This document shows positions 1 through 64,000 of a DNA stretch of 64,000 bases, in pieces. Every line of letters begins with the position of its first letter. Position 1 is the stretch's first letter. Source of the DNA: Planktothricoides raciborskii GIHE-MW2. Its GTDB lineage: Bacteria; Cyanobacteriota; Cyanobacteriia; Cyanobacteriales; Laspinemataceae. The position numbers and the translations under genes are program-made. The notes beneath the pieces are model-generated. The model saw only the letters and a list, made by a program, of their open reading frames with translations. It had not been told where the DNA came from and did not search any database. The stretch lies in NCBI RefSeq assembly GCF_040564635.1, contig NZ_CP159837.1, positions 4,079,001 through 4,143,000 of the forward strand, written 5' to 3'.

Positions 1-54
1 GTCGTCGATGAGCGCGATGCCGAAAACGTGCGTTTGATGCTGCCTTATTTGTAA
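1..54 (+). CDS. rpmI: 50S ribosomal protein L35, C-terminal end (partial)
   Basis: The window opens inside a reading frame whose last 17 codons give VVDERDAENVRLMLPYL and a TAA stop. This is the C-terminus I know from cyanobacterial L35, a small protein of the large ribosomal subunit. The rest of the gene lies upstream of the window. It precedes rplT in the same direction, which is the standard rpmI-rplT order, so the two are probably co-transcribed. Confidence 0.85.
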   Translation, partial: VVDERDAENVRLMLPYL

Positions 55-94
55 AAAATCATGGTTGAGTGTTGATGGTGAACTATCAACGACT

Positions 95-161
95 AACCGT
101 TAACCAATAACCGTTAACCAATAACCGTCAATCAATAACCGTCAACCATTAACCGTTAACC
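95..161. repeat. short AT-rich tandem repeat between rpmI and rplT
   Basis: Imperfect copies of a roughly 14-base unit (CCGTTAACCAATAA and variants) run head to tail between the two ribosomal protein genes. The unit drifts at one or two positions from copy to copy. Similar short tandem repeats recur between genes throughout the window. Confidence 0.7.
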
Positions 162-192
162 CTTGCAATAACTAACTAACAACTAAAAAACA

Positions 193-549
193 ATGACTAG
201 AGTAAAACGCGGTAATGTGGCTCGTAAACGCCGCAACAAAATTCTTAAACTCGCTAAAGGATTTCGGGGTTCTCACTCGAAATTGTTCCGCACCGCTAAT
301 CAGCAGGTGATGAAGGCTCTCCGAAGTGCCTATCGCGATCGCCGCAAGCGGAAACGCGATTTTCGTCGTCTTTGGATTGCTCGGATCAACGCCGCATCCA
401 GACAAAATGGTATGAGCTACAGCCAACTGATTGGCAACATGAAAAAAGCCAATATTCAAATCAATCGCAAGATGTTAGCGAACCTGGCTGTATTGGATCC
501 GGAAACCTTTGCCAAAGTGGTCGAACTGGCTGGTCAAGGTCGCGCTTAG
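193..549 (+). CDS. rplT: 50S ribosomal protein L20
   Basis: This 118-residue protein has the full length and basic N-terminus of L20 ([19 protein letters not shown], then [10 protein letters not shown] and the [15 protein letters not shown] block). L20 binds 23S rRNA early in assembly of the large subunit and is not needed for translation itself. The ATG at 193 gives the standard N-terminus. It lies 138 bases after rpmI, with a short tandem repeat between them. No clear terminator follows; a 12-bp repeat array begins about 110 bases downstream. Confidence 0.97.
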
Positions 550-660
550 GAATCGCTGGCAGGGAGAGTGTTTGCCCACAAGACATTGCATCCAACGTCA
601 AACGAACAGTCAAACGAACAAGATTTCCGCCCGGATCGGAAATTTTAGATTTTGGCACCA

Positions 661-738
661 ATGGCACCTAGTTGTCCACCTAGTTGTCCAGCTAGTTGTC
701 CAGCTAGTTGTCCACCTAGTTGTCCACCTAGTTGTCAC
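661..738. repeat. 12-bp tandem repeat, about six units
   Basis: Six units of CTAGTTGTCCAC or CTAGTTGTCCAG stand head to tail, the last one shortened. The array lies just before the likely start of the solute-binding protein gene. Because the unit is 12 bases, an open frame runs through it and would add a meaningless LVVH/LVVQ repeat to the protein if translation began further upstream. Confidence 0.85.
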
Positions 739-745
739 CGAGAAT

Positions 746-1606
746 TTGGCAGAGCAAATCTCAAATTCTCTGAAATCTAAAATCACTCAGTTTTTTGGTT
801 GGGGACTCTGCTTAAGTCTGGTATTGTCGCCAATTTTCGCAGGGTTCCCATTACCAGGGCATACAGCCCAGTGGCCGGAAATATTGCAGCGTGGAACTCT
901 GATTGTGGCGGTCAAAGATAATTTAAGACCCCTAGGTTTTCGCAGCCCTGACGGAACCTTACAAGGATTAGAAATTGATTTGGCTCGTCGCTTGGCAGCC
1001 GAACTTTTGGGAGACTCCAATGCGGTGAAATTAGAGCCGGTATCTAATGTGAATCGGCTATCAGTGGTTTTTAACCATCAAGTCGATCTGGCGATCGCCT
1101 CTGTGACGGCAAACCGAGTCCGCTCTCGGTTGGTCGATTTTAGTCTTCCTTATTATCTAGATGGCACGGCGTTGGTCAGTAAGACAAAGGTTTCTGATGT
1201 ACTTAACCGAGTCCCAAGCTTGTCCAGTCCCTTGTCCGGTCAAAAGATTGCGGTACTCAATGGTTCCAGCACGATCTCGATCATCCGCTATCACTTTCCT
1301 GCCGCACAACTGGTTGGCGTTGATTCTTATCAACAAGGGTATTCCCTCCTAGAAGCGGGTCAAGCCACTGCTTTTGCAGGCGATGCCAGCGTTCTCACGG
1401 GTTGGGTGCAAGAATATCCAGAATATTCTTTGCTCCCGGTGCAACTCGGCACCCAACCACTAGCCGTGGTGATGCCCAAAGGACAACAGTATGCCGACTT
1501 GCGGGCAAAAGTGAATCAGGCGATCGCGGCACTGCAAGCAGACGGCTGGCTTTTAGCACGCACGAAATCCTGGGGCTTACCGCTTCCGCCTGCAAGCGAA
1601 AAATAA
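746..1606 (+). CDS. extracellular solute-binding protein, family 3 (amino-acid type)
   Basis: The protein carries the family 3 periplasmic binding fold: an opening strand like RGTLIVAVKDNLRPLGFRS, then GLEIDLARRLAAELLG, VDLAIASVTANRVRSRLVDFS and a C-terminal helix ending ADGWLLARTKSWG. Such proteins capture amino acids or similar small polar solutes for ABC importers. A hydrophobic stretch, FGWGLCLSLVLSPIFAGF, follows the basic KSK and looks like a signal peptide. The open frame extends back into rplT and through a 12-bp repeat, which is not credible coding. I chose TTG at 746; CTG at 770 is an alternative and there is no ATG. No permease or ATPase gene is adjacent, so its transporter is unknown. 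Confidence 0.75.
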   Translation: MAEQISNSLKSKITQFFGWGLCLSLVLSPIFAGFPLPGHTAQWPEILQRGTLIVAVKDNLRPLGFRSPDGTLQGLEIDLARRLAAELLGDSNAVKLEPVSNVNRLSVVFNHQVDLAIASVTANRVRSRLVDFSLPYYLDGTALVSKTKVSDVLNRVPSLSSPLSGQKIAVLNGSSTISIIRYHFPAAQLVGVDSYQQGYSLLEAGQATAFAGDASVLTGWVQEYPEYSLLPVQLGTQPLAVVMPKGQQYADLRAKVNQAIAALQADGWLLARTKSWGLPLPPASEK

Positions 1607-1805
1607 CATATCATTAACTTTTAATTAATTCTTGATATTTGATAGTTGATTGTTGATAGTTAATTATTAATTATCAATTATTGCTTCTCCCCCGCTTCCC
1701 CGCTCCTCTGCCCCCCCCGCTCCTCTGCCCCCCCGCTCCCCCGCACAAGAACCCCGGCTCCAACAACCCGATATTGCACACATACATCAGCTATTTTGCA
1801 CCGTT

Positions 1806-2321
1806 ATGGATAACTCTTTAGGGATTCTCTACCTCTCAGTTTTGCTAGGATTTCTGGCGATCGTTGCCGGATTTGTGATCCGACAAATCTTTAAAACCCG
1901 CCAGTTAGAAAATCAACTATCTAAATTACAAAAAAAAATCAATAGTGATAAAGCCAGCCCACAAGATTATTATGAATTGGGCAGCATTTATTTAGATAAA
2001 AAACTATATTCTCAATCGGTACAAATGTTTCAAAAAGCATTGAAATTCAAAGATTTAGAAAATGAAAATTTAGCTTTAATTTACAATGCTTTGGGCTTTG
2101 CTTATGCTGCTTTGGAACAGTATGATATAGCCATTCGCCAATATAAACAAGCTTTAAAATGTCAAGAAGACTATGTAGTTGCTTGGAATAACTTGGGCTA
2201 TTCTTATGAACGAAAAACTTTAACGGTTCAGGCATTAGAAGCTTATGAAAATGCTTTGAAATATGAGCCGAATAACGAAACGGCTAAAATTCGTAGCAGT
2301 TCACTGCGTAAGCGGGTATGA
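1806..2321 (+). CDS. membrane-anchored TPR protein
   Basis: The 171-residue protein begins with one membrane segment (about residues 5-26, LGILYLSVLLGFLAIVAGFV), then a short coiled-coil-like linker. At least three tetratricopeptide repeats follow, with the YxxLGxxYxxxxxYxxAxxxxxxAL pattern (YYELGSIYLDKKLYSQSVQM, IYNALGFAYAALEQYDIAIR, AWNNLGYSYERKTLTVQALE). TPR repeats form helical scaffolds that bind other proteins; the partner is not evident. It stands alone between the solute-binding protein and a HAD hydrolase. The DNA is more AT-rich than in the neighbouring genes. Confidence 0.8.
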   Translation: MDNSLGILYLSVLLGFLAIVAGFVIRQIFKTRQLENQLSKLQKKINSDKASPQDYYELGSIYLDKKLYSQSVQMFQKALKFKDLENENLALIYNALGFAYAALEQYDIAIRQYKQALKCQEDYVVAWNNLGYSYERKTLTVQALEAYENALKYEPNNETAKIRSSSLRKRV

Positions 2322-2652
2322 GCTTATGCTTAGGTAGAATACGCAGAATAATCTTTTGATTTTCATAACTTTTAGATGACATAAATTTTCTTAATTTAAA
2401 GGGGGCAGGTGATTAAACTTGTTCCTTTTTTATTTATTGATTTTTATTTATTTTTATTTATTAGACTGATAATGCTACCACCCTTGGCTGTTCGGGAATG
2501 ACCGAAATTAGGAACAAATGAACCCAGAGATTTGGTCTGAAAAATTACCGATGAAAAATTACCGATGACACATGAAAAATTAGGGATGACAATTGTGCAG
2601 TTTTTCGTTAGTGTAAAGATATGTAAAAATTTGGGCAGAAGGACGTTAAGTT
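2322..2652. other. intergenic region, 331 bases
   Basis: This is AT-rich DNA with no credible gene. Around 2535-2590 a short phrase (GAAAAATTACCGATGA and variants) repeats three times imperfectly. A possible ribosome-binding site AGAAGGA at 2637-2643 serves the following gene. No clear terminator or promoter is visible. Confidence 0.5.
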
Positions 2653-3444
2653 ATGAAAGGTTATCCCGCCTTTGACTACCAGAGACAAAAGTGGAGTAGT
2701 CAACAAGCATCTGGTTGTAAGTACACTATGACGGTGTTTTGTGACTTTGACGGTCCGATTGTTGATGTTTCCGAACGGTACTACACCACTTATCAACAAG
2801 GGTTAAAGAGTATTGAAGCGATCGCACAATCAAGAGGCGATCGCTTAGACCTCTTTGTTCTCAGTCAAGCCCAATTCTGGCAAATGAAGCGCGATCGGAT
2901 TCCCGATGCAGAAATTGCCAGCCAATCCGGTTTAACTGAACCATATATTCCCCTGTTTTTGCAGCAAGTTAAAGAGATTGTCAATCAGCCGGACTTACTG
3001 GAGAAAGACACCCTGCAACCGGGGGTGAGATGGGCTCTGGCTTTGCTGCATACTCGCGGATATCGGTTAGTGCTGGTGACGTTGCGGCATCAATCACAAG
3101 TGAAAGAAATTTTGCACAACACGGGATTAGCCAAATTATTTACGGATATTTACGGCACACGCGATCGCCATGCCGCCTATCAAAACTACGCCCAACTCAA
3201 AACCGACCTCTTAGCCGAAGCAATGGCCAAATATAGTCAGCCTGACGTTTCTCTCTGCTGGATGGTGGGAGATACCGAAGCCGATATTCTTGCGGGTCAA
3301 GCCCTAAAAATTCCCACCATTGGCCTAACTTGTGGCATTCGGAGTGCCTGGTATTTGCAGCAATTTCATCCCGACAAAATTAAAACGGATTTACTCAGTG
3401 CCGTCCAATCGATCATTGGATGTGCCGAGCTAGTATCCGCCTAA
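2653..3444 (+). CDS. HAD-superfamily hydrolase
   Basis: Motif I is FCDFDGPIVDVSE, containing the DxD nucleophile pair. A motif II-like segment, YRLVLVTLRHQ, comes mid-protein. The late acidic motif is MVGDTEADILAGQALKIPTIGLT, as in phosphoglycolate-phosphatase-like HADs with a helical cap. HAD enzymes usually remove phosphate from small metabolites; the substrate cannot be read here. The ATG at 2653 has an AGAAGGA site nine bases upstream, so I kept it. A second in-frame ATG at 2728 starts two residues before the motif I strand and would be a more compact start. A 12-bp repeat array follows the stop. Confidence 0.8.
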   Translation: MKGYPAFDYQRQKWSSQQASGCKYTMTVFCDFDGPIVDVSERYYTTYQQGLKSIEAIAQSRGDRLDLFVLSQAQFWQMKRDRIPDAEIASQSGLTEPYIPLFLQQVKEIVNQPDLLEKDTLQPGVRWALALLHTRGYRLVLVTLRHQSQVKEILHNTGLAKLFTDIYGTRDRHAAYQNYAQLKTDLLAEAMAKYSQPDVSLCWMVGDTEADILAGQALKIPTIGLTCGIRSAWYLQQFHPDKIKTDLLSAVQSIIGCAELVSA

Positions 3445-3468
3445 CATGAATGATTCCGATCAACCATT

Positions 3469-3562
3469 CCGCTTAATATTGCGGTTAATATTGCGGTTAA
3501 TATTGCGGTTAATATTGCGGTTAATATTGCGGTTAATATTGCGGTTAATATTGCGGTTAATT
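3469..3562. repeat. 12-bp tandem repeat overlapping the mreD stop codon
   Basis: Six perfect copies of GCGGTTAATATT start at 3481, flanked by an imperfect copy at 3469 and a partial one at 3553. On the minus strand the array begins at the mreD stop codon and reads TAA CCG CAA TAT again and again, so every unit supplies another stop in the mreD frame. Confidence 0.92.
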
Positions 3563-4123
3563 ATTTGGGTTGATTAACTTCCACCAATGACTCAGAGGCA
3601 AATAGATGGCTGGAGCCCAAAGACTACTCAAAATCGCTGAAGCCAGAGCAATTCGTTGGTGATCGATCCAAATATCATTCAAGGGGCGATCGCCAATTAT
3701 CCCAAATTGTAAAGCCAGCACCGTTTCAGCCACAATTGCCATGCCGAACACCACCAGGGCTACCGAGACAAAATCATCTAGAATCAAGCGCTGTTTTTGT
3801 AAATAACTACTGAGCAATCCCACCAATGCCAAACTCAGGGCATGAGTCGGCCAATGTGCCGTCATCCCATCTTGTAGCAAACCCAGAATCACCCCCATAA
3901 AACAAGCTTGGGTGGGGGTGCGCTGAATACTCCAAGTCACCACCCAAATCAACAGCCAGTCAGGAGCAATATGCAGCAATTCCATTCCAGGGAAACGAGT
4001 CGGCAACAACAATAAACACAAAAACACCGAGGCAATCGTCACCCCAGTGTTGAGCATCGTCCGTTGCTCTGTTGGCAAATAAGACACCCAATCCAGCCAT
4101 GAATTTTTTAATGACCTTTTCAT
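3557..4123 (-). CDS. mreD: rod shape-determining protein MreD
   Basis: This 188-residue, very hydrophobic protein has about five membrane segments and the MreD pattern FPGMELLHIAPDWLLIWVVTW followed by GVILGLLQDGMTA. MreD is an integral membrane part of the elongasome that guides lateral wall synthesis with MreB and MreC. Its ATG overlaps the mreC stop by four bases (ATGA), so the two are translationally coupled, with an AGGAG site inside the end of mreC. The stop codon is the first of a series of in-frame TAA codons supplied by a 12-bp tandem repeat. Confidence 0.85.
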   Translation of the reverse strand: MKRSLKNSWLDWVSYLPTEQRTMLNTGVTIASVFLCLLLLPTRFPGMELLHIAPDWLLIWVVTWSIQRTPTQACFMGVILGLLQDGMTAHWPTHALSLALVGLLSSYLQKQRLILDDFVSVALVVFGMAIVAETVLALQFGIIGDRPLNDIWIDHQRIALASAILSSLWAPAIYLPLSHWWKLINPNN

Positions 4124-4914
4124 TGGATCTCCTCTGAAGTTGAAAGGGCATCATTCACCAAATCAGGAGATTTCTGCACATATGGGGAAACAACCACCCA
4201 CTCTAGGGCATTCATCGGTGCGGATAAATTAATCACCGCTTCAGGGGCTGGACTGGCATTTAAGTTCAGCGATTCCACAACGCCGACGGGTAAACCCACC
4301 GGAAATAGTTGACTCAGAGAAGAAGTCGAAATCACATCTCCTGGTTTCACATCGGGTAACTTATCAAAAAACTCCATCACCGCCTTGGAGCCTCTCGATC
4401 CGCGCATTAAGCCCAGATTGCGACTCCGTGTAACCGCCACACCTACCTTAAAACTTGGATCGCTAATCAAAAGAACCTGACTGCTATTTGGGGTAACGCT
4501 CTCAATTAATCCCACCACGACGCCCGGTTCCGTGGTCACCACATCATTTTTGCGAATCCCATGTTTGCTCCCACGACCTAATGTCACCTGTTGCCACCAG
4601 CGATCGGCGCTGCGACCAATTACAGGGGCAACAATTGAGCTTTTCGCGTCTTGGGAAACATAACCCAATAGCTTTTCTAGCTTGTTGTTTTCTTTTTCTA
4701 AAACGGCGACTCTTTGCTCTAATTGCACAATTTTGGCATTTGTTAGCTGCGATCGCTCAGTTTCACTCAGTTGAAACGGACGAGACAGCCACTCATAAAC
4801 TTGATAAACGGGGCTTGCCTCGGTATAGCGAATAAACAAAGCAATACCAAGAGCAACACTAGCCCAAACCAGTTGGGAACTATACCGGCCCCACCAACGA
4901 CGCATTGTGTACAT
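4120..4914 (-). CDS. mreC: rod shape-determining protein MreC
   Basis: The 264-residue protein has an N-terminal membrane anchor (about residues 13-29), a coiled coil (KIVQLEQRVAVLEKENNKLE) and the MreC beta-domain with APVIGRSADRWWQQVTLGRG, DVVTTEPGVVVGLIESV and LMRGSRGSKAVMEF. MreC is a periplasmic scaffold of the elongasome. It lies between mreB (99 bases upstream) and mreD (four-base overlap) on the minus strand, the usual mreBCD operon. A second in-frame ATG (codon 4) could also be the start. Confidence 0.93.
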   Translation of the reverse strand: MYTMRRWWGRYSSQLVWASVALGIALFIRYTEASPVYQVYEWLSRPFQLSETERSQLTNAKIVQLEQRVAVLEKENNKLEKLLGYVSQDAKSSIVAPVIGRSADRWWQQVTLGRGSKHGIRKNDVVTTEPGVVVGLIESVTPNSSQVLLISDPSFKVGVAVTRSRNLGLMRGSRGSKAVMEFFDKLPDVKPGDVISTSSLSQLFPVGLPVGVVESLNLNASPAPEAVINLSAPMNALEWVVVSPYVQKSPDLVNDALSTSEEIQ

Positions 4915-5013
4915 TTAAAATATTTAAAGGCTTATATTGCAGTTTTGATCCCAGCAGATTTTCATCAATGATTAATCGGTTGACGTTGATTCCTCCAAAG
5001 TTTAGCCTATAGG

Positions 5014-6057
5014 CTACACAGAAGTGGAGCGAGCACTAAAGACTCGTCCGAGTTCTTGGAAATTTTCTAGGACACGACCGGTGCCCAACACCACGCAGCA
5101 TAAGGGATCCGCCGCGACATGAGTCACAATACCCGTTTCATGGCTAATTAAAGTATCCAGTCCTTTTAATAAAGCACCGCCTCCAGCCAACATAATGCCG
5201 CGATCGATAATATCCGATGCCAGTTCCGGGGGAGTTCGTTCTAACGTCCGTTTAACTGCTTCCACAATCACCACCAGGGGTTCTGCCATGCTTTCCCGGA
5301 TTTCGGGACCTTTGATGGTGACAGTTCGTGGTAAACCAGACAACAGGTGCAAACCTCTGACTTCCATCATCGCATCATCATCATCATCGGTAGGATAAGC
5401 CGAGGCTAACTGAATTTTAATGTCTTCAGCAGTGCGCTCTCCAATCACCAGGTTATGCACCTTTTTCATATATTGAATAATCGCTTCCGTCAGTTCATCC
5501 CCAGCAATTCTAACGGATTCACTCAGAACCGTCCCTTGCAAACTCAGAACTGCCACTTCCGTGGTGCCACCACCAATGTCAACAATCATATTACCCGTGG
5601 GATCGGCAACGGGTAAACCTGCACCGATCGCCGCCGCCACAGGTTCATCAATCAGAAAAACTTCTTTAGCACCGGCGTGAATGGCTGCGTCCATCACTGC
5701 CCGACGCTCAACTCCCGTGACTCCACTGGGAATGCCAATCACAATCCGAGGACGTCCTAGGGAACTGCCTTCACTGACACGCTTGATGAAATATTTCAGC
5801 ATTAGTTCAGCGGTATCAAAGTCAGCAATCACCCCATCGCGCAAGGGACGTAAGGCGATAACGTTTTCCGGGGTTCGACCCAGCATTTTTTTAGCATCTT
5901 CCCCGACAGATAATGGCTCCTTGGTTAGCTTGTCGATCGCCACTACCGAAGGTTCCTGGAGAACAATCCCCTTACCGGACACATAGACCAATGTATTTGC
6001 TGTTCCCAGGTCGATGCCCATGTCCCTGGATAAAGAAAAGCGATTGAAAAAACCCAC
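5014..6057 (-). CDS. mreB: rod shape-determining protein MreB (bacterial actin)
   Basis: The 347-residue protein has the actin-type ATPase signatures: phosphate 1 MGIDLGTANTLVYV, phosphate 2 MIVDIGGGTTEVAVLSL and the adenosine motif IMLAGGGALLKGLD. MreB forms membrane-bound filaments that position wall synthesis. Length and N-terminus (MGFFNRFSLSRDMG) match cyanobacterial MreB. The start is a GTG with a weak AGAAGAGA upstream. It is the first gene of mreBCD and is divergent from ssb. Confidence 0.97.
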   Translation of the reverse strand: MGFFNRFSLSRDMGIDLGTANTLVYVSGKGIVLQEPSVVAIDKLTKEPLSVGEDAKKMLGRTPENVIALRPLRDGVIADFDTAELMLKYFIKRVSEGSSLGRPRIVIGIPSGVTGVERRAVMDAAIHAGAKEVFLIDEPVAAAIGAGLPVADPTGNMIVDIGGGTTEVAVLSLQGTVLSESVRIAGDELTEAIIQYMKKVHNLVIGERTAEDIKIQLASAYPTDDDDDAMMEVRGLHLLSGLPRTVTIKGPEIRESMAEPLVVIVEAVKRTLERTPPELASDIIDRGIMLAGGGALLKGLDTLISHETGIVTHVAADPLCCVVLGTGRVLENFQELGRVFSARSTSV

Positions 6058-6252
6058 TCTCTTCTACGCCCCCATTTAGATGATGCTTGTGCGAGTATAA
6101 TGTAACAAAAATTTAACTGAGGTGGATTCTATTACGTTTTTTATTCTGAGTCTAGTCAGAGACAGTAATTTTTTTGCCTCAGTATGAATTGTTGTTTGTC
6201 AGTATAATCCCAATAATCCCAAGAACACTCAATCTTATCCGGAAGCTAATAT
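6058..6252. promoter_or_regulatory. divergent mreB / ssb promoter region
   Basis: The 195-base gap between two divergent genes must hold both promoters. On the plus strand a perfect TATAAT stands at 6203-6208, about 45 bases before the ssb start. On the minus strand a TATACT (6096-6101) stands about 40 bases before mreB. No good -35 box is visible at 17 bases from either, so the assignments are tentative. Confidence 0.35.
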
Positions 6253-6627
6253 ATGAGTCTAAATCTTGTCACCCTGGTAGGCCGTGCGGGGAGAGACCCC
6301 GAAGTAAAATATTTTGAGTCTGGTAAGGTCGTATGCAATTTCGCCCTGGCGGTGAATCGCCCAACTCGCAACAGTGATGAACCGGATTGGTTTAATTTGG
6401 AAATGTGGGACAAAACCGCAGAAGTTGCCGGTAGTTATGTCCGCAAAGGCAGTTTAATCGGAGTTCAAGGTTCATTAAAATTTGAATATTGGCAAGATCG
6501 GGCATCAGGGGTTTCTCGTTCCAAACCTGTGATCCGCGTAGAGCGTCTGGAGCTTCTCGGTTCCAAGCAAGATGCCGAGCAAGCTAGAGGTGATTTGAGC
6601 CATCAATATGATGATGGCGAGTTCTAA
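6253..6627 (+). CDS. ssb: single-stranded DNA-binding protein
   Basis: The 124-residue protein has the OB-fold of SSB: MSLNLVTLVGRAGRDPEVKY, then VCNFALAVNRPTR, DWFNLEMWDKTAEVAGSYVR and a VQGSLKFEYWQDR strand. SSB coats single-stranded DNA in replication and repair. The C-terminus is DDGEF rather than the enterobacterial DDDIPF, but keeps the acidic-aromatic pattern. A GGAAG at 6241 precedes the ATG. The EVE-domain gene follows closely in the same direction. Confidence 0.93.
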   Translation: MSLNLVTLVGRAGRDPEVKYFESGKVVCNFALAVNRPTRNSDEPDWFNLEMWDKTAEVAGSYVRKGSLIGVQGSLKFEYWQDRASGVSRSKPVIRVERLELLGSKQDAEQARGDLSHQYDDGEF

Positions 6628-6687
6628 TTTTCGGTCTTGTGGAATATCTTGTGGAATACTTGCCTTTCTGAAGCAGGAGTAAAACTG

Positions 6688-7119
6688 GTGGCCTATTGGT
6701 TGTTAAAAACTGAACCGGAACAGTATTCTTATCAAGATTTGCTACGAGAAGGTTGCACCATTTGGGATGGGGTAAAAAATAACCTGGCGCTGAAATATAT
6801 GGCCACCATGAACGTGGGCGATTTAGGTTTCATTTATCACACAGGTGGTGAGCGTCGGGTAACCGCCATCGTGGCCGAAGTCGTCAGTCAACCCTACCCC
6901 GATCCAAATTTCCATCAACCAAAATGGCTGGTCGTGGATCTGCGATCGCGTTTTCCCATGCCCCAAACCGTAACCCTGGCACAAATTAAAGCACAACCAG
7001 AATTATCCAATTGTGACTTAATTCGCCTTCCTCGACTCTCAATTGTGCCATTGTCCCTAGAACATTGGCAGAAAATCCTCACCTTGGGTCATGTAGAGGG
7101 ATCTGAAACCCAACCCTAA
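6688..7119 (+). CDS. EVE-domain protein
   Basis: The 143-residue product consists of one EVE domain: YWLLKTEPEQYSYQDL at the N-terminus, TIWDGVKNNLALKY, MNVGDLGFIYHTGGERRVTA and IVAEVVSQPYPDP. EVE domains are related to PUA and YTH folds and are thought to bind modified nucleotides in RNA or DNA; no specific role is shown here. I chose GTG at 6688 because AGGAGT lies seven bases upstream and the domain starts right there; the frame is open further back to 6637. It begins 60 bases after ssb and may share its transcript. Confidence 0.85.
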   Translation: MAYWLLKTEPEQYSYQDLLREGCTIWDGVKNNLALKYMATMNVGDLGFIYHTGGERRVTAIVAEVVSQPYPDPNFHQPKWLVVDLRSRFPMPQTVTLAQIKAQPELSNCDLIRLPRLSIVPLSLEHWQKILTLGHVEGSETQP

Positions 7120-7240
7120 AAACCCAACCATGATTTTCTCAGTTTTCCTGGGTAACTTCTGGCAATTATCGGTTGATCATAAATAAAACAAACGTTCGTT
7201 GAGTTTTTATTAAAAAACCAAACACACCAAACACATAAAA

Positions 7241-7861
7241 ATGATGAAAATCTCCTCTGTTGCAATTATTATTGGGTACTTGACTTGCTTTTCCTTACTT
7301 GCCAATCCCCTAAAAAATCCAGCCCGGGCAGAGCAGATTACAGAAAATCAGCCTTTAATTCTCGCCCAAAAAGCTAATCATCAGAAAAATGCCACAAAAG
7401 TCACTGGGGCAAATGGTCAGTATGTCGCCCAAATGAGGATCAATGCTTCACCTGCCGAAGTTTGGCGGGTTTTAACGGATTACAATAATTTTAATCAATT
7501 CATTCCCAATGTGATTTCTAGTCGATTGATTTCCGCCGATGGCAACGTCAAAATTATTGAACAAATCTCTGAACGGGTGTTATTTGGGGTTCCTATCCAA
7601 ACTCGGATGCGGACACAAAATCGCGAAACTTATCAACAACAAATTAACTTTAACTTAATTAGTGGCGATTTATCCAAGTTACAAGGATACTGGAAAATTG
7701 AACCCGTTGGCAGTGGTAATGGTAGTGCCAATCAAGTCTTATTGACCTACCAAGTAGAAGCTCAACCGCCATCAGGGGTTCCAGCCGCGTTTTTTTATGA
7801 TATTTTTAAGAATTCTTTAGAACCTACCCTGAATGCAATTCGGCAAGCAGCAGAAAATTAA
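7241..7861 (+). CDS. secreted SRPBCC (polyketide cyclase/START-like) protein
   Basis: The 206-residue protein starts with a signal-peptide-like stretch (about residues 5-30, SVAIIIGYLTCFSLLANPL, then ARA). A SRPBCC ligand-binding domain follows: INASPAEVWRVLTDYNNFNQF, VISSRLISADGNVKIIEQ and a C-terminal helix FKNSLEPTLNAIRQA. These domains hold a hydrophobic ligand in a deep pocket. The ligand is unknown. Two ATG codons stand in tandem at 7241 and 7244. It appears monocistronic. Confidence 0.8.
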   Translation: MMKISSVAIIIGYLTCFSLLANPLKNPARAEQITENQPLILAQKANHQKNATKVTGANGQYVAQMRINASPAEVWRVLTDYNNFNQFIPNVISSRLISADGNVKIIEQISERVLFGVPIQTRMRTQNRETYQQQINFNLISGDLSKLQGYWKIEPVGSGNGSANQVLLTYQVEAQPPSGVPAAFFYDIFKNSLEPTLNAIRQAAEN

Positions 7862-8188
7862 GTAAATCTCAAAAAATTGTTTTTTTCACCAACAATTTTC
7901 CGATTGATTGCTAATTCATTGGTAATTGCTGTCGGCATGATTTTTTCTTTTTGCTGGGGTAAAGAAACCGGGTTTCAGGAAAATCTCTTCTAGGGAAATC
8001 TATTCTCTTGAATCCAGAGATTCACCCTTGATTCCCGGTTTTGCATCTAAAACTCCAGAGGCAAAATTCCTGATCTAACAGGTGTTGCTTGACTACATAT
8101 AATCCACCCGCGATCGCCGTAAATTTATTAAAAAAACATAAGATTTTCCTTCAATTCAACTCCTGTTAGCGTTGATATTTCCCAGATA
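7862..8188. other. intergenic region, 327 bases, with a GAAACCGGGTTTC palindrome
   Basis: Between two convergent genes. The only clear structure is the palindrome GAAACCGGGTTTC near 7964-7976, one member of a family dispersed through the window. No gene is credible here. Confidence 0.6.
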
Positions 8189-8473
8189 TTATATCCAATC
8201 TTCCTCATCGCTTTTAGGGCGATAAATATGGCCAAGACCATGAATTTTTCGCGTATATTCAAACAGTTCTTCTTCGGTTAAATTCCACTTAGCCAGCAAT
8301 TTTTCTAAATCTGCTTGGATATCTTTAGCTCCGGGAAAGCCCCGATACCGAATTCTTAATCTAGCTAACTCTGCTAAATTATAATCCGTAGGTTCTCCAT
8401 CAAGCAGACTCTCAACAATCGCCCGATCTTTAGCAGCTAAAGGATGTAGCTGATCCTGATTTCCTTGGCTCAT
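8189..8473 (-). CDS. small conserved cyanobacterial protein (DUF3288-like)
   Basis: The 94-residue protein has no signal peptide or membrane segment. It reads QDQLHPLAAKDRAIVESLL, then EPTDYNLAELARLRIRYRGF and LLAKWNLTEEELFEYTRKIH. I recognise this as the cyanobacterial DUF3288 pattern from memory; the family has no function known to me. Its ATG overlaps the stop of the upstream TPR/glycosyltransferase gene by four bases, so it is probably translated from the same mRNA. Confidence 0.65.
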   Translation of the reverse strand: MSQGNQDQLHPLAAKDRAIVESLLDGEPTDYNLAELARLRIRYRGFPGAKDIQADLEKLLAKWNLTEEELFEYTRKIHGLGHIYRPKSDEEDWI

Positions 8474-11082
8474 TTGATTTCACTCCCACGTAGTTGCTGA
8501 AATATTCTATACATATCCTGGGCAAACTTTTGGGGATTCCATAATGGGGATAAATTTTCTGGATCTTGGGATTTTTTCAACTGTTCCCGAATGCTATTTC
8601 TTAAATTCAAATCCTGTCCTAATTTGATCCCCCATGCCACATATTCTTCCCAACTCGAAGCCAACCCTGCGGAAATGCCCAAAGTTTTTAAGCATGAATA
8701 CCCCATTCTTGCCAAAAATTGCTCCCCAAAGCGTGTCACTACGGGTAAGTGAAACCACAAAGCCTCTAGGTTATGCGTCCCCCCATTATAAGGATAAGAA
8801 TCTAAGCAGATATCCGCAATTTGGTAGATGGTGCGATGTTCTTCTTCTGTCCGATTTCTGGGCAAAAATTTCACCCGCTCAAAACTCACATTTTCTGCGG
8901 CACAAGCAGCTTGATAAACTGACTGAATGACCTGGATATCGCCTATTCCTTTATAAATTAAAATACTCTGAGATACTTGTTTGACTATCTTGATTTGGGC
9001 TAAGGCTAATTCGGGATTAAGTTTAGTGGCTGGTGCAGCGCATAGATACACCACCTGACTTGAATCAATTCCCATTTCTTGCCGTTTTGATTGACGATCC
9101 ACAGGTTCGCTGGCAAAGCCACTTACTGCCACAAAAGAGTCAGGCATTCTTAACAGTTGTTCCCGATAATAGGGTTCGACTCCCGAAGGGTGGCAATGCC
9201 GATCGCTCAAAAAGTAATTTTTATCGGAAATAAATGGGGCATCAAATCCTAACCAGGAAATACATACGGGCGCCGGTTGGCAATGAAGAATTTCGGCGTG
9301 ACGGGGAATTGTCAGGGAATCTAAATCTATTAAAATGTCTAATTCATCCTCCTCTATTTGTTTGATTATTTGTCTCCATTGGGTTTCTGTGTTTAATTGA
9401 GATGGTTGATAAAATTTAGCCGAAATTTGTTTAAATTTATCCGTGATATCATCGCTATTAGTCTTTTCTGTTTGATATAAGTAAATATTGGGAGTGATTT
9501 GGGATAATTCGGTAATAATGTCAGCGCTACACCAGCCTACTGAATGTCTCCGAAAATGGGCAGAAATGAAGCCAATTTTTACCATTTCATTGTTGTAGGG
9601 GCGAAGCATTCTGGCTGAGGAGCGATCGCTAACAGGCGAAAGTTGATTTTCCGACGGAGAAGGGCGAAGCATTCGGGCTGAGGAGCGATCGCTAACAGGC
9701 GAAAGTTGATTTTCCGACGGAGAAGGGCGAAGCATTCGGGCTGAGGAGCGATCGCTAACAGGCGAAAGTTGATTTTCCGAATGCTTCGCCCCTACTTGCG
9801 ATAAATACTGAGAAAACTGAGCGCCAATTAATTGAGAAATTTGAGAATTACCCGCTAAATCATCGCGTAACCGATTTCGACAAAATAAAAGCGAGGAATA
9901 GAGTAGATCGATGATTTCTGATAGCCAAGGATGCCACTGTTCTGGAGATAATTGTGGTTCAATTTCTTGTAATAATTTGGTGGCGATATCAGCATTTCCT
10001 GATTTGAGATAAGCGATCGCCCCTGCGGTAGCCGCCACAACTTTGGCGGGTTCATTTTGGCCTAACTGACGGCAAAATGCATAATATTGATCCGCTGCTT
10101 GTCTGACCGAGGATAAATCCCAGTTGCCTGGTTGAAAGGTGCGGATCAATTCAAATAAACCGCGATGGGTTTCTATCAGTCTGGGCTTTAATTCCAGCGA
10201 TCGCACAAAATAACTCACGGCGGCTTGAAAGCGATCGCTTGCTAACAATAGATCCTCCGATGTTGCCGCCAGTCGTCCCGTGGCTAGTCCCAAGTTGCAA
10301 TGTAACTCCGCCAAGTCTGGCTGAATTTCTAAGGCTTGCTTAAATGCCGCGATCGCCCCCTCCACCTGACCGTCATATAATCGCGCCGTCCCTAAATTAG
10401 AATAGAGTTTGGCCAACTCATCGGGCTGCTTTCGCTTCTCATCTAGAGATATCAGCTTTTCATAACAATCAATCGCCTCACCATACCGCCCCAAACTCAA
10501 CAGTAAATTTCCTAACTTCCAATCCAGCCCACTGCCAAACCGGGCATCGATCGCCAAAGCCTGCTGCCAACAAGCAACCGCCTCCTCTAACAGACCTTGC
10601 TGCTGTCGCACATTCCCCAAATTGGCATAAATTCCCGCCAGCAAGGGAGCAGAGGGGATAAGGGGCAGAGGAGAGAGAAGAGAGAAGAGAGAATTTTCCT
10701 CTTTGCTCTTTCCTCTTTCCTCTTTCCTCTTTTCTCCCCTGCTCCCCCGCTCCCCTGCTCCCCTGCTCCCCTGTTCCCCGTTCCCCGTTCCCTGATAAAT
10801 AATCGCGATCGCCCTTTCATAAAATTCAACCGCTGACGCCAATTCCCCTTGTAGATAATAAATATTGCCAATATTGGCATGAGCCGCCGCAAAATCTGGC
10901 TGAATTTCCACCGCCAGGGAATAAGCCCGTTTCGCCTCATGCAGTTTTCCTAGGGCTTGTAGGGCATTCCCCAAATCCTTATAAGCCTCGGCATCATCGG
11001 GTTTTAACTGGATCAGGCGCTGCAACTGAGCGATCGCCGCCAAAAACTTCTGTGGCTGTAAATTGTTATGGTTATTTATCAT
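8470..11082 (-). CDS. TPR protein with O-GlcNAc-transferase-like (SPINDLY-type) domain
   Basis: The 870-residue protein has N-terminal TPR repeats (from about residue 11: AIAQLQRLIQLKPDDAEAYK, DLGNALQALGKLHEAKRAYS) and further TPRs to about residue 290. The C-terminal half (about 497-866) matches glycosyltransferase family 41 of the SPINDLY type: VKIGFISAHFRRHSVGWCSA, CISWLGFDAPFISD, DICLDSYPYNGGTHNLEALW and a THNLEAL-type donor site. Such enzymes put a sugar on Ser/Thr of proteins. Two stretches look like captured repeat DNA: a charged low-complexity segment (about 97-145) between TPRs, and three copies of a 21-residue unit (about 430-496) between TPRs and the catalytic domain. The DUF3288-like gene overlaps its end. 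Confidence 0.85.
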   Translation of the reverse strand: MINNHNNLQPQKFLAAIAQLQRLIQLKPDDAEAYKDLGNALQALGKLHEAKRAYSLAVEIQPDFAAAHANIGNIYYLQGELASAVEFYERAIAIIYQGTGNGEQGSRGAGERGSRGEKRKEERGKSKEENSLFSLLSPLPLIPSAPLLAGIYANLGNVRQQQGLLEEAVACWQQALAIDARFGSGLDWKLGNLLLSLGRYGEAIDCYEKLISLDEKRKQPDELAKLYSNLGTARLYDGQVEGAIAAFKQALEIQPDLAELHCNLGLATGRLAATSEDLLLASDRFQAAVSYFVRSLELKPRLIETHRGLFELIRTFQPGNWDLSSVRQAADQYYAFCRQLGQNEPAKVVAATAGAIAYLKSGNADIATKLLQEIEPQLSPEQWHPWLSEIIDLLYSSLLFCRNRLRDDLAGNSQISQLIGAQFSQYLSQVGAKHSENQLSPVSDRSSARMLRPSPSENQLSPVSDRSSARMLRPSPSENQLSPVSDRSSARMLRPYNNEMVKIGFISAHFRRHSVGWCSADIITELSQITPNIYLYQTEKTNSDDITDKFKQISAKFYQPSQLNTETQWRQIIKQIEEDELDILIDLDSLTIPRHAEILHCQPAPVCISWLGFDAPFISDKNYFLSDRHCHPSGVEPYYREQLLRMPDSFVAVSGFASEPVDRQSKRQEMGIDSSQVVYLCAAPATKLNPELALAQIKIVKQVSQSILIYKGIGDIQVIQSVYQAACAAENVSFERVKFLPRNRTEEEHRTIYQIADICLDSYPYNGGTHNLEALWFHLPVVTRFGEQFLARMGYSCLKTLGISAGLASSWEEYVAWGIKLGQDLNLRNSIREQLKKSQDPENLSPLWNPQKFAQDMYRIFQQLRGSEIK
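9595..9796. repeat. tandemly expanded palindromic element inside a coding sequence
   Basis: Three 63-bp units begin at 9599, 9662 and 9725, each opening with GGGCGAAGCATTC and containing AGCGATCGCT. Only after the last unit does the inverse arm appear (CCGAATGCTTCGCCCCTAC, ending about 9795). The whole block is about 200 bp and stays in frame with the gene on the minus strand, where each unit encodes SENQLSPVSDRSSARMLRPSP with slight end variation. Confidence 0.9.
10648..10791. repeat. purine/pyrimidine low-complexity block inside a coding sequence
   Basis: On the plus strand this is GAGAGAAGAGAGAAGAGAG followed by repeated TTTCCTCTTTCCTC and CCCCTGCTCCCCTG phrases. The same kind of text occurs between genes elsewhere (for example 1690-1742). 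Here it lies within the TPR region of the transferase gene and is translated as a Glu/Lys/Arg/Gly-rich loop. Confidence 0.75.
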
Positions 11083-11280
11083 TAAAAAACGTTATTTGTT
11101 ATTTGTTATTGGTGTTTGGTGAGATATCTCCGGCTGGGGAAAAGAAGCTCTTGCAAAATACCGGCTTCGATCCCCCCCCACCCCCCCTAGATCCCCCCTA
11201 TATCCCCCCGATCCAAGAGGGGTGGGGACTTTTTAGAATTTTGCCAGAGGTCTATCCTATTTATGCTAATATTGAGCGAT

Positions 11281-11350
11281 CATTCAAAGATTAGTTAAAA
11301 TTGGCAAAGATTAGCAAAGATTAGCAAAGATTAACCAAGATTGGCAAAAC
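11281..11350. repeat. 10-bp tandem repeat
   Basis: Units like TTAGCAAAGA repeat about seven times with variants (TTAGTTAAAA, TTGGCAAAGA, TTAACCAAGA). The period is an almost strict 10 bases, one helical turn. Confidence 0.75.
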
Positions 11351-11470
11351 CACTCAACTAATAAGCAAAGAAAATCAAAGATTCGATGGATTGTCAAAGG
11401 TTCCTGAAATCGGAACTTTATCCAGATCCACGATGTCTGACAGTGAATAAAGAACAAAACAAACAGAACC

Positions 11471-11589
11471 TACGCACTTACTCCAATAATAAGGGCAACC
11501 ACCCTTCGACCCTTCGACCTCGCTCAGGGCTCAGGGGCAACCGGGGTGATTGCCCCGTGCATTACCCTAAAGATCGACCGAAGTGCGTA
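11471..11589. repeat. 119-bp segment bounded by TACGCACTT / AAGTGCGTA inverted repeats
   Basis: The left end TACGCACTT and the right end AAGTGCGTA are perfect inverse copies. The interior carries GC-rich phrases, among them CCCTTCGAC and GCTCAGGG, that recur in another intergenic region near 56229. The layout suggests a non-coding miniature mobile element, but no target duplication was established. Confidence 0.4.
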
Positions 11590-11863
11590 AGTCCTAACAA
11601 AGTTGGGCATTTGCCAACTTAGTCACCGATCGGCTATAAATCAGCTATAAATCATCTCTAACCAATAAAGAACGATGTAATGGGTAAACTGGCCAAAACA
11701 GGCCGATCGCCTATAAAATCAAAGCGTATTGTCAAATCTTTGCCAAAGAGGAGGCAATATTGTTAGCGGAGATGCTAAATTAACATTCAAGGTTTTCTAC
11801 CAGGTCTGCCTCGGCAGCATAAACCAGGAAAACACGAACACGGATGAGGAGTGAAATACGTTC

Positions 11864-13900
11864 ATGGTTCAAATACTTGGTCAATTTAACGATACTCTGA
11901 CTCTTGGGAGTGATACGATTCCAGCCCAGGACACAGTAATAGGTCTAGACGGGAGTGATATTCTCACTACATCGACTCTCGGCGGCAGCCTCCTTTACGG
12001 AAATAGAGACAACGACTCTCTAACCTCACGGGCTGCGGGAAACATTCTTTATGGAGGTCAAGAGAATGACCGCCTGCTCAGTTTAGCCGGTGGTAGCCTC
12101 TTCTTTGGGGATTTAGGGGACGATCTGTTTGAAGCCTTCGGTGGCACAGGCAAAGATACGGTCTATGGTGGCCCCCGTGACGGCGACCAAACCGATGGTA
12201 ATGATGTCTTCAACTTTGGTAATGCTGGCGGTGGTGGCAACCTAGGCTATGGCAACACTGGGAATGACTTCCTGAGTGGATCTGGATTGGGCAGCGACAC
12301 TCTCTACGGTGGTAAAGGCGACGACACCATCCAGGTTGTCGAACTCTCATCCTCTGGAACCGCTGGTGGTGGTACTGGCGGGTTTGTACCCTTAAATACT
12401 CAGATCAGCAATATCGGCATCCGTACCGGCAATATCTCTGGTGGTACTGTCTCTTCAACCACTGGTGCGGTCGGTGTTGTCACCACATCTGGGGCAAATC
12501 CACCCAATAACCTCGGTAAAAACTATCTCTCTGGCGACCTCGGTAAGGACTTGGTAATTGGTCTGGGCGATCGCGACAGCCTCTTTGGTGGAGAAGAAAA
12601 CGATACCCTGATGCTGTTGGGTAATATCGCGACGACGGCTAATAATAATAGCAACACCTCCTTGCAAGGTGCTACTGTTAATTTGAATGGTGTACCGCAA
12701 AATGCTCTCCTAGATGGCGGCAATGGCAACGACAGCTTGATTGCCTTCGGTGGCTTACGCGGCAGAAATACCCTGCTGGGGGGTGAAGGCAGCGACACCA
12801 TCCGCAACTATGGCGTCCAAAGTTATGTTGACGGCGGCGATGGAAACGACACCCTCGTGATGGATAATTCTTTCGGTGTCTTTGGTGGCAGCACCCTGAT
12901 GGGTGGTGCTGGCGATGACTCCATTAACGTCGCTACTACTGGTGGCACCAACCTGCTCTACGGTGGTGTCGGCGCTGACACCTTGGTGGGTAGTAACCCA
13001 ACAGGCAACTTTGGCGATACCTTATATGGTGGAGGTATGGTAAACACCGCCGACACGAGTAATGACTCATTGACTGCGGGAGCTCGCAGCTTGATGTTTG
13101 GTCAACAAGGTAATGACACTTTGGTGGGCACTGGAGCAAATGCCAGCCTCTATGGTGGTCAAGGAACCGATAGCTTATTAGCGACTGCTAATTCCTACCT
13201 GTCCGGAGATTTGGGCAATGACACCTTGAATGTTACTGGATCTGCCAATACCTTACTCGGTGGTGAAGGCAACGACTCTCTATTTGGTCTAAATGCCACT
13301 GGAAACATCCTGAACGGTGGTGCCGGAAATGATGTTCTGGTTGCTGGTAGCGAGACCGATACTCTGATTGGTGGCGAAGGAAATGACTTCTTCATCGGTA
13401 GCGGAAATGCTGACACCCTTGGTGGTGAAGCCGGTCGCGCTGGTTCTGACACCCTGTATGGTGGTGTCGGTGCTGATAGTCTGATTGGTCATGCTGGTTT
13501 CGATGGCTTCTACTATGCAGGCAACGGCGATATCCGCGATACCATAACTGCTTTTGAGTCGGGCACCGATAAGATTTACCTGCGCTCTACTGCATTCGGT
13601 AATACTGATGCATCTGGTGCCACAGTAGCTAACCTAGCTGCACCTGGACAAAACCTGCGTACTGGCTTAGACTTCTTCTCAGTTGGAGCCAACCAAAATT
13701 ACAGCAGTCTCGGCGGTACATTCTCTGGCGGTTCGACTACTCTGCCAGCGATTGTCTTTGACTCCAATGCCGGTGGCGGTGGTACTCTCTACTGGGATTT
13801 CAACGGTGGTGGTAACGCGAATACTGGTTTAACTGGCTTGTCGGTGATCGCAACCATTCAAACTGGTTCTGTCAACGTCAACGACATCGTGATCTTCTAA
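11864..13900 (+). CDS. RTX-type calcium-binding surface protein
   Basis: The 678-residue acidic protein consists almost wholly of glycine-aspartate repeats of the RTX class (GGxGxDxL/I, e.g. LYGGKGDDTI, LLGGEGNDSL, LNGGAGNDVL). Near the C-terminus is DTITAFESGTDKIYL, the segment that closes RTX beta-rolls. No cleavable signal peptide is visible, as expected for type I secretion. RTX repeats fold on binding calcium outside the cell. By size and make-up it resembles oscillin, the calcium-binding surface protein of gliding Phormidium, but that link is inference. The gene has a long leader, ends at a strong terminator, and looks monocistronic and well expressed. No type I secretion gene is adjacent. 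Confidence 0.88.
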   Translation: MVQILGQFNDTLTLGSDTIPAQDTVIGLDGSDILTTSTLGGSLLYGNRDNDSLTSRAAGNILYGGQENDRLLSLAGGSLFFGDLGDDLFEAFGGTGKDTVYGGPRDGDQTDGNDVFNFGNAGGGGNLGYGNTGNDFLSGSGLGSDTLYGGKGDDTIQVVELSSSGTAGGGTGGFVPLNTQISNIGIRTGNISGGTVSSTTGAVGVVTTSGANPPNNLGKNYLSGDLGKDLVIGLGDRDSLFGGEENDTLMLLGNIATTANNNSNTSLQGATVNLNGVPQNALLDGGNGNDSLIAFGGLRGRNTLLGGEGSDTIRNYGVQSYVDGGDGNDTLVMDNSFGVFGGSTLMGGAGDDSINVATTGGTNLLYGGVGADTLVGSNPTGNFGDTLYGGGMVNTADTSNDSLTAGARSLMFGQQGNDTLVGTGANASLYGGQGTDSLLATANSYLSGDLGNDTLNVTGSANTLLGGEGNDSLFGLNATGNILNGGAGNDVLVAGSETDTLIGGEGNDFFIGSGNADTLGGEAGRAGSDTLYGGVGADSLIGHAGFDGFYYAGNGDIRDTITAFESGTDKIYLRSTAFGNTDASGATVANLAAPGQNLRTGLDFFSVGANQNYSSLGGTFSGGSTTLPAIVFDSNAGGGGTLYWDFNGGGNANTGLTGLSVIATIQTGSVNVNDIVIF

Positions 13901-13931
13901 TTCTCAAAGTCCGTTTTTGAGTCGGCAAAAG

Positions 13932-13968
13932 AAGCACCCAGGTTATTCAAAAAGCCTGGGTGCTTTTT
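13932..13968 (+). terminator. rho-independent terminator of the RTX gene
   Basis: AAGCACCCAGG and CCTGGGTGCTT form an 11-bp perfect stem around a 12-base loop, followed directly by a run of T. It begins 32 bases after the RTX stop codon. Confidence 0.92.
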
Positions 13969-14088
13969 AAGTGAGATCGCGGATAATTTCACCAGAAAGA
14001 CACAAAGAACACAAAGAGATTTTTTATATCTTCTCTGTGTCCTTTGTGCCTCTGTGGTTTTAGTTTAGTTAAAGCTAGTTAAAGCTAC

Positions 14089-15876
14089 TTAACTTTTTGG
14101 TTTATAAGTAGAAGCAACGTGCAATTCTTTTAATTGCTTGGTGTCTACAGAAGCGGGAGCACCTGTTAACAAGCAGCGGGCTTGTTGGGTTTTGGGGAAG
14201 GCGATGACATCCCGAATTGATTCTTCGCCTGCTAATAACATGACGAAGCGATCTAAGCCGTAGGCAATGCCCGCATGAGGGGGTGTGCCGAAGTCAAAGG
14301 CATCCAGTAAAAAGCCAAATTTGTTGTAGGCTTCTTCCGGGGATAATCCGATCGCCTCAAAGACTTTTTCTTGAATTTCCCGTTGGTAAATCCGCATACT
14401 ACCGCCACCAATTTCTAGGCCGTTGTAGACGACATCATATGCTAGGGCTCTGGCGTTTTTGATATCAGCCAAATCATCAGGATTGGGGCAAGTAAAGGGG
14501 TGGTGCAATGCTTCGAGGCGTTTCTCATCGGCATTCCACTCAAACATGGGGAAATCTGTCACCCAAAGTAGGTTAATTTTATTTTGGTCAACCATTCCCA
14601 GTTGACGGGCAATCACTTGGCGCAGGCGATCTAGGGTTTTATTGACGATCGCTGTTTGACCAGCCCCAAATAATAATAAATGGCCGGGTTTTGCTTGGGT
14701 ACGCGCCAGCAATTCCGCTTTTTGTTCCGGGGTTAAGTTATCTTTAATTGCGCCAATTGTGTCAATTTCCCCATCTTCTTTCACCCGGATATAGGCTAAC
14801 CCTTGGCCACCGGCTTCAACGGCTTCTTGGAATAAGTCGCCTTTGGGTTTAATCCGCACATTAGAAATCGCCGCATTGCCTTCAGGAATTGGCAAAATTT
14901 TCACAATCCCCCCGGATGCTACAGCCCCAGAAAAGACTTTGAAACCAGAGTCTTTTACTAAGTCAGAAACATCGACTAATTCCAAACCATAACGGGTATC
15001 CGGTCGGTCGGTTCCATACCGATCCATCGCGTCTTTATAGGTAATACGCGGGAAAGGTCGGGGGATGTCGATATCTTTAATGGTTTTGAAGATATGGCAA
15101 ATTAAAGATTCGTTGAGTTCTAGGATTTCTTCCAAGGACATGAAACTCATTTCCATGTCCAATTGGGTAAATTCTGGTTGGCGATCGGCGCGGAGGTCTT
15201 CGTCCCGGAAGCAACGCGCAATCTGATAATAGCGATCGCACCCGGCTACCATCAACAACTGTTTAAATAATTGCGGTGATTGTGGTAAAGCATACCATTC
15301 CCCGGAGTTTACTCGTGAAGGAACTAAATAATCCCTAGCCCCTTCGGGAGTGGAACGAGTTAAAATCGGAGTTTCCACCTCCATAAAATGCTGCTGGTCT
15401 TCTAAAAACCGGCGGATACTTTTAATCACCTGGTGACGTAGCTGCATATTCCGCGCCATCCGTTCCCGGCGCAAATCCAAATAGCGATACTTTAAGCGCA
15501 ACTCTTCGCGCACCGACTCATTATCAGCACTGGAAACTTGGAACGGCAAAGGCTTGTGAACCGCATTGAGGACTTCAATTCGATCGGCGTAAATTTCTAT
15601 TTCGCCGCTGGGTAATCTGGGATTTCGGGATTCTTCGGGGCGTTGGCTGACTCGACCTGTAATTTTCACCACATACTCGTTGCGAAGGCGATCGCAATCG
15701 GCGTATGAAGCTGGGGTGCGTTCGGGGTCGCTGACGATCTGAACGACGCCGCTGCGATCGCGCAAATCGATAAAAATAACGCCTCCATGATCGCGGCGAC
15801 GGTCTACCCATCCACAGAGGGTGACAGTTTCTCCGATATGTTCGCTATGGAGTTGGCCGCAATAGTGGGTTCTCAT
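14089..15876 (-). CDS. aspS: aspartate--tRNA ligase
   Basis: The 595-residue protein has the bacterial AspRS layout: an anticodon-binding OB-fold ([20 protein letters not shown]), class II motif 2 ([20 protein letters not shown]), a GAD insertion domain in the middle, and motif 3 ([15 protein letters not shown]). It charges tRNA-Asp. Length is normal. ATG at 15876 gives the standard [10 protein letters not shown] start. Whether it is discriminating or also charges tRNA-Asn cannot be told by reading alone. Confidence 0.97.
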
Positions 15877-16093
15877 GGTTGTGGATCTGGGTTAGTGAAC
15901 GGTAAACGGTAGGCTTTTTTTGCCAATTAACACTTATCTGATCTACCGATCAGGCATAAGCTTAATCATTATCTAGCATTCATGGCTACAATCAACAGAA
16001 AAAATCGGGGCAATTTCAGAATCGCCCCGATCGCGCGATCGGCAAATTTTAACTCAGGATTGGCGAGACACTGCCTAAAATTCCCCCAAAGGT

Positions 16094-16516
16094 CTATTCT
16101 TTGGGCGCTCGATCGTCTTTGTCATCTTTTTTCGGCGCGGTCAGCACCTCCCAAGCCGCTTGGGCAGCTTTGGTGAAGCGATCGGCAAGGTCTTGCATTT
16201 CTTTTAACACGCCATTCCAGTTTTTCTCCCCTTCGCTCTGCACTTGGAGAAACGCTTTCTCAAATCTGTCTGGGTCAATCAGTTTAATCTGTTCGATATT
16301 TTTCCTAGCTTGACTTACTGCTTTGAGATAAGCTTCCCGACTGAAATCGCCAGCCGCTTGCATTTCTGCCTTGGCCAAATTCTTAATCGCCTCAATTAGC
16401 GCCTCTGTCGCCTCTTTCAGTTCATCCGCCGTCTTCGGTTCGGTTTCAGTAGTCGCGGTGACCTCTTTGGCTTCTACGCTCACTTCCACAATTGCGGAAT
16501 CTTTATCGGTAGTCAT
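16094..16516 (-). CDS. alpha-helical protein of unknown function
   Basis: The 140-residue product is charged and predicted helical, with a Thr/Glu/Val-rich N-terminus, a central ADELKEATEALIEAIKNLAK helix, and a lysine/aspartate-rich tail (APKKDDKDDRAPKE). There is no signal peptide or membrane segment. I chose ATG at 16516, which has AGGAAA about eight bases upstream; the frame continues to a TTG at 16537. I do not recognise the family; the sequence suggests a soluble helical bundle. Confidence 0.65.
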   Translation of the reverse strand: MTTDKDSAIVEVSVEAKEVTATTETEPKTADELKEATEALIEAIKNLAKAEMQAAGDFSREAYLKAVSQARKNIEQIKLIDPDRFEKAFLQVQSEGEKNWNGVLKEMQDLADRFTKAAQAAWEVLTAPKKDDKDDRAPKE

Positions 16517-16756
16517 GGTTTTGTTTCCTGAAATCAATCAATTTACTTATTTTACTTATGAGTAAGCGCCCAGGGGCGCTTCTGACTTGATTGTAGCGTG
16601 ATTTTTTTGTGGGCGAAAAAATCGCGCTTCCAGACAAAAACCGGGCTGCTTTCAGAAATCGCGTTTTTCAGGCGATCGCCTTTCCTTTCCGTACCTCTAG
16701 CCACCTCTAAGCAATTGATCGGACTTTCTATATCTGCCACTTTTTGCGTCAATATT

Positions 16757-16810
16757 TTTGGGAAAATCTTGGGAAAATCTTGGGAAAATCTTGGGAAAAT
16801 CTTGGTAAAA
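16757..16810. repeat. 11-bp tandem repeat, five units
   Basis: TTGGGAAAATC is repeated four times almost perfectly and once as TTGGTAAAAT. It lies about 75 bases upstream of the dps start and could lie in its promoter or leader. Confidence 0.85.
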
Positions 16811-16856
16811 TTACCCGTAGGAGCGTCAAAAAAGCGCCCAACAAGTTTTTTAGTAG

Positions 16857-16875
16857 GGGCGCAATGCTTGCGCCC
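16857..16875 (+). promoter_or_regulatory. hairpin directly upstream of the dps ribosome-binding site
   Basis: GGGCGCAA and TTGCGCCC form a perfect 8-bp stem with a three-base loop. GGAGG (16876-16880) follows at once and the ATG is four bases further. The hairpin could limit ribosome access, or be a remnant of the GTAGGGGCG palindrome family that is common here. Confidence 0.45.
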
Positions 16876-16884
16876 GGAGGAATT

Positions 16885-17366
16885 ATGGCTGAAACACAAA
16901 GCCAGTCAATATCGGCATTAATGAACAAGACCGACAGGCGATCGCTCATGGACTGTCGAGACTTTTAGCAGACACTTACACCCTATACCTAAAAACCCAC
17001 AATTTCCACTGGAACGTCACTGGGCCAATGTTCCAGACCCTACATTTGATGTTTGAAGCCCAGTACAACGAACTGGCTTTAGCGGTAGACTTAATCGCCG
17101 AACGAATTCGCGCCTTGGGTTTCCCCGCCCCTGGTACTTACAGCGAATATGCCAAACTCTCCTCGATCCCGGAAACCCCAGGAGTACCCAACGCCCAAGA
17201 AATGATTAAACTCCTGGTGGAAGGACAAGAAGCGGTGGTGCGAACAGCCCGTTCCCTGTTTCCCCTTGTGGAAGCGGTCAGCGACGAACCCACCGCTGAT
17301 TTACTTACCCAGCGGATGCAGGTTCACGAAAAAACCGCCTGGATGTTGAGAAGTCTTTTAGGATAA
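16885..17366 (+). pseudogene. dps: Dps-family ferritin-like protein with a frameshift at codon 6
   Basis: From about 16902 the frame reads [20 protein letters not shown], then [20 protein letters not shown] and [20 protein letters not shown], a clear Dps protein with the ferroxidase His/Asp/Glu residues. Dps stores iron and protects DNA from oxidants. This frame has no start codon: a TGA lies eight codons upstream. The only ATG with a ribosome-binding site (GGAGG, four bases) is at 16885 in another frame, reading MAETQ. Adding one A to the AAA at 16898-16900 would join MAETQ to KPVNIGIN and give a normal protein of about 160 residues. So there is a one-base deletion or a sequencing error. Read as is, the gene yields a 27-residue peptide. 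Confidence 0.85.
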
Positions 17367-17370
17367 CTCA

Positions 17371-17534
17371 AAAACCGGGTTTTTCAGGGTAGGGTGCCGT
17401 TCGCGGCAGTTTAAGGGAAAAACAATTAACCTTTATTCCAGCCTTAACGCACCTTCTAGTTAACCGGATGAAAAACCGGGTTTCTGGATTAAATTTATTT
17501 CAGATAGTAAAAGTTACGACAGAAACCCGGTTTT
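17371..17534. repeat. three dispersed AAACCGGGTTT-type palindromes
   Basis: Copies of the short palindrome (AAAACCGGGTTTTTC, AAAACCGGGTTTCTGG and AGAAACCCGGTTTTG) stand at about 17371, 17471 and 17521. They lie downstream of dps in a 603-base gap up to trpB. The same core occurs at least seven more times elsewhere in the window. Confidence 0.8.
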
Positions 17535-17608
17535 GTTGTGCGAAGGCTGGGTGCGATCGCTGTTTTCGGATTAATCAAACCTTTGCTAATTATTAAAATT
17601 ATCCAGGA

Positions 17609-17824
17609 TCAATGCATGATAAAATGATCGTGATTTATTGACCAATCTGAGGGATATTCAATTTTTCCTGACCAAGCTTTTAATACATCCCAAGCATTTT
17701 CTTTTCAATCGGGGCTATCTTCGTTTTCAATGGTAATCAAATAGCGTCGATCCGGTGCTAATTTTAGGGTAATTTCTGATATTAATTCATCGGTTAAATT
17801 TTGGCAATAATTGACCGATATATT
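17609..17824 (-). pseudogene. short degenerate reading frame with one internal stop
   Basis: On the minus strand a protein-like frame reads NYCQNLTDELISEITLKLA, then PDRRYLITIENEDSPD, a TGA, and then KENAWDVLKAWSGKIEYPSD followed by WSINHDHFIMH and a stop. The composition and the likely Trp-to-stop change (TGG to TGA in the phrase SPD-W-KENAWD) suggest a small gene that has decayed. I do not recognise the family. It has no clear start codon or ribosome-binding site. Confidence 0.5.
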
Positions 17825-17932
17825 CTAGATTTTACATCATTTATTTGAAAAATGGAATTTACCAATTCAGGTGTTCCCTGTTGTCCCGGTTTCTCTGGTC
17901 TAAGCAGCAAGTAAAAGCGATCGCCGACAGTC

Positions 17933-17965
17933 AGAAACCCGGTTTTTCCCAGAAACCGGGTTTCT
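17933..17965. terminator. hairpin just after trpB (palindrome family)
   Basis: AGAAACCCGG and CCGGGTTTCT pair perfectly over a 13-base loop. The hairpin lies five bases past the trpB stop on the minus strand. It lacks a T-run on that side, so it may end or protect the transcript only weakly. It belongs to the dispersed GAAACCCGGTTTC family. Confidence 0.5.
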
Positions 17966-17969
17966 AATT

Positions 17970-19334
17970 CTACCCAGCAACCACCGGCAAACCAGCTAAC
18001 GCCATCGCTATTTCTTCAGGACTATATTCATAGTCTTGTAACTTACCGGCTTGATAATCTATATAAGCCTGCATATCAAAATTACCATGACCACAGAGAT
18101 TAAATAAAATAGTCTTACTCACCCCCTCTTCCTTACAACGTAAAGCTTCATCGATCGCCCCTTTTACTGCGTGATTTGCTTCGGGCGCCGGTAGAATTCC
18201 TTCCGCTTGGGCAAAAGTAATTCCGGCAGCAAAACAACCCAATTGAGCATAAGCTTTTGGTTCAATAAAACCTAACTCCAGAATATGACTTAATAACGGT
18301 GCCATCCCGTGATAACGTAAACCCCCCGCATGAATTCCTAGGGGGACAAAGCCACTGCCCAAAGTATGCATTTTCACCAGAGGAGTTAACTGGGCTGTAT
18401 CCCCAAAATCATAAGCATATTTTCCCTTAGTTAAAGTGGGGCAAGCTGCCGGTTCCACCGCCACAAATTTAATCGCTTTTTCTTCCCCCCGCAGTTGTTT
18501 ACCCAGGAAAGGAAAGGCAATCCCCGCGAAGTTACTGCCGCCCCCGGTACAGCCCACAATAATATCAGGATAATCCGCAGCCATTTCTAACTGAGTTAGG
18601 GCTTCTAAACCGATAACTGTTTGATGCAATAATACATGATTCAGCACGCTACCTAAAGCATATTTGGTATCAGGGGATTGCACCGCTTTTTCTACCGCTT
18701 CACTAATGGCAATGCCCAAACTGCCGGTACTTTCCGGGTGTTTCTCTAAAATCGATCTTCCGGCATTCGTTTCGCCACTGGGACTGGGGAAAACTTTCGC
18801 CCCAAACGATTCCATAAATGCCCGTCGATAGGGTTTTTGGTGATAGCTAACTTTGACCATATAGACTTCAATGTCTAGGTCAAAGAAAGAACCGGCTAAA
18901 GCTAAAGAAGAACCCCATTGTCCGGCGCCGGTTTCCGTGGTCAGGCGCTTAATGCCGCTGATTTTATTATAGTAAGCTTGGGGAATGGCGGTGTTGGGTT
19001 TGTGACTTCCCGCAGGGCTGACTCCTTCATATTTATAATAGATTTTCGCGGGAGTATCCAGGGCTTTTTCTAATCGTCGCGCCCGATAAAGGGGGCTGGG
19101 TCGCCACTGTTGATAAATGGCTTGAACCGCGCTAGGAATTTCTAGCCAACGTTCCTGGCTGACTTCTTGTTCAATTAATGGCATTGGGAAAATTGGTTCG
19201 AGGTCAGCAGGTGTAATTGGCTGCCCGGTTCCTGGGTTGATAACTGGAGGAACGGGGACTGGAATATCCGCCTGAATGTTATACCAAGCCGGAGGCATAA
19301 GGTTTTCGGGAATAATGTATTTGCTCTTGTCCAT
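17970..19334 (-). CDS. trpB: TrpB-like pyridoxal-phosphate enzyme (TrpB2 type)
   Basis: The 454-residue protein matches the second family of tryptophan synthase beta chains: a long N-terminal extension (PPAWYNIQADIPVPVPPVIN), the PLP lysine in SPAGSHKPNTAIPQAYYN, ETGAGQWGSSLALAG and the glycine-rich phosphate cup GCTGGGSNFAGIAFPF. TrpB joins indole and serine to make tryptophan. TrpB2 proteins often act without TrpA or coexist with a classical TrpB. No other trp gene is nearby. It reads from ATG at 19334 and appears monocistronic. Confidence 0.88.
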   Translation of the reverse strand: MDKSKYIIPENLMPPAWYNIQADIPVPVPPVINPGTGQPITPADLEPIFPMPLIEQEVSQERWLEIPSAVQAIYQQWRPSPLYRARRLEKALDTPAKIYYKYEGVSPAGSHKPNTAIPQAYYNKISGIKRLTTETGAGQWGSSLALAGSFFDLDIEVYMVKVSYHQKPYRRAFMESFGAKVFPSPSGETNAGRSILEKHPESTGSLGIAISEAVEKAVQSPDTKYALGSVLNHVLLHQTVIGLEALTQLEMAADYPDIIVGCTGGGSNFAGIAFPFLGKQLRGEEKAIKFVAVEPAACPTLTKGKYAYDFGDTAQLTPLVKMHTLGSGFVPLGIHAGGLRYHGMAPLLSHILELGFIEPKAYAQLGCFAAGITFAQAEGILPAPEANHAVKGAIDEALRCKEEGVSKTILFNLCGHGNFDMQAYIDYQAGKLQDYEYSPEEIAMALAGLPVVAG

Positions 19335-20205
19335 AATGTTGTTCAGAAATTAAACTGATTCTAAAATGATTTAACGCTTATAGCATTTTCCAATAGAGTA
19401 CCCCTGTAGGGGCGAAGCATTCCGGCAGATATTTGTGGTTAAAATCAAGCATTTACGACCGGAATGCTTCGCCCCCCCCGCATTCCCCTACATGAAATAA
19501 CGATTTTTCCTGGGGGCGCGGAGGCGCAAGCCGCGCCCCTAAAAGATTAACGCGGAAAGTTGCTGTAATCTGCTTTTATTCTGGTGCTATGTTTCAGAAC
19601 TTTTTTACTTTAAATCTTTTCATGGGGCTAAATTTTAGCTGTGAGGGAATAGACCGGAGATCGACCAGCCCCGCATCAGGCCAAAATATCTAGCATTTCC
19701 TAATCGCCTCTTTGTTGATGCCTGCCTTACTTGGCAAGAGCGAAAACCGCGAAATCTCAAAATTGCTCTAATGATCTAATAAATGATCTAATAAATTGGG
19801 GATTGCTACGGAAAAAAATTTCTGAGCATCTGGCTTTTTTCAGCAGATAGTTAACTTTTTCCCTGAAAAATTACCCAAAATATATATAATTGGTTTAATA
19901 TATAATTAGTTTAAGGTTCAACAATCTATATAATTGCTTATAATTGCTTGCTTCCAGGGAACTTGCTTATGAGATGGCGGCCAATCCATCAACACCAATG
20001 AAATCCGGGGATTTTCCCCAATTATCAGAGCCAAACCAGGCTCAAACCATTGTAGCAAAAGAAGTTCAATAGTTTGCTTGGGCTAGGTTCACGGTTCATT
20101 TAACATGGATCGGCGGGCATAGCCTTTGTCGGGGCCTGTGGCCATTCGTCCTGATTTCCTTCATGTCATCATTTACTGACAAACTGGAGCCAGACCTGAA
20201 AAATT
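19335..20205. other. intergenic region, 871 bases, with a palindromic element
   Basis: Divergent gap between trpB and the CheB/CheR kinase. It contains the 70-bp palindromic element (19406-19475), a GC-rich hairpin (19513-19539, GGGGCGCGG with CCGCGCCCC) and AT-rich DNA with TATATATAAT-like phrases around 19880-19900 that may be promoter. I see no credible gene. Confidence 0.6.
19406..19475. repeat. solo copy of the ~70-bp palindromic (MITE-like) element
   Basis: The left arm GTAGGGGCGAAGCATTCCGG is matched by the right arm CCGGAATGCTTCGCCCC. The centre (GCAGATATTTGTGGTTAAAA and onward) resembles the centres of the copies near 28500 and 60900. It has no coding capacity. Confidence 0.85.
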
Positions 20206-23200
20206 ATGTCAATAAAAGCAGATAATACCCCCCCATCTAATTCCGATAATTCCCACTCATCTGCGGATGCTGATGGTTTTGTGGTGGTGGGAATTGGCAC
20301 TTCTGCCGGAGGACTTTCGGCGTTAGAAGAATTTTTCCAATACATCCCTGTGGGCATTCAAGCGGCATTTGTGGTTATTCAACATTTATCGCCGAATTTT
20401 AAGAGTCTGATGAAAGAATTGCTGGAGCGAAAAACCCAGCTACCTGTTTATGAAATTGCCGACGGAATTACCCTAGAAGCGGGGGCAATTTATGTGATGC
20501 CGGGGAAGATAAATGTCACCATTGAAGATGGAAAATTTTCTTTGGTAAATCTTGGTTTAAAACGGGATACATTTCCGATTAATTTATGCTTTAAATCTAT
20601 TGCCAAAAGTTATAAAAGTAAAGCGATCGCTGTTCTCTTATCGGGGACCGGCAGCGATGGGACGGAAGGATTAGAAGCCATTTCCCAGGCAGGAGGAATC
20701 GCGATGATCCAGTCCCCGGAAAGCGCCGAATTTACCGGGATGAGTCAAAATGCTTTGCCCACAGGTTTAGTTGATGAGATTTTATCTCCCGAAGATTTAG
20801 CCCAGACGATCGCAGAAATCGTGAGAATTGCCAACCAGATTACTTTAGCTAATTACCAAAAACATAGCATTGAATCTGTCCAACTTAATAAACTGATTCG
20901 GGTTTTGGAAATTCAGGAGAAAATCGATTTTTCTCTGTACAAAACTGGCACCTTAACCCGACGGATTTACCATCGCTGTTCTTTAAACGGGTATTCATCA
21001 GTTGAGGATTATATTGCATATCTGGAAAATTCCGAGGATGAGCGCCAGCTATTGATCCAAGATTTATTGATTAATTCGACGCAATTTTTCCGCGACCCGG
21101 AAGCCTGGACATTTATCGAAAATCAGGTGTTGCCGTCGATGATCGAAAATTTGCCACCGCAGCGAGAATTAAGAATCTGGGTGGCGGGTTGTGCGACGGG
21201 AGAGGAAGCCTATACGATCGCCATGTTGGTGGATGAAGCGATCACCAAAAGCAAGAAACCGATCATGTCTAAGATTTTTGCCACGGATATCGACACCAAC
21301 GCTTTAGAATTTGCGTCTGAAGGAATCTATCCTCATTCGATTGTCAGGGAAATTTCCCGAGAGCGACTGGAAAAATATTTTATCGAAAAGTCCGATCATT
21401 TCGTGGTTAAACCGCACCTCCGCAAGCGCTTGATTATTGCGCCCCAGAATTTAATCAAAAATGCTGGATTTTTCGGCATGAACTTAATTTTGTGCCGGAA
21501 TGTGTTGATTTATATGCAGACACCCTTGCAAATGCAGGTGCTGCGGATGCTGCATTTTTCCTTAGGCAGTCAAGGAATCTTATTCCTCGGTAGTGCGGAA
21601 ATTCTCGGCAGCCTGGAATCGGAGTTTATTTCGATTCATCCCAAGTGGAAAATCTATCAAAAGCGCCGAGACATTCAACTCTCGATTTTGCCGATTGTGA
21701 AGACGCCGATTTTAATGCCAGAAACCGTGCCTCAAAGGTTGAAACCAAGCCCAAATAGATTTGATCCAATCCTAGAAGATATTTTTCAATTCTGTTTTGG
21801 CGATCGCCGCACCACCTGTCTGTTGGTAGATATGGATAACTATTTGATTCATACCTTTTATGATGGGTTTCAACTGCTCAAGTTTCCCGTCGGCAAACCA
21901 AGTTTAGAGATTAGCTCCCTCTTACCCCAGCCTTTACAATTACCACTGACCACCGCTTTACACCGGGCAAAAAGAGAAAAAAATCCGGTGCTGTACACGG
22001 GCATTAAAATTAATCAAGAGGATGATCAGATCCGCATGATTAGACTCAAAGTCGCATATCACCAAAAAAACCCCAAAAGCGAAGCATTTTTGATGGTGGT
22101 GTTTGAAGAGGAAGTGCCATTTCCGGCAGGGGAAGCATATGATTTAGATTTTGAGTTAGATGCGGATGCGATTCAGCATATTCAGGAATTGCAATATGAA
22201 CTTCAGCAAACTCGCGAAAATCTTCAGGTGATTATTGAAGAGTTGGAAACCACCAACGAAGAACAGCAAGCCGCCAATGAAGAACAAATCGTCTCTAATG
22301 AGGAACTGCAAAGCACTAACGAAGAACTGCATTCGGTGAATGAAGAACTTTATACGGTAAACATCGAGTATCAGTCAAAGATTCAGGCATTAACCGAACT
22401 GAACAATGATATGGATAATCTGCTGCAAACCACGAATATTGGCGTGGTCTTCTTGGATCAAAACCTAAAAATTCGTAAATTTACTCCCCCTGCCACCAAA
22501 GCGATTAATCTGCTGGAGTCGGATCTGCAACGCCCGATCGCCCACTTGTCCTGTAATTTCTCCTCGGTCAAACTAATAGATATTCTGAACGAAGCATTGA
22601 CCAATGAACAAACCGTTAACCAGGAGGTGACTCTTGATGGGACTGGGGAGCATTTACTGATGCGAATTCATCCCTATTTGAGTGAGCGCGATGAATGCGA
22701 AGGCTTGGTGATCACCTTTATCGACATCACCGAGATTAAGCAAGCCCAAGCTAATTTAGAACATCTCTATGCGGAACTCCAACAAGCTGAAGCAAAATTG
22801 CGCCAAAGTTCCCAACAAATACAACTGATTACTAATGCGTTGCCTGTTTGGATTTCTTATGTAGATGATTTGGGCTGCTATCGCTTTAATAATGCGACTT
22901 ATGAACTCTGGTTCGGGCGATCGGCGGCGGAAACTGAGGGACTGCATCTGCAAGAGGTACTCGGTGAAGAGATTTATCACCAAATTCAGGGTTATATTCA
23001 AGCCGCCCTGGCCGGTGAAACTATCAACTTTGATATGGAATGGCCGATTCCCAATTTGGGCAAGCGTTGGGTACAAGTGAGTTATATTCCTCATCTATTG
23101 AACGCGAATCAAGCCCAAGGGTTTTTTGCGTTGATTGGGGATATTAGCGATCGCAAAGGTATGGAAAAAATCAAAGATGAATTCGTTTCAGTGATCAGCC

Positions 23201-23928
23201 ATGAACTGCGTACCCCATTGACAGCAATTCAAGGATCTTTGAAGCTGTTATCCAGTAAAATGGTAGCTCTGGACTCGGAGCGGGGTCAGCATTTAATTAA
23301 TATGGCCAGTGAGAATACCCAACGTTTAGTCAACTTTATTAACGATGTTCTCGACTTAGAACGGCTGCAATCGTTCAGAACTCGTTTAAACAAAGAAATG
23401 GTACAAGCTGCTGAACTGATGCGCCAATCAGTTCAGCAGATTCAGCCTCTGGCCGATGCTGCGGCAATTTCCCTCACTGTAGTTCCCCAAGATATAGAAT
23501 TTTATGCCGATGGCGATCGCTTAATTCGGGTAATGGTCAACCTGCTCAGTAATGCCATCAAATTTTCCGATCCTGGCACCTCAATTAATTTTGTGGTAGA
23601 ACAGATTCAGTCCAATCACCCAAGTGAAGCAATCGCTGATATGGCGCCTACTGCGGGCAATTATGCCTGGGTTTTATTCAAAGTTCAAGATCGTGGACGA
23701 GGAATTCCCATTGACAAAATTAATACAATTTTTGAATCTTTTTATCAAGTCGATTCTTCCGATGCTCGACAAAAAGACGGTTCTGGTTTAGGATTAGCGA
23801 TTTGTCGGCATATTGTCGAACTACATGGCGGCAAAATCTCGGTAGAAAGCCAAATCAATGCGGGCAGCACTTTTTACTTCTCAATTCCTTTAATTCAAAA
23901 TAACCAGAAACACCCAGAAACACGATGA
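20206..23928 (+). CDS. CheB-CheR-PAS hybrid histidine kinase
   Basis: The 1240-residue protein has in order: a CheB methylesterase domain (about 25-215; [26 protein letters not shown] and [16 protein letters not shown] carry the Ser, His and Asp of the triad), a CheR methyltransferase (about 225-490; [17 protein letters not shown]), a long Glu/Asn-rich coiled coil (about 665-735), PAS domains, a HisKA domain with [17 protein letters not shown] (His near 999) and a HATPase with [19 protein letters not shown]. CheB lacks a receiver domain. Such fusions are thought to link protein methylation to phosphorelay signalling, but the signal is unknown. Its stop overlaps the response regulator start by four bases (ATGA), so that gene is its likely partner. 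Confidence 0.93.
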
Positions 23929-24350
23929 GTAATCAAATTGTAACATCTAGACGGATTTTAAGCATTGAAGATGAAAGTTCAATTCAAGAGCTGATTACCA
24001 TCTATTTAGAGGAAATGGCCGGATGGGAAGTCTTACAAGCGAGTAACGGCCTAGATGGTTTAGCCTTGGCTAAAAACGAAAAACCCGATGCTATTTTGCT
24101 CGATGTGATGATACCCGAACTTGATGGCATTGAAATTTTCCGCCGCTTACAAGCGGATCCAAAAACCCAGGATATTCCCGTCTTGTTTGTCACGTCCAAA
24201 CTCAAGCTTAAAGATCCGAAAAATTTGCTCGATTTGAGTCAAGTCAAAATTGTTTCCAAGCCTTTTGATTTTGAACATTTAGCGAATCAGATTGAAGAAG
24301 AATTAGAAAAAATTAATCAAAATAATCAGGCGAATGTTGGCGTAACGTGA
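23925..24350 (+). CDS. single-domain response regulator
   Basis: The 141-residue protein is one receiver domain: RILSIEDESSIQELI (acidic pair), AILLDVMIPELDGIEIF with the phosphoacceptor Asp, VLFVTSK (switch Thr) and KIVSKPFDF with the conserved Lys. There is no output domain, so it probably acts on other proteins. It overlaps the upstream hybrid kinase by four bases, which makes it the obvious phosphorylation target. The tail (LEKINQNNQANVGVT) is unstructured. Confidence 0.92.
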   Translation: MSNQIVTSRRILSIEDESSIQELITIYLEEMAGWEVLQASNGLDGLALAKNEKPDAILLDVMIPELDGIEIFRRLQADPKTQDIPVLFVTSKLKLKDPKNLLDLSQVKIVSKPFDFEHLANQIEEELEKINQNNQANVGVT

Positions 24351-24732
24351 AAGCTACCACCCGACAGGGAATAAATTCCCTGTCTAATGGCGATCTGCCT
24401 TTAAAAAGAACCCTTTGGGAGAATAAATTCCCGACTGGATTCGCTACAAAAACTTTTGTGGCAATAGTAGAGAGTCGGTTTCAACTGAAATCTTGCACCA
24501 GTTGCAACAACCGGCGGAGATTAAAACCAATTCCTAACATTTCAGTCGGCTTTAACCGCCTGTAGGGGTCAACGGCCGTTGACCCCTACAGGCGGGGATT
24601 AAAATCCCCGCCGGATCTTTCGCTATTAGGTAGGGATTTTAACCCCAGGCGGACTTACGAAAGAATTTTTGCGTCTGAGTCGGTGCGATCGCTTTACAAT
24701 ACAAACATTTAGGCTAATTACTGACCAGGAGA
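24351..24732. other. intergenic region, 382 bases, with nested palindromes
   Basis: After the response regulator come decayed copies of a phrase on 'aattccctg' and 'ccgccggatc', and two perfect palindromes that share an arm: 24556-24595 and about 24591-24612 (GGCGGGGA and TCCCCGCC). A short open frame here (24347-24565) is repeat-derived and not credible. Confidence 0.6.
24556..24595. repeat. 40-bp perfect palindrome
   Basis: CCGCCTGTAGGGGTCAACGG is followed directly by its exact reverse complement, with no loop. The core GTAGGGGTCAACGG resembles GTAGGGGCGAACGG in the two Rpn/DUF4351 genes. The DNA could form a cruciform, and the RNA a very stable hairpin. Confidence 0.9.
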
Positions 24733-24738
24733 TTGATT

Positions 24739-26559
24739 TTGGTACAGACAACTATTTCAGACGCGATCGCCCAACTAGACAGTCCCCAAGAGTGGGACTT
24801 ATCCGACCTTTACCAAGGGTTTGATGACCCGCAACTCAGCCAAGACTTAGAAGCGTTGCAGCAACAAGCGGCCCAATTTCGGGAAACCTATCGCGGTAAA
24901 GTCAGCGACCTCACCCCCGCAGAAATTGCCAATTGCTTACAAACTTTAGAGGCGATCGGGCAAAAATCCGGTTATCTTTACGCTTTTCCATCCCTAATTT
25001 TTTCTGCGGATACCCGCAACACTGAGGCTAAACAATTCTTAGACAAAGTAATGGAAGCCCTCACGGGAATTGAAAATCAGCTTCTATTTTTTGACCTAGA
25101 ATTGAAACAAATCGATACCGAAAAATTTGCTCAGTTAGAGTCATCCACCGATTTATCTCAATATCGCCATTATCTGGATAGAATTGCGGAATTTCGCCCC
25201 CATAAACTAGCAGAAGAAGTCGAACAAACCCGCAACCAAGATAGTTTAACTGGACGCCAAGCATTTATTCAATTGCGGGCGGTACATTTGGGGGAACAAG
25301 AATATGAACCTGTCACCACCCCAGAAGGTCAAACTGCCAGTACCGATGCCGAATTAAGTGCCCTATTGTTTAACCCTTCTCCCGAAGTGCGTCAGCAAGC
25401 TTATAACTCGGTGCGAAATGTCCTGAAACAGCATAATTCTCTTTATGCTTATATTCTCAATATTGTCGCCCAAGACCATCGCATTGAGAACCAAATGCGG
25501 GGCTACAAATCCACCTTACATAAACAATTATTAGCCGATGAAGTGTCCGAACCTGTGTTTCGGGCAATCATGGAAGGAACCGGCAGCCGCTTTGATTTAT
25601 TCCAGCGTTACTATCGCCTCAAAGGAGAAGCATTAGGGCAAAAAGTCCGCATTTGTGATATTTATGCTCCTTGGACGAAAGGTGATGAGAAACCTTTGCC
25701 CAGTGTTGACTATAAAACTGGGGTGAAAACTCTCTTAGAAGCCCTGGATCAATTTGATATTAATTATGCCCGTCGTGCGGAAGAATTTTTTATCAAAAAT
25801 TGGATTGATGCCAAAGTGCGATCGGGCAAACGAGGCGGCGCTTTTTGTGCCTATTCCCACGGCAAACATAGTTATTTATTGTTGTCCTACACCAACGATT
25901 ACAACTCAGTGTTTACCCTAGCCCATGAAATGGGTCATGCCTTACATTTTGCTTGGATCGATGGGGCGCAATCTTACTTTAATAGTAACCCGCCGTTAGT
26001 ATTAGCAGAAGTTGCCTCAACTTTTAATGAGTTATTATTGCTGGATTACCTGCTGAAAGATGCGGGAGATGATAAATTTTTGCGTAAATCCCTGCTGACT
26101 CGGCAGTTAGAAGACCAGCTAAATTTACTATTCCGCCAAAGTACCATTAGCCGGTTAGAATTAGCGATTCACGATCGCGCTGAGTCGGGCAGTTTTGACC
26201 AGAAATTCGTCAATGCAAAATGGATGAAACTATACGGTAATCTCTGCGGTGATACCATAGAACTGTTGCCGGAACATCAATATGATTGGTCACGAATTGG
26301 GCATATTTTCTTTAAACCTTTCTATTGTTACCAGTACACCGCTTCTAATATTGTCAGCCTTGCTTGTTATCAAAAATATCGGCAAGTAGGCAAAGACTTT
26401 ATCCCTGGATATTTGGAGTTATTAGCGGCAGGGGGTAGTCTGAATCAAGTAGAAGCTTTGCGGCAATATGTGGATGTGGATATTGAAGATACCGCCACCA
26501 TTCGCAGTGCTTTAGATTATATTCAAGGACTGTTAGACCAACTGCAAGCGACTTTGTAG
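24739..26559 (+). CDS. M3-family oligoendopeptidase (PepF-like)
   Basis: The protein of about 606 residues has the zinc motif in VFTLAHEMGHALHFAW (HExxH near residue 396) and the downstream glutamate in PPLVLAEVASTFNELLLLD, both standard for M3 peptidases. These are cytoplasmic enzymes that cut short peptides. The N-terminal helical region is typical of oligoendopeptidase F. There is no ATG; I chose TTG at 24739 because AGGAG at 24727 is seven bases upstream. TTG at 24733 is too close to that site. A terminator follows. Confidence 0.9.
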   Translation: MVQTTISDAIAQLDSPQEWDLSDLYQGFDDPQLSQDLEALQQQAAQFRETYRGKVSDLTPAEIANCLQTLEAIGQKSGYLYAFPSLIFSADTRNTEAKQFLDKVMEALTGIENQLLFFDLELKQIDTEKFAQLESSTDLSQYRHYLDRIAEFRPHKLAEEVEQTRNQDSLTGRQAFIQLRAVHLGEQEYEPVTTPEGQTASTDAELSALLFNPSPEVRQQAYNSVRNVLKQHNSLYAYILNIVAQDHRIENQMRGYKSTLHKQLLADEVSEPVFRAIMEGTGSRFDLFQRYYRLKGEALGQKVRICDIYAPWTKGDEKPLPSVDYKTGVKTLLEALDQFDINYARRAEEFFIKNWIDAKVRSGKRGGAFCAYSHGKHSYLLLSYTNDYNSVFTLAHEMGHALHFAWIDGAQSYFNSNPPLVLAEVASTFNELLLLDYLLKDAGDDKFLRKSLLTRQLEDQLNLLFRQSTISRLELAIHDRAESGSFDQKFVNAKWMKLYGNLCGDTIELLPEHQYDWSRIGHIFFKPFYCYQYTASNIVSLACYQKYRQVGKDFIPGYLELLAAGGSLNQVEALRQYVDVDIEDTATIRSALDYIQGLLDQLQATL

Positions 26560-26572
26560 GTCTTTCTAACTC

Positions 26573-26627
26573 AGAAACCGGGCTTATAATTCCCCAGTGG
26601 TGCTACTGAGAAGCCCGGTTTCTTTTT
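26573..26627 (+). terminator. terminator after the M3 peptidase, built from palindrome-family arms
   Basis: AGAAACCGGGCTT and AAGCCCGGTTTCT form a 13-bp stem over a 25-base loop, and TTTT follows. It begins 13 bases after the stop codon. Its arms are members of the dispersed GAAACCCGGTTTC repeat, which suggests the repeat serves as a terminator here. Confidence 0.75.
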
Positions 26628-26836
26628 AGGATATTAAAGTTATCTGTGGGATAGATAAGAGAAACCTGGTTTCTGATTCCCCACACCCTACATTTACTGC
26701 ACCCCTGCACCCCTGCACCCCTGCACCTCCGCACCCCTGCACTCTTATGCTCCAGAAGTTCCCCGAAAAAGGGGGTGCAATTTTCTGAGAATTATGTTAA
26801 GTTTTATAACAGATAATTTAACGAAACTTAACAACG

Positions 26837-27265
26837 ATGCCTACTCAGCAAGTCGGATTTGGTAAAGCACCAGCACGGAAACAGCCCTCCCAAGGCGCGA
26901 ACGCCCGAAAGCAAGCGGAAAAGCAGTTTGAGCAGATGAAATCGTCCGGGAATCCAGAGTTTGAAATTTATATTCGGATTAAAGGCAAAAGAAATTGGTA
27001 TCCCGTGGGGGCGATCGCGGTGAAACGGTCGAATCAAATCAATCAAGCGATCTTTGGCAGTTTGAATGATTTACATCAAGGGGCGTTTCGGATTTATCCA
27101 ATTTTAAGAAAAAATCAACAGAACCTAGAGTATGGCTATCGGTTGAAAGAATTTAAGGATGAACCGATCCAACTGGCAGTCCCTCCCCAAGCGAAAACTA
27201 ACGCTTTGCGGAGTGCGATCGCCCAAGTGAGCGATCGGTTTTCTACTTTATTTAAACGTGGTTAG
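26837..27265 (+). CDS. HHL1-like protein (photosystem II-related, putative)
   Basis: The 142-residue basic protein reads MPTQQVGFGKAPARKQPSQG, then EFEIYIRIKGKRNWYPVGAI, IFGSLNDLHQGAFRIYPIL and YGYRLKEFKDEPIQLAVPP. I recall this pattern from cyanobacterial relatives of the plant chloroplast protein HHL1, which takes part in photosystem II repair in high light. That recognition is from memory and moderate. There is no signal peptide or membrane segment. It is monocistronic and faces the DCC gene across a terminator. Confidence 0.55.
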   Translation: MPTQQVGFGKAPARKQPSQGANARKQAEKQFEQMKSSGNPEFEIYIRIKGKRNWYPVGAIAVKRSNQINQAIFGSLNDLHQGAFRIYPILRKNQQNLEYGYRLKEFKDEPIQLAVPPQAKTNALRSAIAQVSDRFSTLFKRG

Positions 27266-27301
27266 TAGAGTGACCGCTTTTAGTCTCCCTATTTTAGTCT
27301 T

Positions 27302-27328
27302 CCTCCCCGATTTTTTCGGGGAGGTTTT
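27302..27328 (+). terminator. rho-independent terminator
   Basis: CCTCCCCGA and TCGGGGAGG form a 9-bp stem around a T-rich loop, followed by TTTT. It lies 37 bases after the HHL1-like gene stop, between convergent genes. Confidence 0.8.
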
Positions 27329-27397
27329 CGTGGGGTTGTGAGGCTGAAAATTCCACATTTCCAGCGGTTTCCTCCATCAAGCCCTGTCTAAATACCC

Positions 27398-27445
27398 GAC
27401 TACTTAGCAGATTACTTAGCAGACTACTTAGCAGATTACTTAGCA
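27398..27445. repeat. 12-bp tandem repeat overlapping the DCC gene stop codon
   Basis: Four units alternate GACTACTTAGCA and GATTACTTAGCA. On the minus strand the DCC gene ends GCT AAG TAA inside the first unit, and the remaining units read TCT GCT AAG TAG/TAA in the same frame, each with its own stop. Confidence 0.92.
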
Positions 27446-27885
27446 GCCGCATTAGAGGCACAATTTTCGGGAAATTGACAACAAGCGGCATATTTGGCGG
27501 CATATTTTTCCGAATGATAAGTTTCAGTTCTTTTGCCAAATAAAATATAGCGACGATCCCGAATTTGCTCATAGAAGCGATCGCCCATCCACTTCATACC
27601 TGGTAAAACGCGATAAAAGGCTACAAAACCATTGCCTCCGGGCAACAATCGGCCAATTTCTTCAGCGGCATCACTGCCTTGCCAGCGGTTTTCTGGGGCA
27701 TTAGCATCAATCAAAATCATCCCCAACTCACAATCTTTCGGCGTAATCTGAAACTGACTCAGGGTGGCATTATCCTGCATAGGAATATAAGAAAATAGTT
27801 GACCCTGGTCTAACTTTTCCAAAAACTGCACCAAGGTGACACAAAGATTGCAGTTGCCATCATAAATTACATAATATTTCATCAT
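27436..27885 (-). CDS. DCC-family thiol-disulfide oxidoreductase-like protein
   Basis: The 149-residue protein begins YYVIYDGNCNLCVTLVQFLE; the DxxCxxC pattern (DGNCNLC) names the DCC (DUF393) family, a thioredoxin-like group. Then FSYIPMQDNATLSQFQI and YRVLPGMKWMGDRFYEQI follow as in the family. The reaction is not established. Two ATGs lie in tandem; the second has the better distance to GAGGA. The last codons (AAAK) come from the 12-bp repeat that overlaps the stop. The next gene upstream on this strand is a glutaredoxin, suggesting a shared thiol-redox theme. Confidence 0.82.
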   Translation of the reverse strand: MMKYYVIYDGNCNLCVTLVQFLEKLDQGQLFSYIPMQDNATLSQFQITPKDCELGMILIDANAPENRWQGSDAAEEIGRLLPGGNGFVAFYRVLPGMKWMGDRFYEQIRDRRYILFGKRTETYHSEKYAAKYAACCQFPENCASNAAAK

Positions 27886-28032
27886 TATTCCTCGGCTCTA
27901 ATTCCTTTGTGTTCTTCGTGTCTTTGTGGTGAAAATTAAGCAAAATGGATTCCCGCATTCGCGGGAATGACAGGGCTAATAGCGGGTAGGGTGGGCATTG
28001 CCCACCTGACTAACGCGGGAATGACAGGGCTA

Positions 28033-28341
28033 CTAACTTTCTGCCAACAACGGATCTAATTTGCCTTCACTATCTAATTGATAAAGGTCATTACAACCGC
28101 CAATATGTTGGTCATTAATAAAGATTTGGGGCACCGTGCGACCGCCATTCGCTCGATCGCTCATTTTGGCTCTGGCGGCATCATCCCCATCAATTTTATA
28201 CTCAATATAATTCACCCCTTTCCAACCCAGCAACATTTTAGCCCGAATACAATAGGGGCAAGTTTGCCAAGTGTATATTTCCACTTTGGCTTTAATATTT
28301 TCCGGGTGACGACCCAATAGACGATTAATAAATCCAAACAT
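28033..28341 (-). CDS. grxC: glutaredoxin 3
   Basis: The 102-residue protein has the dithiol active site in IYTWQTCPYCIRAKMLLGWK, the cis-Pro loop GGRTVPQIFINDQHIGG, and the GGCNDLYQLDSEGKLDPLL tail. Glutaredoxins reduce disulfides with glutathione. The N-terminal extension (MFGFINRLLGRHPENIK) is typical of cyanobacterial homologues. It is on the same strand as the DCC gene, about 150 bases apart, with repeat DNA between. Confidence 0.93.
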   Translation of the reverse strand: MFGFINRLLGRHPENIKAKVEIYTWQTCPYCIRAKMLLGWKGVNYIEYKIDGDDAARAKMSDRANGGRTVPQIFINDQHIGGCNDLYQLDSEGKLDPLLAES

Positions 28342-28347
28342 ATTTTA

Positions 28348-28450
28348 ATGTTGATTGTTAATTGTTGGTTGTTGGTTGTTGATGGTTGGTTGTTGGTTGT
28401 TGGTTGTTGGTTGTTGGTTGTTGATGGTTGATTGTTGGTTGTTGGTTGTT
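28348..28450. repeat. tandem TTGGTTG-type repeat
   Basis: About twelve units of a 7-base phrase (TTGGTTG, with variants TGATGGT) run upstream of grxC. Shortly after comes a solo palindromic element. The slippage-prone text has no coding capacity. Confidence 0.8.
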
Positions 28451-28483
28451 AATAGGGTGAGAAAGGGAAGTAACGGTCAATGC

Positions 28484-28555
28484 ATGGGCGAAGCATTCAC
28501 GCAGATATCTGATGGCTAAAATCACGATATTTCTAAAGGAATGCTTCGCCCCTAC
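28484..28555. repeat. solo copy of the ~70-bp palindromic (MITE-like) element
   Basis: Left arm GGGCGAAGCATTC and right arm GGAATGCTTCGCCCCTAC are inverse copies. The centre GCAGATATCTGATGGCTAAA aligns with the centres of the copies at 19406 and 60864. It lies between grxC and the TpsB gene. Confidence 0.85.
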
Positions 28556-28589
28556 AACAATGAACAAATAACCAATAACCAATAACCAA

Positions 28590-30533
28590 TTAAAAAGGAT
28601 TGGCAATGAGAGAGAAATAAAAGCCATTTTCTTGCCAGGTGCGATCGCGGGACTTGAAATCAATTAAAGGATAACCCCAATCAACTCTAGCGGTGAGGCG
28701 ATCGCTCCACTGAAACTGTAAACCCAAACCCACAGAGGCCAAATTCTTATCTTCTGGATCAGGCCCATCACTATTCCAACTGGTGCCCACATCCAAAAAT
28801 GGCGCCACCTGCACCACAATACTGCGATCTTCCGTCTTAAATATAGGCAGGCGCACCTCTGCGGAAGCGAAGATGGCATTATCGGTCAGTAAAGCATCCT
28901 GACGATATCCCCGGACACTTTGCTGACCTCCCAAACCAAACTGCTCCAGAGGCACCAGGGCATTGGGGGTTAGCTGCAAATCCGATCGCAGCAACAACAC
29001 CGTATCTGGGGCTAACAAGCGTAACAACTGCATTTGACCGCGCCAGCCAAAAAACTGGCTATCCGGTTCATCATCATTCACCGTGGCATCAAACCAACCC
29101 ACTCCCACACTAAATTGAGAGCGAGCGGCAAACACCTGTCGGGCATCACGAGCGGTCACTTCTTGGAAGAAACGCAAAATCGAGAGTCTGGTTTCCCCGT
29201 TGTCATTCGCCCCCGGAGACAGGGGGTAATTCACCCCTAATATAGATGTATCACTTTCGCGGCGAACCCCAGTAATCCCCAAAGAAAATTCTCTCGTCGG
29301 GGTTTCAATTAATGGTTGGCGCAAACTCACTTCATAGTTGCGAGATTTGGCTTCAATATCTACCCGATCAAAGGGCGGCTCAATAATTTCACTATCGGTA
29401 TTACTGTAGTTAAAACTTAAGCGACCGTTACGAGCATTGATCGGCACACTATAACCAAACTCCCATTGATCGCTGCCTTCGGTGCGAATGTAGTTCAAGC
29501 TTACCGCATCACCATAACCGAGGAGGTTGGCGTGACCAATGCCGGCTTGTTGGCGAAAAGTCCCCACACTCGGAGCTCGACCATTATCAATGGTGAAAGA
29601 ACCGCGATAAGGGGATGCTTCTCGGATGGTGACATCAAGTAAACTTTGCCCGGGACGAGAACCCGCTGAAAGTTCCGCTGAGAGGGTGTCAATTAAAGGA
29701 TCGAGTTGCAGCATTTGCAGACCCGTCAGCAGACGATCCACATTTAAAGCTCCTTCGGTTGCCACTTCTAAACGCTTTTTCACATAACTGGGTTTTAAAT
29801 GACCAGTCCCATTGACGGTGATTTCTTCGAGCGCCCCTTCCAGGACTTGAATATTCACCACCCCTTGAGAGAGTTCTTGGGGTGGAATAAATGCCCCAGA
29901 GGTGATATATCCATTACTTGTATATAATTCCGTTACTTTAGAACGGGCTTGCAGCAGTTCCGCAAACGATAACGGGCGATTGGTAAAGTCTACTAAAAGT
30001 TCCTCAAACCGAGACGGATCAAAGACCGTACTGCCGTTGACGACAAATCTTTGCACTTCAATACTTCTGGGAATGGGGGCGGTGGAGTCTGGTGTGCGGT
30101 TGGGGGCGCTGGGTTCTGCCTGGTTGGTGGGTTTTAACAGTTCTTCAGGGGGCGGCAGTAAGGTGGGAGACGGCAGTTCAGGGGGATTAGAAGGCAAAGG
30201 ATTGGGGATATTGCTGGGGGCAGTGGGTTGGGCAGTGGGTTGAGCAGTGGGTTGAGCAGTGGGTTGAGCGATCGCCCCTGGGGTGACAAAACTGCTACTG
30301 AAGACTAACAATGGTAATAGCCAATAAGATCCCAGTGAACCCATAAGTTTTGTCCACAGACTACTTGTCCGCAGATGATTTGGTTCAGCCAGTTTGCCGC
30401 CTGCAAATTTCTTGGCTTTCGCACCGGATCCCGGAGAGAATCGCTCATTAACCGAAAAGACTCGGCTAGGCATATCACCAAAACGATTAGTCAGGTATAA
30501 AGATAGATCTGAAACTTGTGTAGTTGGTCGCAT
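28590..30533 (-). CDS. TpsB-type outer-membrane porin (ShlB/FhaC/HecB family)
   Basis: The protein of about 647 residues has a membrane/signal stretch (YWLLPLLVFSSSFVTPGAIA, about 70-90), a proline-rich linker, a POTRA domain (SIEVQRFVVNGSTVFDPSRF and VVNIQVLEGALEEITVNG), and a C-terminal beta-barrel with the GGQQSVRGYRQDAL motif of the VRGY loop. TpsB proteins export one large partner (TpsA) by two-partner secretion. No TpsA is in the window. I chose ATG at 30533; the frame starts at a TTG at 30545, and the signal peptide itself begins only about 60 residues later, so a start further in is possible. Four 12-bp repeats (30219-30270) encode PTAQ repeats in the linker. Confidence 0.87.
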   Translation of the reverse strand: MRPTTQVSDLSLYLTNRFGDMPSRVFSVNERFSPGSGAKAKKFAGGKLAEPNHLRTSSLWTKLMGSLGSYWLLPLLVFSSSFVTPGAIAQPTAQPTAQPTAQPTAPSNIPNPLPSNPPELPSPTLLPPPEELLKPTNQAEPSAPNRTPDSTAPIPRSIEVQRFVVNGSTVFDPSRFEELLVDFTNRPLSFAELLQARSKVTELYTSNGYITSGAFIPPQELSQGVVNIQVLEGALEEITVNGTGHLKPSYVKKRLEVATEGALNVDRLLTGLQMLQLDPLIDTLSAELSAGSRPGQSLLDVTIREASPYRGSFTIDNGRAPSVGTFRQQAGIGHANLLGYGDAVSLNYIRTEGSDQWEFGYSVPINARNGRLSFNYSNTDSEIIEPPFDRVDIEAKSRNYEVSLRQPLIETPTREFSLGITGVRRESDTSILGVNYPLSPGANDNGETRLSILRFFQEVTARDARQVFAARSQFSVGVGWFDATVNDDEPDSQFFGWRGQMQLLRLLAPDTVLLLRSDLQLTPNALVPLEQFGLGGQQSVRGYRQDALLTDNAIFASAEVRLPIFKTEDRSIVVQVAPFLDVGTSWNSDGPDPEDKNLASVGLGLQFQWSDRLTARVDWGYPLIDFKSRDRTWQENGFYFSLIANPF

Positions 30534-30545
30534 CTCAAATATCAA

Positions 30546-31026
30546 GAAAAGTTTAAATGGTCAAAGAGGAACTCGGCATCTGTAACCTTGACAACCCCAG
30601 CATGGGATGTTCCGTGAGTTTAACCGTTTCCTGGGGTGAGATGCACCTTTGCCGCTATTTTTGATCTCCCCTAGAGTCAGATCGTCACGGGCTTTGCCTG
30701 GGTGTAGAAACCTGGTTTGTTAAAGAACCCGGGTTTCTGGACATTAACATTAATTATCTAATTCAGACAAGCTAAATCCGTCACAATTTAGGTGACAATT
30801 TAGGTGACAAAATTTATCAATCTGGATTTACGGTCGATTTACTAAGAATTAAATACTAGGTGTCTCCAGATTCATCAGGGATGCAATGGCTCTGGTTTGC
30901 CGGAAAAGAACAGCGGTTCACTGGATATGTTAGTCATAAGCATTTTTACTAAAAAATGAATCGAGAGCACCAGACTTGCAATTTTCGCCGAATGATTAGC
31001 AGACTTAATTCATCGGACTCACCGGA
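30546..31026. other. intergenic region, 481 bases
   Basis: Between two minus-strand genes. It contains a pair of palindrome-family repeats at about 30706-30739 (AGAAACCTGGTTTG and AACCCGGGTTTCT) and otherwise AT-rich text with a duplicated CAATTTAGGTGACAA phrase near 30784-30810. The upstream half must hold the TpsB promoter; no consensus box is clear. Confidence 0.55.
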
Positions 31027-32559
31027 CTAAAAATCAAAATAAATATAAGATTGTCCGGTTTCTGGTGCAAATAGCCAAACCACATAAAGTAATAGGGGAA
31101 CTAATAGGATTTTTACCGGCCAATTAATTTGCACTTTCAATGTTTTATATAAAACATAATAAACTGCCATGAAAAACCATAAAAATCCTAACAATAAAGC
31201 CAAATCTAATCGCTCAATTCCCAAATTTTCGCCATAAACTTTCTGGACAAATTGAATATCCCCAGAATTTCCCCACAAATGGGAAAATACCCAAGTAAAA
31301 TCTTTGAACACGGGTAGTCTAAAGACCACCCAAGACATAAATACCATGCTTTGAGTCAAAAACCAAGCCAGCACCACACCGGGAATACTTTCCCACCAAA
31401 GTTTAAAAACATTCACTCGTTCAGAAATGGCATCGGTGATCCGGTGAATCACCAAAGCTAAACCATGTAGTCCTCCCCAAATAATAAATCCCCACGCCGC
31501 CCCATGCCAAATTCCGGCAATCAGCATGACCATTAACAAATTCAAGCAAGTTCTAATCAAGCCTTTGCGGGAACCCCCCAAGGGAAAGTAAAGATAATTC
31601 CGCAGCCAATCCCCTAAACTAATATGCCAACGTCGCCAAAAGTCCGCAATATTGGTACTAAAATAAGGAAAATCAAAGTTTTCTGGTAAATTAAATCCTA
31701 GTAATAAGGCGGTGCCTCGGGCGAGATCCACATAGCCACTAAAATCTAAATAAAGTTGAAACCCATAAGCAAAAATTGCCAGCCATAAATCTCCACTGCC
31801 AGCCCTTTGTAAATTGTCAAAAGTCAAATTGACAAAAGTCCCAAGGCGATCGGCGATCAGTCCTTTTTTCACCGCACCGCCAGCAATTAACCACAGCCCT
31901 TCAATGATTTGATGAGATGCTGGAAAATGAAGGGTTTTCAGTTGTCTAATAAAGTTATGATATCGGGTAATTGGCCCAGAAATTAGTTTAGGAAAGAAAA
32001 ATTTATAAGCCGCAAATCGGAGTAATTGACGACTCGGCGGGGCGCCCCGATAAACATCGACTAAATAAGCAATACATTCAAAACTAAAAAAGCTAATCCC
32101 TAGGGGTGGGGTGATATTTTCGGCGTACCAGGTGGCAATTTCTCCCGCTATTGGCCAATTGAACAAAGTTTCGGCGGTGGTGCAGAAAAATGCCACATAT
32201 TTAAAGCCAAATAAGAGTAAGACATTGGACAGAATGCCAATCGACAAAATTAGATATTGGAAATTTACCAGGGTGACAGAGGCGATTTTTCCGGTGATTG
32301 TTTCATGGGGGCTATCGACTTGTGCGGAGTTTAGTTTTCCGACCCGCACGCTGTTACTCCAGCCCAATACTCGGCCAAAGCTATAGTTAATTAAGATGCT
32401 GAATAAGAGCAGGGGAATGTACTTAACTTGCAGGGATGCGTAAAATATCAAACTGGCAATCAGCAGCAACCACAGGCGCGATCGCTGTTTTTGCACCGTC
32501 CAGTAAATCACTAGAAGACTTAGCAGGAACAGGAAGTAAAAAATCGAGATAAATGTCAT
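31027..32559 (-). CDS. MBOAT-family O-acyltransferase (AlgI-like)
   Basis: The 510-residue protein has about ten membrane segments and the MBOAT signature: LDFSGYVDLARGTALLLGFN, NIADFWRRWHISLGDWLRNY, YFPLGGSRKGLIRTCLN and the catalytic histidine in MLIAGIWHGAAWGFIIWGGL. AlgI-type enzymes move acyl groups across the membrane to acylate exopolysaccharides. No AlgJ/AlgX-like partner is adjacent, so the acceptor is unknown. Length is normal. Downstream on this strand lies TpsB after a 481-base gap. Confidence 0.9.
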   Translation of the reverse strand: MTFISIFYFLFLLSLLVIYWTVQKQRSRLWLLLIASLIFYASLQVKYIPLLLFSILINYSFGRVLGWSNSVRVGKLNSAQVDSPHETITGKIASVTLVNFQYLILSIGILSNVLLLFGFKYVAFFCTTAETLFNWPIAGEIATWYAENITPPLGISFFSFECIAYLVDVYRGAPPSRQLLRFAAYKFFFPKLISGPITRYHNFIRQLKTLHFPASHQIIEGLWLIAGGAVKKGLIADRLGTFVNLTFDNLQRAGSGDLWLAIFAYGFQLYLDFSGYVDLARGTALLLGFNLPENFDFPYFSTNIADFWRRWHISLGDWLRNYLYFPLGGSRKGLIRTCLNLLMVMLIAGIWHGAAWGFIIWGGLHGLALVIHRITDAISERVNVFKLWWESIPGVVLAWFLTQSMVFMSWVVFRLPVFKDFTWVFSHLWGNSGDIQFVQKVYGENLGIERLDLALLLGFLWFFMAVYYVLYKTLKVQINWPVKILLVPLLLYVVWLFAPETGQSYIYFDF

Positions 32560-32610
32560 TGAAGGTCTTGATGATAAAAAATTAACGATGCCAACCCATA
32601 CCTATAATAA

Positions 32611-33133
32611 GGGATGAACGCATTCCCGCATCTATGTTATCGGTTCGCGATCGAATATTTCTACGCTATGGCAACCCGCATCTATGTTATCGGTTTATTC
32701 CGAATATTTCTATGCTATGGCAAAGTAAGGGATGAACGCATTCCCGCATCTATGTTATCGGTTTATTCCGAATATTTCTATGCTATGGCAAAGTAAGGGA
32801 TGAACGCATTCCCGCATCTATGTTATCGGTTTATTCCGAATACTTCTACGCTCTGGCAAAGTAAGGGATGAACGCATTCCCGCATCTATGTTATCGGTTT
32901 ATTCCGAATATTTCTATGCTCTGGCAAAGTAAGGGCGAAGCATTCCCGCATCTATGTTATCGGTTTATTCCGAATATTTCTATGCTCTGGCAAAGTAAGG
33001 GCGAAGCATTCCCGCATCTATGTTATCGGTTTATTCCGAATATTTCTATGCTCTGGCAAAGTAAGGGCGAAGCATTCCCGCATCTATGTTATCGGTTTAT
33101 TCCGAATACTTCTACGGGAATGCTTCGCCCCTA
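32611..33133. repeat. tandem array of seven palindromic-element units with one closing arm
   Basis: Units start at 32611, 32729, 32797, 32865, 32933, 32999 and 33065. The first is longer (118 bp) because of an internal duplication; the next three are 68 bp and the following two 66 bp. The early units open with GGGATGAACGCATTCCCG, the later with GGGCGAAGCATTCCCG. All contain GCATCTATGTTATCGGTT. Only the last unit ends with the inverse arm CGGGAATGCTTCGCCCCTAC. The whole unit is repeated, without unique spacers. Confidence 0.93.
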
Positions 33134-33155
33134 CAGCCCTACAGCCTTACAGCCC

Positions 33156-35951
33156 TTAGTTAGATTGCAACTGGGCATTTAAGATTTGGCTAATGCGTGT
33201 ACGAGTTTCTTGTAAATGAGCCACCGTTGCCAAGTCCAAATCATTTTTGCGCTTTTTCAGGGTGCTTTCTAGGGCTTTCTCTAGCTGATGCAAATTGTAC
33301 CAAGCTAAGGTGCGGGCATCTTCGGGGACTCGGGTTTGCCGCAAGACCATCGCCCCTAAAAGATTTAAATGTTCCCGTTGCAACGATCGCCGGATGGTGG
33401 AAATTTGGGTTAATTGGTTGCTAGACCCGAGCACTTCGGTCCAAATTCCTTGCTTGAGGGTATCAAACAATTCGGGAATGGTCAAAGACTCAGTCCCTGA
33501 AGTTTTCAGTTCCAGGTCACGCAGACGCATGAGACGGGGGGGGGATAGCAGGGAACTGAGGGCAACTTGTTGCAGGTAGAGAATGCGATCGCCGATGGGA
33601 TAATCCAAGGGAAAGACTAGGGTTCGAGTCCCCCAGTGCGCCCAGCGTTCCGGGGCTAATTTATTCAGCAGTTCTGGGGAAAACTGAAAGGCATTTTCAT
33701 CAAAAACATAAGACTGAATCAGTTGCAGGGCTTCTCGTTGTTGTTCCACGGGAATGGGTTCAAAGGGCAACCGACGATGAACGCTTCCTGGTCGGATCCG
33801 TTGAAAAGACTGCCCACCCACATAGAGGGTAATATTTCTCACCTGACGAAGATAGTAAAAATAAAGACTATCAAAGCGATCGCGCACTTCACTATAACTA
33901 TCCCCACTGACTAAGTAGCGGCGATCCAACCGTTCCCATAAAGTGCGGGCATTTTCCAACTGCCATTGGGAATATTGCAACATATCGCTGCTTAAATCAA
34001 AGGCATTGGCGAATGGATCGAGAATATCAAAGGCATCCTCATCCGTAGAATAAGCTAACTCTGGTTCCACCGAAGATCGCTGGGCAATTTGTTCTATTAC
34101 ACGCCATTCGGCGTCTGGGGAAAAGGCATCTGTCGGTTGATAGCCATAAGTAATCGCCCATTGATCGTAAGGCCCAACCACTTGAGAAAAATAGTCACCC
34201 TGTGCAATCCCAGGGGGGGCTAAATTCACTGGCAAATAGTCCATCACTGATGATGCCAAACCTTTTTCCTGGGTAATAGTGCGATCGTGTAACTCTTCCG
34301 GGGTTAACATCGTACTGGCATGAAAATTATGGCGCAATCCCAGGGTATGTCCGACTTCATGGGCGGTGAGAAATCGCAAATATTGATGAATAAACTCTTC
34401 CATTTCCTGACTGCTGGGCAATACATTATTCACCATTGACAAAGACATGGCCGCGATCGCGAAATTTTGGGCGGCTTCCATACCATAACAGAGGTCATGT
34501 TTATCCCGCAATTGAGAAAACAATCCCCCAACATTTGACCCATTTTTAAATATGGCTTGACCGGGGGAAAAATCCTGTAAAATATCAGAAAATTCTTGCC
34601 CCATACAGTTGGATAAATTGGCCAAATTGTTGATTCCCTGCTGTTGGCTGCTGGGAGTTCCGATATAGTTGCGATATTCTCCTTTCATAATTCTAATTAC
34701 ATTGGCATCCAAGATGATATCCGCATCTAAAATTTGTCCTGTCATGGGGTTGACTCGTGATGGGCCTAAACCCAAAAACCAAGGTTGAAATGAACTCGAC
34801 CAGCGAATCGTGTTGTAGCGCACATCGGCGGGATCCCAGGTGGCATCGTCCGGCATTTGTTTGACAGCGATCGCATCAATAAAACCGGCTGCTTCAAAAG
34901 CTTTATTCCACATTAAAACCCCTTCCCGAATGGCATCCCGATATTCCAGAGGCACCGTATTTTCGATCCAGAAAACAATCGGTTCTTTCGGCGGAGATAA
35001 GGGGGCATTCGGGTCTTGTTTTTCCAAATGCCAGCGGTTAATATATCGGACAAAGGGTTCTTTTCTCTTTTCCGAAAAATCCCGATAAGCGGTGACAAAA
35101 TAGCCCACTCGTTCATCCGCTAACCGAGGACGATAGCCATTGTTCATCGGCATTTCTGAAAAACTATAACGCACTTGTAGGGTAAAGCCCCGGCTATCCG
35201 GCAGACTAGGAATTGAAACTAAAGGATTATCACTTTTAAAGCCATAAACCGACTCAATTTCTACGTTTAAAGGAAAAGCTTTGGTTTCCCCAAAATAAGA
35301 CTGATTGTTATCTTTTTTATAGCTAGGATCTAATAAAATCGGCAAATAATCACTCAGTTGACTCAGATCCTTTTCTGTCATTAGCAAGTCATTCAGGCTA
35401 ATTAACAGGGTTTGTCGCGTGGGATGAATACTTTTAATCGGCAGGGAGTACAGCACCGAGTCACTAAAAGAACTATCCAGCGATCGCTGCAAGGGGTCGC
35501 CCACTTCCGTCCTAAAGTTCACATTTCTGACCACAAAATTGACTTTATTTTGGACTTGTTGGAAATAAAACATGATATCTTGCAACGGCATTCCTCTTAA
35601 CAGAGGCGCTTGGCCAATTCCTGAATTTAAGGTGATAATACAGAGAAAATTTTGATTAAGTTGCTCTGGCTTAACTTCTAAGTAAATTGCTGAAAAATCT
35701 TTCTTTCTATATAGATTGAATAAACCCTCTAATTTTTCCGTATTTTTAATGACTTCATCAAAAGGAAGTAGTTGTTCAGACCCGGCCAAGGTGGAGTCTG
35801 AATTAGCATTTACTGACGCTGGAGATGCTTGATTTAATGAGGTTTGAGCCGTGACTGCCCCAGCCCAAATTGCCGCCAAACCCAAACTAAGTCCTAAGCA
35901 TAACAAGGACTTGAAAGGGTTGATATTTTTTGGTTCTTTTTGCTTCTTCAT
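33156..35951 (-). CDS. large secreted zinc metalloprotease (metzincin, DUF5117-type)
   Basis: The 931-residue protein has an N-terminal signal peptide (SLLCLGLSLGLAAIWAGAVTA) and the extended zinc motif TAHEVGHTLGLRHNFHAS (HExxHxxGxxH, near residue 531) with a later Met-turn-like SSVMDYLPVN. The N-terminal part (IYLEVKPEQLNQNFLCIITL) and the long C-terminal helical part match the bacterial zinc-dependent protease group annotated with DUF5117 and DUF4953. It is probably periplasmic or extracellular. Substrate unknown. It is transcribed toward the tandem array, which starts 22 bases past its stop. Confidence 0.87.
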   Translation of the reverse strand: MKKQKEPKNINPFKSLLCLGLSLGLAAIWAGAVTAQTSLNQASPASVNANSDSTLAGSEQLLPFDEVIKNTEKLEGLFNLYRKKDFSAIYLEVKPEQLNQNFLCIITLNSGIGQAPLLRGMPLQDIMFYFQQVQNKVNFVVRNVNFRTEVGDPLQRSLDSSFSDSVLYSLPIKSIHPTRQTLLISLNDLLMTEKDLSQLSDYLPILLDPSYKKDNNQSYFGETKAFPLNVEIESVYGFKSDNPLVSIPSLPDSRGFTLQVRYSFSEMPMNNGYRPRLADERVGYFVTAYRDFSEKRKEPFVRYINRWHLEKQDPNAPLSPPKEPIVFWIENTVPLEYRDAIREGVLMWNKAFEAAGFIDAIAVKQMPDDATWDPADVRYNTIRWSSSFQPWFLGLGPSRVNPMTGQILDADIILDANVIRIMKGEYRNYIGTPSSQQQGINNLANLSNCMGQEFSDILQDFSPGQAIFKNGSNVGGLFSQLRDKHDLCYGMEAAQNFAIAAMSLSMVNNVLPSSQEMEEFIHQYLRFLTAHEVGHTLGLRHNFHASTMLTPEELHDRTITQEKGLASSVMDYLPVNLAPPGIAQGDYFSQVVGPYDQWAITYGYQPTDAFSPDAEWRVIEQIAQRSSVEPELAYSTDEDAFDILDPFANAFDLSSDMLQYSQWQLENARTLWERLDRRYLVSGDSYSEVRDRFDSLYFYYLRQVRNITLYVGGQSFQRIRPGSVHRRLPFEPIPVEQQREALQLIQSYVFDENAFQFSPELLNKLAPERWAHWGTRTLVFPLDYPIGDRILYLQQVALSSLLSPPRLMRLRDLELKTSGTESLTIPELFDTLKQGIWTEVLGSSNQLTQISTIRRSLQREHLNLLGAMVLRQTRVPEDARTLAWYNLHQLEKALESTLKKRKNDLDLATVAHLQETRTRISQILNAQLQSN

Positions 35952-36746
35952 GGGTTTCTATCAGGCCAGCTACGCCAAATAATCGAAGATTAATTTTGCG
36001 AGAAATATCACACATAGAAACACCCTGAAATTAGAATAGATGAACGGTCATCCCTTTAACCCTGAGCCGTTAAACTCAGAATTTTTTAGACAGTTATCGT
36101 CTGATTTTTTAATGGAAAAAACGATTTACTTGATTGGAAAATATAGTAGATACCAGGCTTTGAGGAAAATGCGGGGATCTCCAGATGTCGGTTAGCTGAT
36201 AATTTTTCCGTTAGATGATCCCCTTTCCTTTGTTCATATTTTATCTTAAGCATTCAAAAGTCTGCCGGGAACTTCAGGATAAATCCGCAGGAATTTATTT
36301 TTTCAAAGAAAAATTGCCCCAAAGAACTGTAGAGACTGATGGGTCTTCGCGATATTGCTCCGTAACGCGATCGCTGTCCGTAGGGGCAATTCCAAGGCGC
36401 GGTGGTTGCCCAGCCCTGGGTATTTGCTGTCACCCTGCACAACCTTCACCCCCTTGCCCCTAGTTAGCCAAGTTATTAAAAAAACTCGTGGCCAGCCTCC
36501 AGCAGGGGAACGAGAATCATCAAAAAAATTATCAAAAAAATCATCAAAAAATCATCAAAAAAATCATAAAAAAACCGCTCCCTAAATTTCCGGGATGGTT
36601 TCGTCAAAATACAATTAACCGCTCACTTTCGCTGATGGGTCAGTGAGTTGATCTATTTAACAAAAAGAAAGTATCCAGAATTTTGGGGTAATTCTGGATA
36701 TCTAGCTTGACATCTTTTAGGGATTTGATCTTTAAAGTTCTAAATA
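35952..36746. other. intergenic region, 795 bases
   Basis: Between two minus-strand genes. Around 36520-36575 an A-rich phrase (AAAATCATCAAA and variants) repeats about five times. Short open frames on both strands overlap this text and do not look coding. The sequence just upstream of 35951 should hold the protease promoter; I see no clear boxes. Confidence 0.5.
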
Positions 36747-37790
36747 TCATCGAGACTGCTGACTTGCTTTCCAGGTGGTATAGCTGAGGATTCCCGTAGC
36801 CCCTAGGGCGAACCCCATCCCCGTGGGAACTCCGGCAACGGCGATCGCCAAACTGCCCACCCAAAGAGTTAAGGAGTAAATAAACAACACCGTTAATCGG
36901 TGAGACAACCCCGCGTCCAGTAAGCGGTGGTGCAAATGACGTTTATCGGCCACAAAGGGTGATTTGCCATTGCGTAAGCGGTCAACAATCACCGCAGACA
37001 TATCTAAAATTGGCACGGCCAAAATCAGATAAGGCAAAATCACTGCGGTCACAGCCGTAGTTTTCACCAACCCAATCACTCCGACCCCAGCTAAGGTAAA
37101 GCCCAGATAATAAGAACCGCCATCCCCCATAAAAATTTGCGCTGGATTGAAGTTATAGCGTAAAAATGCTAGGGTCGCACCGGCCAACGCCGCCGCAATT
37201 AACGCCGCTGCCGGTTGATGCATGGATAGGCTGACGATCATCATCACCATTGCCGCAATGCTACAAACGCCAGCGGCCAAACCATCTAACCCATCAATCC
37301 AGTTAATCGCATTGGTTAAACCAACTAACCACAAAATCGTGATGGGAAAACTAATCCAGTCTGGTAAATTCACCAAGCCTACATAAGGAATGGTAATAAA
37401 GGCAATTTGAACCCCAACTTGCCAAGCAGCCCCAGCGACAATGGTTTGTAAGAACAAACGCATAAAAGCCGATAACCCAAATAAGTCATCGGCTAAACCA
37501 ATTAGGAAAAATAGTAACCCCCCGATGGTTACTCCCCAAATTTCATAGTCTTTTTCTGGAGGTAAGACCCCGAAGCCACCAAGCCACCAAACGATTAATA
37601 GCGCCGATAAGCTGCCCAAAAATATGGAAACTCCGCCAAGGCGCACCATTGGTTTACTGTGCAACTTACGGCCTCCAGGAAGGTCGAACCTTCCACTTTT
37701 GAGACCAATTTTTTTAACAATTGGGGTTGTCCCGAGGACAACCAGAGAAGAAACTAAAAAGGCAACCAGGTGGTAAAGCTGGTAAGGCAT
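36747..37790 (-). CDS. MraY/WecA-family undecaprenyl-phosphate sugar-1-P transferase
   Basis: The 347-residue protein has about ten membrane segments and all family motifs: FDLPGGRKLHSKPMVRLGGV, FFLIGLADDLFGLSAF (catalytic DD), TNAINWIDGLDGLAAGV, IFMGDGGSYYLGFTLAG and the C-terminal KRHLHHRLLDAGLSH. The HxHH-type loop and the long LHSKP motif favour the WecA group over MraY. WecA starts O-antigen-like polymers by moving GlcNAc-1-P (or similar) to undecaprenyl phosphate. It is monocistronic. Confidence 0.9.
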   Translation of the reverse strand: MPYQLYHLVAFLVSSLVVLGTTPIVKKIGLKSGRFDLPGGRKLHSKPMVRLGGVSIFLGSLSALLIVWWLGGFGVLPPEKDYEIWGVTIGGLLFFLIGLADDLFGLSAFMRLFLQTIVAGAAWQVGVQIAFITIPYVGLVNLPDWISFPITILWLVGLTNAINWIDGLDGLAAGVCSIAAMVMMIVSLSMHQPAAALIAAALAGATLAFLRYNFNPAQIFMGDGGSYYLGFTLAGVGVIGLVKTTAVTAVILPYLILAVPILDMSAVIVDRLRNGKSPFVADKRHLHHRLLDAGLSHRLTVLFIYSLTLWVGSLAIAVAGVPTGMGFALGATGILSYTTWKASQQSR

Positions 37791-38249
37791 ATCAAAAGTA
37801 GTTAGGGTGCAAATGTCAAACGTCTTATTTTAACGTTTACCTACAATTACTATATTTTAGACAATACTCCGCAAATAAACTTAAATTTATTTTTTAAATT
37901 TTATCTGTTATGTATTATGTATTGTTTGCTATTTGTTATGTGCTACTTCTTATTTGGTGTTTGTTGTTTGTGGGTGGGAGCGTTAGGTGGCTGGAGATGA
38001 ACCTTTGACTTGAAGTCAACCGATAAAAGAAAAAATTGCCCACTGCCCCCCATTGCCCCCATTGCCCCAGAGGTAGGGTGTGTTAGGCGCTGCCTTTAGC
38101 CTAAAAATCATCCAACCGATAACTATTTTTCCGCGCCGTAACGCACCAAAGAAGCACCCCTCATTGTGGCCAGCGGCTGAGATATCTTTACAGCCAAATT
38201 AGTACAGCCAAATCACTGGTGCGTTACTGCACGGAACGGCACCCTACAC
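37791..38249. other. intergenic region, 459 bases
   Basis: Between glyA and the WecA-like gene, both on the minus strand. It includes TTGTTATGTGC-type AT repeats near 37905-37970, a C-rich block near 38040-38070, and a hairpin-like GTGCGTTACTGCACGG near 38219. No gene is evident. Confidence 0.5.
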
Positions 38250-39548
38250 CTATGCTAAAGCCCCCACAGGAATTTTCAGATGAGGATACAAGGGGAAGCG
38301 ATCGCACAAGGCACTCACCCGACGACGACAATCGGCGGCCACGGATCCATTTTCGGGATTTTGCAGGCGATCGGCAATAATATTGGCAATCTCCTTAAAT
38401 TCTTCGGGTCCCATGCCGCGACTGGTGACAGCGGGAGAACCCAAGCGCAGACCACTGGTGACAAACGGGGATTCTGGGTCAAACGGCACCGTATTCTTAT
38501 TGGCGGTAATATTCACCTCGCCCAATAATTTATCCGCTTGTTTCCCGGTCATGCCAATACTGCGTAAATCCACCAGCATCACATGATTATCCGTACCACC
38601 GGACACCATCTTCAAGCCGCGATCGCTCAATTGATTCGCCAATGCCCGGGCATTCGCAATCACCTGACCGGAATAAATTTTAAATTCCGGTTTCAAGGCT
38701 TCCCCAAATGCCACCGCTTTAGCGGCAATCACGTGCTCTAAAGGACCGCCTTGACTGCCTGGGAAAACCGCCTTATCCAATTTTTTACCCAATTCCACAT
38801 CATTACTGAGGATTAAACCACCACGAGGGCCGCGCAAGGTTTTGTGGGTCGTTGTCGTCACCACATGACAATGGGGCACCGGGTTGGGGTGATGACCTGT
38901 AGCCACCAAACCGGCGATATGAGCCATATCTGCCAACAGATAAGCCCCCACCTCATCCGCCACTTGGCGGAACTTGGCAAAATCAATGATCCGAGGATAA
39001 GCAGAATAGCCGCAAATAATTAATTTAGGCTTATGTTCCTTGGCAAGAGCCAAAATCAGGTCAAAATCCAACTGTTCTGTCTCTGGGGACACCCCGTACT
39101 GCTGAACCTTAAACCACTTACCGGATACATTCACCGGCGAACCGTGGGTTAAATGACCGCCGTGGGACAGATCCATCCCCATAATCGTGTCACCGGGTTC
39201 CAACAGCGCCAAAAACACGGCAAAATTGGCCTGGGCGCCAGAGTGGGGCTGCACGTTTGCCCATGCCGCGCCAAATAGCTGCTTTGCCCGGTCAATGGCT
39301 AACTGCTCAATTTGGTCGATATGCTCGCAACCGCCGTAATAGCGTTTTTTCGGCAAGCCTTCAGCATACTTATTGGTTAAGACTGACCCTTGGGCGGCCA
39401 TCACTGCTGGAGAAGTAAAATTTTCACTGGCAATTAGTTCCAAGTGAGTTTGTTGGCGGTGCAGTTCTTGCTGAATCAAACCGGCAACAGCGGGATCTGT
39501 AGTGGCTAGGAAATCTAAGTTAGTCTGAGTCACCGAATCATTCCTCAT
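38250..39548 (-). CDS. glyA: serine hydroxymethyltransferase
   Basis: The 432-residue protein is a full [43 protein letters not shown], the PLP lysine in [19 protein letters not shown], and the C-terminal [19 protein letters not shown]. It converts serine and tetrahydrofolate to glycine and methylene-THF, feeding one-carbon metabolism and photorespiration. ATG at 39548. It appears monocistronic, with no glycine riboswitch seen upstream. Confidence 0.97.
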
Positions 39549-39878
39549 CTAGAAATTAATTATTGTAGTAGGTTGGGTTGAGGCACGAAACCCAACGCAA
39601 GTATTTGTAGTTTTACGGTTGGGTAGAGGCTGTTACCCAACCAATCCGGAAAATGATCGAGGGCTTGTCCCCGTAAGCAATTTAAGCCCAGAATCTAGGC
39701 AAAATCGGCATGATGACAAATCAAAAGGACGCTTGCGGCAAGAGGAAGCCAAAATGAAGCAAAAGATACGACATCCTGGGTTTCAATTAAATTAAGCTAT
39801 GTTTCAAATTGCCCGATATTCCCTGGGGTTTGACCTAAAATATATGTATGGTCATAAGGGATCAACTGGAGGTGTGCA
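39549..39878. other. intergenic region, 330 bases
   Basis: Divergent gap between glyA and a small gene. Near 39571-39600 a GTTGGGTT / AACCCAAC inverted repeat forms a hairpin, with a second GTTGGGTAG / GTTACCCAACC copy at about 39617. No gene is visible. Confidence 0.5.
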
Positions 39879-40076
39879 ATGCTGGTCATTGTGATGGACG
39901 ATCAGATCCTAAGTCCGCAAGCCATTTGTCAAAACTGCTTACTTGCCGATCGCACAGGTCAACCTCGCTGGCGACATGGACAACTTAGCTGTGGTCATGC
40001 AGTGAGAAACTTTGCCGAGGGCAAACCAACCCAATATGAATGTGAGATGGGTTTTCGCGTCACCAATATTGATTAA
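39879..40076 (+). CDS. small cysteine-rich cyanobacterial protein
   Basis: The 65-residue protein has four cysteines in the pattern ICQNCLLAD, QLSCGHAV and QYECEMGF, suggesting a small metal-binding fold, perhaps a zinc ribbon. GGAGGT lies five bases before ATG 39879, which supports the gene; a second ATG at codon 6 is possible. I recall similar small proteins in cyanobacteria but no function. It stands alone between glyA (divergent) and Tic20. Confidence 0.65.
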   Translation: MLVIVMDDQILSPQAICQNCLLADRTGQPRWRHGQLSCGHAVRNFAEGKPTQYECEMGFRVTNID

Positions 40077-40468
40077 TAGGAATTACGCATCAACCGTTGA
40101 CGTAGGGTGGGCATTGCCCACCAAAACCCGATCGCTAAGATTTTAATCGATTCTCGATTGAATAATTTCACTGAATCTTCAGCTTAAAATACCATATCCA
40201 ACCCCATAAATCATCCCTTCTGATGATTATGTCTTGACAAGACCACTGATTCAGGACTGATTCACGACTGATTCAGGGTTGATTTTGCTTGGTCATCACT
40301 GGTTTACCAATGTTTCACCCATCCACATCGATCTCTGTACCGATCCTGATTGGCGCCACTGTTCTCACTGGCTGATCGGCAATTCGATGCTCAGTAAGTT
40401 ATCCTGAATGATAGGTTCGACCAATTCGAGCCAACAATTCTTGATCCACGCACCCAGGAGATCCGAAA
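40077..40468. other. intergenic region, 392 bases
   Basis: Contains one GTAGGGTGGGCATTGCCCACC palindrome (split here as GTAGGGTGGG and CATTGCCCACC, 40102-40122), a threefold GACTGATTCA phrase near 40240-40280, and the leader of the first Tic20-like gene with CAGGAG at 40457-40462. No gene is visible. Confidence 0.55.
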
Positions 40469-40981
40469 ATGACTTGGCGCGGTTCCACCACCATCGGCGA
40501 TCGCCTATTGGCTTGCTTGCCCTATATTTTACCCTTAGTTAATGTTTTAGGTTTTGGCTCTTATTTATTCGCCACTTTCCCGGTATTAATGACTTTGCTG
40601 ATTCCTTTTTTCCCTTTGCTTTTTTTATATTTTAATATTGTAGGCACTATTCCTTATGGAGAGTTAATTCTTTTCTTTGCTTTATTTTTATTGGTAGTGA
40701 GAAACTACAAAATTAAGCATTTTATCCGCTACAATACGATGCAGTCGCTCTTATTATCAATTTTTCTCAGCTTATGCCAGTGGACATTGAGACTGCTAGG
40801 CTTTCCCCTGGCAGTCATTCCCGATGGTAGTTTTAATTCAAATTTATTGATTGATATCATTTCTACCACCATTTTCTTGGGATTCTTCGGATCAATTGTG
40901 TATTCTATAGTCGAAACAATTAGAGGAAATTATGCTGAAATACCCGTTGTTTCCGAGGCAACTTATACGCAAATTCGTTAA
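40469..40981 (+). CDS. Tic20-family membrane protein (copy 1)
   Basis: The 170-residue protein has four membrane helices and the Tic20 pattern: DRLLACLPYILPLVNVLGFG, ILFFALFLLVVRNYKIKHFI, RYNTMQSLLLSIFLSLC and SIVYSIVETIRGNYAEIPVV. In plants Tic20 is part of the protein import channel of the inner chloroplast envelope; in cyanobacteria its role is not settled. A second, related gene lies 429 bases downstream with a 62-residue membrane protein between them, all in the same direction and probably one transcript. Confidence 0.87.
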   Translation: MTWRGSTTIGDRLLACLPYILPLVNVLGFGSYLFATFPVLMTLLIPFFPLLFLYFNIVGTIPYGELILFFALFLLVVRNYKIKHFIRYNTMQSLLLSIFLSLCQWTLRLLGFPLAVIPDGSFNSNLLIDIISTTIFLGFFGSIVYSIVETIRGNYAEIPVVSEATYTQIR

Positions 40982-41039
40982 GTTTTGATTGATAGATCGA
41001 AAATTCTATTTTCAAATATGATTATATGGAGGAAAAACG

Positions 41040-41228
41040 ATGTGTCCACTGTGTTATCTGCTTAGTTTATTAATGATTATTGGCACTTATTTAAAAATAG
41101 ATGCTTTCTGGAATAGTGAACAAGTACACCAAGTGAGAAGGTGGTTTGGCGATCGCGGCGCGAGTATATTTTATTATGCCATTGGCGGATCAATTATGGC
41201 CTTTGGCTTATTTCTCTCTACGCAATAA
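41040..41228 (+). CDS. 62-residue membrane protein between two Tic20-like genes
   Basis: The ATG has a strong GGAGG site (41031-41035, five bases away). The protein has two membrane helices (CYLLSLLMIIGTYL and SIFYYAIGGSIMAFGLFL) joined by a charged loop (HQVRRWFGDRGA). The end RRWFGDRGASIFYYAIGG recalls small membrane proteins of the Imm17-like group, but the match is short. I cannot give a function. Its position suggests it works with the Tic20 proteins. Confidence 0.7.
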   Translation: MCPLCYLLSLLMIIGTYLKIDAFWNSEQVHQVRRWFGDRGASIFYYAIGGSIMAFGLFLSTQ

Positions 41229-41410
41229 ACCGAATTTGTGCTAAATTCATTGAATATATCGTGGAAATATATCGTGGCATCACAAACGACAAAATCAAGG
41301 AAGCGATCGCCGGTTTGCTCCCCCCAGAAAACAATTGAATGCCTTGAATACGCTATCCTAAAATAATTAGTCAAATTAACCGTTTAACCCTAAAAAACAG
41401 GAGATTTCCG

Positions 41411-41887
41411 ATGAATGGACGGGACACCGCCCCTGGTTTAGAGCGATTTTACGCCAGCCTGCTCTATCTGCTGCCCCTATTAGATGGCATTGTCTTTGGC
41501 GTTTTCTTATTCAAGCAAATTCCCCCATTACAACTGCTGTTTCTGCCGCTGCTACCACTGCTCCAGATTTATAACTCTTTCCCCTTTGCTGGACTGATTA
41601 TTTTCTTTGCGCTTTTATTCGGAGTGGTGAGAAACGACAATATCAGTCATTTCATTCGGTTCAACACCATGCAAGCAATCTTATTAGACATCGTATTAAT
41701 TTTATGTCGTCTAGTATTACAGCTTGTGCAAACAGCTATCCCCGTTGAGTTGGTAGTGGAAACTTTTTACAACACTGTTTTCTTGGGAATTATTGCCGCA
41801 GTAGTCTATGCAGTGGTTCAGTCTGCCAGAGGAATTTATGCGGAAATTCCCGCCATTTCTGATGCGGTCAAGATGCAGGTGCGTTAA
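41411..41887 (+). CDS. Tic20-family membrane protein (copy 2)
   Basis: The 158-residue protein matches copy 1 in layout: RFYASLLYLLPLLDGIVFGV, LIIFFALLFGVVRNDNISHF, IRFNTMQAILLDIVLIL and VVYAVVQSARGIYAEIPAIS. The two diverge strongly in sequence between helices, so this is an old paralogue pair rather than a fresh duplicate. CAGGAG lies eight bases upstream of the ATG. It is the last of the three-gene group. Confidence 0.86.
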   Translation: MNGRDTAPGLERFYASLLYLLPLLDGIVFGVFLFKQIPPLQLLFLPLLPLLQIYNSFPFAGLIIFFALLFGVVRNDNISHFIRFNTMQAILLDIVLILCRLVLQLVQTAIPVELVVETFYNTVFLGIIAAVVYAVVQSARGIYAEIPAISDAVKMQVR

Positions 41888-42013
41888 TCAGTCTGGTTTC
41901 TCCTCACGCGATCGGGAGAAATCAATTCGGACGATTTAATCAACCGCAAATGATTAGATCGGTATTAGGGTGGGCTTGCCTAAAAGCCTACCCTACTTTT
42001 GTCTGTCTAATAA

Positions 42014-42799
42014 TTATTGTTTTGATTGTCTAAGGGTGACGATATTTTCCAAGCTGCCGATCCCTTCGATTTCGACACGGACGCGATCGCCAACTTGCAT
42101 CGGGCCGATCCCTTCTGGAGTCCCGGTCAAAATCACATCTCCCGGTAACAAAGTCATCACCTGAGAAATGTAAGCAACCAGGACATCAGGGGGAAACACC
42201 ATGTCATCAATCAGAGACGATTGCACTGGTTGCTCCCGGTCATTCAGAAAGGTTTGCAAACGTCCCCCCGGACTCAGTTCACGGACAATCCAAGGGCCAA
42301 GGGGACAGAAAGTATCAAAACTTTTGGCTCTAGTCCATTGTCCATCTCTTTGCTGTAAATCTCTAGCGGTCACATCATTGGCGATCGTATAGCCCCAAAT
42401 TTTTCCTTGAGCCGCTTCTGGGGTGCAGTCCACACAACGCTCCCCAATCACTAAAGCCAATTCCCCTTCATAATCGACCCTTTCTGACTGGGGCGGATAG
42501 CGAATCTCATCTCCATGTGCAATCACTGCGGTGGGTGGTTTCATAAACAGCAACGGTTCATCCGGTACAGGAGTCCCCATTTCCGCCGCGTGTTTACCAT
42601 AATTTTTACCCACGGCGATAATTTTGGAGGGAGTCACCGGAGCCAGCAATTTGTAATTGTCCGGTTCCAAAAACTTGTCGCTCGGTTGACCCCCCAGCCA
42701 AGGTGGAGCATCCAACACCTGAACCCCACGGCTCAGTTGTAATAATCCGTAGTAAATCTTGCCCTCGGGGGTTTGAATGCGGACATAGCGCTGTGCCAT
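42014..42799 (-). CDS. fumarylacetoacetate hydrolase-family protein
   Basis: The 261-residue protein has the FAH C-terminal fold: KIIAVGKNYGKHAAEMGTPV, LLFMKPPTAVIAHGDEI, the metal-binding VDYEGELALVIGE and WGYTIANDVTARDLQQRDGQ, and the C-terminal DVILTGTPEGIGPMQVGD. Members hydrolyse or decarboxylate small oxo-acids such as acylpyruvates or oxaloacetate; the exact substrate is not readable. It is convergent with Tic20 copy 2. Confidence 0.9.
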   Translation of the reverse strand: MAQRYVRIQTPEGKIYYGLLQLSRGVQVLDAPPWLGGQPSDKFLEPDNYKLLAPVTPSKIIAVGKNYGKHAAEMGTPVPDEPLLFMKPPTAVIAHGDEIRYPPQSERVDYEGELALVIGERCVDCTPEAAQGKIWGYTIANDVTARDLQQRDGQWTRAKSFDTFCPLGPWIVRELSPGGRLQTFLNDREQPVQSSLIDDMVFPPDVLVAYISQVMTLLPGDVILTGTPEGIGPMQVGDRVRVEIEGIGSLENIVTLRQSKQ

Positions 42800-43413
42800 A
42801 ACGTTAAAATTCGAATAATAGTGGATTTTTGTTTTGTCGGATTAAAATCAAGGGTTAGTAGGACATTCTGATTCTGATGATTGCCTAGCCCTTAGCTAAA
42901 TTCCAGTCTGAGAATTTTGGATTTTTACAGGCAAAAGTTCAACCGCACCCTGACATTGGCAAAATCATAAGGTTTAACCTAGTCAAAAATATCGATTTTG
43001 GCATCAGAATTTAGAAATAATCTGAAATAATTTGCCACACATTCGCTCCACGCTCTTGCCACTTAATCAAGCGATCGCCACAGATGGACAGGTTTTCGGC
43101 GATCATACCCCAGACTATCGCTACTGGCAGAACCAGGCCCAGAGTTAACCTAAATCCTCACAATTTGCGGAAATCCTGATTTTTTCGCAAACTCATCAAG
43201 TAACGCTGGACTTATCGCCTTAGATCCGATACAATAGTATATTTGGAGAGATTTTTCTAGAAAAATCTTGGCCGGGGTCACAAATCCCCAACAAAGTTAA
43301 ACCTTACTTCTTCAGTGGTGATAGTTGGCGATCCATTTGGCTGACCTGCCACGGGCGGCAAACCAAGCCACAAAACCCAAAGAAGTCTTAATGTCCAAAA
43401 GGAGAATTGGAAG
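42800..43413. other. intergenic region, 614 bases, upstream of rpsF
   Basis: Divergent gap between the FAH-family gene and rpsF. A 38-codon open stretch at about 43032-43148 reads DGQVFGDHTPDYRYWQ near its end and may be a gene relic. A leader of at least 200 bases before rpsF is likely. A TACAATAGTATATT box (43230-43243) is a possible -10 region. An AGGAG (43400-43404) precedes rpsF. Confidence 0.45.
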
Positions 43414-43743
43414 ATGAAAAATTTCATGTACGAAACCATGTACATCCTGCGACCCGACCTCGGAGAAGAGCAAACTGAGTTGGCGATCGCCACCTATCAA
43501 AACCTCTTGCGGGAAAGTGGTGCAGAAATTATCGAAACTCAGCATCGTGGGAAGCGTCGTTTGGCCTACGAAATCGGCAAGTATCGCGAAGGCATTTATA
43601 TCCAAATGAATTACCGCGCCGAAGGGAAAGTGATCGCCCTGCTCGAACGCACCATGCGGATTAGTGAAGATGTGATTCGTTACCTGACCATCAAACAACC
43701 ATTAACCTTGAATCAAGCCGAAGCCGCAACCGCTCAAGCTTAA
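43414..43743 (+). CDS. rpsF: 30S ribosomal protein S6
   Basis: The 109-residue protein is full-length S6: [40 protein letters not shown] and [20 protein letters not shown]6 binds 16S rRNA as a pair with S18. No rpsR follows, so it is monocistronic here, as is common in cyanobacteria. ATG at 43414 fits an AGGAGAATTGGAAG leader. Confidence 0.95.
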
Positions 43744-43995
43744 TCTGGCTTTTGGATGGTCGATCAATGATGTTGACCAATGATGTTGGCGTCATCAAAA
43801 ACCCAAAATCTTCCCATCCTCAAATCCCCGACCCATAAATACTTAGTGTTTGACACAAAAGCAACCACTAAGTAATAATTAAAGATTGGCTGTCTATTTT
43901 TGCTCGGATCAGGTTGAAAAAAACGCTGAAACATCGCCAGCATTCATAGAGCAACCAGCTACAGCTACCTGTACGGCAACTATCCAAACAATTCT

Positions 43996-44361
43996 ATGAC
44001 TTACGCAATTATCGAAATGAGCGGCACACAACTCCGAGTGGAGCCTGGTCGCTTTTATGATGTGAATCGGCTGCCGGTAGAAGCTGACGGCACCATGAGT
44101 ATTGACCGGGTTTTACTGGTCAAGCACGAAGACAATATTCATGTGGGCCAACCCCTCGTAGAAGGGGCTACCATCGAAGCCACGGTCATGCAACATCTGC
44201 GTGGCCGTAAAGTGCTGGTGTACAAAATGAAGCCGAAAAAGAAAACTCGCAAAAAACGGGGACATCGGCAGGAACTCACCAGAGTTATGATTACTTCTAT
44301 TAGTCTCAATGGTTCTGTGTTAGCCGCCGCCAATGTAGAGACAGAACAAGGCGATAGCTAA
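43996..44361 (+). CDS. rplU: 50S ribosomal protein L21
   Basis: The 121-residue protein is L21: [40 protein letters not shown] and the basic [18 protein letters not shown] end. The C-terminal extension ([18 protein letters not shown]) is longer than in Escherichia coli and usual for cyanobacteria. It binds 23S rRNA with L20. rpmA follows, separated by 206 bases containing a 14-bp repeat. Confidence 0.95.
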
Positions 44362-44383
44362 AATATTGAGTATGCGCGAAAAT

Positions 44384-44423
44384 ATGAGCGCCAAAATATG
44401 AGCGCCAAAATATGAGCGCAAAC
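44384..44423. repeat. 14-bp tandem repeat between rplU and rpmA
   Basis: ATGAGCGCCAAAAT is repeated twice and followed by a partial copy. The unit includes ATG codons but no good ribosome-binding site. It lies in the rplU-rpmA spacer, where one transcript is expected. Confidence 0.8.
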
Positions 44424-44567
44424 ATCTTCCATTCCTATTCATGGTTGGTCGTGAAGGAGAAATCGTTCACTGCCAACCATCAAGGATAGAAGGTTAACCG
44501 ATCGCAATTCAGGATTAACGGTTTACAAGGTTTACACTGAATTATTCACATACATTAGAGGGAAAAA

Positions 44568-44837
44568 ATGGCTCATAAGAAAGGTACAGGTAGCACTCGT
44601 AACGGTCGTGACTCGAATGCCCAGCGCCTTGGAGTAAAACGTTACGGCGGTCAAGTCGTTAAAGCTGGCAATATTTTAGTCCGTCAGCGGGGAACTAAAT
44701 TCCACCCAGGAGCAAATGTGGGTCTGGGCAAAGATGATACTCTGTTTGCCTTAATTGATGGTGTCGTGACTTTTGAGCATAAAACCAAATCCCGCAAAAA
44801 AATCAGTGTTTATCCCGTGGCTCAAGAGACGGCCTAA
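44568..44837 (+). CDS. rpmA: 50S ribosomal protein L27
   Basis: The 89-residue protein is a complete L27: [40 protein letters not shown] and [19 protein letters not shown]. Its N-terminus reaches the peptidyl-transferase centre in the mature ribosome. GAGGG lies seven bases before the ATG. A strong terminator follows. Confidence 0.97.
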
Positions 44838-44874
44838 ACACCAGATATTTTTGAAATCAAGGCAAAAATCTATG

Positions 44875-44908
44875 AAAAAAGCACACTCGGGTCGGGTGTG
44901 CTTTTTTT
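44875..44908 (+). terminator. rho-independent terminator of rplU-rpmA
   Basis: AAAAAAGCACAC and GTGTGCTTTTTTT form a strong stem over a TCGGGTCGG loop with a T-run on the downstream side. It starts about 40 bases past the rpmA stop. Confidence 0.92.
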
Positions 44909-45037
44909 GGCCTATGGCCAGAGTATTTTTCCGGATCGGCGGCTTTGTAACGAATCGTTACCAAATTAATGATTAGTAAGTCAACCAGAAGTTTTACACT
45001 GGTTTTACTTAAGATTATTGAACTTACGTTAACTCCT

Positions 45038-46024
45038 ATGTTTCCAACTCATCGCCCCCGTCGTCTGCGTAGTCATCCTCAGTTACGCCGGATGGTTCGA
45101 GAAAATATCGTGACGACCAATGATTTAATTTACCCACTGTTTGCCGTACCGGGAATTGGGATCGCCAACGAAGTAAAATCCATGCCCGGAGTTTATCAGC
45201 TTTCCGTGGACAAAATTGTTGAAGAGGCGAAACAAGTCTATGACTTAGGCATTCCGGCGATTATCCTATTTGGCATTCCCGAAAGCAAAGATACGGAAGC
45301 AACTGGCGCGTGGCATGATTGCGGCATTGTCCAAAAAGCTGCCACTGCCGTCAAAGAGGCCGTACCCGATCTGATTGTGATTGCCGATACTTGTCTATGT
45401 GAATACACCAGTCATGGTCACTGTGGCTATTTGCAAGTGGGTGACTTGACCGGACGGGTACTGAATGACCCCACCTTAGAATTACTAAAGAAAACCGCCG
45501 TGTCTCAAGTGAAAGCCGGGGCGGATATTATTGCCCCTTCAGGGATGATGGATGGGTTTGTGCAAGCGATTCGGTCTGGTTTAGATGAAGCCGGATATGA
45601 AAATATTCCCATTTTGGCCTATTCGGCCAAGTATGCCTCTGCTTATTATGGGCCGTTCCGGGATGCGGCCGATGGGGCGCCCCAATTTGGCGATCGCAGT
45701 ACCTATCAAATGGATCCGGGGAATGGCCAAGAAGCCATCAAAGAAATTGAACTGGACATCGCTGAAGGGGCAGATATGCTCATGGTCAAGCCAGCTTTAG
45801 CCTACATGGATATTATCTGGCGGGTCAAACAAGCCACCAACTTGCCGGTAGCGGCTTATAACGTCTCTGGGGAATATTCTATGGTCAAAGCCGCTGCCCT
45901 CAACGGCTGGATTTCCGAAGAGAAAGTAGTGATGGAAACCTTAACCAGTTTTAAACGAGCCGGTGCCGACTTAATTTTGACCTATCACGCCAAAGATGCG
46001 GCTCGATGGTTAAAAAATGCTTAA
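45038..46024 (+). CDS. hemB: delta-aminolevulinic acid dehydratase (porphobilinogen synthase)
   Basis: The 328-residue protein has the zinc site [16 protein letters not shown], the two Schiff-base lysines in [16 protein letters not shown] and [16 protein letters not shown], and a full (beta/alpha)8 barrel length. HemB joins two aminolevulinates to porphobilinogen, the step before haem and chlorophyll. The frame opens at 44969, but ATG 45038 gives the usual [19 protein letters not shown] start and is my choice. It is monocistronic. Confidence 0.96.
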
Positions 46025-46741
46025 TATGAAAGCTTAATTTTTAGCCCATGATGGCTAAGATTTTACGGCTGGTGGATATTTGCTTTGGCGACCGTTTGCC
46101 AATGGATTCACCTTCAGGGGGCGAGGTTCTATTCCCAGAAACCCGCCCTGGTCTTTTTCCACCCACTGTCAAAATAAATATCAATGATCCTGGGATGGCG
46201 AAGATGCCTCATTCGTCGGCGATCGCAGTTCCCCTACCCTGTCCGTGTTATAAAACATAGACACAAAAATCTCTGAAAATCAATTCATATGTGTTATAAC
46301 CTTAATAAAGGTATAAAATAATACAATCAATCGAACACTTGATTCAGTTACAATCCACAAATCCAATTTGGTTCTAAAATTTTGAGACCCAAAATGAGTA
46401 ACCAATTAACTAGCTGTAAGCCTAAGAACAGATCATTGGTTTTCTGGAGAAATAATTTTGATCCCAAAATTAAAGTTGTTTAGAGCTACGTTTAGCCTAT
46501 ATTACTGGCAACAATACCCGGTAAGTATAGTTTTATTTCTCTAAAGAATATTGAGCCATTTAGTCTGATATTCATTGATATTAAGCACCGAAATCTTCAG
46601 AGCATTCTCTGAATGATTTCTCGATTCGACGCTAAATTAATTATCCGGTCAAACAGGGGCGCTTGAAGCTAAAAATCAAAATTTAGCGATTGTTTGACGT
46701 GGTAAGTTTTCTGATTCACTTGAGGTTCAACCATTAAAAAG
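46025..46741. other. intergenic region, 717 bases
   Basis: Between hemB and the GNAT gene. The first 230 bases could still be hemB 3' sequence; a 70-codon open frame (46048-46260) has no ribosome-binding site and looks random. The rest is AT-rich with no strong hairpin. No RNA gene was recognised. Confidence 0.5.
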
Positions 46742-47221
46742 ATGAGAAGGGATTGCAGTCACATCCAATTTCGCGAAGGTCACGCATCAGTTGATCTGAA
46801 TCAACTGAAATCCTTATTTGAAATAACAGCTTTTTGGGCAAAAAAACGAGAATTAGAAGGTTTAGCCGTGGCGATCGCCCATAGTAACCCAGTCGTCACC
46901 GTCTGGGATCGCCAGCGTCTAATTGGATTTGCCCGCGCTACCTCCGATGGAGTCTACCGAGCCACCATATGGGATGTGGTGATTCACCCAGAATATCAAG
47001 GAGTCGGTTTGGGACGAAAGCTCGTGGAAACAGTCCTCAGTCACCCATTGATGAATCGAGTAGAACGGGTATATTTAATGACCACCCATCAACAGCGTTT
47101 CTATGAGCGGATTGGATTTGAGGAAAATTCCACCACCACAATGGTTCTATACAATCAGCCTGAGTTTAATCCGATTCCGGCGGTGGAGGCACCAAGGGAA
47201 GTGAGCATTGAATCCTGGTGA
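46742..47221 (+). CDS. GNAT-family N-acetyltransferase
   Basis: The 159-residue protein has the acetyl-CoA-binding motif A in WDVVIHPEYQGVGLGRKLVE and motif B in LMTTHQQRFYERIGFEENST. Before it, TVWDRQRLIGFARATSDGVY forms the family's N-terminal sheet. The substrate is unknown. The last 18 codons overlap the 3' end of the opposing histidine kinase gene by 56 bases, an unusual convergent overlap. Confidence 0.87.
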   Translation: MRRDCSHIQFREGHASVDLNQLKSLFEITAFWAKKRELEGLAVAIAHSNPVVTVWDRQRLIGFARATSDGVYRATIWDVVIHPEYQGVGLGRKLVETVLSHPLMNRVERVYLMTTHQQRFYERIGFEENSTTTMVLYNQPEFNPIPAVEAPREVSIESW

Positions 47222-48239
47222 GATTAGGATCTTCAGCATCCGCAGGGGTTTCGAGAATTTCTAACCGCCCCTGCATTAGATCCAGGATGCTACAAGTCAT
47301 CACTAAGTTAAGACCCGCAGAAACATGAGGATTAAGTTCTAAAGGGTCTTGAGGATTAAACTCCCTCGGCGGCTGCCCCTCAGTTAAAATATTGAACTGG
47401 GATTTTTTTGCCGCCCCAGAGTTGGACGCTTTGCTGCCTCGATTCAGTTCTTTGGTCAGTAAATCTAAGGCCTCTGTCCAACTTTCATGGGGACGAGGGG
47501 CTTCAATCCAAATATGAATTTGCTCCGAATATTGATCAACTTGGGCTGAGACCGAAATACTACCGAGTTCTTCGGGAGTAATGGCGCTTTCTACCAGGTT
47601 GACCAGCACAGGGGTCAGCCATTGCTCATCGGCCAGGACATAAATATTTGGGTCTGGAAGGACGATTTTTAGAGGAATATTCCGATTAGCCGCTTGCATC
47701 TCGCTGAGATAACGGACTTCCTCAAAAACTTCGGCTAATTGCAACGGTTCCAGTTTAATGGGACTTTTCCCCGATTCAGTTCGGGAAACATCTAATATTT
47801 TATCGAGCATATCGATCATTTTGACCGCAGAGATATTGGCATTAGCTAAAAACTCCCTTTCTTCCTCTGGAGAATCGCACAGATCCGACAAAATTAGCTG
47901 ATGTGTACCAATCAAGCCATTCAAAGGCGATCGCAACTCGTGAGTCACCCTAGCCAAAAACCCGGCTTTAAACTGGCACATTTGCTGGGCCATGTAATAA
48001 TCAAGCGTCAATTGTTTAACCTGTGCTTTCAGATCGGCAATTAACTGAGTTTGTGATGGATCGACGGCAGGCAGAGAAACTTGGGCTTCTGAAACGGGGC
48101 TGAAGGCAAACGGGTTTGAGGGCTCGATAATTTTTTGTCCTTTCCTGGGGTTGAGTAAACGCCGAGAACCCAATAGCCAGCCCAAGCTAAAGCCGACTCC
48201 CAGACCCACAGCCAGATTCACCAAGTTACTCCAATCCAT
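47166..48239 (-). CDS. membrane histidine kinase-like protein with degenerate ATPase domain
   Basis: The 357-residue protein has one N-terminal membrane helix (LVNLAVGLGVGFSLGWLLG) and a HisKA domain with a good H-box (FLARVTHELRSPLNGLIGTH) and dimer helix. The ATPase part is eroded: where NxxxNAxKF is expected it reads VNLVESAITPEELG, there is no DxGxG box, and the G2 box is reduced to SAGLNLVMTCSILDLMQGRL. Kinase activity of its own is doubtful; it may act as a phosphatase, scaffold or His-donor partner. Its 3' end overlaps the GNAT gene. No response regulator is adjacent. Confidence 0.8.
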   Translation of the reverse strand: MDWSNLVNLAVGLGVGFSLGWLLGSRRLLNPRKGQKIIEPSNPFAFSPVSEAQVSLPAVDPSQTQLIADLKAQVKQLTLDYYMAQQMCQFKAGFLARVTHELRSPLNGLIGTHQLILSDLCDSPEEEREFLANANISAVKMIDMLDKILDVSRTESGKSPIKLEPLQLAEVFEEVRYLSEMQAANRNIPLKIVLPDPNIYVLADEQWLTPVLVNLVESAITPEELGSISVSAQVDQYSEQIHIWIEAPRPHESWTEALDLLTKELNRGSKASNSGAAKKSQFNILTEGQPPREFNPQDPLELNPHVSAGLNLVMTCSILDLMQGRLEILETPADAEDPNLTRIQCSLPLVPPPPESD

Positions 48240-48334
48240 AATCGATTTATCCTGATTAATTTAATTGAATAAAGATGCTTGGATGTTGCCATCCATCGTC
48301 TTTGTTTAAGATTGCCAATGTAATTTTCCGCTAC

Positions 48335-48946
48335 TCAGAGATCATTTTCCGAGCGGTGGGTTAAATTCTGGGTTAAATTCACAGATCCTTGACGCAAAAT
48401 TTGCCAACCCTCACCAGTCCACTTAGCCACCGTCGAAGGTAATCCCGATCCGGATTTTCTTTTATCCCCGTTCAAAGTAAAAACTTCTGGGAACGCTGCC
48501 GCAATTTCTGCCATCGTCGTTAGGGGCGGTTCTCCGCTTCGATTGGCACTTGTGGTCGCCATTGGGCCTGTTGCCGCCAGAATTTGGCAAGTTAGTTCAC
48601 AGTTAGGGACTCTGATTCCCAAGGTGCTGGGGTCGATCGGGTTCATGGCTTTTGGCGCGATCTCTGATGCCGGTAAAACCAAAGTCAAGGATCCAGGCCA
48701 GTAGGTTTTGGCGGTTTGCTGCCAAATCTCTCGTTCTGCCGCCGTACCACTGACATAAGGCCAAAGGTCTTCAGGACTTGCCCCCATTAAGATCAGTGGT
48801 TTATCCGCCGGACGCTGTTTCGCTGCGAAAATTAACTCTGCTTGATCCGGGAGGGTTGCTAATGCGGGGACTGTATCTGTAGGAAAGCTGACAAGATTTC
48901 CAGATTTCGCCTGAGTAATTAGTTCGGTTAGAGAAACTTGACTCAT
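48335..48946 (-). CDS. Sua5/YciO/YrdC-family protein (threonylcarbamoyl-AMP synthase-like)
   Basis: The protein of about 203 residues has the YrdC fold: LVSFPTDTVPALATLPDQAE, AAKQRPADKPLILMGAS, YWPGSLTLVLPASE, LGIRVPNCELTCQILAATG and PMATTSANRSGEPPLT. True TsaC enzymes make threonylcarbamoyl-AMP for the t6A base of tRNA. Several cyanobacteria have more than one YrdC protein, so this copy may have a side role. ATG 48946 is preferred over the TTG one codon upstream. Confidence 0.87.
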   Translation of the reverse strand: MSQVSLTELITQAKSGNLVSFPTDTVPALATLPDQAELIFAAKQRPADKPLILMGASPEDLWPYVSGTAAEREIWQQTAKTYWPGSLTLVLPASEIAPKAMNPIDPSTLGIRVPNCELTCQILAATGPMATTSANRSGEPPLTTMAEIAAAFPEVFTLNGDKRKSGSGLPSTVAKWTGEGWQILRQGSVNLTQNLTHRSENDL

Positions 48947-49154
48947 CAATCGGTGATTCAGAAACGATTTCTTATTTACAGTTTGATCATAATAGGCTTT
49001 TTGCCGTTATGAATCAGTCATTGGCCAAACATTTGAGAATTAGGCATGACCGAATTGAAAATTATATATTGAAAATTATATTGAAAATTAGAGGGATTGA
49101 GGGTTTTGATGCGCTGAATCTCCAGATAGATAAAATTCAATTAGATTTTTTGAT

Positions 49155-50060
49155 TTATTTTCGATACGCCAAGGCAAATCTTTCTATGCCCGCGAGATCC
49201 CGGTGAATGGTAATTTTTTGATAGCTGCCTTGGCTGTTTAATAATTGTCTCACTTCTGCGGCCTGACCAGCCATCATTTCAAATAGCAAAATGCCCTCTG
49301 GTTGTAAATAGTCTGGGGCTTGGTTAATTAAATGGCGAATACAATCTAGTCCATCCGCACCCCCATCTAGGGCTAGGTGCGGTTCATGGTGGGCGACTTC
49401 CGGTTGCAGTTGGGGAACAATCTGACTGGGAATATAGGGGGGATTGCTGACAATGCCATTGAGTTGACCTCGAAGTGCCTGTAATGGTTCAAACCATGAG
49501 CCTTGATTGAAGTGAATCCGGTTTGACCACCCAAGAGTTTGAGCATTTTTTTGGGCGATCGCCAATGCTGCTGCGGATATATCCACTGCATAAATTGTCG
49601 CATTTGTCAATACTTCCGCTAATCCAATGGCGATCGCCCCACTGCCAGTGCCCAAGTCTGCCCACTGTTCTGGGATTTCTGAAATAGATCGGGGATCTAC
49701 CTGATCGTGAGCAGCGGCGATCGCCAGGTCGATTAAACATTCGGTTTCTGGACGGGGAATCAGCACCGCATTGCTGACCTGCAAAAAAAAGTTTCGCCAG
49801 GGGGTGATCCCGGCGATATACTGAACCGGCAAACGTTCTTCAAGTCGTCGTTGCCAAAGCTGAGTTAACTGGATCAGAGGGATTTGCATATGAATCTGCG
49901 ATCGCGTTTTAAAAGATTGCAACCGTAACTCCAACTTTTCCAAATCCGCCACTGTTTGCAGCAGCCAATCTATCTCTTGCAGGGGGACATTAAACTCCGC
50001 TGCCTGAGAACGAGCCTCTTGACACCACTGCCACAGTTCTAATCCAGATACAATTACCAC
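49155..50060 (-). CDS. prmC: peptide chain release factor N5-glutamine methyltransferase
   Basis: The 301-residue protein has the PrmC N-terminal helical domain, the segment VQYIAGITPWRNFFLQVSNA, SAM motif I in WADLGTGSGAIAIGLAEVL and the catalytic GIVSNPPYIPSQIVPQL. It methylates the glutamine of the GGQ motif in release factors. Start is GTG at 50060. An array of 13-bp repeats lies between its start and the next gene's stop upstream. Confidence 0.93.
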   Translation of the reverse strand: MVIVSGLELWQWCQEARSQAAEFNVPLQEIDWLLQTVADLEKLELRLQSFKTRSQIHMQIPLIQLTQLWQRRLEERLPVQYIAGITPWRNFFLQVSNAVLIPRPETECLIDLAIAAAHDQVDPRSISEIPEQWADLGTGSGAIAIGLAEVLTNATIYAVDISAAALAIAQKNAQTLGWSNRIHFNQGSWFEPLQALRGQLNGIVSNPPYIPSQIVPQLQPEVAHHEPHLALDGGADGLDCIRHLINQAPDYLQPEGILLFEMMAGQAAEVRQLLNSQGSYQKITIHRDLAGIERFALAYRK

Positions 50061-50074
50061 TCGCGATCGCCCTT

Positions 50075-50165
50075 GATAAATTAGTTCGATAAATTAGTTC
50101 GATAAATTAGTTCGATAAATTAGTTCGATTAATTAGTTCGATTAATTAGTTCGATTAATTAGTTC
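50075..50165. repeat. 13-bp tandem repeat between prmC and the Tic22-like gene
   Basis: Seven units of GATAAATTAGTTC (the last three GATTAATTAGTTC) fill the gap between the prmC start and the Tic22-like stop. The stop codon at 50159-50161 lies inside the last unit. As 13 is not a multiple of 3, the stops are not all in the same frame, unlike the 12-bp arrays elsewhere. Confidence 0.92.
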
Positions 50166-50926
50166 GATTGTTGGTTTGGCTGTTGATTTGGCAGAGAGCG
50201 AATATAATCTATAGATTCTTGGGGGGGAATTAACACAATCTGATTTAATTCCTGAGCGTTGCTAGTTTCCAACAGATTAATCACTCCCTCAAGATTGACC
50301 ACTTGAATTTTCACCGAAGCCGCCAAATCTGGCTGTTGTTCTCTTAAACGATTTAACATCGTTTGCAACTGTTCTTTTTGGAAAAACAAGGGAATAATTT
50401 GATTGTTGCCTTGTTGAATAGTCAAATAACCGTTATCAGCACCACCTGTGGCCAAAAACAAAGGAACTCCACTAAAGTTATCCGGAGACTCACCGTTATT
50501 CTGAAGCACTTGTAAAGCTGACTGAACTTGTGTCTGTGTCGGTACATAGTCAAATACAACGGCTTCTTCAGGATTATTTTCACTTGCTTGTTCCATTTGG
50601 TAAATCTCCGCCAGGGAAACAGGAGTTACCCGGACATCACTCAAATTCGGATTATTTTGACTTAATAGCTGCTGAACAAAATTATCCGCATCTTGTTTGC
50701 TAATAAATACTCCAGCAACCGATGTAGTATTATTATCCTGACTCACCGACGCTAACAGCGGTGAACCTTGTGAGTTGGTAATAGTAAATACTGGAACCGG
50801 AATCAGCTTTTTGATAATCTGTTCTTGCGGCAAAGCGATCGCCCGCAGATTACCCAGAAAAGATGCCCCGACTAATGTACTGGTCAAGAAACCAAACATG
50901 GCGCCCCAGCGCAGTAATTTTTTCAT
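50159..50926 (-). CDS. Tic22-family protein
   Basis: The 255-residue protein has a signal peptide (WGAMFGFLTSTLVGASFL, cleaved perhaps near RAIA) and the Tic22 core: IPVPVFTITNSQGSPLLASV, TTSVAGVFISKQDADNFVQQ, VPLFLATGGADNGYLTIQQG and IIPLFFQKEQLQTMLNRL. In cyanobacteria Tic22 is a periplasmic/thylakoid-associated chaperone-like protein needed for outer-membrane integrity; in plants it works in envelope import. The tail (NQQPNQQSN) runs into the 13-bp repeat. Its presence with two Tic20 genes 8-9 kb away is notable. Confidence 0.86.
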   Translation of the reverse strand: MKKLLRWGAMFGFLTSTLVGASFLGNLRAIALPQEQIIKKLIPVPVFTITNSQGSPLLASVSQDNNTTSVAGVFISKQDADNFVQQLLSQNNPNLSDVRVTPVSLAEIYQMEQASENNPEEAVVFDYVPTQTQVQSALQVLQNNGESPDNFSGVPLFLATGGADNGYLTIQQGNNQIIPLFFQKEQLQTMLNRLREQQPDLAASVKIQVVNLEGVINLLETSNAQELNQIVLIPPQESIDYIRSLPNQQPNQQSN

Positions 50927-51473
50927 AATTTTACCTATTTTTACCTATTTTTACCTATTTTTGATGACGACTGTTCTATAACTTGAATCAAATTCATGGA
51001 ATTTGTCAGTTTTTTCAACCCTGGGATGAGATTTTCCCGGTGCTTCACTTGATCGAGACATCAGTTATTGCCAGACTGATTCCGCAAAAATGAGTCAATT
51101 CTGGGGAAACAGTAAAACCTACAAGAAAGATTGCCGATGCAGTGCCACCTCTCAATGATAAACTTTTGTCCACCAATTTTTGTGGCTGTTGACAGACCTG
51201 ACCCATTTAATTTTTTTAATTTTGAGTAAATTTTCTCGAATCACCGGATGCATCAAGGGATAGATAATTTCCGTATTCTGATTCAAGATACCTATGCATG
51301 AGTCACTACAGACAGACTGGGGTAATTCCGCCAGAGTTCCCTTTATCTGAGGATTCCTCTGATCAACACTTTTGTATAAGTCAAGCTAATTTTGCCTGGG
51401 AAGTTAAGAAATAGAATTGAGGAAAGGCTCATCTCTATTTGTCCACATTTATCAACTTCCCAGATACCTACAT
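50927..51473. other. intergenic region, 547 bases, with an 11-bp repeat
   Basis: The first 40 bases contain about three units of TTTTTACCTAT (50932-50964) just upstream of the Tic22-like gene. The remainder lies downstream of hetR (minus) and has no clear terminator, gene or hairpin. Confidence 0.55.
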
Positions 51474-52803
<1,330 letters not shown>

Positions 52804-53469
52804 ATGACACTCTCTTTAGACCGTAACATCATTTATCCCGATAGCGATGGACAACCAATGGCAGACAATACCCAACAATTTCGCTGGATTGTTTTAATCA
52901 AAGAAAATCTAGAATGTTTATTTGCCCAAAATGCTGAAGTATTTGTAGCCGGAGATTTGCTTTGGTATCCCGTAGAGGGACGACCAGACATTCGCGTTGC
53001 CCCAGATGTATTCGTAGTTTTTGGCCGCCCCAAAGGAGACCGGGGGTCTTATCGCCAATGGGTTGAGGAAAATATCGCCCCCCAAGTGGTCTTTGAGATT
53101 TTATCCCCTGGTAATACCTTCAAGGAAATGACCAAGAAGTTGCAGTTTTACGAGCGCTATGGGGTCGAGGAATATTACATTTATGACCCCGATCGCAATC
53201 ATTTGACCGGATTACAGCGACAAGAAGGAAATCTCACATTTTTAGAAAATGTATCAGACTGGACTAGCCCTCGATTGGGGATTCGTTTTGTCCTCGAAGC
53301 AGATACCTTAGCCATTTATTACCCTGATGGTCAGCGCTTTCTGACAACTGTTGAGTTGGCGCAACGGGGACAACAGGAAAAACAACGCGCCGATTCCGCA
53401 GAGGTCGAAATTGCTCGCCTGAAAAAACTGTTGCAACAGGCGGGTATCAATGCGGATGAAGTGAAATAA
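52804..53469 (+). CDS. Uma2-family (DUF820) endonuclease-like protein, copy 1
   Basis: The 221-residue protein has the PD-(D/E)xK pattern of the Uma2 family: GRPDIRVAPDVFVVFGRP, APQVVFEILSPGNTFKEM and KLQFYERYGVEEYYIYDPD. Such genes are very numerous in filamentous cyanobacteria; their biological role is unclear. The C-terminus is a coiled coil (QQEKQRADSAEVEIARLKKL). It is the upstream member of a recent tandem duplicate; copy 2 differs only in the tail. Confidence 0.88.
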   Translation: MTLSLDRNIIYPDSDGQPMADNTQQFRWIVLIKENLECLFAQNAEVFVAGDLLWYPVEGRPDIRVAPDVFVVFGRPKGDRGSYRQWVEENIAPQVVFEILSPGNTFKEMTKKLQFYERYGVEEYYIYDPDRNHLTGLQRQEGNLTFLENVSDWTSPRLGIRFVLEADTLAIYYPDGQRFLTTVELAQRGQQEKQRADSAEVEIARLKKLLQQAGINADEVK

Positions 53470-53833
53470 TTACTTTTTTCGGTTTCCCCAGCCCTCAAAT
53501 TGACTAAAAATTAGTGAAATTTGGGGGCGGGGAGGACGAAATCAGTAAATCCCGCAATTGTACGCCCGGTCGAGAAACCAATCTGCCTGAGACGATATTT
53601 GCCAAATCTTTTCCCCTTGAAATCGGACAAATTTTAGCTCCGAGTTTTTTCCCAGAGTAACATGAATTAAAGGAAATCGTGTAAATCACTATGCTTTTGT
53701 GATTTTCAAAATCAATTTTCATAAGTTAATGGTCAATTGTTAATTATTTTACCCTGTTCCCTACACCCTACACCCTAGATATCAATGATGCGATCGCCTA
53801 AAATCAAACTAGAACCCAGAGAAGATAAAGCCT

Positions 53834-54541
53834 ATGACACTCTCTTTAGACCGTAACATCATTTATCCCGATAGCGATGGACAACCAATGGCAGACAATA
53901 CCCAACAATTTCGCTGGATTGTTTTAATCAAAGAAAATCTAGAATGTTTATTTGCCCAAAATGCTGAAGTATTTGTAGCCGGAGATTTGCTTTGGTATCC
54001 CGTAGAGGGACGACCAGACATTCGCGTTGCCCCAGATGTATTCGTAGTTTTTGGCCGCCCCAAAGGAGACCGGGGGTCTTATCGCCAATGGGTTGAGGAA
54101 AATATCGCCCCCCAAGTGGTCTTTGAGATTTTATCCCCTGGTAATACCTTCAAGGAAATGACCAAGAAGTTGCAGTTTTACGAGCGCTATGGGGTCGAGG
54201 AATATTACATTTATGACCCCGATCGCAATCATTTGACCGGATTACAGCGACAAGAAGGAAATCTCACATTTTTAGAAAATGTATCAGACTGGACTAGCCC
54301 TCGATTGGGGATTCGTTTTGTCCTCGAAGCAGATACCTTAGCCATTTATTACCCTGATGGTCAGCGCTTTCTGACAACTGTTGAGTTGACCCAACGCGCC
54401 GAACAGGAAAAACAACGCGCCGAACAGGAAAAACAACGCGCCGAACAAGAAAAACAACGCGCCGATTCCGCAGAGGTCGAAATTGCTCGCCTGAAAAAAC
54501 TGTTGCAACAGGCGGGTATCAATGCGGATGAAGTGAAATAA
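53834..54541 (+). CDS. Uma2-family (DUF820) endonuclease-like protein, copy 2
   Basis: The 235-residue protein is the same as copy 1 for the first 195 residues or so. In the coiled-coil tail it has three AEQEKQR units where copy 1 has a single GQQEKQR, coded by a 21-bp repeat (about 54391-54468). The PD-(D/E)xK residues are unchanged. It shares its upstream sequence with copy 1, so both probably have the same promoter. Confidence 0.88.
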   Translation: MTLSLDRNIIYPDSDGQPMADNTQQFRWIVLIKENLECLFAQNAEVFVAGDLLWYPVEGRPDIRVAPDVFVVFGRPKGDRGSYRQWVEENIAPQVVFEILSPGNTFKEMTKKLQFYERYGVEEYYIYDPDRNHLTGLQRQEGNLTFLENVSDWTSPRLGIRFVLEADTLAIYYPDGQRFLTTVELTQRAEQEKQRAEQEKQRAEQEKQRADSAEVEIARLKKLLQQAGINADEVK

Positions 54542-55088
54542 TTACTTTTTTCGGTTTCCCCAGCCCTCAAATTGACTAAAAATTAGTGAAATTTGGGGGC
54601 GGGGAGGACGAAATCAGTAAATCCCGCAATTGTACGCCCGGTCGAGAAACCAATCTGCCTGAGACGATATTTGCCAAATCTTTTCCCCTTGAAATCGGAC
54701 AAATTTTAGCTCCGAGTTTTTTCCCAGAGTAACATGAATTAAAGGAAATCGTGTAAATCACTATGCCTTTGTGATTTTCAAAATCAATTTTCATAAGTTA
54801 ATGGTCAATTGTTAATTATTTTACCCTGTTCCCTACACCCTACACCCTAGATATCAATGATGCGATCGCCTTCGGGATAGCACTCTCCTGCACGTCCATC
54901 TTCACCCAGGGGCATCAAGCGAAGCAGCGTAACAGCGAATCCCTTATAATGATTGCCAATAGAGCGTAATGAAACCCCAGATTTGAATTTATGTCAAACA
55001 AATTTAACCAAACCCTCTCTCAAGATAACCAGACCGATCGTGGTTATTATTGTTATTATAAGTTTTCGGATAAATTAGAAAATAAATT
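54542..55088. other. intergenic region, 547 bases
   Basis: The first 318 bases are the 3' flank of the second duplicated unit. From 54872 on, the sequence is unique and ends in AT-rich text before the epimerase gene. On the minus strand each unit flank contains a 72-codon open frame (53504-53722 and 54576-54794), which I do not accept as a gene. Confidence 0.55.
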
Positions 55089-56153
55089 ATGAAAAATAAA
55101 AAAATTTTGGTTACGGGTTCCAGTGGCTTAATTGGTAGTGAGGTGGTTACTTTTTTCGCCCACGAAGGCTACCAGGTTCATGGCGTTGATAATAATATGC
55201 GGGAAACCTTCTTTGGCTCTCAGGGCAGTACCCGATGGAATCAGCAACGCCTAGAAAGTCAATTTGCCAATTTTTTCCACCATGAGTTGGATATTCGCGA
55301 TCGCAGTGGGGTTCAATCTCTGATCGCCGCCATTAAGCCAGATGCGATCGTTCATACAGCAGCCCAACCCTCCCACGATCGCGCTGCGGCCATTCCTTTT
55401 GATGATTTTGATACCAACGCCGTCGGTACTCTCAACCTGCTGGAAGCAACTCGACAATATTGCCCTGAGTCTCCCTTTGTTCATATGTCCACTAATAAGG
55501 TCTATGGGGATGCGCCAAACCAACTACCATTAATTGAACTGGACACCCGCTGGGAGTTCGCCCAAGAACCCTGGATTGATGGCATTCCCGAAACTTTCAC
55601 CATCGATCAGTCGAAGCACTCCCTGTTTGGGGCATCTAAAGTGGCTGCGGATATTCTCGTTCAAGAATATGGTCGCTACTTTAATATACCCACCTGCTGC
55701 TTGCGGGGAGGGTGCCTCACTGGGCCTAGCCATAGTGGGGTAGAACTACACGGGTTTCTTAGCTATCTAATTAAGTGCAATGTTGAGGGTAAGCTTTATA
55801 CTGTCTATGGTTACAAGGCTAAACAGGTGCGCGACAATATTCATGCTTGGGATGTGGCCACTTTTATCGCCTCATTTATCCAATCACCACGAGTGGCGGA
55901 AGTATATAATCTTGGGGGAGGTAAGAATAATAGTATTTCCATGATGGAGGCTTTCGCACTGATTTCGTCTATTAGTGGCAAACCCATGAAATATGAGTAT
56001 TCTGAACGGGCTCGCGAAGGAGACCACATTGTTTACTATAGTAATCTGGCAAAAATGCAAGCGCATTATCCCCATTGGCAAGTCAGCAAAGATTTGAAGA
56101 CAATATTTACAGAGATATATGATAGTTGGCAAAACCGCTCGATGTTTAGTTAA
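55089..56153 (+). CDS. NAD-dependent sugar-nucleotide epimerase (CDP-paratose-epimerase-like)
   Basis: The 354-residue extended SDR has the Rossmann motif [20 protein letters not shown], the [20 protein letters not shown] segment and the late [20 protein letters not shown], as in CDP-paratose 2-epimerase-like enzymes. These interconvert sugars on nucleotide carriers for surface polysaccharides. The usual YxxxK active site reads [11 protein letters not shown], with Phe where Tyr is expected and Lys kept. I recall relatives with the same SLFG motif, so this is probably a subfamily trait. It lies near a glycan flippase and a collapsed epimerase. Confidence 0.83.
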
Positions 56154-56283
56154 CATCTGGCATCTATGAGCAAAATCATTTTTCACATTATGACGGGGTG
56201 TAGGGTGTAGCCCTTCATCCCTTAGACCCTTCGACAGGCTCAGGGTTAAAGGCTTAGGGTAAGAGGTGTAGGGTGTAGGGGCT

Positions 56284-56715
56284 GTGTGCAATGCCAAATC
56301 GATTTTAAGCCGTACCCAAACCCAGAGAGACTTTGAAAAATACCTGGATTTGGTCGTAGGGGCGAACGGCCGTTCGCCCCTACTGGTAAATAAATTCGAT
56401 AATTTGAGCATTGAGGAGATACGCAATATGTTGGATCTCAGAGAAGCAGATGTTACCAAAACCCGCTTTTATCAAGAAGTGATTCAAATTGGACGGCAAG
56501 AAGGTCGCCAAGAAGGAGAACAACTAGGACAACAACTGGGAGAAGCGAATTTGATTGTGCGTCAGATATCTCGCCGTTTTGGGGCGCTGACTCCCGAACA
56601 AGTTTCACAAATTCGTAGTCTGTCGATTCCTGAACTGGAGTCTCTGGGTGAGGCTTTGTTGGATTTTCAATCTCTTGGGGAGTTAGATTCCTGGTTCCAA
56701 GACAATTCCCTGTAG
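56284..56715 (+). pseudogene. truncated Rpn/DUF4351 gene (C-terminal half only)
   Basis: The 143-codon frame matches the last 125 residues or so of the complete gene at 57785: RDFEKYLDLVVGANGRSPLL, EIRNMLDLREADVTKTRFYQ and the DUF4351 tail (RRFGALTPEQVSQIRSLSIP). The N-terminal nuclease-like part is missing. Similarity starts near 56288, where the complete copy has a GCGATCGCC. The GTG at 56284 is the only start and is not convincing. A perfect 28-bp palindrome (56356-56383) codes for VGANGRSPL in frame. It may still make a C-terminal fragment. Confidence 0.8.
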
Positions 56716-56953
56716 GGACACAGAGGACACAGCATTGCTGTGTCCCTACGGCTAGGTTTGGATTATTGCGATCGCCTCCCTCGCCTGAGCTTCGCTTCAC
56801 GCCTTCGGAATAGCTTTGAGGAACAGAAAAAATGATATCGCCTCAAAAGACTAGCGATCGCCATTGATTCCCAAGGGGTGAGATATCGAAGAATTTCCGA
56901 CCAGTCGGTACAAAGATTAGAGTGAACCATTGCGCTGAAGGGAGGAAAAAATT

Positions 56954-57202
56954 ATGGGGAATCTTATGATGGAAGCAATTTCGTTTGAAGCCACTATTGA
57001 AAATGGAATGATTGGAATTCCATCACAATATCTGGCGCAATTACAGCCACGGCTGAAAGTGATTGTTTTGCCAGAAAAGTTAGAGGAGACAGCAGCGGAG
57101 ATCAAGAGAAAGGATGAATTTTTAGCGAAGGTAGCGCAGCATCGTTTCGTTCTGCCCCCAGACTATTGCTTTAAGCGGGAAGAACTTTATAAGCGAATCT
57201 AG
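56954..57202 (+). CDS. orphan antitoxin-like protein
   Basis: The 82-residue protein reads MEAISFEATIENGMIGIPSQ, then YLAQLQPRLKVIVLPEKLEE, resembling short antitoxin/AbrB-like proteins that pair with PIN or RelE toxins. GGAGG lies nine bases before ATG 56954; ATGs at 56966 and 56969 fit the domain better. No toxin gene follows; a DUF29 gene comes next. The function is inferred from layout and look only. Confidence 0.55.
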   Translation: MGNLMMEAISFEATIENGMIGIPSQYLAQLQPRLKVIVLPEKLEETAAEIKRKDEFLAKVAQHRFVLPPDYCFKREELYKRI

Positions 57203-57263
57203 ATGCTTTTTTGATGCGAAGTAATTTAACTTAGGCTAAATATTTGAAAAAGAAGGAAAGAAA

Positions 57264-57716
57264 ATGCCATCGGTAAATGTTATTTCTCAAATTTATGAAC
57301 AAGATTATCCTGAATGGTTAAACATTACTCTCAAGCAGTTGCAAAATCGAGAGCTAGAAAACGTTGATTGGGAACATTTAATTGAGGAAATAGCCGCGTT
57401 GGGAAATGAGCAAAGACATAAAGTAGAAAGTTATTTGTTAAGGCTTTTAATTCACCTGCTGCTTTATGATTACTGGGAATCGGAAAAAGATTGGTCTGGT
57501 AAGGGATGGGAAACAGAAATTGATAACTTTAGATTGGAGTTAGATTTGCTATTTGAGTCTAAAGTTCTTTATAACTATTGCGTCCAAGTCCTAGATAAGA
57601 TTTATCAAAAAGCTAGAAAAAATGCCATTCGGAAATCTCAGCTATCTCCAGACATATTCCCAGACAATTGCCCGTATTCTTTAGCAGAAATTCTGTCTCC
57701 CGAATGGTTGCCTTGA
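57264..57716 (+). CDS. DUF29-family protein, copy 1
   Basis: The 150-residue protein has the DUF29 layout: YEQDYPEWLNITLKQLQNRE, VDWEHLIEEIAALGNEQRHK and a C-terminal FPDNCPYSLAEILSPEWLP. DUF29 proteins are abundant in cyanobacteria and often stand beside toxin-antitoxin and transposase-like genes. Their function is unknown. AAGGAAAG precedes the ATG by about four bases. A second, diverged DUF29 gene is at 58884. Confidence 0.88.
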   Translation: MPSVNVISQIYEQDYPEWLNITLKQLQNRELENVDWEHLIEEIAALGNEQRHKVESYLLRLLIHLLLYDYWESEKDWSGKGWETEIDNFRLELDLLFESKVLYNYCVQVLDKIYQKARKNAIRKSQLSPDIFPDNCPYSLAEILSPEWLP

Positions 57717-57784
57717 TGAAAAGACCAGTTTCTCAAGTGCGTAGTCTCTCGATATTTAAAGAAATCTGTTAAAGCTGTTAAAAG

Positions 57785-58648
57785 ATGAAAACAGATAAGT
57801 TATTTTACCGAATTTTCTTAAATCAACCTAGTCTAATTTCCGAACTATTACAGGGAGTACCCCCAGACTGCGAATTTGACTATAGTGCGCCCGTGGTGAA
57901 GGAAAAAGAAATCCGTCTCGATGGTTTGCTGACCCCGATCTCCAATGATGTCAGCTTACCCTTGGTGTTTCTCGAAGCCCAAATGAAGACTGACACCGAA
58001 TTTTACGGTCGCTACTTCGCGGGAATCTTTGTTTACCTGCATCAATATAAAATTACAAGACCGTGGCAGGGATTGTTAATCCTACGCAGTCGCAGTCTGG
58101 ACTTGGGGCCAAAAATTCCTTATCAAGGCGTGTTAGATAGTTCCGTCACGCGGTTGTATCTAGAGGATTTACTGTCAGTAGAAAAGCTCAGTCCGAATTT
58201 GTCCTTGCTGAAGTTGGTGGTGATGCCTAAGCGAAAGGCTGCTGCGATCGCCAAATCGATTTTAACCCGTGTCCAAAGCCAGAAAGACTTTGAGAAATAC
58301 CTCGATTTGGTCGTAGGGGCGAACGGCCGTTCGCCCCTACTGGTAAATAAATTTGATAATTTGAGCATTGAGGAGATACGCAATATGTTGGATCTCAGAG
58401 AAGCAGATGTGACCCAAACTCGTTTTTATAAAGAAGTGATTCAAATTGGACGCCAAGAAGGAGAGCAAATTGGAGAAGTTAATCTGATTGTGCGGTTGCT
58501 CTCTCGCCGTTTTGGGGCGCTGAGTCCCGAACAAGTTTCGCAAATTCGTAGTCTGTCGATTCCTCAACTGGAGTCTCTGGGTGAGGCTTTGTTGGATTTT
58601 CAATCTCTTGGGGAGTTAGATTCCTGGTTCCAAGACAATTCCCTGTAG
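57785..58648 (+). CDS. Rpn/PD-(D/E)xK nuclease-like protein (DUF2887 + DUF4351)
   Basis: The 287-residue protein begins with the DUF2887 domain (TDKLFYRIFLNQPSLISELL, EIRLDGLLTP, LPLVFLEAQMKTDTEFYGR), which has the D...ExQ core of PD-(D/E)xK nucleases, and ends with DUF4351 (RRFGALSPEQVSQIRSLSIP). Related Rpn proteins promote recombination. A 28-bp palindrome (58313-58340) is in frame in the middle and codes for VGANGRSPL. A truncated copy lies 1 kb upstream. No transposon ends were found. Confidence 0.85.
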   Translation: MKTDKLFYRIFLNQPSLISELLQGVPPDCEFDYSAPVVKEKEIRLDGLLTPISNDVSLPLVFLEAQMKTDTEFYGRYFAGIFVYLHQYKITRPWQGLLILRSRSLDLGPKIPYQGVLDSSVTRLYLEDLLSVEKLSPNLSLLKLVVMPKRKAAAIAKSILTRVQSQKDFEKYLDLVVGANGRSPLLVNKFDNLSIEEIRNMLDLREADVTQTRFYKEVIQIGRQEGEQIGEVNLIVRLLSRRFGALSPEQVSQIRSLSIPQLESLGEALLDFQSLGELDSWFQDNSL

Positions 58649-58711
58649 GGATACAGCAGTAGTAGGGGTGGCAAAATGCAAGCCCACCCTACCCGTGACT
58701 CCAGTAGTAGG

Positions 58712-58762
58712 GTGGCAGAAGTGGCGAATTTAGAAAAACTTTTGGGCGATAAAAAGAAATGA
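58712..58762 (+). pseudogene. C-terminal remnant of an antitoxin
   Basis: The frame before the PIN remnant ends VAEVANLEKLLGDKKK and a TGA that overlaps the ATG of the next frame. This is the usual end of an antitoxin gene in a toxin-antitoxin pair. The upstream part has been replaced by a GTAGGGTGG-type repeat. Confidence 0.5.
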
Positions 58763-58887
58763 TTGTGGTTGCCAATTCTAGCCGTTTAATTGCTTTAGCT
58801 AAGATTGGAAAGTTTGAACTGTGGCATTCTTTGTATGAGGAGTTATTGATTCCTGACGCGGTTCGAGAGGAGGTGGCGAGAGGATGA
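58759..58887 (+). pseudogene. N-terminal fragment of a PIN-domain (DUF3368) toxin
   Basis: The 42-codon frame reads MIVVANSSRLIALAKIGKFE, then LYEELLIPDAVREEVARG, the first third of a DUF3368 PIN protein. PIN toxins are RNases with an acidic site near the N-terminus; here the usual aspartate is Asn (VANSS), which is common in DUF3368. The frame ends in TGA, which overlaps the ATG of a DUF29 gene, so the rest of the toxin was lost when that gene joined. Confidence 0.7.
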
Positions 58888-59312
58888 GTCTTTATGAGAC
58901 AGACTTTTATGCTTGGACACAACGCCAAGCGGAAGCCCTAAAACAGCATCAATGGGAACTGTTGGATCTGCCAAATTTGCTGGAGGAAATTGCCGCCTTG
59001 GGAAGACGAGAACGGCAGGAACTGAGAAATCGTTTGGGGATTTTGCTGGGACATTTACTCTTATGGCAGTACCAGCCTGAATTAAGGGGAAATAGTTGGT
59101 TGGCGACGGTTCGAGCGCAACGGCGTGAAATTCTCACTCTATTGCAAGAGAATCCTAGTCTTAAACCCTATCTGCAAGAAGCGCTGGCGTTAGCTTATCA
59201 AAGTGGGCTAGACCTCGCTGTGCGTGAAACGGGTTTTTCCTACACCAAGTTTCCCGAATCCTGCCCCTATACTTGGGAACAAACTTTAGATGCAGAATTT
59301 TTTCCAAATTGA
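58884..59312 (+). CDS. DUF29-family protein, copy 2
   Basis: The 142-residue protein reads LYETDFYAWTQRQAEALKQH, DLPNLLEEIAALGRRERQEL and FPESCPYTWEQTLDAEFFPN, all DUF29 hallmarks. It is well diverged from copy 1. Its ATG overlaps the stop of a PIN fragment. AGAGGAGG (58865-58872) is about 11 bases upstream. Function unknown. Confidence 0.87.
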   Translation: MSLYETDFYAWTQRQAEALKQHQWELLDLPNLLEEIAALGRRERQELRNRLGILLGHLLLWQYQPELRGNSWLATVRAQRREILTLLQENPSLKPYLQEALALAYQSGLDLAVRETGFSYTKFPESCPYTWEQTLDAEFFPN

Positions 59313-59402
59313 AAATCGCACGCTTTGATTACACCCAATGGCGGCAAGATGGTTTGCCCAAAATTAGCCTGAAGGAATTAGCAGCAGCAAACGGAGTCAA
59401 TC

Positions 59403-59633
59403 ATGCAAGCACAGCGTTTAATCTTAGAAACGGACGAGCGAGGAAATCTTAAACATGTGCCTAAATTACCACCCAACCAGCATTTTGAGGTAATTTTCCT
59501 CGTGCTGGCAGAACCCGCAGAACCTTCAATTAAGCGGCGGACTCCTCACCCCGATCTGGCTGGTAAAGTTCAGATATTGGCAAGTAATATTATTGATAGC
59601 GTTCCAGATAGTGACTGGGAACTTCCCCAATGA
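59403..59633 (+). CDS. antitoxin of a VapBC-like pair
   Basis: The 76-residue protein (LILETDERGNLKHVPKLPPN, then FEVIFLVLAEPAEP) looks like the short antitoxins upstream of PIN genes in cyanobacteria. Its TGA overlaps the ATG of the following PIN frame (ATGA), the usual coupling. It appears intact. The 90 bases upstream hold an open phrase (RFDYTQWRQDGLPKISLKEL) that may be a relic of another gene. Confidence 0.65.
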   Translation: MQAQRLILETDERGNLKHVPKLPPNQHFEVIFLVLAEPAEPSIKRRTPHPDLAGKVQILASNIIDSVPDSDWELPQ

Positions 59634-60018
59634 TTGTGCTGGATACACATATTTGGTTGTGGTGGGTTAATCAAGATTTTAACTCCCTGGCAGTTAAAAG
59701 AAAAGAACAAATTGAACTCTTGGATGTGGTGGCGGTCTCTGCGATTAGCTGTTTTGAGGTGGCATGGCTGTTTCACCATCAACACATGACAAACAATGCT
59801 TAATAGCTGATTGGTTTGAGAAGGCGTTGAATGGTTCTGGGATTCTTTTGTTGCCTATTACTCCGAAAATTGCTGATATTTGCGTAGAATTACCAGAGCA
59901 TCACCGCGATCCACAAGATCGACTGATTATTGCCACAGCAATCGCCCATGATGCCTATTTGATGTCATCAGACAGCAAGTTTAAGCAATATGCAGAACTC
60001 CAGGGTAAGTTGCTTTGA
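59630..60018 (+). pseudogene. PIN-domain (VapC-like) toxin with a frameshift
   Basis: Frame 1 starts at ATG 59630 and reads MIVLDTHIWLWWVNQ, then DVVAVSAISCFEVAWLFHHQ, but stops at 59803. The rest of the toxin is in another frame: ADWFEKALNGSGILLLPITP, ELPEHHRDPQDRLIIATAIA and HDAYLMSSDSKF up to 60018. Together they make a full PIN protein (first Asp in LDTH, late DPQDRLIIA). A net loss of one base near 59780-59800 explains the split. The toxin is probably dead. Confidence 0.85.
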
Positions 60019-60054
60019 CTTTGACTGGGTGATGAATATATGGGAGGAATACAA

Positions 60055-60288
60055 ATGAATCAGCGCATCTTACAGTTAAATTTTCCCAACACGGTTGCCC
60101 AAACCGATGAAGAGTTACGATTATTGATTGCGGCCAAATTATATGAAAATGGGACATTAACATCAGGTCAAGCAGCGGAGTTAGCAGGGTTAAGTAAAAA
60201 AGCATTTATTGAAGCGATCGGCAATTATAATGTTTCCGTTTTTAGTGGATTAGTTGCCGACTTAGAAGCCGACATTCAAAATGCCTAA
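60055..60288 (+). CDS. UPF0175-family antitoxin
   Basis: The 77-residue protein has the UPF0175 helix-turn-helix-like pattern: LRLLIAAKLYENGTLTSGQA, AELAGLSKKAFIEAIGNYNV and the VFSGLVADLEADI end. Such proteins pair with DUF3368 PIN toxins. I chose ATG 60055 because GGGAGG (60042-60047) lies seven bases upstream; the frame is open to 60040. Its stop overlaps the next toxin frame. It looks intact. Confidence 0.85.
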   Translation: MNQRILQLNFPNTVAQTDEELRLLIAAKLYENGTLTSGQAAELAGLSKKAFIEAIGNYNVSVFSGLVADLEADIQNA

Positions 60289-60496
60289 AGTTGTTATTGC
60301 TGATTCCAGTTGTTTGATTATTTTCAGGAAAATTGGAGAGCTAGAACTATTACATTTGCTTTACGAGATTGCATCCGCAACGCTTCGCGATCGCATCTCT
60401 ATTACCCCTGAAATTGAAATAGAATTTGGGTAGAGTTTGCCTGAGTGGATTGGGCTGACCAATGACCCATTACCCATGAGATTACTAAAACCGTAG
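60281..60496 (+). pseudogene. DUF3368 PIN toxin with a nonsense codon and a small insertion
   Basis: From ATG 60281 the frame reads MPKVVIADSSCLIIFRKIGE, LLYEI, then a foreign-looking ASATLRDRIS, ITPEIEIEFG and a TAG. In frame after it comes SLPEWIGLTND, the usual continuation, so a sense codon (probably GAG) became TAG. The inserted stretch contains CGCTTCGCGATCGC and looks repeat-derived. Beyond 60496 the toxin is missing. Confidence 0.75.
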
Positions 60497-60516
60497 TTAT
60501 TTAGATATTAGCCACA

Positions 60517-60792
60517 ATGCAAAATATTCAGTTAAAAACTACAATCCCAGAAGATGGCATTTTAAGAGTGCAGATGCCAACGGAAGTAAAGAACACCGAA
60601 TTAGAAGTCTTAGTGGTGTTTCAGCCTACTATGACTGCAAAGGACGAACAAAAAGCCAGACACCAAGGATGGCCACCAGGATTTTTTGAAAGAACTTGGG
60701 GCAGTTGTGCTGACGCGCCCATAACCATTGATGAATCTGGAGTTTCTCCAGAATTAGATGACCAATTAGAAGGAATGTTCACGCATCAATAA
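60517..60792 (+). CDS. antitoxin (VapB-like) of an interrupted pair
   Basis: The 91-residue protein has an AbrB-like start (IQLKTTIPEDGILRVQMPTE, VKNTELEVLVVFQPT) and a C-terminal WPPGFFERTWGSCADAP, which in related pairs covers the toxin. The vapC frame starts seven bases after the stop. It appears intact. Confidence 0.7.
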   Translation: MQNIQLKTTIPEDGILRVQMPTEVKNTELEVLVVFQPTMTAKDEQKARHQGWPPGFFERTWGSCADAPITIDESGVSPELDDQLEGMFTHQ

Positions 60793-60798
60793 ATCCCA

Positions 60799-61256
60799 GT
60801 GCTTGATCTATTAGATACTAATGTCATCGCCATCTATTTAAATCGACGTTCTCTAATTCTAATGTAGGGGCGAAGCATTTCGGCAGATATTTATCGGTTA
60901 AAAACATTAACGTATTATCGAAATGCGCGGGCCCGATTAACCCAGAAGATATCGCCGTTTGTTCTGTGGTGAAATTTGAGTTGTTTTATGGGGCAATGAG
61001 AAGTGGCAATCCCCTGAAACATTTATCCCGACAACAAGAGTTTTTGGATTTGTTTGTTTCTTTGCCTTTGGACGACTTAGCGGCAAAAAAAGCTGGAAAA
61101 ATTAGAAGTAATTTAGCCGCTTTGGGAACGCCAATTGGCCCTGATGATTTACCGATCGCGGCTATTGCTATAGTCAATAATCTCACATTAGTCACTCATA
61201 ATACCAGAGAGTTTGAGCGGGTGTCAGAGTTAAGAGTAGAAGATTGGCAGGTGTAA
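60799..61256 (+). pseudogene. vapC toxin interrupted by a palindromic element
   Basis: From GTG 60799 the frame reads VLDLLDTNVIAIYLNRRSL, the N-terminus of VapC with its first Asp, and then runs into the element and a TAG. After the element the toxin goes on in another frame: INPEDIAVCSVVKFELFYGA, then SLPLDDLAAKKAGKIRSNLA, PIGPDDLPIAAIAIVNNLTL and VTHNTREFERV. Taken together these are a near-complete VapC (PIN RNase). The toxin is disrupted. A GTG at 60966 could start a C-terminal fragment of 96 residues. Confidence 0.88.
60864..60935. repeat. palindromic (MITE-like) element inserted in vapC
   Basis: GTAGGGGCGAAGCATTTCGG at the left is matched by CGAAATGC at the right, where the outer part has decayed to GCGGGCCC. 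The centre GCAGATATTTATCGGTTAAA aligns with the copies at 19406 and 28484. Its edges coincide with the break in the VapC reading frame to within a few bases. Confidence 0.85.
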
Positions 61257-61578
61257 GGAGAAAAGCGATCGCCCTCTTTTAAAGAAAAATATGTGCGATC
61301 CATCGCTTTCTTTGCCCTCTGTGTCCCGAAACCCTTTTGGGAATCCACCACAGCGCAAGTCTGTCATTCCCGCGCAGTAGTAGGGTGGGCAAATTTTGCC
61401 CACCCTACCCGTGATTCTGTTCCCCTGCTCCTCTGCCCCTCTTCACAACAATTTCTCCCAACCAGGAACATTTCCTCGCAACCCCTGTCTTCCTACGAGA
61501 CAAGGTAAATGAACGTTATTCACCCATAAGTTCAAGCTGTGATACTCTTAGGCAGATAACCACGAGTCAGACTAATCG
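61257..61578. other. intergenic region, 322 bases
   Basis: Contains a 29-bp near-perfect palindrome at 61380-61408 (GTAGGGTGGGCAAA and TTTGCCCACCCTAC), of a family with further copies near 27987, 40102, 41964 and 58662. The last 90 bases should include the ABC transporter promoter; no consensus boxes are clear. Confidence 0.6.
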
Positions 61579-63396
61579 ATGAAATTTTTCCAAAAATTAC
61601 TCTATTTATTTACAACTAGAGAACGGTGGCAAATCGCAGGGCTGTTTATCCTGATTCTGATTGGCGGTGGTTTTGAAACTTTAGGAGTTGGTTTAGTTCT
61701 GCCATTAATCTCACTTTTGGGAAATCCAGAACTGATTGAACAGCAGGGCATTTTGCGCTGGATTTATCAAGTAGTGGGAGAACCAGCACCCCGTCAGTTT
61801 TTAATGGGATGTGGGTTGGCATTTATTGGTCTTTATATTATAAAAAACTCTTACTTAACGGCACTTCACTATTTACAATGCCGTTTTATTTATGATAAAC
61901 AAATTGAATTATCTTCCAGACTTTTTCGGGCTTATCTATATAGTCCTTATACTTTCCACTTACAGCGAAATACAGCGGAATTAATTCGGAATCTGAGTAT
62001 TGAAACCACTCTTTTCTTTGTTAATGTTTTAGCTCCTGGTCTATTAGCTTTCACGGAACTGACAATTCTCGCTTGCATTGGTTTATTTTTATGGCTGATG
62101 GAGCCAGTGACTTTTTTAATGGCGGGTGGAGTTATTGGTTTAGCAACTGCCAGTTTCTATCGCGTTGTTCGCATTAAGTTAAGTCAGCTAGGTAAATCTC
62201 GACAATATCACCAAGGTCAAGGGATTCAGACGATTAATCAAGGATTGGGAGGCATCAAAGAAGCAAAGGTTTTAGGGCGAGAACAATTTTTTCTGAATGT
62301 TTATCATCATCATCATGTTGCATCAAGTCGCACCTTTCAGTATTTTGAAGTTGTGAGGCAGCTACCTCGATTTTTTATTGAGACTATCGCTGTTGTCGGA
62401 TTAATGCTAATTTTGGTGTCCGTTTTAGCTCAGGGTAGAGATTTAAGCGACGTAATCCCCACGCTCTCATTATTTGCCGCAGCAGCTTTTCGCTTGATGC
62501 CTTCGATTAATCGAATTTTGAATTCAGTTACAGCGATGCGTTTTAGTTCTCATACTGTTCATGTTCTTTATCAGGATTTGAGAGAACTAAAACCAGTGCT
62601 AGAAAATAGGCAATTAGTTGATTATTCCAAACTTGCTGAGGTGCAGCCCGTTTTAGAAACGGAAATCGCCTTACAGAATGTCTTCTATCGTTATCCAGGA
62701 GCCAGCGATCGCGCCCTCAAAGGAGTGTCTTTAACCATTCCTAAAGGAACATCCGTTGGCTTTGTGGGGTCTTCTGGGGCAGGGAAAACGACGATTGTGG
62801 ATGTGATTCTAGGGCTATTGCCACCCACTGAGGGGCAAGTTTTAGTGGATGGTCGCGATATTTATGACGATTTATCCGCTTGGCAGCGTTTGATTGGTTA
62901 TATTCCCCAAAGTATTTATTTGTGTGATGATACCCTGAGAAATAATATTGCTTTTGGGATTCCCGCAAATGAAATTAATGAGAATTGGATTGAGTCTGCG
63001 GTAAAATCAGCCCAGTTGACTGAGTTAGTCCAAAGTTTACCCGAAGGTTTGGATACTTTGGTGGGAGAACGAGGGGTGCGGCTGTCAGGGGGGCAACGAC
63101 AACGGGTGGGCATTGCCAGAGCGTTGTATCATAATCCAGAGGTATTGGTGATGGATGAGGCAACGGCAGCTTTGGATAATCAGACTGAGGCGGGGGTGAT
63201 GGAAGCTGTGGAGAAGTTGAGTGGCGAGAAAACTCTGATTATGATTGCTCACAGATTAAGTACCGTGAAAAATTGCGATCGCCTCTATTTTATGAGTCAG
63301 GGACAGATTGCAGATTCAGGGACTTATGATGAACTCTGTCAACGCAATAGAGAATTTCAACGAATGGCTCAGGTAGTTGATGCGCTCGAAAATTAA
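61579..63396 (+). CDS. PglK-like ABC transporter (fused membrane and ATPase domains)
   Basis: The 605-residue half-transporter has about six membrane helices (to about residue 310) and a C-terminal ATPase: Walker A VGFVGSSGAGKTTIVDVIL, Q-loop YIPQSIYLCDD, signature RLSGGQRQRVGIARAL, Walker B VLVMDEATAALD and H-loop IMIAHRLSTV. The segment QGLGGIKEAKVLGREQFFL is characteristic of the PglK flippase group, which moves lipid-linked oligosaccharides across the membrane. Nearby epimerase genes fit a role in surface glycans. The exact cargo is unknown. Confidence 0.88.
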   Translation: MKFFQKLLYLFTTRERWQIAGLFILILIGGGFETLGVGLVLPLISLLGNPELIEQQGILRWIYQVVGEPAPRQFLMGCGLAFIGLYIIKNSYLTALHYLQCRFIYDKQIELSSRLFRAYLYSPYTFHLQRNTAELIRNLSIETTLFFVNVLAPGLLAFTELTILACIGLFLWLMEPVTFLMAGGVIGLATASFYRVVRIKLSQLGKSRQYHQGQGIQTINQGLGGIKEAKVLGREQFFLNVYHHHHVASSRTFQYFEVVRQLPRFFIETIAVVGLMLILVSVLAQGRDLSDVIPTLSLFAAAAFRLMPSINRILNSVTAMRFSSHTVHVLYQDLRELKPVLENRQLVDYSKLAEVQPVLETEIALQNVFYRYPGASDRALKGVSLTIPKGTSVGFVGSSGAGKTTIVDVILGLLPPTEGQVLVDGRDIYDDLSAWQRLIGYIPQSIYLCDDTLRNNIAFGIPANEINENWIESAVKSAQLTELVQSLPEGLDTLVGERGVRLSGGQRQRVGIARALYHNPEVLVMDEATAALDNQTEAGVMEAVEKLSGEKTLIMIAHRLSTVKNCDRLYFMSQGQIADSGTYDELCQRNREFQRMAQVVDALEN

Positions 63397-63456
63397 CCGT
63401 TTTATAAATTCAATTCTTATTTAGACACATAATATCAATATACAGAGGAAAATAAA

Positions 63457-63663
63457 TTGAGTTCTAAGAAAAAAATATTAGTTACTGGATCGGATGGCTT
63501 TATTGGCTCTCACCTATATAATACAAAAGGAAAACAGCTTGTGGGATGGGAAACTTTATATGGTGGACGTGAAGGATTTAAGCGGGGTTTGGCAGAAACA
63601 GCGGAATGGTTTATGAATCCAGCAAATTTGGTAGGATATAAGAGCGATCGCTACACCATTTAA
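63457..63663 (+). pseudogene. collapsed NAD-dependent epimerase/dehydratase (ends only)
   Basis: The 68-codon frame begins like an extended [22 protein letters not shown], and then jumps to a C-terminal SDR end, GWETLYGGREGFKRGLAETA, EWFMNPANLVGYKSDRYTI. About 250 residues of the middle are missing, so an internal in-frame deletion seems to have joined the two ends. A TTG start at 63457 has AGAGGA about seven bases upstream. The product would have no active site. It follows the flippase gene and may have belonged to its operon. Confidence 0.8.
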
Positions 63664-63730
63664 GTATTTATAATAGGTATTGAAAGACCAAAAGATTTTA
63701 CGATAGAATCAGCCCAAGTAAAAAATATAT

Positions 63731-63970
63731 ATGAACAATAACAGCAAACAAATTTACAATTACACCGTCATTCTCGAAAGGGAAGAAGATGGCGGCTATC
63801 ATGCTTTTTGTCCTATTCTCAAAGGCTGTCATTCTCAAGGAAACACTTTTGAAGAAACAATTGACAATATTACAGAAGCTATTGAATTATATCTTGAAAG
63901 TTTAAAAGCAGATAATCAACCTATCCCTACAGAAAATTTAATTTTTAAATCATTGAGCATTTTAGGATGA
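63731..63970 (+). CDS. hicB: HicB-family antitoxin
   Basis: The 79-residue protein has the HicB partial RNase H-like fold: YNYTVILEREEDGGYHAFCP, LKGCHSQGNTFEETIDNITE and AIELYLESLKADNQPIP. HicB neutralises the HicA mRNA interferase. Its TGA overlaps the ATG of the next frame, whose start resembles HicA. There is no clear C-terminal DNA-binding part, as in short HicB proteins. Confidence 0.88.
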   Translation: MNNNSKQIYNYTVILEREEDGGYHAFCPILKGCHSQGNTFEETIDNITEAIELYLESLKADNQPIPTENLIFKSLSILG

Positions 63971-64000
63971 GCAACTTTCCTACAGTCAAAGCGAAAGAAT
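63967..64000 (+). CDS. hicA: HicA-like toxin, N-terminal end (partial)
   Basis: The last 34 bases read ATG AGC AAC TTT CCT ACA and on (MSNFPTVKAKE), like the start of HicA (short N-terminus, then xxGKE). The ATG overlaps the hicB stop (ATGA). The gene continues outside the window, so whether it is intact cannot be seen. Confidence 0.65.
   Translation, partial: MSNFPTVKAKE

Follow-up and report, generated by a model that had tools for sequence, protein, structure and literature searches.

A polar, GTAG-tagged stem-loop element and its one-sided tandem arrays in Planktothricoides raciborskii GIHE-MW2

The tandem array described here is probably a local expansion of a polar, REP-like stem-loop element, formed by hairpin-assisted strand slippage with short homology. 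It is situated in a 64,000-nucleotide stretch of the Planktothricoides raciborskii GIHE-MW2 genome (hereafter the window), where a second array of the same form and two single complete elements are also present (Table 1).

Layout of the array and anatomy of the element

The array included eight copies of the loop ("body"), seven arms facing in the same direction and one closing arm. The body copies were 45 nt long, with start-to-start spacings of 50, 68, 68, 68, 66, 66 and 66. Arms preceded seven of the eight bodies, the first four of them being GGGATGAACGCATTC and the last three GGGCGAAGCATTC, and the inverse arm CGGGAATGCTTCGCCCC occurred a single time. The preliminary description had reported same-facing arms with the inverse arm once at the far end, and this was correct; the seven units with an internal duplication in unit 1 that it had counted are a real array, but one of eight bodies, of which one has no arm. 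The body was related to the loops of the single elements (mean alignment score 5.6 vs 1.6 ± 1.2 when shuffled; the highest shuffled mean in 200 shuffles was 5.0). The array had a TRF score of 782, and the final unit folded with z = -7.5 on the tagged strand vs z = -0.3 for an internal unit. The segment GTTCGCGATCG in the loop of the outermost unit was present also in the outermost unit of the array of the sister species (G001).

The neighbouring genes, named from their translations, encode an MBOAT-type protein (31027-32559, minus strand) and a zinc-metalloprotease-like protein (33156-35951, minus strand). Directly after the closing arm, an 8-bp tandem repeat, CTACAGCC, covers positions 33131-33156 up to the stop codon of the latter gene; G001 has one copy fewer of it.

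Table 1. Positions of the arrays, their parts and the single elements in the window
Feature	Position	Strand	Remarks
Whole array	32611..33134	-	Native (GTAG-first) orientation is the minus strand
GTAG tag	33131..33134	-	CTAC on plus; conserved element end
Single closing arm	33115..33131	-	The element's tagged 5' arm; CGGGAATGCTTCGCCCC on plus
Final unit	33065..33130	-	Sole unit able to form the full hairpin
66-bp unit	32999..33064	-	Arm GGGCGAAGCATTC
66-bp unit	32933..32998	-	Arm GGGCGAAGCATTC
68-bp unit	32865..32932	-	Arm variant GGGATGAACGCATTC
68-bp unit	32797..32864	-	Arm variant GGGATGAACGCATTC
68-bp unit	32729..32796	-	Arm variant GGGATGAACGCATTC
Body copy	32675..32728	-	Without arm
Outermost unit	32611..32674	-	Arm variant GGGATGAACGCATTC, loop with GTTCGCGATCG
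Second array, same form	9599..9795	-	Three 63-bp units and one closing tagged arm
Single complete element	19410..19474
Single complete element	28486..28551		Copy also in the sister species

The element has the structure 5'-(CT)GTAG-GGGCGAAGCATTC-loop-GAATGCTTCGCCC-T-3' and is about 72-75 bp in size, with a stem of 16-18 bp, a loop of about 34-40 nt and a 3' end of T or TTAC. The arm had 201 matches with at most one mismatch in the single-contig genome of 7,215,835 bases, while the reversed-pattern control had none. Complete arm-loop-arm elements numbered 131 in this genome, 69 in G001 and 21 in the genome G002, and the tagged arm GTAGGGGCGAAGCATTC was found in 39 of the 390 cyanobacterial genomes sampled.

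Conservation around the complete elements stopped just outside the GTAG, which was present on at least one side in 85 of the 90 distinct elements. A tag of the TAG type was present on exactly one side in 76 of them, and the element is therefore polar; altogether 47% of the arm ends carried the tag. The middle of the arm, CGAAGCAT, was almost invariant except for one G/A position, and this core (e.g. window positions 33065-33077) contains GCGAAGC, known as a DNA mini-hairpin of unusual stability. The two pairs adjoining the arm on its inner side covaried, being paired in 96 and 94% vs about 50% with the sides shuffled. The stem is continuous on the tagged strand, where a G-T pair lets the tag pair with the TTAC that follows the far arm, whereas on the other strand it is interrupted by an A-C mismatch; the difference in fold energy was small (-25.5 kcal/mol on the tagged strand vs -23.7 on the other). 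A compact palindrome, GTAGGGGCGAATGGCCATTCGCCCCTAC, and its relative GTAGGGGCGATTCGCGAATCGCCCCTAC, both starting with GTAGGGGCGA, were seen beside or inside copies of the element at three loci (L054, L057 and L103).

A search of the element against Rfam gave no match near the gathering score, and searches for promoter-like sites and terminators found none of the former and three weak matches to the latter. An open reading frame of 104 amino acids on the plus strand (32868-33182) runs through the 66-bp units and is probably fortuitous. A coding role was rejected, the array periods (49-68) having no preference for multiples of three, and so was a two-ended cut-and-paste MITE, since the 76 elements above are tagged at a single end and the arms form a stem with compensated changes.

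Polarity, linkers and differences between genomes

Arrays were enumerated by pattern searches and by a tag-blind scan of 1.44 Mb (20% of the genome, in stretches often chosen around known copies), and the scan yielded 26 arrays built as (arm-loop)n-closing arm. Seven further arrays were found in three other genera. The closing arm carried the GTAG tag in all seven of these and in all 26 of the scanned arrays, the latter having a probability near 3e-9 given 47% tagged ends, if the arrays are independent. Tagged internal arms were absent from the 20 scanned arrays with closely similar units. Arms in the same direction without an intervening opposite arm, a count that includes a few nested or compound copies, numbered 45 in this genome, 29 in Planktothricoides sp. 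SR001, 10 in G001 and 9 in the genome G004.

In their native orientation the arrays read GTAG-arm-loop-arm-(linker-loop-arm)n, with the tagged arm present once and the loop and distal arm repeated. The extra units have no tag and lack most or all of the tagged arm. This order places the growth on the untagged 3' side. According to the preliminary description the element grows by copying before its right arm; the copied unit does exclude the closing arm, but that "right arm" is the GTAG-tagged 5' arm on the minus strand. The element is polar and its two arms are not equivalent. Nor is it the element alone that is copied, as the repeated unit also has a short linker, at many sites a copy of the flank.

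Each linker begins where the distal arm ends. Often it opens with a copy of the bases that follow the element on the 3' side at that site, and it then runs into the inner part of the tagged arm or into a point deeper in the loop. Linker matches of at least 6 nt were found to the own flank in 46% vs 6.6% to the flanks of other sites, and none of 5000 permutations was as good. Such an excess is characteristic of tandem duplication between short homologies. Because the linker belongs to the repeated unit and is at many sites a copy of the flank, the duplication was one of a partial element together with flank. The linkers at sites 5406256, 3638132 and 4088599 and most of those in the window array do not match the flank as it is today and may have arisen by another route.

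Copy number varied between closely related genomes. The neighbouring MBOAT protein was 100% identical in SR001 and 91% identical in the metagenome-assembled genome behind G001, and the window array had four bodies in the former and three in the latter. In SR001, a short-read draft in which some collapse of the array may have occurred, it was 268 bp shorter, corresponding to exactly two 68-bp and two 66-bp units. The array at 2216068 had four units here vs three in SR001, while those at 45654, 2436136, 4088599 and 6360540 had equal numbers of junctions in the two; scoring in SR001 was limited by a contig end at 2265481 and by flank or locus at 5406256 and 3638132.

In the sister species single elements were found at sites 2436136, 2265481, 5406256 and 207783, where this genome has five units, six units and three whole-element copies, three units and two units, respectively, and site 4018429 has an extra partial unit in G001 and none in this genome; at most sites these differences are without outgroup rooting as to gain vs loss of units. 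Site 2605121 was empty in G001, with no clear target-site duplication. At 647104 the hairpin is located mid-way in a larger TA-flanked inverted-repeat element with ends of the type TACAGCGGTTTTC...GAAAATC..TGTA; the larger element, with its TA duplication, is missing from the sister species.

Some other insertions and arrays were observed as well. An inverted-repeat insertion of another kind (TACCATTTACAAAAA...TTTTTGTAAATGGTA) directly adjoins the array in the sister species (G001:C42, near 131900), and yet another insertion splits the loop of the element in the ortholog of 2265481. In a genome of another family (G132), two-unit arrays with a common linker, TTACAGGA, were present at five separate sites (L324, L327, L329, L331 and L333), with loop variants agreeing within a site and differing between sites, as if the duplications were independent.

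Possible routes of array growth

Hairpin-assisted slippage, the probable route, would begin with a founding duplication. The duplicated segment would have one boundary within the tagged 5' arm, or slightly beyond its inner end, and the other a few bases past the element, in the 3' flank. The tagged strand, when newly synthesised, would fold arm-loop-arm into a hairpin; its 3' end, located in the flank, would re-anneal to the template at a short homologous stretch close to where the tagged arm ends on its inner side, and the loop and distal arm would then be copied a second time. This would yield GTAG-arm-loop-arm with further loop-arm units behind it on short linkers, each without the tag and with little or nothing of the tagged arm. 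With two units present, slippage between direct repeats could alter the unit number. Folding and re-annealing near the inner arm end would also let the length of the hairpin set the unit length of 49-68. The small energy difference between the strands and the linkers unlike the present flank count against this model, and the exceptionless polarity is not obviously explained by slippage alone.

Polarity is accounted for at least as well by a nick at the 3' CT. In this alternative, growth would be driven by a TnpA-REP-type (Y1/HuH) transposase nicking the tagged strand at the CT that immediately follows the hairpin. It is considered unlikely on balance but still a live rival because the element is bordered by CT, as REPs are at their cleavage sites. 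Units would be added on the 3' side either by repair starting at the free end or by a single-strand copy inserting at that point, and the unstable palindrome formed where a distal arm meets a new tagged arm would be trimmed, with loss of the tag and its arm. Counted simply as presence of the dinucleotide, CT immediately preceded the GTAG in 37% and occupied the 3' end in 75%, against a background of 4.3%, and TnpA-REP proteins cut REPs at such CT positions on the GTAG strand only (PMC8266576). Also in line with such a nick are the linkers at 5406256 and 3638132, which have CT or T at their start and retain a piece of the arm instead of the own flank. However, plain tandem duplication is indicated by the many sites with own-flank linkers, and among the Y1 genes of this genome and of 13 relatives with flanking sequence none had these arms within about 1.5 kb, although a partner may lie elsewhere.

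The Y1 genes of this genome, near 1730501, 2487602, 2510806 and 6606342, are each located among a different family of palindromic repeats (AGTCGGTTAAAACCGACT; AGAAACCGGGTTTCT, beside two of the genes; and GTAGGGTGGGCAATGCCCACC). Apparently, several REP/RAYT systems are present in one genome.

Slippage independent of the element, with the hairpin and tag irrelevant and the polarity a by-product of where short homologies lie, is more doubtful still. Tandem repeats commonly change in number by whole units, and the window holds many unrelated ones, but more than 20 separate members of a single family were affected, all 26 scanned arrays have the same polarity, and the junctions cluster near the inner end of the tagged arm. 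An assembly artefact is very improbable: SR001 is a draft from 250-bp paired reads (PMC5460452), in which short direct repeats can collapse, and G001 a metagenome assembly of 110 contigs, but the array was present in three independent assemblies with different unit variants, this genome is one 7.2-Mb contig, and SR001 assembled a five-unit array at another site.

Relation to known repeats and significance

The element is REP-like but is not filed as a REP, as it is not of the small size of REPs and no flanking RAYT was found. Enterobacterial BIMEs alternate whole REPs in opposite orientation, whereas the units here are partial and all in one direction. The two have in common palindromic repeats in clusters of variable size (PMC2817692).

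A close resemblance in anatomy is to the GTAG-tagged REPs of Di Nocera et al. 2013, which include the cyanobacterial families GTAG-12, -15 and -16: a terminal GTAG, a stem-loop, high copy number, and subfamilies with compensated stem changes and G-T pairs (PMC3733652). Clusters of these REPs reiterated in tandem together with flanking DNA have already been described, but the tandem units are whole repeats or dimers, head-to-tail dimers being rare, while the unit here is without the tag and its arm (PMC3733652). The described REPs are also smaller, 20-40 bp with stems of 5-13 bp and loops mostly of 2-15, against about 72-75 bp, 16-18 bp and about 34 in the present element (PMC3733652). With the TnpA-REP/REPtron system the element shares the GTAG on one strand, the hairpin and the directly adjoining CT; it differs in that no cognate Y1 gene was found beside these arms and in that its CT sites are candidate cleavage sites (PMC8266576).

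The BrickBuilt MITE of Porphyromonas gingivalis likewise has a variable-number tandem repeat inside a dispersed element with inverted ends, but its sequence is unrelated, its repeat is 23 bp, and a leader and tail lie outside the array, whereas here the arm and loop themselves are the repeated unit (PMC4596501). A literature search with the letters of the arm gave one cyanobacterial report, in which no family or array was described: in Microcystis aeruginosa PCC 7806 the same arm sequence was reported only as a 16-bp inverted repeat, GGGCGAAGCATTCGGA, within two 152-bp direct repeats beside the MaOC1 toxin-antitoxin genes (PMC7935541).

One rule, the tagged arm once and the loop and distal arm repeated, links dispersed REP-like palindromes with variable tandem repeats. 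It holds in every array examined, in four genera, and makes the growth mechanism of REP clusters directly testable. Directional growth, in which a single-strand transposase nicks the GTAG strand at the 3' CT and arrays extend from that end only, is held to be rather improbable; if true, it would mean that a REP-like element has an inbuilt process of repeat expansion in one direction. The arrays could also serve as strain markers in bloom-forming cyanobacteria.
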